Source: an uncultured bacterium (lineage in GTDB: Bacteria; Calescibacteriota; Calescibacteriia; Calescibacteriales; Calescibacteriaceae). From it: a stretch of 11,051 bases of DNA. The translations under genes were made by a program, and so were the position numbers. This document shows, one piece after another, positions 1 to 11,051 of this stretch (position 1 is the first letter of the stretch; the number at the start of each line of letters is the position of its first letter). Below the pieces are notes generated by a model. That model was not told the DNA's origin. It was given only the letters and a program-made list of their open reading frames with translations, and ran no database searches. The stretch spans positions 1-11,051 of the forward strand of contig CALHPK010000024.1 of NCBI GenBank assembly GCA_938036315.1, written 5' to 3'.

Positions 1-157
1 AATAGCGCAGGTGCAAAGATCTGCGGTGATAGAGGCGAATATGGATGAGGAGGCTCTGAGGTTGACATCTTTACAGGTGATCCAGCAAAGCGCAAATGCT
101 ATGGTGGCAGTTGCAAGACTTACCCCCCAGCTGGTTTTACAGCTTCTCGGAGGGTAA
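1..157 (+). CDS. Flagellin, C-terminal end (5' truncated by window edge)
   Basis: This is the last 51 codons of a gene whose start lies outside the window; the reading frame begins at base 2 and ends in TAA at 155-157. Flagellin polymerises into the external filament after export through the flagellar type III apparatus. The visible peptide has the D0-domain signature of flagellin C-termini: an acidic ANMDEEALRLTSLQ segment, then QQSANAMVAVARLTPQ and a terminal VLQLLGG, equivalent to the usual 'Q(I/V)LQQ..xAMLAQAN..PQ.VL.LL' ending. The gene is followed by its own hairpin terminator, so it probably ends a transcript. A second flagellin gene begins about 10 kb downstream on the same strand, so the organism has at least two. 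The family call is firm; which paralogue it is cannot be told from the tail. Confidence 0.9.
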   Translation, partial: IAQVQRSAVIEANMDEEALRLTSLQVIQQSANAMVAVARLTPQLVLQLLGG

Positions 158-167
158 AAACCTTCAT

Positions 168-207
168 ATGAGGGTGGGGGCAATTCCCCATCCTCATTTC
201 TTCTTCG
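168..207 (+). terminator. Rho-independent terminator of the upstream flagellin gene
   Basis: ATGAGGGTGGGG (168-179) pairs with CCCCATCCTCAT (186-197), giving a 12-bp stem with one G-U pair and a 6-nt loop. The pyrimidine-rich tail TTCTTCTTC follows at once. It starts 11 bases after the flagellin stop codon. The tail is interrupted by C residues, so termination may be less than complete. Confidence 0.8.
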
Positions 208-433
208 TATAGATTTTCTCATCTGAACCATCCCAAAATTCTTACCATTTTAGAAAAAATTTCTAATTCCATACTTTTGAATCACCCTTTACCCGCTCGC
301 AAAGATATTCTATAAATTCATCTATTTATGTTTTGACTGAAAACTCACTTTCTGAGAAATTGGAGAGAAATAATAGCTACAATAAAATATGTGGTAATCA
401 GTAAAGAGGGGTAAATATTCATAAATTAACAAT
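208..433. other. AT-rich intergenic stretch before the radical SAM gene
   Basis: I find no gene here on either strand. It holds a small perfect inverted repeat, TTAGAAA/TTTCTAA (250-266, 3-nt loop), which lacks a T tract after it. A TTGACT hexamer lies at 333-338 and a TACAAT hexamer at 378-383, but their spacing (39 nt) rules out pairing them as one promoter. TACAAT alone could be a -10 for the radical SAM gene. An AGAGGGG purine run at 405-411 lies about 22 nt from the next start, too far for a normal ribosome binding site. Confidence 0.4.
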
Positions 434-1477
434 GTGAATCTGTGGAAGAGAGCTGAAAAATTTTTTTCGATAAAGAATAATTTCGATATCCGTTTCTTCA
501 GAAGCTTAAAAAAAGAAAGATTTGCAAATTTGATTCTGAATGTCATAGCTAGTAACTTTGGATGGGTTTCCGAAAAACTTTTACCGTTGAGCATTTTTAT
601 TGAGACTACGAAAGGTTGCAATTTTGATTGTATATTCTGCCTTGGTGGAAAAGATCCAAAAGCATTTATGAATTTTGAAATATATAAAAGAATTTTAGAT
701 ATCTTTGATAGTTCTCTTTTTGTATTTCCATACGTGCAGGCGGAACCTCTATTGAATAAAGAGATCTACACAATGTTGAATTACTCAGTGTCAAAAGGTT
801 TTATTACGAATTTATCATCAAATTTTTCTGTTGTAGATCCATGGAAATTGGTTATCACAGGTGTAGATGAAGTTTCCGCTTCTGTAGATTCTGCGGATCC
901 GGAGAAATTTAGAGCTTTGAGAAGAAACGGAAATTTGGATAAAGTTATAGATAATATAAGAAAAACCATTGAAATTAAAGCTAAGCTCAAGGTAAGATAT
1001 CCAGTAATTTCAATGACTACCATCGTTATGAAGCAAAAAGAAGATGAGCTCGACCAGATACTGAACCTTGGATTAAGTTTAGGGATAAAAAAATTTTACC
1101 TTCAAACATTAATTTTCAGAAATGGAACAGAGATTTCTCCCACATCTATTCCAGATATTGAAGCTGTCAGAAGGGCAAAGATGATGAAAAGAAAGTATAA
1201 AAATAGAGCAAAGGTATATGTTATATCTTACTATGATTTTGAAAACGGGGACGAGATATACAAATACTGTTTCTGGGCTTATATATCATTAGTAATAGGA
1301 ATAGATGGAGATGTATATCCTTGTTGTATGCTTTTCGATCAGAAAGACAAATCTTTCGGGAATATATTTGAAGATTTTGATGGGACTATGAAAAAAAGGA
1401 GAGAGTTTATAAAAAGATTCAGGATATATCCACCTGAATTCTGCAAAAACTGCAATTTTTATAAAAAAGGTTTATAG
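434..1477 (+). CDS. Radical SAM / SPASM-type enzyme, substrate unknown
   Basis: A 347-residue radical SAM protein. The cluster-binding motif is C62-x3-C66-x2-C69 (GCNFDCIFC), preceded by the usual IE-T-T-K-G strand. AEPLLNKEIYTML (from about residue 103) and SVDSADPEKFRALR (from about 150) match the conserved core of the superfamily. The C-terminal part has C279, then GDVYPCC (C297, C298), then FCKNC (C337, C340), typical of a SPASM/twitch domain that binds an auxiliary iron-sulfur cluster. Such enzymes usually modify peptides or proteins, but also other substrates. The start is GTG; an in-frame stop at 422-424 blocks anything longer, and the ribosome binding site is poor. It lies directly downstream of a flagellin gene, separated by a terminator, and upstream of htrA. 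No small precursor-peptide gene is visible beside it. Family firm, function unassigned; a role in flagellin modification is only a guess from position. Confidence 0.88.
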   Translation: MNLWKRAEKFFSIKNNFDIRFFRSLKKERFANLILNVIASNFGWVSEKLLPLSIFIETTKGCNFDCIFCLGGKDPKAFMNFEIYKRILDIFDSSLFVFPYVQAEPLLNKEIYTMLNYSVSKGFITNLSSNFSVVDPWKLVITGVDEVSASVDSADPEKFRALRRNGNLDKVIDNIRKTIEIKAKLKVRYPVISMTTIVMKQKEDELDQILNLGLSLGIKKFYLQTLIFRNGTEISPTSIPDIEAVRRAKMMKRKYKNRAKVYVISYYDFENGDEIYKYCFWAYISLVIGIDGDVYPCCMLFDQKDKSFGNIFEDFDGTMKKRREFIKRFRIYPPEFCKNCNFYKKGL

Positions 1478-1480
1478 GCT

Positions 1481-1525
1481 GGAGGAGGTATAGAATAGGG
1501 TTAGAGTTAGATTTAGTTAGATTTA
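1481..1525 (+). repeat. Orphan Shine-Dalgarno-like run followed by GTTAGATTTA direct repeats
   Basis: Three bases after the radical SAM stop codon is GGAGGAGGT (1481-1489), a very strong ribosome-binding sequence with no ATG, GTG or TTG at usable distance. It is followed by GTTAGA (1500-1505) and two exact copies of GTTAGATTTA (1506-1515, 1516-1525). The rest of the gap up to htrA holds no gene. It may be the remnant of a lost small gene or just chance. Confidence 0.4.
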
Positions 1526-1618
1526 AAGATACATCTCAAGATAATTTCTGGCAATTGAGAAATTATTGACAGGATGCATTAGATTTTTAGTTATCAGGAG
1601 CTGGGTAGGAGGTGATTT

Positions 1619-3178
1619 ATGGGTAACTTTTCAAAGATTATAGGGATCTCCTTAGTTGTTGGGTTAGTTTATCTTGCAGTCAAAAGTATATCCAAAGGAG
1701 ATTTTTTCTCAGCAGGGGCTCATTCCAAGTTAGAGTCGATTATTGAAAAAGGGAAAGAGGAGGGGAAGAAGCTTTTCGGGAGTACTTCGGAATCAGAAGA
1801 AAGTGCCCCACCATCTAAAGGTGATAAAGAGAGTCAGGTTAGAGAACTTCAGGGGCGGGGGTATATCCTTCTGCCTTCTGTTGCTGATGTGGTTGAGAAA
1901 GTCAGTAAGGGAGTCGTTAACATAAGCACAACACGAGTGGAAAGACAACCCAATCCTTTCTACTGGTTTTTTGGCCCGGGTCCCTTTCGTAGAGAAGAAG
2001 AAGAGTTCTTCAGAAGATTTTTTGGAGAACCTGAAAGGAGTATACCTTCCAGAAGCTTAGGATCTGGATTTATTGTCTCCCCGGATGGATATATAGTTAC
2101 AAATTCACATGTTGTAAGGGGGGCTCAGGACATAAAAGTGACAATGTGGGATGGTAAAGTGTTTGATGCTAAAATCATCGGAATAGATGAAGCTACAGAT
2201 ATAGCTATGCTGAAAATAGATGCTAAGGGCTTGCCTTTTTTAGAGTTTGGAGACTCAGAGAAGCTTAGGGTAGGGGACTGGGTTATTGCTATAGGTAATC
2301 CATTCGGGCTCGGTCATACTGTTACCTTGGGGATTGTTTCTGCCAAAGGGAGAGCCTTAGGTATAACAAGGTATGAGGATTTTATCCAGACCGATGCGGC
2401 AATAAACCCTGGAAATTCTGGCGGGCCCCTTATTGATCTTGAAGGAAAAGTTGTCGGGATAAACACTGCGATACTCAATCCCTCAGGAGCTGCTGTTAAC
2501 GCGGGGATCGGCTTTGCTATTCCTGCTTCACTTGCTTCAAAGATAGTGGATTCTCTTGCGAAAAGAGGTAAAGTTGAGAGAGCCTGGCTTGGTGTTTACA
2601 TCCAAGAAGTATCCCCCGAAATAGCTCGCGCTATGGGGTTAAAGGAGCCTATGGGGGCACTTGTTACTGAAGTTATGAAAAACTCTCCAGCTGAAAAAGC
2701 TGGAATAAAAAGGGGAGATATAATTATTGAGTTTGACGGAAAACCAGTTAAATCTTCAAGAGAATTGCCTATTATGGTATCACTTTCTCCTATCGGTAAA
2801 AAGGTTTACCTCAAAGTTATAAGGGAGAGCAAGGAGATAAAATTTGAAATTACCCTGGCACCCATGCCAGAGGAACAGCAGATTCGTAGCCAAGCTCCTT
2901 CGGAGCAAAGCGAAGAACAAGAACAAGGTGAGATATATCTGAAAAGCTTTGGAATTAGGATAAGAGACTCAGAAAAGGGTCCTCAAGTTGTGTCGGTCGA
3001 TCCAGGAACTCCAGGACAGTTTGCAAATGTGGCTCCTGGGGATTTAATAGTGGAGGTCAATAGAAAGGAGGTCAAGACAGCTAAAGAAGTTGCTCAAATC
3101 GTGGGTGATCAGAAATCTGTCCTGCTTCTCATAAATAGAGGTGGGAGATATATTTATGTTGTGATAAAGACAGGATGA
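1619..3178 (+). CDS. HtrA/DegQ-family periplasmic serine protease with two PDZ domains
   Basis: A 519-residue Do-type (DegP/DegQ/MucD-like) protease-chaperone that degrades or refolds damaged proteins in the cell envelope. A short hydrophobic segment near the N-terminus (about 7-21) has no obvious cleavage site, so it is probably a membrane anchor with the enzyme facing the periplasm. A polar linker follows (about 35-80). The trypsin-like domain has the full triad: H164 (TNSHVV), D194 (TDIAMLKI) and S267 (NPGNSGGP). The His-Asp spacing of 30 and the Asp-Ser spacing of 73 are close to those of DegP. PDZ1 spans about 321-413; PDZ2, about 440-517, is more divergent. The loop before the catalytic His is rich in Phe, Arg and Glu. 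The start is fixed by AGGAGGTGA (1607-1615), a near-perfect Shine-Dalgarno ending 3 nt before ATG. It probably leads the acpS-prenyl synthase-fli cluster. I give no symbol because degP, degQ and mucD cannot be separated here. Confidence 0.95.
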   Translation: MGNFSKIIGISLVVGLVYLAVKSISKGDFFSAGAHSKLESIIEKGKEEGKKLFGSTSESEESAPPSKGDKESQVRELQGRGYILLPSVADVVEKVSKGVVNISTTRVERQPNPFYWFFGPGPFRREEEEFFRRFFGEPERSIPSRSLGSGFIVSPDGYIVTNSHVVRGAQDIKVTMWDGKVFDAKIIGIDEATDIAMLKIDAKGLPFLEFGDSEKLRVGDWVIAIGNPFGLGHTVTLGIVSAKGRALGITRYEDFIQTDAAINPGNSGGPLIDLEGKVVGINTAILNPSGAAVNAGIGFAIPASLASKIVDSLAKRGKVERAWLGVYIQEVSPEIARAMGLKEPMGALVTEVMKNSPAEKAGIKRGDIIIEFDGKPVKSSRELPIMVSLSPIGKKVYLKVIRESKEIKFEITLAPMPEEQQIRSQAPSEQSEEQEQGEIYLKSFGIRIRDSEKGPQVVSVDPGTPGQFANVAPGDLIVEVNRKEVKTAKEVAQIVGDQKSVLLLINRGGRYIYVVIKTG

Positions 3179-3230
3179 TCACAATTGTTTAATTCATAAT
3201 TCATTAAGGAGTTTCAACTGAAAAATTCTG

Positions 3231-3596
3231 ATGATAAAAGGTATTGGGGTAGACATAGTGGTAGTTAGCAGAATAGGGGCAGTTTATAAAAGACACGGTG
3301 AGAGGTTCTTGAAACGGGTTTTTACAGAAATGGAACTTGAGTATATAAACAGAGCTCCCACTAAATTCTTTGAAAGAATGGCGAGCACGTTTTCAGCTAA
3401 GGAGGCTGTCTTTAAAACATTGAGATTATCAACCCCTATTATATTCAAAGAAATAGAAATCCTGAGAGTTCCTTCCCCAAAAGTTGTGCTTTATGGGAGA
3501 ACTTGGGAGCTTGCAAAATCTAATGGAATAGGTGAAATTTTTTTGTCTATAGCGCACGATGGGGATTTTTGTATAACTTACGCTGTAGCAGTTTGA
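3231..3596 (+). CDS. acpS: Holo-[acyl-carrier-protein] synthase
   Basis: A 121-residue AcpS, the usual length for the family. It transfers 4'-phosphopantetheine from CoA to the serine of apo-ACP, activating ACP for fatty acid synthesis in the cytoplasm. The Mg-binding residues are in place: D8 within GIGVDIV and E58 within FSAKEAVFKTL. The C-terminal LSIAHDGDFCITYAVAV matches the conserved closing strand of the family (S-I-S-H-D...YA.A). An in-frame TGA at 3219-3221 limits the start to the ATG chosen (or a CTG just before it). The only Shine-Dalgarno-like run, AAGGAG (3206-3211), is about 19 nt away, so initiation is probably weak. It lies 52 nt after htrA, and the prenyl synthase follows after 29 nt, so co-transcription is likely. 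Confidence 0.95.
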   Translation: MIKGIGVDIVVVSRIGAVYKRHGERFLKRVFTEMELEYINRAPTKFFERMASTFSAKEAVFKTLRLSTPIIFKEIEILRVPSPKVVLYGRTWELAKSNGIGEIFLSIAHDGDFCITYAVAV

Positions 3597-3625
3597 GAGA
3601 ATTCGGGGGAAAAGATAACCAAGTT

Positions 3626-4576
3626 ATGAAGAAACTTTTGAAGTCAGAAGTGGAATCTGGATTTGAACTCTTTCTCTCTAAAATTACCAAGAAGATCAAT
3701 ACATTTATACACAAAAATGTGGTCAAGGACACAGGTTCATTTTCTCCAAAAACATTCGAGATAGTGTCACTGTCTGTTGGAGGTGGGGGCAAAAGAGTCA
3801 GAGCAATTTTATCGTATATAATCTCAAAAATTCTCAAGATTCCTGATAGCATATCTTTGAAAATAGCGTATTCAATAGAGCTTTCTCATGCTTTTACACT
3901 CGTTCACGATGACGTCATAGATAAACCAGAATTAAGAAGAGGAGAGAAACCTATTTTTGCTCAATTCGGTCAGGACCTTGCTATACTCGGGGGGGATCTC
4001 CTTTTGCTTCTATCACTTGTGCCTATTTCTTCTTCATCTGAAGTTGTGAAGTTTTTTGTCCGGAATATGTCGGAGGTTGTAGAAGGACAAATCTTAGATA
4101 TCTTGTGGTCCAAGAATTTGTTAGATTATCAAGATAAGGAGAGGATGATTATTGAGATTCAAACAAAGAAGACTTCACACCTTTTTAGGATAGCTTTTGT
4201 TCTCCCTCTTTTGGTTTACGAATCTATCAAGAAGACTAACGATTTATCGAGGATAAAAAGGTTTAGGAGGGCGCTTAATTCTCTGGGGTTTCACTTTGGT
4301 TTGGCATTCCAAATAAAAGATGATATTATGGATATTGAGGAAGATAGGAAATCTCATAGTCCAAATATACTCGATGCACTTGGAAAAGAAAGAACATTGG
4401 AACTTCTCAGAGCTCATAAATCAAAAGTAGAGCATTATATCCATTTGTTGTCAAGGTTTATATCTACTGAGGATAAAAGTGCTAATTTTTCTATAGAATT
4501 GCTAAAATACTTTACAGATAAAGTTTTGAGCTATGAAGAAAATATACAAGACATTTCTCAAGATAAGGGAACTTAA
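3626..4576 (+). CDS. trans-Prenyl diphosphate synthase, probably short-chain, with a shortened active-site loop
   Basis: A 316-residue class I isoprenyl diphosphate synthase, which joins isopentenyl diphosphate to allylic diphosphates in the cytoplasm. Visible landmarks, counted from the ATG at 3626, are GGGKRVR (K56, R57, R59), the first Asp-rich motif DDVID (D95, D96, D99) with R104/R105, VEGQ (Q155), KKTSHLF (K182, T183) and FQIKDDIMD (D232, D233, D236). The fifth residue before the first motif is Phe (F90), a feature of enzymes stopping at short chains (C15-C20); medium- and long-chain quinone synthases usually have a small residue there. After the second motif the usual GKxxGxD loop is missing: only five residues separate DDIMD from the KSHSP that replaces K-x-T-Y-P. 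I chose ATG 3626, with GGGGGA at 3605-3610 upstream, over a TTG at 3569 that lies inside acpS. The 3' end overlaps fliJ by 44 nt. Product length is uncertain. Confidence 0.85.
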   Translation: MKKLLKSEVESGFELFLSKITKKINTFIHKNVVKDTGSFSPKTFEIVSLSVGGGGKRVRAILSYIISKILKIPDSISLKIAYSIELSHAFTLVHDDVIDKPELRRGEKPIFAQFGQDLAILGGDLLLLLSLVPISSSSEVVKFFVRNMSEVVEGQILDILWSKNLLDYQDKERMIIEIQTKKTSHLFRIAFVLPLLVYESIKKTNDLSRIKRFRRALNSLGFHFGLAFQIKDDIMDIEEDRKSHSPNILDALGKERTLELLRAHKSKVEHYIHLLSRFISTEDKSANFSIELLKYFTDKVLSYEENIQDISQDKGT

Positions 4577-4976
4577 TGAGAATCAAAAGAAAATAGAGCT
4601 TTTGTCAGCTATATCAAAAAGAACGGAAAAAGAAAAAGAATTAGAAGACCTGATTTCACAAAAGTCAGAACTTTATTCTAGGTTTTCCTCAGATATAGTA
4701 GAAGGAGTTCCGATATGGTACATAATGGAGTTTTCAAGCTACATATCTGCGATAAGAGATGAAGAAAAGCAGAAAGAGAAGGAACTCTCACAGCTTAAAA
4801 AATTTGAAGAGTTAAAAAGGCTGGATTACATCGAGTCCAAAAAGGAAAAAGATATTGCTCAGAAATTAGTTGATAAAAAAAGGATTGCTGAAATAAGGGA
4901 GATAGTGAAACAGGAGGAAAAATTTGCAGACGAACATGCTATTGTAAGAAAAACTATAAATTCCGAAGGCGACTAA
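4533..4976 (+). CDS. fliJ: Flagellar export protein FliJ
   Basis: A 147-residue, almost wholly helical, charged coiled-coil protein of normal FliJ length. FliJ is the cytoplasmic stalk of the FliI ATPase ring; it contacts the FlhA export gate and helps recycle chaperones. The N-terminus (MKKIYKTFLKIRELNENQKKIE) matches the family opening of a basic stretch, a hydrophobic residue pair and an 'IRE' turn. The C-terminal half has the long Glu/Lys helix ending KQEEKFADEHA, equivalent to the conserved '..E.K.LDE.A' of FliJ. Sequence conservation is low in this family, so position counts: it precedes a YlxF/MotE-like gene, fliK, flgD and flgE, as in Bacillus. The start lies inside the prenyl synthase gene, in another frame, with no clear Shine-Dalgarno, which suggests translational coupling. 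fliH and fliI, its usual upstream partners, are not here. Confidence 0.85.
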   Translation: MKKIYKTFLKIRELNENQKKIELLSAISKRTEKEKELEDLISQKSELYSRFSSDIVEGVPIWYIMEFSSYISAIRDEEKQKEKELSQLKKFEELKRLDYIESKKEKDIAQKLVDKKRIAEIREIVKQEEKFADEHAIVRKTINSEGD

Positions 4977-4984
4977 TATTTATC

Positions 4985-6499
4985 GTGATGGATAGGCTAA
5001 TAAAATTTATTAAATTGATGAAGTTGAAGAATTTGATGAAGTTGAAAAATGCAGTTTTTTTTGCGGGCTTGGGGTTTTCTGTACTGTGCATTTTCATTTA
5101 TGTCCAAGCCCAAGAGAAGACCGGAGAAGGTAAAGTAGGAGCCCCTATGAAATATCAGGGGTGCACTGTGATTTTCAAACCTTCACATCTTGAACAACTC
5201 GCACAAAACCTATTAAAAAAGGAAGAGAAACTTAAAGATAAAGAGAAAGAACTTACAAAAAAAGAAGTTTATTTGATTTCTCTTGAAGAGAAGGTTTCTG
5301 AAAAGCTCTCCCAAATTCTTAAATTCAGAAAAGAATTAGATAGCATAAGGAGAGAGTATTCTGAGAAAGTATCGGAATGTGTGCAAAATATAAAAAAACT
5401 GGAAGAACAAGTGGATGCTCTAAAATTTCAAAATAGAAATATCCTTTCCGAATGCGAGGATGAAAAGAAAAAAATCGAAGCGAAGCTTTCTAGTTTCTAT
5501 CAGGAAAAACTTTCAGATGCCGTAGAAAAAGCAGTTTCTTCAATCAGAAAAGAGAAGGATCTAGAGATAGAGAAATTGAAGAAAGATATTGAGGAGATAA
5601 GCAATCAGCTTCGTCTGTCAAGAATCGAGTGTAGTGAAAAGCTTCTTCAATCGGAAAAAAGTCTTCAAGCACAACTTGCTTCCTATGAAGCTGAGAATAA
5701 AAGACTGAAAGCTGAAAAAGAAAAATTGGAAAAGGATAGGTATGAGAAAGAAAAGTTGGTAAAAGAGAATGAAAGATTAGGAAAAGAGAATGAAAGGTTG
5801 AAAAAGGAACTCGAATCTCTGAAATCCGATATTAAAGTTTATCAGAAGGATTTGAAGGAGCTAAGAGATAAAGCCGAAAAGTTAAGTTTAGATAGCGCAA
5901 AACTAAAAGAAGAATACCAAAGGAATATTTCCGATCTTGTAAAATCTTACGAAGATAGAATAAAAAAACTTGAGGAAAGCAAGATAAAAGACATTGAGAC
6001 TTTAAAAAGTTCTTTTGAAAAGGCTATGGATACGATTATTAGGGGATACGATAAGCAAATAGAAAATCTAATGAAGATTCTGAAAGGACGCGAAGAAAAA
6101 GAGATGGGAGCGGTTAATAAAGAATCAATCGATAAGGAAAAGATAGAAACAGGAAAAGTTGGGATGGAATCTATGTCAAGGATTGTAGCAAGTGCTGTTC
6201 CCGAAGACGCCGCTAAGATAATATCTGTTATGAATGAAGAGAAGGCAGCGAGAATTCTCTCAGGTATTGACCCTCGCAGAGCTAGCAAGATTCTATCTCT
6301 GATTCCAGAGGATAAAGCCAAAAGGATAACAGATATTATGCTCGGGGTGGAAAAAAAAGAGCAGATAAAACAGGAAAATTTTTCCCCTTCCACACAGCCA
6401 CAGCAACGGCTCATTCCCCCCTCTTATGAAGAAAATCCCCCAGCTCCCAACATTGAAGAACTCATAGAAAAAAGAAGGAAAATCAGAAGAGAGATATAA
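4985..6499 (+). CDS. MotE/YlxF-like flagellar protein with a greatly extended coiled coil
   Basis: A 504-residue protein with a basic N-terminus, one membrane segment (about residues 23-42) and a very long Lys/Glu-rich coiled coil (about 65-375, including KENERLGKENERLKKELESL). A small helical domain follows at about 397-455, then a Pro-rich stretch and a charged tail. The helical domain (AVPEDAAKIISVMNEEKAAR, then GIDPRRASKILSLIPEDKAK) has the repeating pattern of the MgtE N-terminal domain found in MotE/YlxF proteins. The gene sits in the ylxF position between fliJ and fliK. MotE acts with motility proteins in rhizobia; YlxF is little characterised. Most relatives are about 200 residues, so this coiled coil is unusually long. 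Translation may start at GTG 4985 or at ATG 4988, the very next codon; no strong ribosome binding site is visible. Fairly sure of the family, not of the role. Confidence 0.75.
   Translation: MMDRLIKFIKLMKLKNLMKLKNAVFFAGLGFSVLCIFIYVQAQEKTGEGKVGAPMKYQGCTVIFKPSHLEQLAQNLLKKEEKLKDKEKELTKKEVYLISLEEKVSEKLSQILKFRKELDSIRREYSEKVSECVQNIKKLEEQVDALKFQNRNILSECEDEKKKIEAKLSSFYQEKLSDAVEKAVSSIRKEKDLEIEKLKKDIEEISNQLRLSRIECSEKLLQSEKSLQAQLASYEAENKRLKAEKEKLEKDRYEKEKLVKENERLGKENERLKKELESLKSDIKVYQKDLKELRDKAEKLSLDSAKLKEEYQRNISDLVKSYEDRIKKLEESKIKDIETLKSSFEKAMDTIIRGYDKQIENLMKILKGREEKEMGAVNKESIDKEKIETGKVGMESMSRIVASAVPEDAAKIISVMNEEKAARILSGIDPRRASKILSLIPEDKAKRITDIMLGVEKKEQIKQENFSPSTQPQQRLIPPSYEENPPAPNIEELIEKRRKIRREI
5015..5050 (+). 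repeat. Two tandem copies of an 18-bp unit in the 5' end of the MotE-like gene
   Basis: TTGATGAAGTTGAAGAAT (5015-5032) is followed directly by TTGATGAAGTTGAAAAAT (5033-5050), differing at one base. In frame they encode LMKLKN twice, just before the membrane segment. Each copy contains an in-frame ATG, so alternative internal starts would still keep the membrane anchor. Confidence 0.9.
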
Positions 6500-6515
6500 A
6501 AGGTAATTTTTTCGC

Positions 6516-6531
6516 TGGAACATTTTTTGCA
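6516..6531 (+). promoter_or_regulatory. Candidate sigma54 (-24/-12) promoter upstream of fliK
   Basis: TGGAACATTTTTTGCA matches the sigma54 pattern TGGCAC-N5-TTGCA with one change in the first element. The invariant GG (6517-6518) and GC (6529-6530) are exactly 10 nt apart. It lies in the only gap in the fliJ-flgE run longer than 35 bases. Hook genes are under sigma54 in several flagellated groups. The predicted start of transcription, about 6541, leaves a leader of only about 10 nt before the fliK ATG, which counts against it or implies leaderless-like initiation. Confidence 0.45.
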
Positions 6532-6550
6532 AGTAAATTACTAAGATAGA

Positions 6551-8182
6551 ATGAATAATATAATACAAAAGCTCATTGACATTCTACTGAACCAACTTCA
6601 GAATGGAACTCTATCATCCCAAGTCATTCAGGACCGATCAGATTTTCAGGAGATATTAGATAGTATCATTGAAGATGTCTCGGGTAAAGCAAATGAAAAA
6701 AATTATAATGAGGTTGTTGATCTATTAAAAGAAAAGAAAGCAGAAGAAGATAATTCTGGTAAATCAGATTTTTCTGAGGCAACTTTGTATGATGCTGATA
6801 CTTTAGCAGATATTTATCTTATAAATTTACAAAATCAGGTAAAAGATCTGCAAGCTCAGATGAATCAAGAAATCAGAGATGGAAAAGCTGAATCAAAGAA
6901 AGAAATTCTTACAATCAAATATGATCAGCAAATTAGCGAATATGCACAAAAGATTATAATGAAAAACAATCAAGAGAAAATAATCGATTTGGGAAGTAAT
7001 GAAAAATTTATTAGTAATGAAAAATTTATTAGCAATGAAAAATTTACTGATCTTCAAAACATTGTTCAGAAAGAGAATCTTAATAGTAATGGTGTAAAAG
7101 ACGATGAATCTGAAATTAAGAAAGCTCAAATTGTAAACTCTGTTGATCAGAATCAAGAAAAGATACAAAATGTAAAATATGATAATTCAGATTCCCAGAA
7201 GGTAAGAGATGGTAGTCAAGGTACACAAAGAAGCAATAGTGTGCTGCAGGATCCCACACAGAAGAGTAATTTTGAGGTGATCTTACGTAATTATAAAAAT
7301 AGCCAGCCAGAAGAACTTGTTTCTCAAGTCAATGTTGTATCACAGGATAATGAATATAATCAGGGAGCTGATTTTGTAAGGAGAGGGAATCAAATTGGCA
7401 TTGATGACAATAGAGATTATGGCAAAAATTTTGTAGGTCAATTGGGTGAGATCAAGAGAGAGCAGAGCGTAAGGGAAGCAGGAAAGGGTGAGTCCAGTAA
7501 TCAGATGGCAGTGGATCAGGATGAATATAATCAGGGAGCTGATTTTGTAAGGAGAGGGAATCAAATTGGCATTGATGACAATAGAGATTATGGCAAAAAT
7601 TTTGTAGGTCAATTGGGTGAGATCAAGAGAGAGCAGGGCATAAGGGAAGCAGGAAAGGGTGAACCCAGTAATCAGATAGCAGTGAATCAGTTTAGTGAAC
7701 TTCGTATGAAAGAAGATCTAAAGGGAGTTGAGTTGCAAAGTCAGCAATCGGTGCAAAATCAAGATCCCTTAGCGAAAGTTCAGAGAGTAAAAGAATTTAT
7801 TTTGGAATCTATAAGGACGGTTCTAAGTTCAAATCAGTCTAAGGCGATTGTAGAAGGAAATATCTATGGATCTAAGATTACAGTTGAGGTTGTTGTTAAT
7901 TCAGCAAAAGATCTTTATTTATTGATATCTACTCCTGACACATCATTAAAAAATGAACTCTCAAAGAATTATGACGATTTGAAAAGATTTGTTGAAAATG
8001 GCGGATTCAACTTAATGGGACTGGATGTTGGCTCAAGAGAGCACAGGGGAGATGCAGGGATGTTTGAGAGTAGATCTATTCCTTTTGAATTCCCAAAAGT
8101 CCAGTTCCCATATTCTCAGGAAAAAATTTCCCATGGTACAACTTTTGCCAATTATAAAGGGAGGATAAGCTTTTTAGCATAA
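6551..8182 (+). CDS. fliK: Flagellar hook-length control protein FliK
   Basis: A 543-residue protein. FliK is exported during hook growth, measures hook length and switches the export gate from rod/hook to filament substrates. The long N-terminal and central part is low-complexity and rich in Gln, Asn, Asp, Ser and Lys, as expected of the disordered ruler. It contains three tandem SNEKF(I/T) units (149-166) and a 57-residue tandem duplication (268-324, 325-380). The C-terminal region (about 413-498) has the predicted beta-rich pattern of the FliK switch domain: VEGNIYGSKITVEVVV, DLYLLIS, then a helix with LKRFVENGGFNLMGLDVG. Primary sequence similarity to known FliK is weak, so the call leans on the C-terminal pattern and the place between the MotE-like gene and flgD. 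No Shine-Dalgarno is clear before the ATG. The coding DNA is more AT-rich than flgE. It ends 32 nt before flgD. Confidence 0.85.
   Translation: MNNIIQKLIDILLNQLQNGTLSSQVIQDRSDFQEILDSIIEDVSGKANEKNYNEVVDLLKEKKAEEDNSGKSDFSEATLYDADTLADIYLINLQNQVKDLQAQMNQEIRDGKAESKKEILTIKYDQQISEYAQKIIMKNNQEKIIDLGSNEKFISNEKFISNEKFTDLQNIVQKENLNSNGVKDDESEIKKAQIVNSVDQNQEKIQNVKYDNSDSQKVRDGSQGTQRSNSVLQDPTQKSNFEVILRNYKNSQPEELVSQVNVVSQDNEYNQGADFVRRGNQIGIDDNRDYGKNFVGQLGEIKREQSVREAGKGESSNQMAVDQDEYNQGADFVRRGNQIGIDDNRDYGKNFVGQLGEIKREQGIREAGKGEPSNQIAVNQFSELRMKEDLKGVELQSQQSVQNQDPLAKVQRVKEFILESIRTVLSSNQSKAIVEGNIYGSKITVEVVVNSAKDLYLLISTPDTSLKNELSKNYDDLKRFVENGGFNLMGLDVGSREHRGDAGMFESRSIPFEFPKVQFPYSQEKISHGTTFANYKGRISFLA
6995..7048 (+). 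repeat. Three tandem copies of an 18-bp unit within fliK
   Basis: AGTAATGAAAAATTTATT occurs at 6995-7012 and 7013-7030 exactly, and at 7031-7048 with two changes. It is in frame and encodes SNEKFI, SNEKFI, SNEKFT in the ruler region. The period of 18 bases keeps the frame when copies are gained or lost. Confidence 0.95.
7350..7690 (+). repeat. 171-bp tandem duplication (57 codons) within fliK
   Basis: The unit at 7350-7520 is repeated at 7521-7690. The first 116 bases (7350-7465 and 7521-7636) are identical. Six differences, all transitions, lie in the final part of the unit; five change an amino acid (S/G, V/I, S/P, M/I, D/N). The duplication is in frame and adds one extra copy of a peptide starting EYNQGADFVRRGNQ. 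Its near identity indicates a recent event or ongoing conversion between copies. Confidence 0.97.
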
Positions 8183-8214
8183 AATGTTTGAGAGAAAAAG
8201 GAGGGTAGAAAGCT

Positions 8215-8892
8215 ATGATTAATGAAGGTAATCAAATTTCCGACATTCTGAATTCATTGGGAGGTGCGCAAAGGAACATTGTTAATCAAAACTCAAGAAT
8301 AGATAAGGATAGTTTTTTAAAGTTATTGTTCACTCAGCTGAAATATCAAGATTTTGAATCTTCAGTTGATTATAAAGATTTACTCTCACAGCTTTCTATT
8401 TTAGCTCAGATTGAGCAATCGATGAATGTTTCAAGGCAAATTCAGGAGCTAGCAAAATCTGTGACGAGGATGAATTTTCTCTCGGCGTCTGCAATCTTGG
8501 GGAAGAACGCTTTTGTTGATGGTGATGCTTTATCTGTTTCAGGGGGAGTTCCTGAGTCTTTACCTGCCTTTTCTATTGATATACCTGTAAACCGTGTTAT
8601 TGTTAAGATAAAAGCTCAGGGTGGACTTACGGTAAGAACTATAGAGCTAAATAATGTTCCTGCGGGAAAGCATTTTGTCAGTTGGGATGGCAAAAATGAT
8701 GCAGGAAACACTGTGCAGGAAGGGGAATATACTTTTGAGGTCCAAGCATATGATAGCTTTGGCAACAAGTTTGCTCCATCAAAACTTGTCTATGGGAAAA
8801 TTGATTCTATAACTTTAGAGGGAACATCGGTAAAGTTTGGAATGGGGAAAACGAAATTTGAATTTGAAAAAGTAACGGAGGTAAAAGAATAA
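8215..8892 (+). CDS. flgD: Flagellar hook capping/assembly protein FlgD
   Basis: A 225-residue protein of normal FlgD length. FlgD forms the temporary cap at the tip of the growing hook and guides FlgE subunits into place; it is exported and later shed. The N-terminal signature is clear: KDSFLKLLFTQLKYQDFESSVD (about 31-52), equivalent to 'FL.LLvtQLknQDPlnP.d', then LLSQLSILAQIEQSMN. The central and C-terminal part carries the FlgD Ig-like/FLG-Tudor region, with GKHFVSWDGKNDAGNTVQEGEYTFEVQAYDSFG (about 151-183). The Pro of the usual QDP is replaced (QDFES). Translation starts at ATG 8215 behind AAGGAGGG (8199-8206), a strong Shine-Dalgarno at normal spacing. It follows fliK by 32 nt and precedes flgE by 22 nt, so the three are co-transcribed in all likelihood. 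Confidence 0.95.
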   Translation: MINEGNQISDILNSLGGAQRNIVNQNSRIDKDSFLKLLFTQLKYQDFESSVDYKDLLSQLSILAQIEQSMNVSRQIQELAKSVTRMNFLSASAILGKNAFVDGDALSVSGGVPESLPAFSIDIPVNRVIVKIKAQGGLTVRTIELNNVPAGKHFVSWDGKNDAGNTVQEGEYTFEVQAYDSFGNKFAPSKLVYGKIDSITLEGTSVKFGMGKTKFEFEKVTEVKE

Positions 8893-8914
8893 CAAAAAAA
8901 GGAGGTAAGTAACT

Positions 8915-10318
8915 ATGCCAATGCCATCTTTGTTTGTAGGTAGAACGGGGGTTCAAACCCACGCAAGGGGGCTTCAGGTTATAGCAGATAACGTGACTAA
9001 TGTAAATACAGTCGGCTTCAAATCTTCCCGTCCCGAGTTCATTGATATTCTGCCAACAGGCTTCATAGGCGAGCAATTCGGTAGAGGTGTAACCATAGGT
9101 GAGGTGAGAATTCTACATACTCAGGGAACATTAGAATTTACAGGGGTTGATACCGATATGGCAATAGATGGTGAGGGGTTCTTTATCGTCAAAGATATTC
9201 CTCGTTTCGGAGTATATTACACTAGAAATGGTCAATTCGAGGTTGACAGGAATGGTTATTTAGTGAACAGGTTAGTTGATGGCAGAGAGGGGTTACGTGT
9301 TCAGGGATGGCAAGTCGTTATTGAGCAGGATACCGGAGAGATAAGACATGCAGGACCTTTAGGCGATATACAGATTCCTTTTGTTGATTCACCCCCGAAA
9401 GCCACGACAAAAGCTAACTTTGGGATAAATCTTGATTCTCGCATTGGTGTTATACCATCTCCACCTTTCCCCGCATTTGACCCTGATGACCCTTCAACTT
9501 ACCAATATAACACATCAATTACTGTTTTTGATTCTCTGGGGACCCCGAGAACTATAAATCTTTTCTTCAGAAAGATTCAGGAAGCAGATCCTAACGATCC
9601 AGCTTCAAGGAATATTTGGGAAGTACTCGCTACCGTTGAAGGTGGGACTATAAACTTCCCCCCACCTGATCCCTTCGGTAATCCACTTATTGGGACGCTT
9701 GAGTTTACTACCAACGGCGAGCTCTCTGCGGAGAAGGTTTTGGGTAACCTTGAAAGATCTCTAAGACTTGAGGTGACCTGGCAGAATGGACAAAGTACAT
9801 CCCCTCAGACTATAGAACTTAACTTCGGGACAAGCATCGATGAGGTCAATTTTGGATTGACCGTTCCAAAGCCAGGTGTCAAAGTCGGGCTTGATGGAAC
9901 TACCCAATTTGCATCTCCGTTCTCTACAAATTTTGTGAGCCAAGATGGTAAAACAGTGGGATCATTACTCAAATTTACCGTTGAAGAAGATGGGACAATT
10001 ATAGGGTTCTACTCAAATGGAGTTTCTCGTCCGATTGCCCAGCTTGCTATAGCAAAGTTCCCAGATAAGGATGGATTACTCAGGGTGGGGAGAACACTTT
10101 TTGCAGAAACTCCTCGATCTGGCGCTCCAGCAATAGATAAAGCTACAGTTGGTGGAAGGGGAAAAGTTATAGCTAAATCTCTGGAGCAATCCAATGTTGA
10201 TCTTGCAAATGAATTTATAAATATGATAGTGTTTCAGCGAGCATTCCAGGCGTCTGCAAGAACCATAGCTGTGTCTGATGCAATGCTTGTGGAACTTGCG
10301 GGTCTGGTAAGAGGATAA
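8915..10318 (+). CDS. flgE: Flagellar hook protein FlgE
   Basis: A 467-residue hook subunit, the polymer that forms the flexible joint between rod and filament. The N-terminal rod/hook signature (about 19-45) reads GLQVIADNVTNVNTVGFKSSRPEF, close to the consensus 'l.vI.nNiAN.nT.GFK.sr..F'. Next come TDMAIDGEGFFIV (about 80-92) and YYTRNGQFEVDRNGYLVN (about 101-118), typical of FlgE. The C-terminal signature LEQSNVDLANEFINMIVFQRAFQASARTI is near-canonical, with Phe in place of the usual Tyr. There is no cysteine, so the lysinoalanine cross-linking known in spirochaete hooks is not possible by that route. The start is set by AAAGGAGGTA (8898-8907). It is the last gene of the fliJ-flgE run; no convincing terminator follows. 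Its base composition is less AT-rich than that of fliK. Confidence 0.96.
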   Translation: MPMPSLFVGRTGVQTHARGLQVIADNVTNVNTVGFKSSRPEFIDILPTGFIGEQFGRGVTIGEVRILHTQGTLEFTGVDTDMAIDGEGFFIVKDIPRFGVYYTRNGQFEVDRNGYLVNRLVDGREGLRVQGWQVVIEQDTGEIRHAGPLGDIQIPFVDSPPKATTKANFGINLDSRIGVIPSPPFPAFDPDDPSTYQYNTSITVFDSLGTPRTINLFFRKIQEADPNDPASRNIWEVLATVEGGTINFPPPDPFGNPLIGTLEFTTNGELSAEKVLGNLERSLRLEVTWQNGQSTSPQTIELNFGTSIDEVNFGLTVPKPGVKVGLDGTTQFASPFSTNFVSQDGKTVGSLLKFTVEEDGTIIGFYSNGVSRPIAQLAIAKFPDKDGLLRVGRTLFAETPRSGAPAIDKATVGGRGKVIAKSLEQSNVDLANEFINMIVFQRAFQASARTIAVSDAMLVELAGLVRG

Positions 10319-10470
10319 AGTATATAAGATAAAAAAGAATATATAAGATCAAAGATAAAAAAATGGAATGAGATAATAATAGAAGATTATTTCAGAGTTA
10401 CGGTGTTCTCTGAACACAATCTGACTCAATTATAAATATTCATCACGACACAAATAAAGCGTTCAAAAAC
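10319..10470. other. AT-rich gap between flgE and the flagellin promoter
   Basis: I see no gene here. It begins with purine-rich repeats: TATATAAGAT at 10321-10330 and again at 10340-10349, and AAGATAAAAAA twice. A hairpin, GTGTTC-TCT-GAACAC (10403-10417), is not followed by a T run, so it is a doubtful terminator for flgE. Confidence 0.4.
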
Positions 10471-10499
10471 TTGACTTTTCATATTAAGGTGATTATATT
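10471..10499 (+). promoter_or_regulatory. Sigma70-type promoter for the downstream flagellin
   Basis: TTGACT (10471-10476) and TATATT (10494-10499) are 17 nt apart, the ideal spacing for the housekeeping sigma factor. An overlapping TATAAT lies at 10499-10504 but with 22-nt spacing. Transcription would start near 10506, giving a leader of about 55 nt. I found no sigma28 (TAAA...CCGATAA-like) or sigma54 match before this gene, although many flagellins use those. Confidence 0.6.
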
Positions 10500-10511
10500 A
10501 TAATTGCAAAA

Positions 10512-10553
10512 AGGGACTTCCCTATCAGAAGGGATTCCCTGAGCAAGGAGGTG
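10512..10553 (+). promoter_or_regulatory. Structured flagellin mRNA leader with three ANGGA motifs (possible CsrA target)
   Basis: The leader holds two near-identical hairpin units, AGGGACTTCCCT (10512-10523) and AGGGATTCCCT (10530-10540). They can fold separately, or as one long imperfect stem (10512-10516 with 10536-10540, and 10519-10523 with 10530-10534). The Shine-Dalgarno AAGGAGGTG (10545-10553) follows, 7 nt before the ATG. ANGGA, the core of CsrA binding sites, occurs at 10512-10516, 10530-10534 and 10545-10549; the last overlaps the Shine-Dalgarno. GGA-to-GGA spacings are 18 and 15 nt. The motifs sit partly in stems rather than in loops, so CsrA control is an inference. Confidence 0.5.
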
Positions 10554-10560
10554 GTTACCA

Positions 10561-11051
10561 ATGCCAGTACCTGTCTTAACAAATAAACACGGTTTAGTAG
10601 CAACAGAGGATCTAAGGCGTGCGACAATAGAACTTGGAGGTGTAATGAAACGCCTCCAAACAGGCAAGAGGGTCAACTCAGCTGCAGATGATGTTGGTGC
10701 TCTGTTTCAAGGTAATATACTCACACGAGCTCTTTCTTCTCTCCAACTTGCCTCAGAACAGGTTGCAAAAGCTCAGTCTCTCCTACAGAAGATAGAGGAT
10801 ACAGTTGAGAGCATATACGGGATACTTGCGCAGATGAAGTCAAATGCTGAAAGGGCAAAGGAATCGGATGACTCAGGTGAGATAAACTCTCTGCAGGCAT
10901 CCTCAGACAGGCTGTATGAAGAGATAAGGAAGATAGTCAGATCAACAGTGTGGAGGAACCAACAACTTCTAAGAGGTGGACTCGGAAACAGAGTCATCGG
11001 TCCCACTTCTATAAGTGTAGGAGACAGCGGCGGCAATGTCTATGCTACGAT
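10561..11051 (+). CDS. Flagellin, N-terminal part (3' truncated by window edge)
   Basis: The first 163 codons of a flagellin, the filament subunit. The conserved D0/D1 N-terminal helices are visible: LTNKHGLVATEDLRRA (6-21), the hallmark RLQTGKRVNSAADDVGAL (31-48), a long helix through QVAKAQSLLQKIEDTVESI (67-85), and EINSLQASSDRLYEEI (107-122) leading to RNQQLLRGG (132-140). The segment equal to the TLR5-recognised LQRVRELAV of Salmonella FliC reads ILAQMKSNA here, without the key Arg and Leu. The gene has its own promoter, a structured leader and a strong Shine-Dalgarno, consistent with high expression separate from the hook operon. The C-terminus lies beyond the window, so it cannot be compared with the upstream flagellin tail to see whether they are close paralogues. 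Confidence 0.95.
   Translation, partial: MPVPVLTNKHGLVATEDLRRATIELGGVMKRLQTGKRVNSAADDVGALFQGNILTRALSSLQLASEQVAKAQSLLQKIEDTVESIYGILAQMKSNAERAKESDDSGEINSLQASSDRLYEEIRKIVRSTVWRNQQLLRGGLGNRVIGPTSISVGDSGGNVYAT

Follow-up and report, generated by a model that had tools for sequence, protein, structure and literature searches.

A probably young in-frame tandem duplication in the predicted FliK hook-length ruler of a Candidatus Calescibacterium relative

The window, which is the whole stretch of 11,051 nucleotides of DNA analysed here, constitutes the entire contig C24. The draft genome to which it belongs measures 1.87 Mb in 32 contigs, is 85% complete and comes from a relative of Candidatus Calescibacterium. 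The Calescamantes have been judged by their gene content to be flagellated (PMC4791363). With the aid of Pfam and NCBIfam matches the gene order in the window can be read as fliJ, a MotE/YlxF-like gene, fliK, flgD and flgE (Table 1). The region 5' of the flagellar genes (434-4576) encodes a radical SAM/SPASM protein and a DegP-like serine protease with two PDZ domains, and inspection by eye also revealed holo-ACP synthase-like and polyprenyl synthase-like ORFs. A search of the window against Rfam gave no match.

Table 1. Genes, protein regions and repeats annotated in the window
Feature	Position	Strand	Basis or remarks
fliJ, flagellar export chaperone	4533..4976	+	PF02050, E 2.1e-13; TIGR02473, 51.8 bits over cut-off
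MotE/YlxF-like coiled-coil protein with C-terminal MgtE_N-type domain, in ylxF position	4985..6499	+	PF03448, E 1.6e-6; weak FliG_M
fliK, 543 aa, hook-length ruler and export switch protein	6551..8182	+	gene order; predicted C-terminal fold; PF02120 in family members
Putative N-terminal export signal of FliK	6551..6661	+	hydrophobic IIQKLIDILL; FxxxPhi gate-recognition-type motif FQEIL, residues 32-36
Second in-frame tandem repeat of fliK (SNEKFI SNEKFI SNEKFT)	6995..7046	+	TRF: 18 bp x 2.9, 97% matches
Repeat copy 1, codon register	7343..7516	+	58 codons, one extra AAT
Repeat copy 2, codon register	7517..7687	+	57 codons
Folded C-terminal core of FliK, predicted switch-type domain	7760..8035	+	helix, three strands, two helices, strand; then predicted disordered tail
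flgD, hook cap	8215..8892	+	PF13860, PF03963
flgE, hook protein	8915..10318	+	PF07559 and others; NF004238, 323 bits

The 543-residue ORF is fliK, as judged from gene order, weak Flg_hook matches within the family and the predicted fold. It adjoins flgD and flgE in a hook/export cluster, where a FliK gene would have to lie. The protein itself matches no family of Pfam or NCBIfam, including Flg_hook (PF02120). Among five genomes of the family, however, four of the C-termini match PF02120 with E values of 10 or below (best 3.7e-5), and that of Ca. C. nevadense OTU 1 (G004) reaches 23.6 bits, below the cut-off of 29.8. A search of the genome with PF02120 found no second FliK. Since a profile of the C-terminal part matched the sequences of solved structures at chance level only, its predicted model was compared by fold, using Foldseek and VIA-align. 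Residues 3-93 of this model align with the PscP SS domain (5cuk; Z 12.2 over 89 residues, rmsd 2.2) and the model aligns with the C-terminal domain of Salmonella FliK (2rrl; Z 8.2 over 91 residues, rmsd 3.0), the next-best row of the comparison having Z 5.3; Foldseek ranked 5cuk first (E 9.6e-4) and 2rrl fourth (E 0.015). These results uphold the assignment to FliK made in a preliminary description of the sequence.

At the N-terminus of the protein, residues with a hydrophobic stretch and an FxxxPhi pattern, the form taken by the gate recognition motif, may constitute the export signal; both features are present in all four family members that have an N-terminus. A hydrophobic N-terminus and a gate recognition motif are recognised classes of export signal (PMC8983047). 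The C-terminal core is predicted with pLDDT of about 85 over residues 411-490. Between the putative export signal and the switch domain, the full-length model predicts a long unstructured segment (pLDDT below 50 for residues 113-403), and both copies of the repeat described below, with pLDDT of 24-29, appear to lie in this disorder directly before the switch domain.

The repeat consists of positions 7350-7519 and 7521-7690, which are direct copies spaced by 171 bases and identical at 164 of 170 (96%). TRF reports a period of 171, 2.0 copies, 96% matches and a score of 640, and the BLAST self-match has E of about 1e-78, so that the repeat is certainly far beyond chance. The first 116 bases of the unit are the same in both copies, and the differences fall at unit positions 117, 120, 143, 144, 158 and 165. 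All six are transitions, of which five alter the encoded residue (S/G, V/I, S/P, M/I and D/N) and one is silent. The preliminary description had reported two near-identical 171-bp units with just these differences and a recent in-frame duplication of 57 residues. Repeat search, TRF and alignment of the copies bear this out with small corrections: the ungapped match covers 170 bases, base 171 being G in one copy and T in the other. To the left the homology continues as CAGGAT with a 3-bp indel, copy 1 having an extra AAT. In codon register the copies therefore comprise 58 and 57 codons, and 57 residues were added without a change of frame. The copies are joined at a 3-bp CAG microhomology, with CAG at both breakpoints: the left flank joint reads ACAG/GATAATGAAT, the internal joint TCAG/GATGAAT and the right flank joint TCAG/TTTAGTG. 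We consider it highly probable that a stretch of 57 residues in the disordered ruler/linker of FliK was recently duplicated in tandem and in frame, an event that would have occurred by slippage or unequal recombination at the short CAG microhomology and that belongs to a drift in ruler length.

The second copy might instead have been made by the assembler, or by the merging of alleles from a mixed population. The source is a draft genome, and contigs end inside fliK in several genomes, including two of the five of the family (L038 1-981 in G001 and L041 3-1592 in G004). However, neither outer flank contains the internal junction GTGGATCAGGATGAATAT, and only a few of its bases are shared with the flanks; to build it, an overlap assembler would have had to use real reads that cross it. 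Invented repeats are also a less common assembly error than collapsed ones, and the assemblies of three separate relatives show other repeats in fliK. Taken together, the unlike junction, the six differences between the copies and the recurrence in separate assemblies make an artefact very unlikely indeed.

The distribution of the six differences is uneven. Given six differences, the chance of an unbroken match of 116 bases or more is 0.006, in a test that is post hoc and rests on six events; the clustering of the differences in the last third suggests partial gene conversion, which probably preserved the identity of the copies over their first two thirds after the duplication. Positive selection on the differences was considered and rejected: 37 of the 54 possible transitions in this last part of the unit are nonsynonymous, and five or more out of six would be expected with a probability of 0.39, so that the nonsynonymous excess is not significant and matches random transitions. 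The eight differences between the repeat copies of bacterium BF2.bins.44 (G001; L038 108-509) are also all transitions. For this repeat and window positions 7350-7690 combined, 14 of 14 differences being transitions has a probability of 0.002 if the transition share is 65%; this share was derived from 43 of 66 fourfold-site differences between G001 and Bacterium HR19 (G003), and because saturation lowers it, the pattern is only a curiosity.

The family set comprises the window's genome (G000), G001, Candidatus Calescibacterium sp. SKYB43 (G002), G003 and G004. Four of these five fliK genes contain a young in-frame tandem repeat of their own, with mutually unrelated units: 171 bp in the window, 219 bp in G001 (183 bp matched, 95.6%), 36 bp in G002 (2.4 copies, 98%) and 60 bp in G004 (2.1 copies, 96%). 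Every period is divisible by three. The fliK gene of G003 has no tandem repeat of such size, and no comparable repeats were detected in the fetched DNA flanking fliK in the family. The gene order around fliK in G002 is the same as in the window, while unrelated genes take the place of those downstream of fliK (the fliJ side) in G003. A FliK scan of genome contigs found no same-species genome and no single-copy ancestor of the 171-bp unit, a wider scan returned four members of the Calescibacterium family and one unrelated locus, and the junction of the repeat was absent from viral contigs. As most of the known relatives have doubled other stretches of fliK, the FliK ruler has been repeatedly remodelled by duplication.

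In fliK genes of other phyla, long near-identical tandem repeats were found in 2 of 30 (L053, 291 bp; L071, 114 bp), compared with four of five in the family (Fisher P 0.0014). Taken over the phyla in general, repeats were only weakly enriched in fliK, with two inside the 30 genes and one in an equal amount of flanking DNA, and only the Calescibacterium family stands out. Young fliK repeats are thus not confined to Calescibacterium, and within the sample they are common only there. The 291-bp unit of the L053 locus (2224-2759, fliK of G052) is repeated 1.8 times with 91% matches and encodes the central part of a FliK rich in alanine and glycine. Two species of an unrelated genus (G050, G098 and G099) have different tandem arrays in fliK immediately ahead of the switch domain, with units of 38 aa and 40 aa (L071 20-315 in G050 and L098 1-346 in G098); the 120-bp unit of L098, repeated 2.9 times (97%), differs from that of L071. 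The contigs of all three genomes start inside fliK, and in L099 the contig end lies directly ahead of the switch domain. Upstream contig ends cut fliK in 4 of the 30 diverse genomes, against 1.4 expected, an excess that is suggestive only, so counts made on draft genomes may understate the number of ruler repeats. The background in the window's genome, measured over 392 kb, includes only one protein gene with repeats of similar length and identity, and one 30-bp case. The gene encodes a coiled-coil protein (L078 10098-10556; periods of 126 and 189 bp, 94% matches); L090 (16672-16964) contains a similar 42-bp series.

The effect of an extra unit on ruler length can be followed in G001 and its nearest relative G003, whose FlgE proteins are 98.5% identical (dS 0.39). 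The 219-bp unit is present in two copies in G001 and in one in G003. G001 thereby has 73 additional residues of repeat, yet it is without upstream sequence that is present in G003, and its segment, counted from the SIDGKQ motif common to both up to the protein end, measures 327 residues against 364 in G003. Such a layout would be explained by a duplication after which the flank upstream of it was deleted. The copies diverge by 3.5% in the window's genome and by 4.4% in G001, far below the 28% of fourfold sites that differ between G001 and G003; provided that the clocks are similar, both duplications thus appear to postdate the split of these two organisms. Since the G001 segment is the shorter one despite its extra copy, a duplication may leave both ruler length and net hook length unchanged. 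As to the earlier proposal that copy number could tune hook length between strains, copy number does differ at the level of species for the 219-bp unit; a longer ruler accompanying the extra copy was not seen over the shared segment.

Rulers of the FliK and YscP kind correspond to about 0.2 nm of length per residue. This is not a fixed figure, as 0.37 nm per residue applies to the fully extended chain of the Salmonella FliK linker, where a FliK longer by 40 residues was predicted to give hooks of about 70 nm (PMC6972891). With all else equal, one extra unit of 57 residues would lengthen the hook by about 11 nm (at 0.2 nm per residue) to 21 nm (if extended), and by nothing if deletions elsewhere in FliK offset it. 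Because other changes often accompany a duplication, as the G001/G003 pair shows, the 171-bp duplication is taken as one step in the turnover of ruler length that may plausibly affect hook length. The ruler segment would act by its length rather than its sequence, and for this reason duplications and deletions would be tolerated in it and would form the main route of length drift.

How far this turnover touches the hook is where two further explanations depart from ours. The repeats may be neutral filler: drift would fix the duplications and deletions would balance them, ruler and hook length would stay within a narrow range, and copy number would tune nothing. This explanation accepts the duplication itself and disputes only its effect. 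It agrees with the shorter segment of G001 in spite of its additional residues, with the neutral level of nonsynonymous change between the 171-bp copies, and with the modest spread of the complete FliK proteins (543, 504 and 503 residues); but only three complete proteins are compared, and a spread of 40 residues would still correspond to about 8 nm or more under a strict ruler model. We regard it as a real possibility that falls somewhat short of convincing. Alternatively, copy number may be selected adaptively, if longer hooks suit a certain envelope, temperature or cell shape. The number of repeats and the length of YscP do vary among Yersinia strains in connection with needle length (PMC3469391), and repeats recur in the Calescibacterium family far above the fliK baseline. 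The substitutions between the 171-bp copies bear no sign of selection, however, and length is decoupled from copy number in G001 and G003, which leaves adaptive tuning improbable.

Returning to the young duplication as a turnover step, a broader proposal can be made tentatively, with about the same reserve as for neutral filler. The FliK of Calescibacterium could be a fast-turnover module, the length of which is set and reset by in-frame duplications and deletions of unrelated sequence, hook length being under selection while the sequence is free. The genus of G050 and G098 would follow the same pattern, and draft assemblies would tend to break inside such rulers and hide it. Molecular rulers are among the few cases in which the length of a protein is itself the phenotype. 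A natural ruler series that changes by whole in-frame units next to near-identical hook proteins, as in G001 and G003, would allow the relation between ruler and hook length to be tested, and would show whether selection keeps length while sequence drifts. The same observations are a warning that draft assemblies readily collapse or break fliK.

The locus can be compared with three known systems. In operons of the Bacillus fla/che type, the order is fliJ - ylxF - fliK - flgD - flgE/G, which is also the order around fliK in the window and in G002; the fliJ side of G003 differs. The FliK of Salmonella, with 405 residues, consists of a ruler (1-207), a linker (208-267) and a switch domain (268-405); its ruler and linker set hook length, and deletions in them shorten hooks and loosen control (PMC6972891). 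The gene place, the predicted C-terminal fold and the disordered linker are alike in the window's protein, which differs in being longer and below the Pfam cut-off. A natural tandem repeat has not been described for Salmonella FliK, although a spontaneous in-frame duplication of 100 residues appeared repeatedly there and was selected as a suppressor (PMC6972891). In the literature searched, no report of natural repeat variation in FliK was found, and one may exist elsewhere. The injectisome ruler YscP (SctP), the nearest known parallel, is a secreted protein with a C-terminal switch domain and in-frame repeats within the ruler segment, and the in-frame tandem repeat of the window's FliK is similarly placed. 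In Yersinia enterocolitica, the 14, 25 and 46 aa in-frame repeats of YscP differ in number between strains, giving proteins of 452, 515 or 538 residues (PMC3469391). YscP serves an injectisome, varies among strains and is reported to show a linear relation between its size and needle length, whereas the Calescibacterium duplication was observed in one genome of its species. Variation of ruler length driven by repeats is thus already known from YscP (PMC3469391), and what is new here is its recurrence across the Calescibacterium family.
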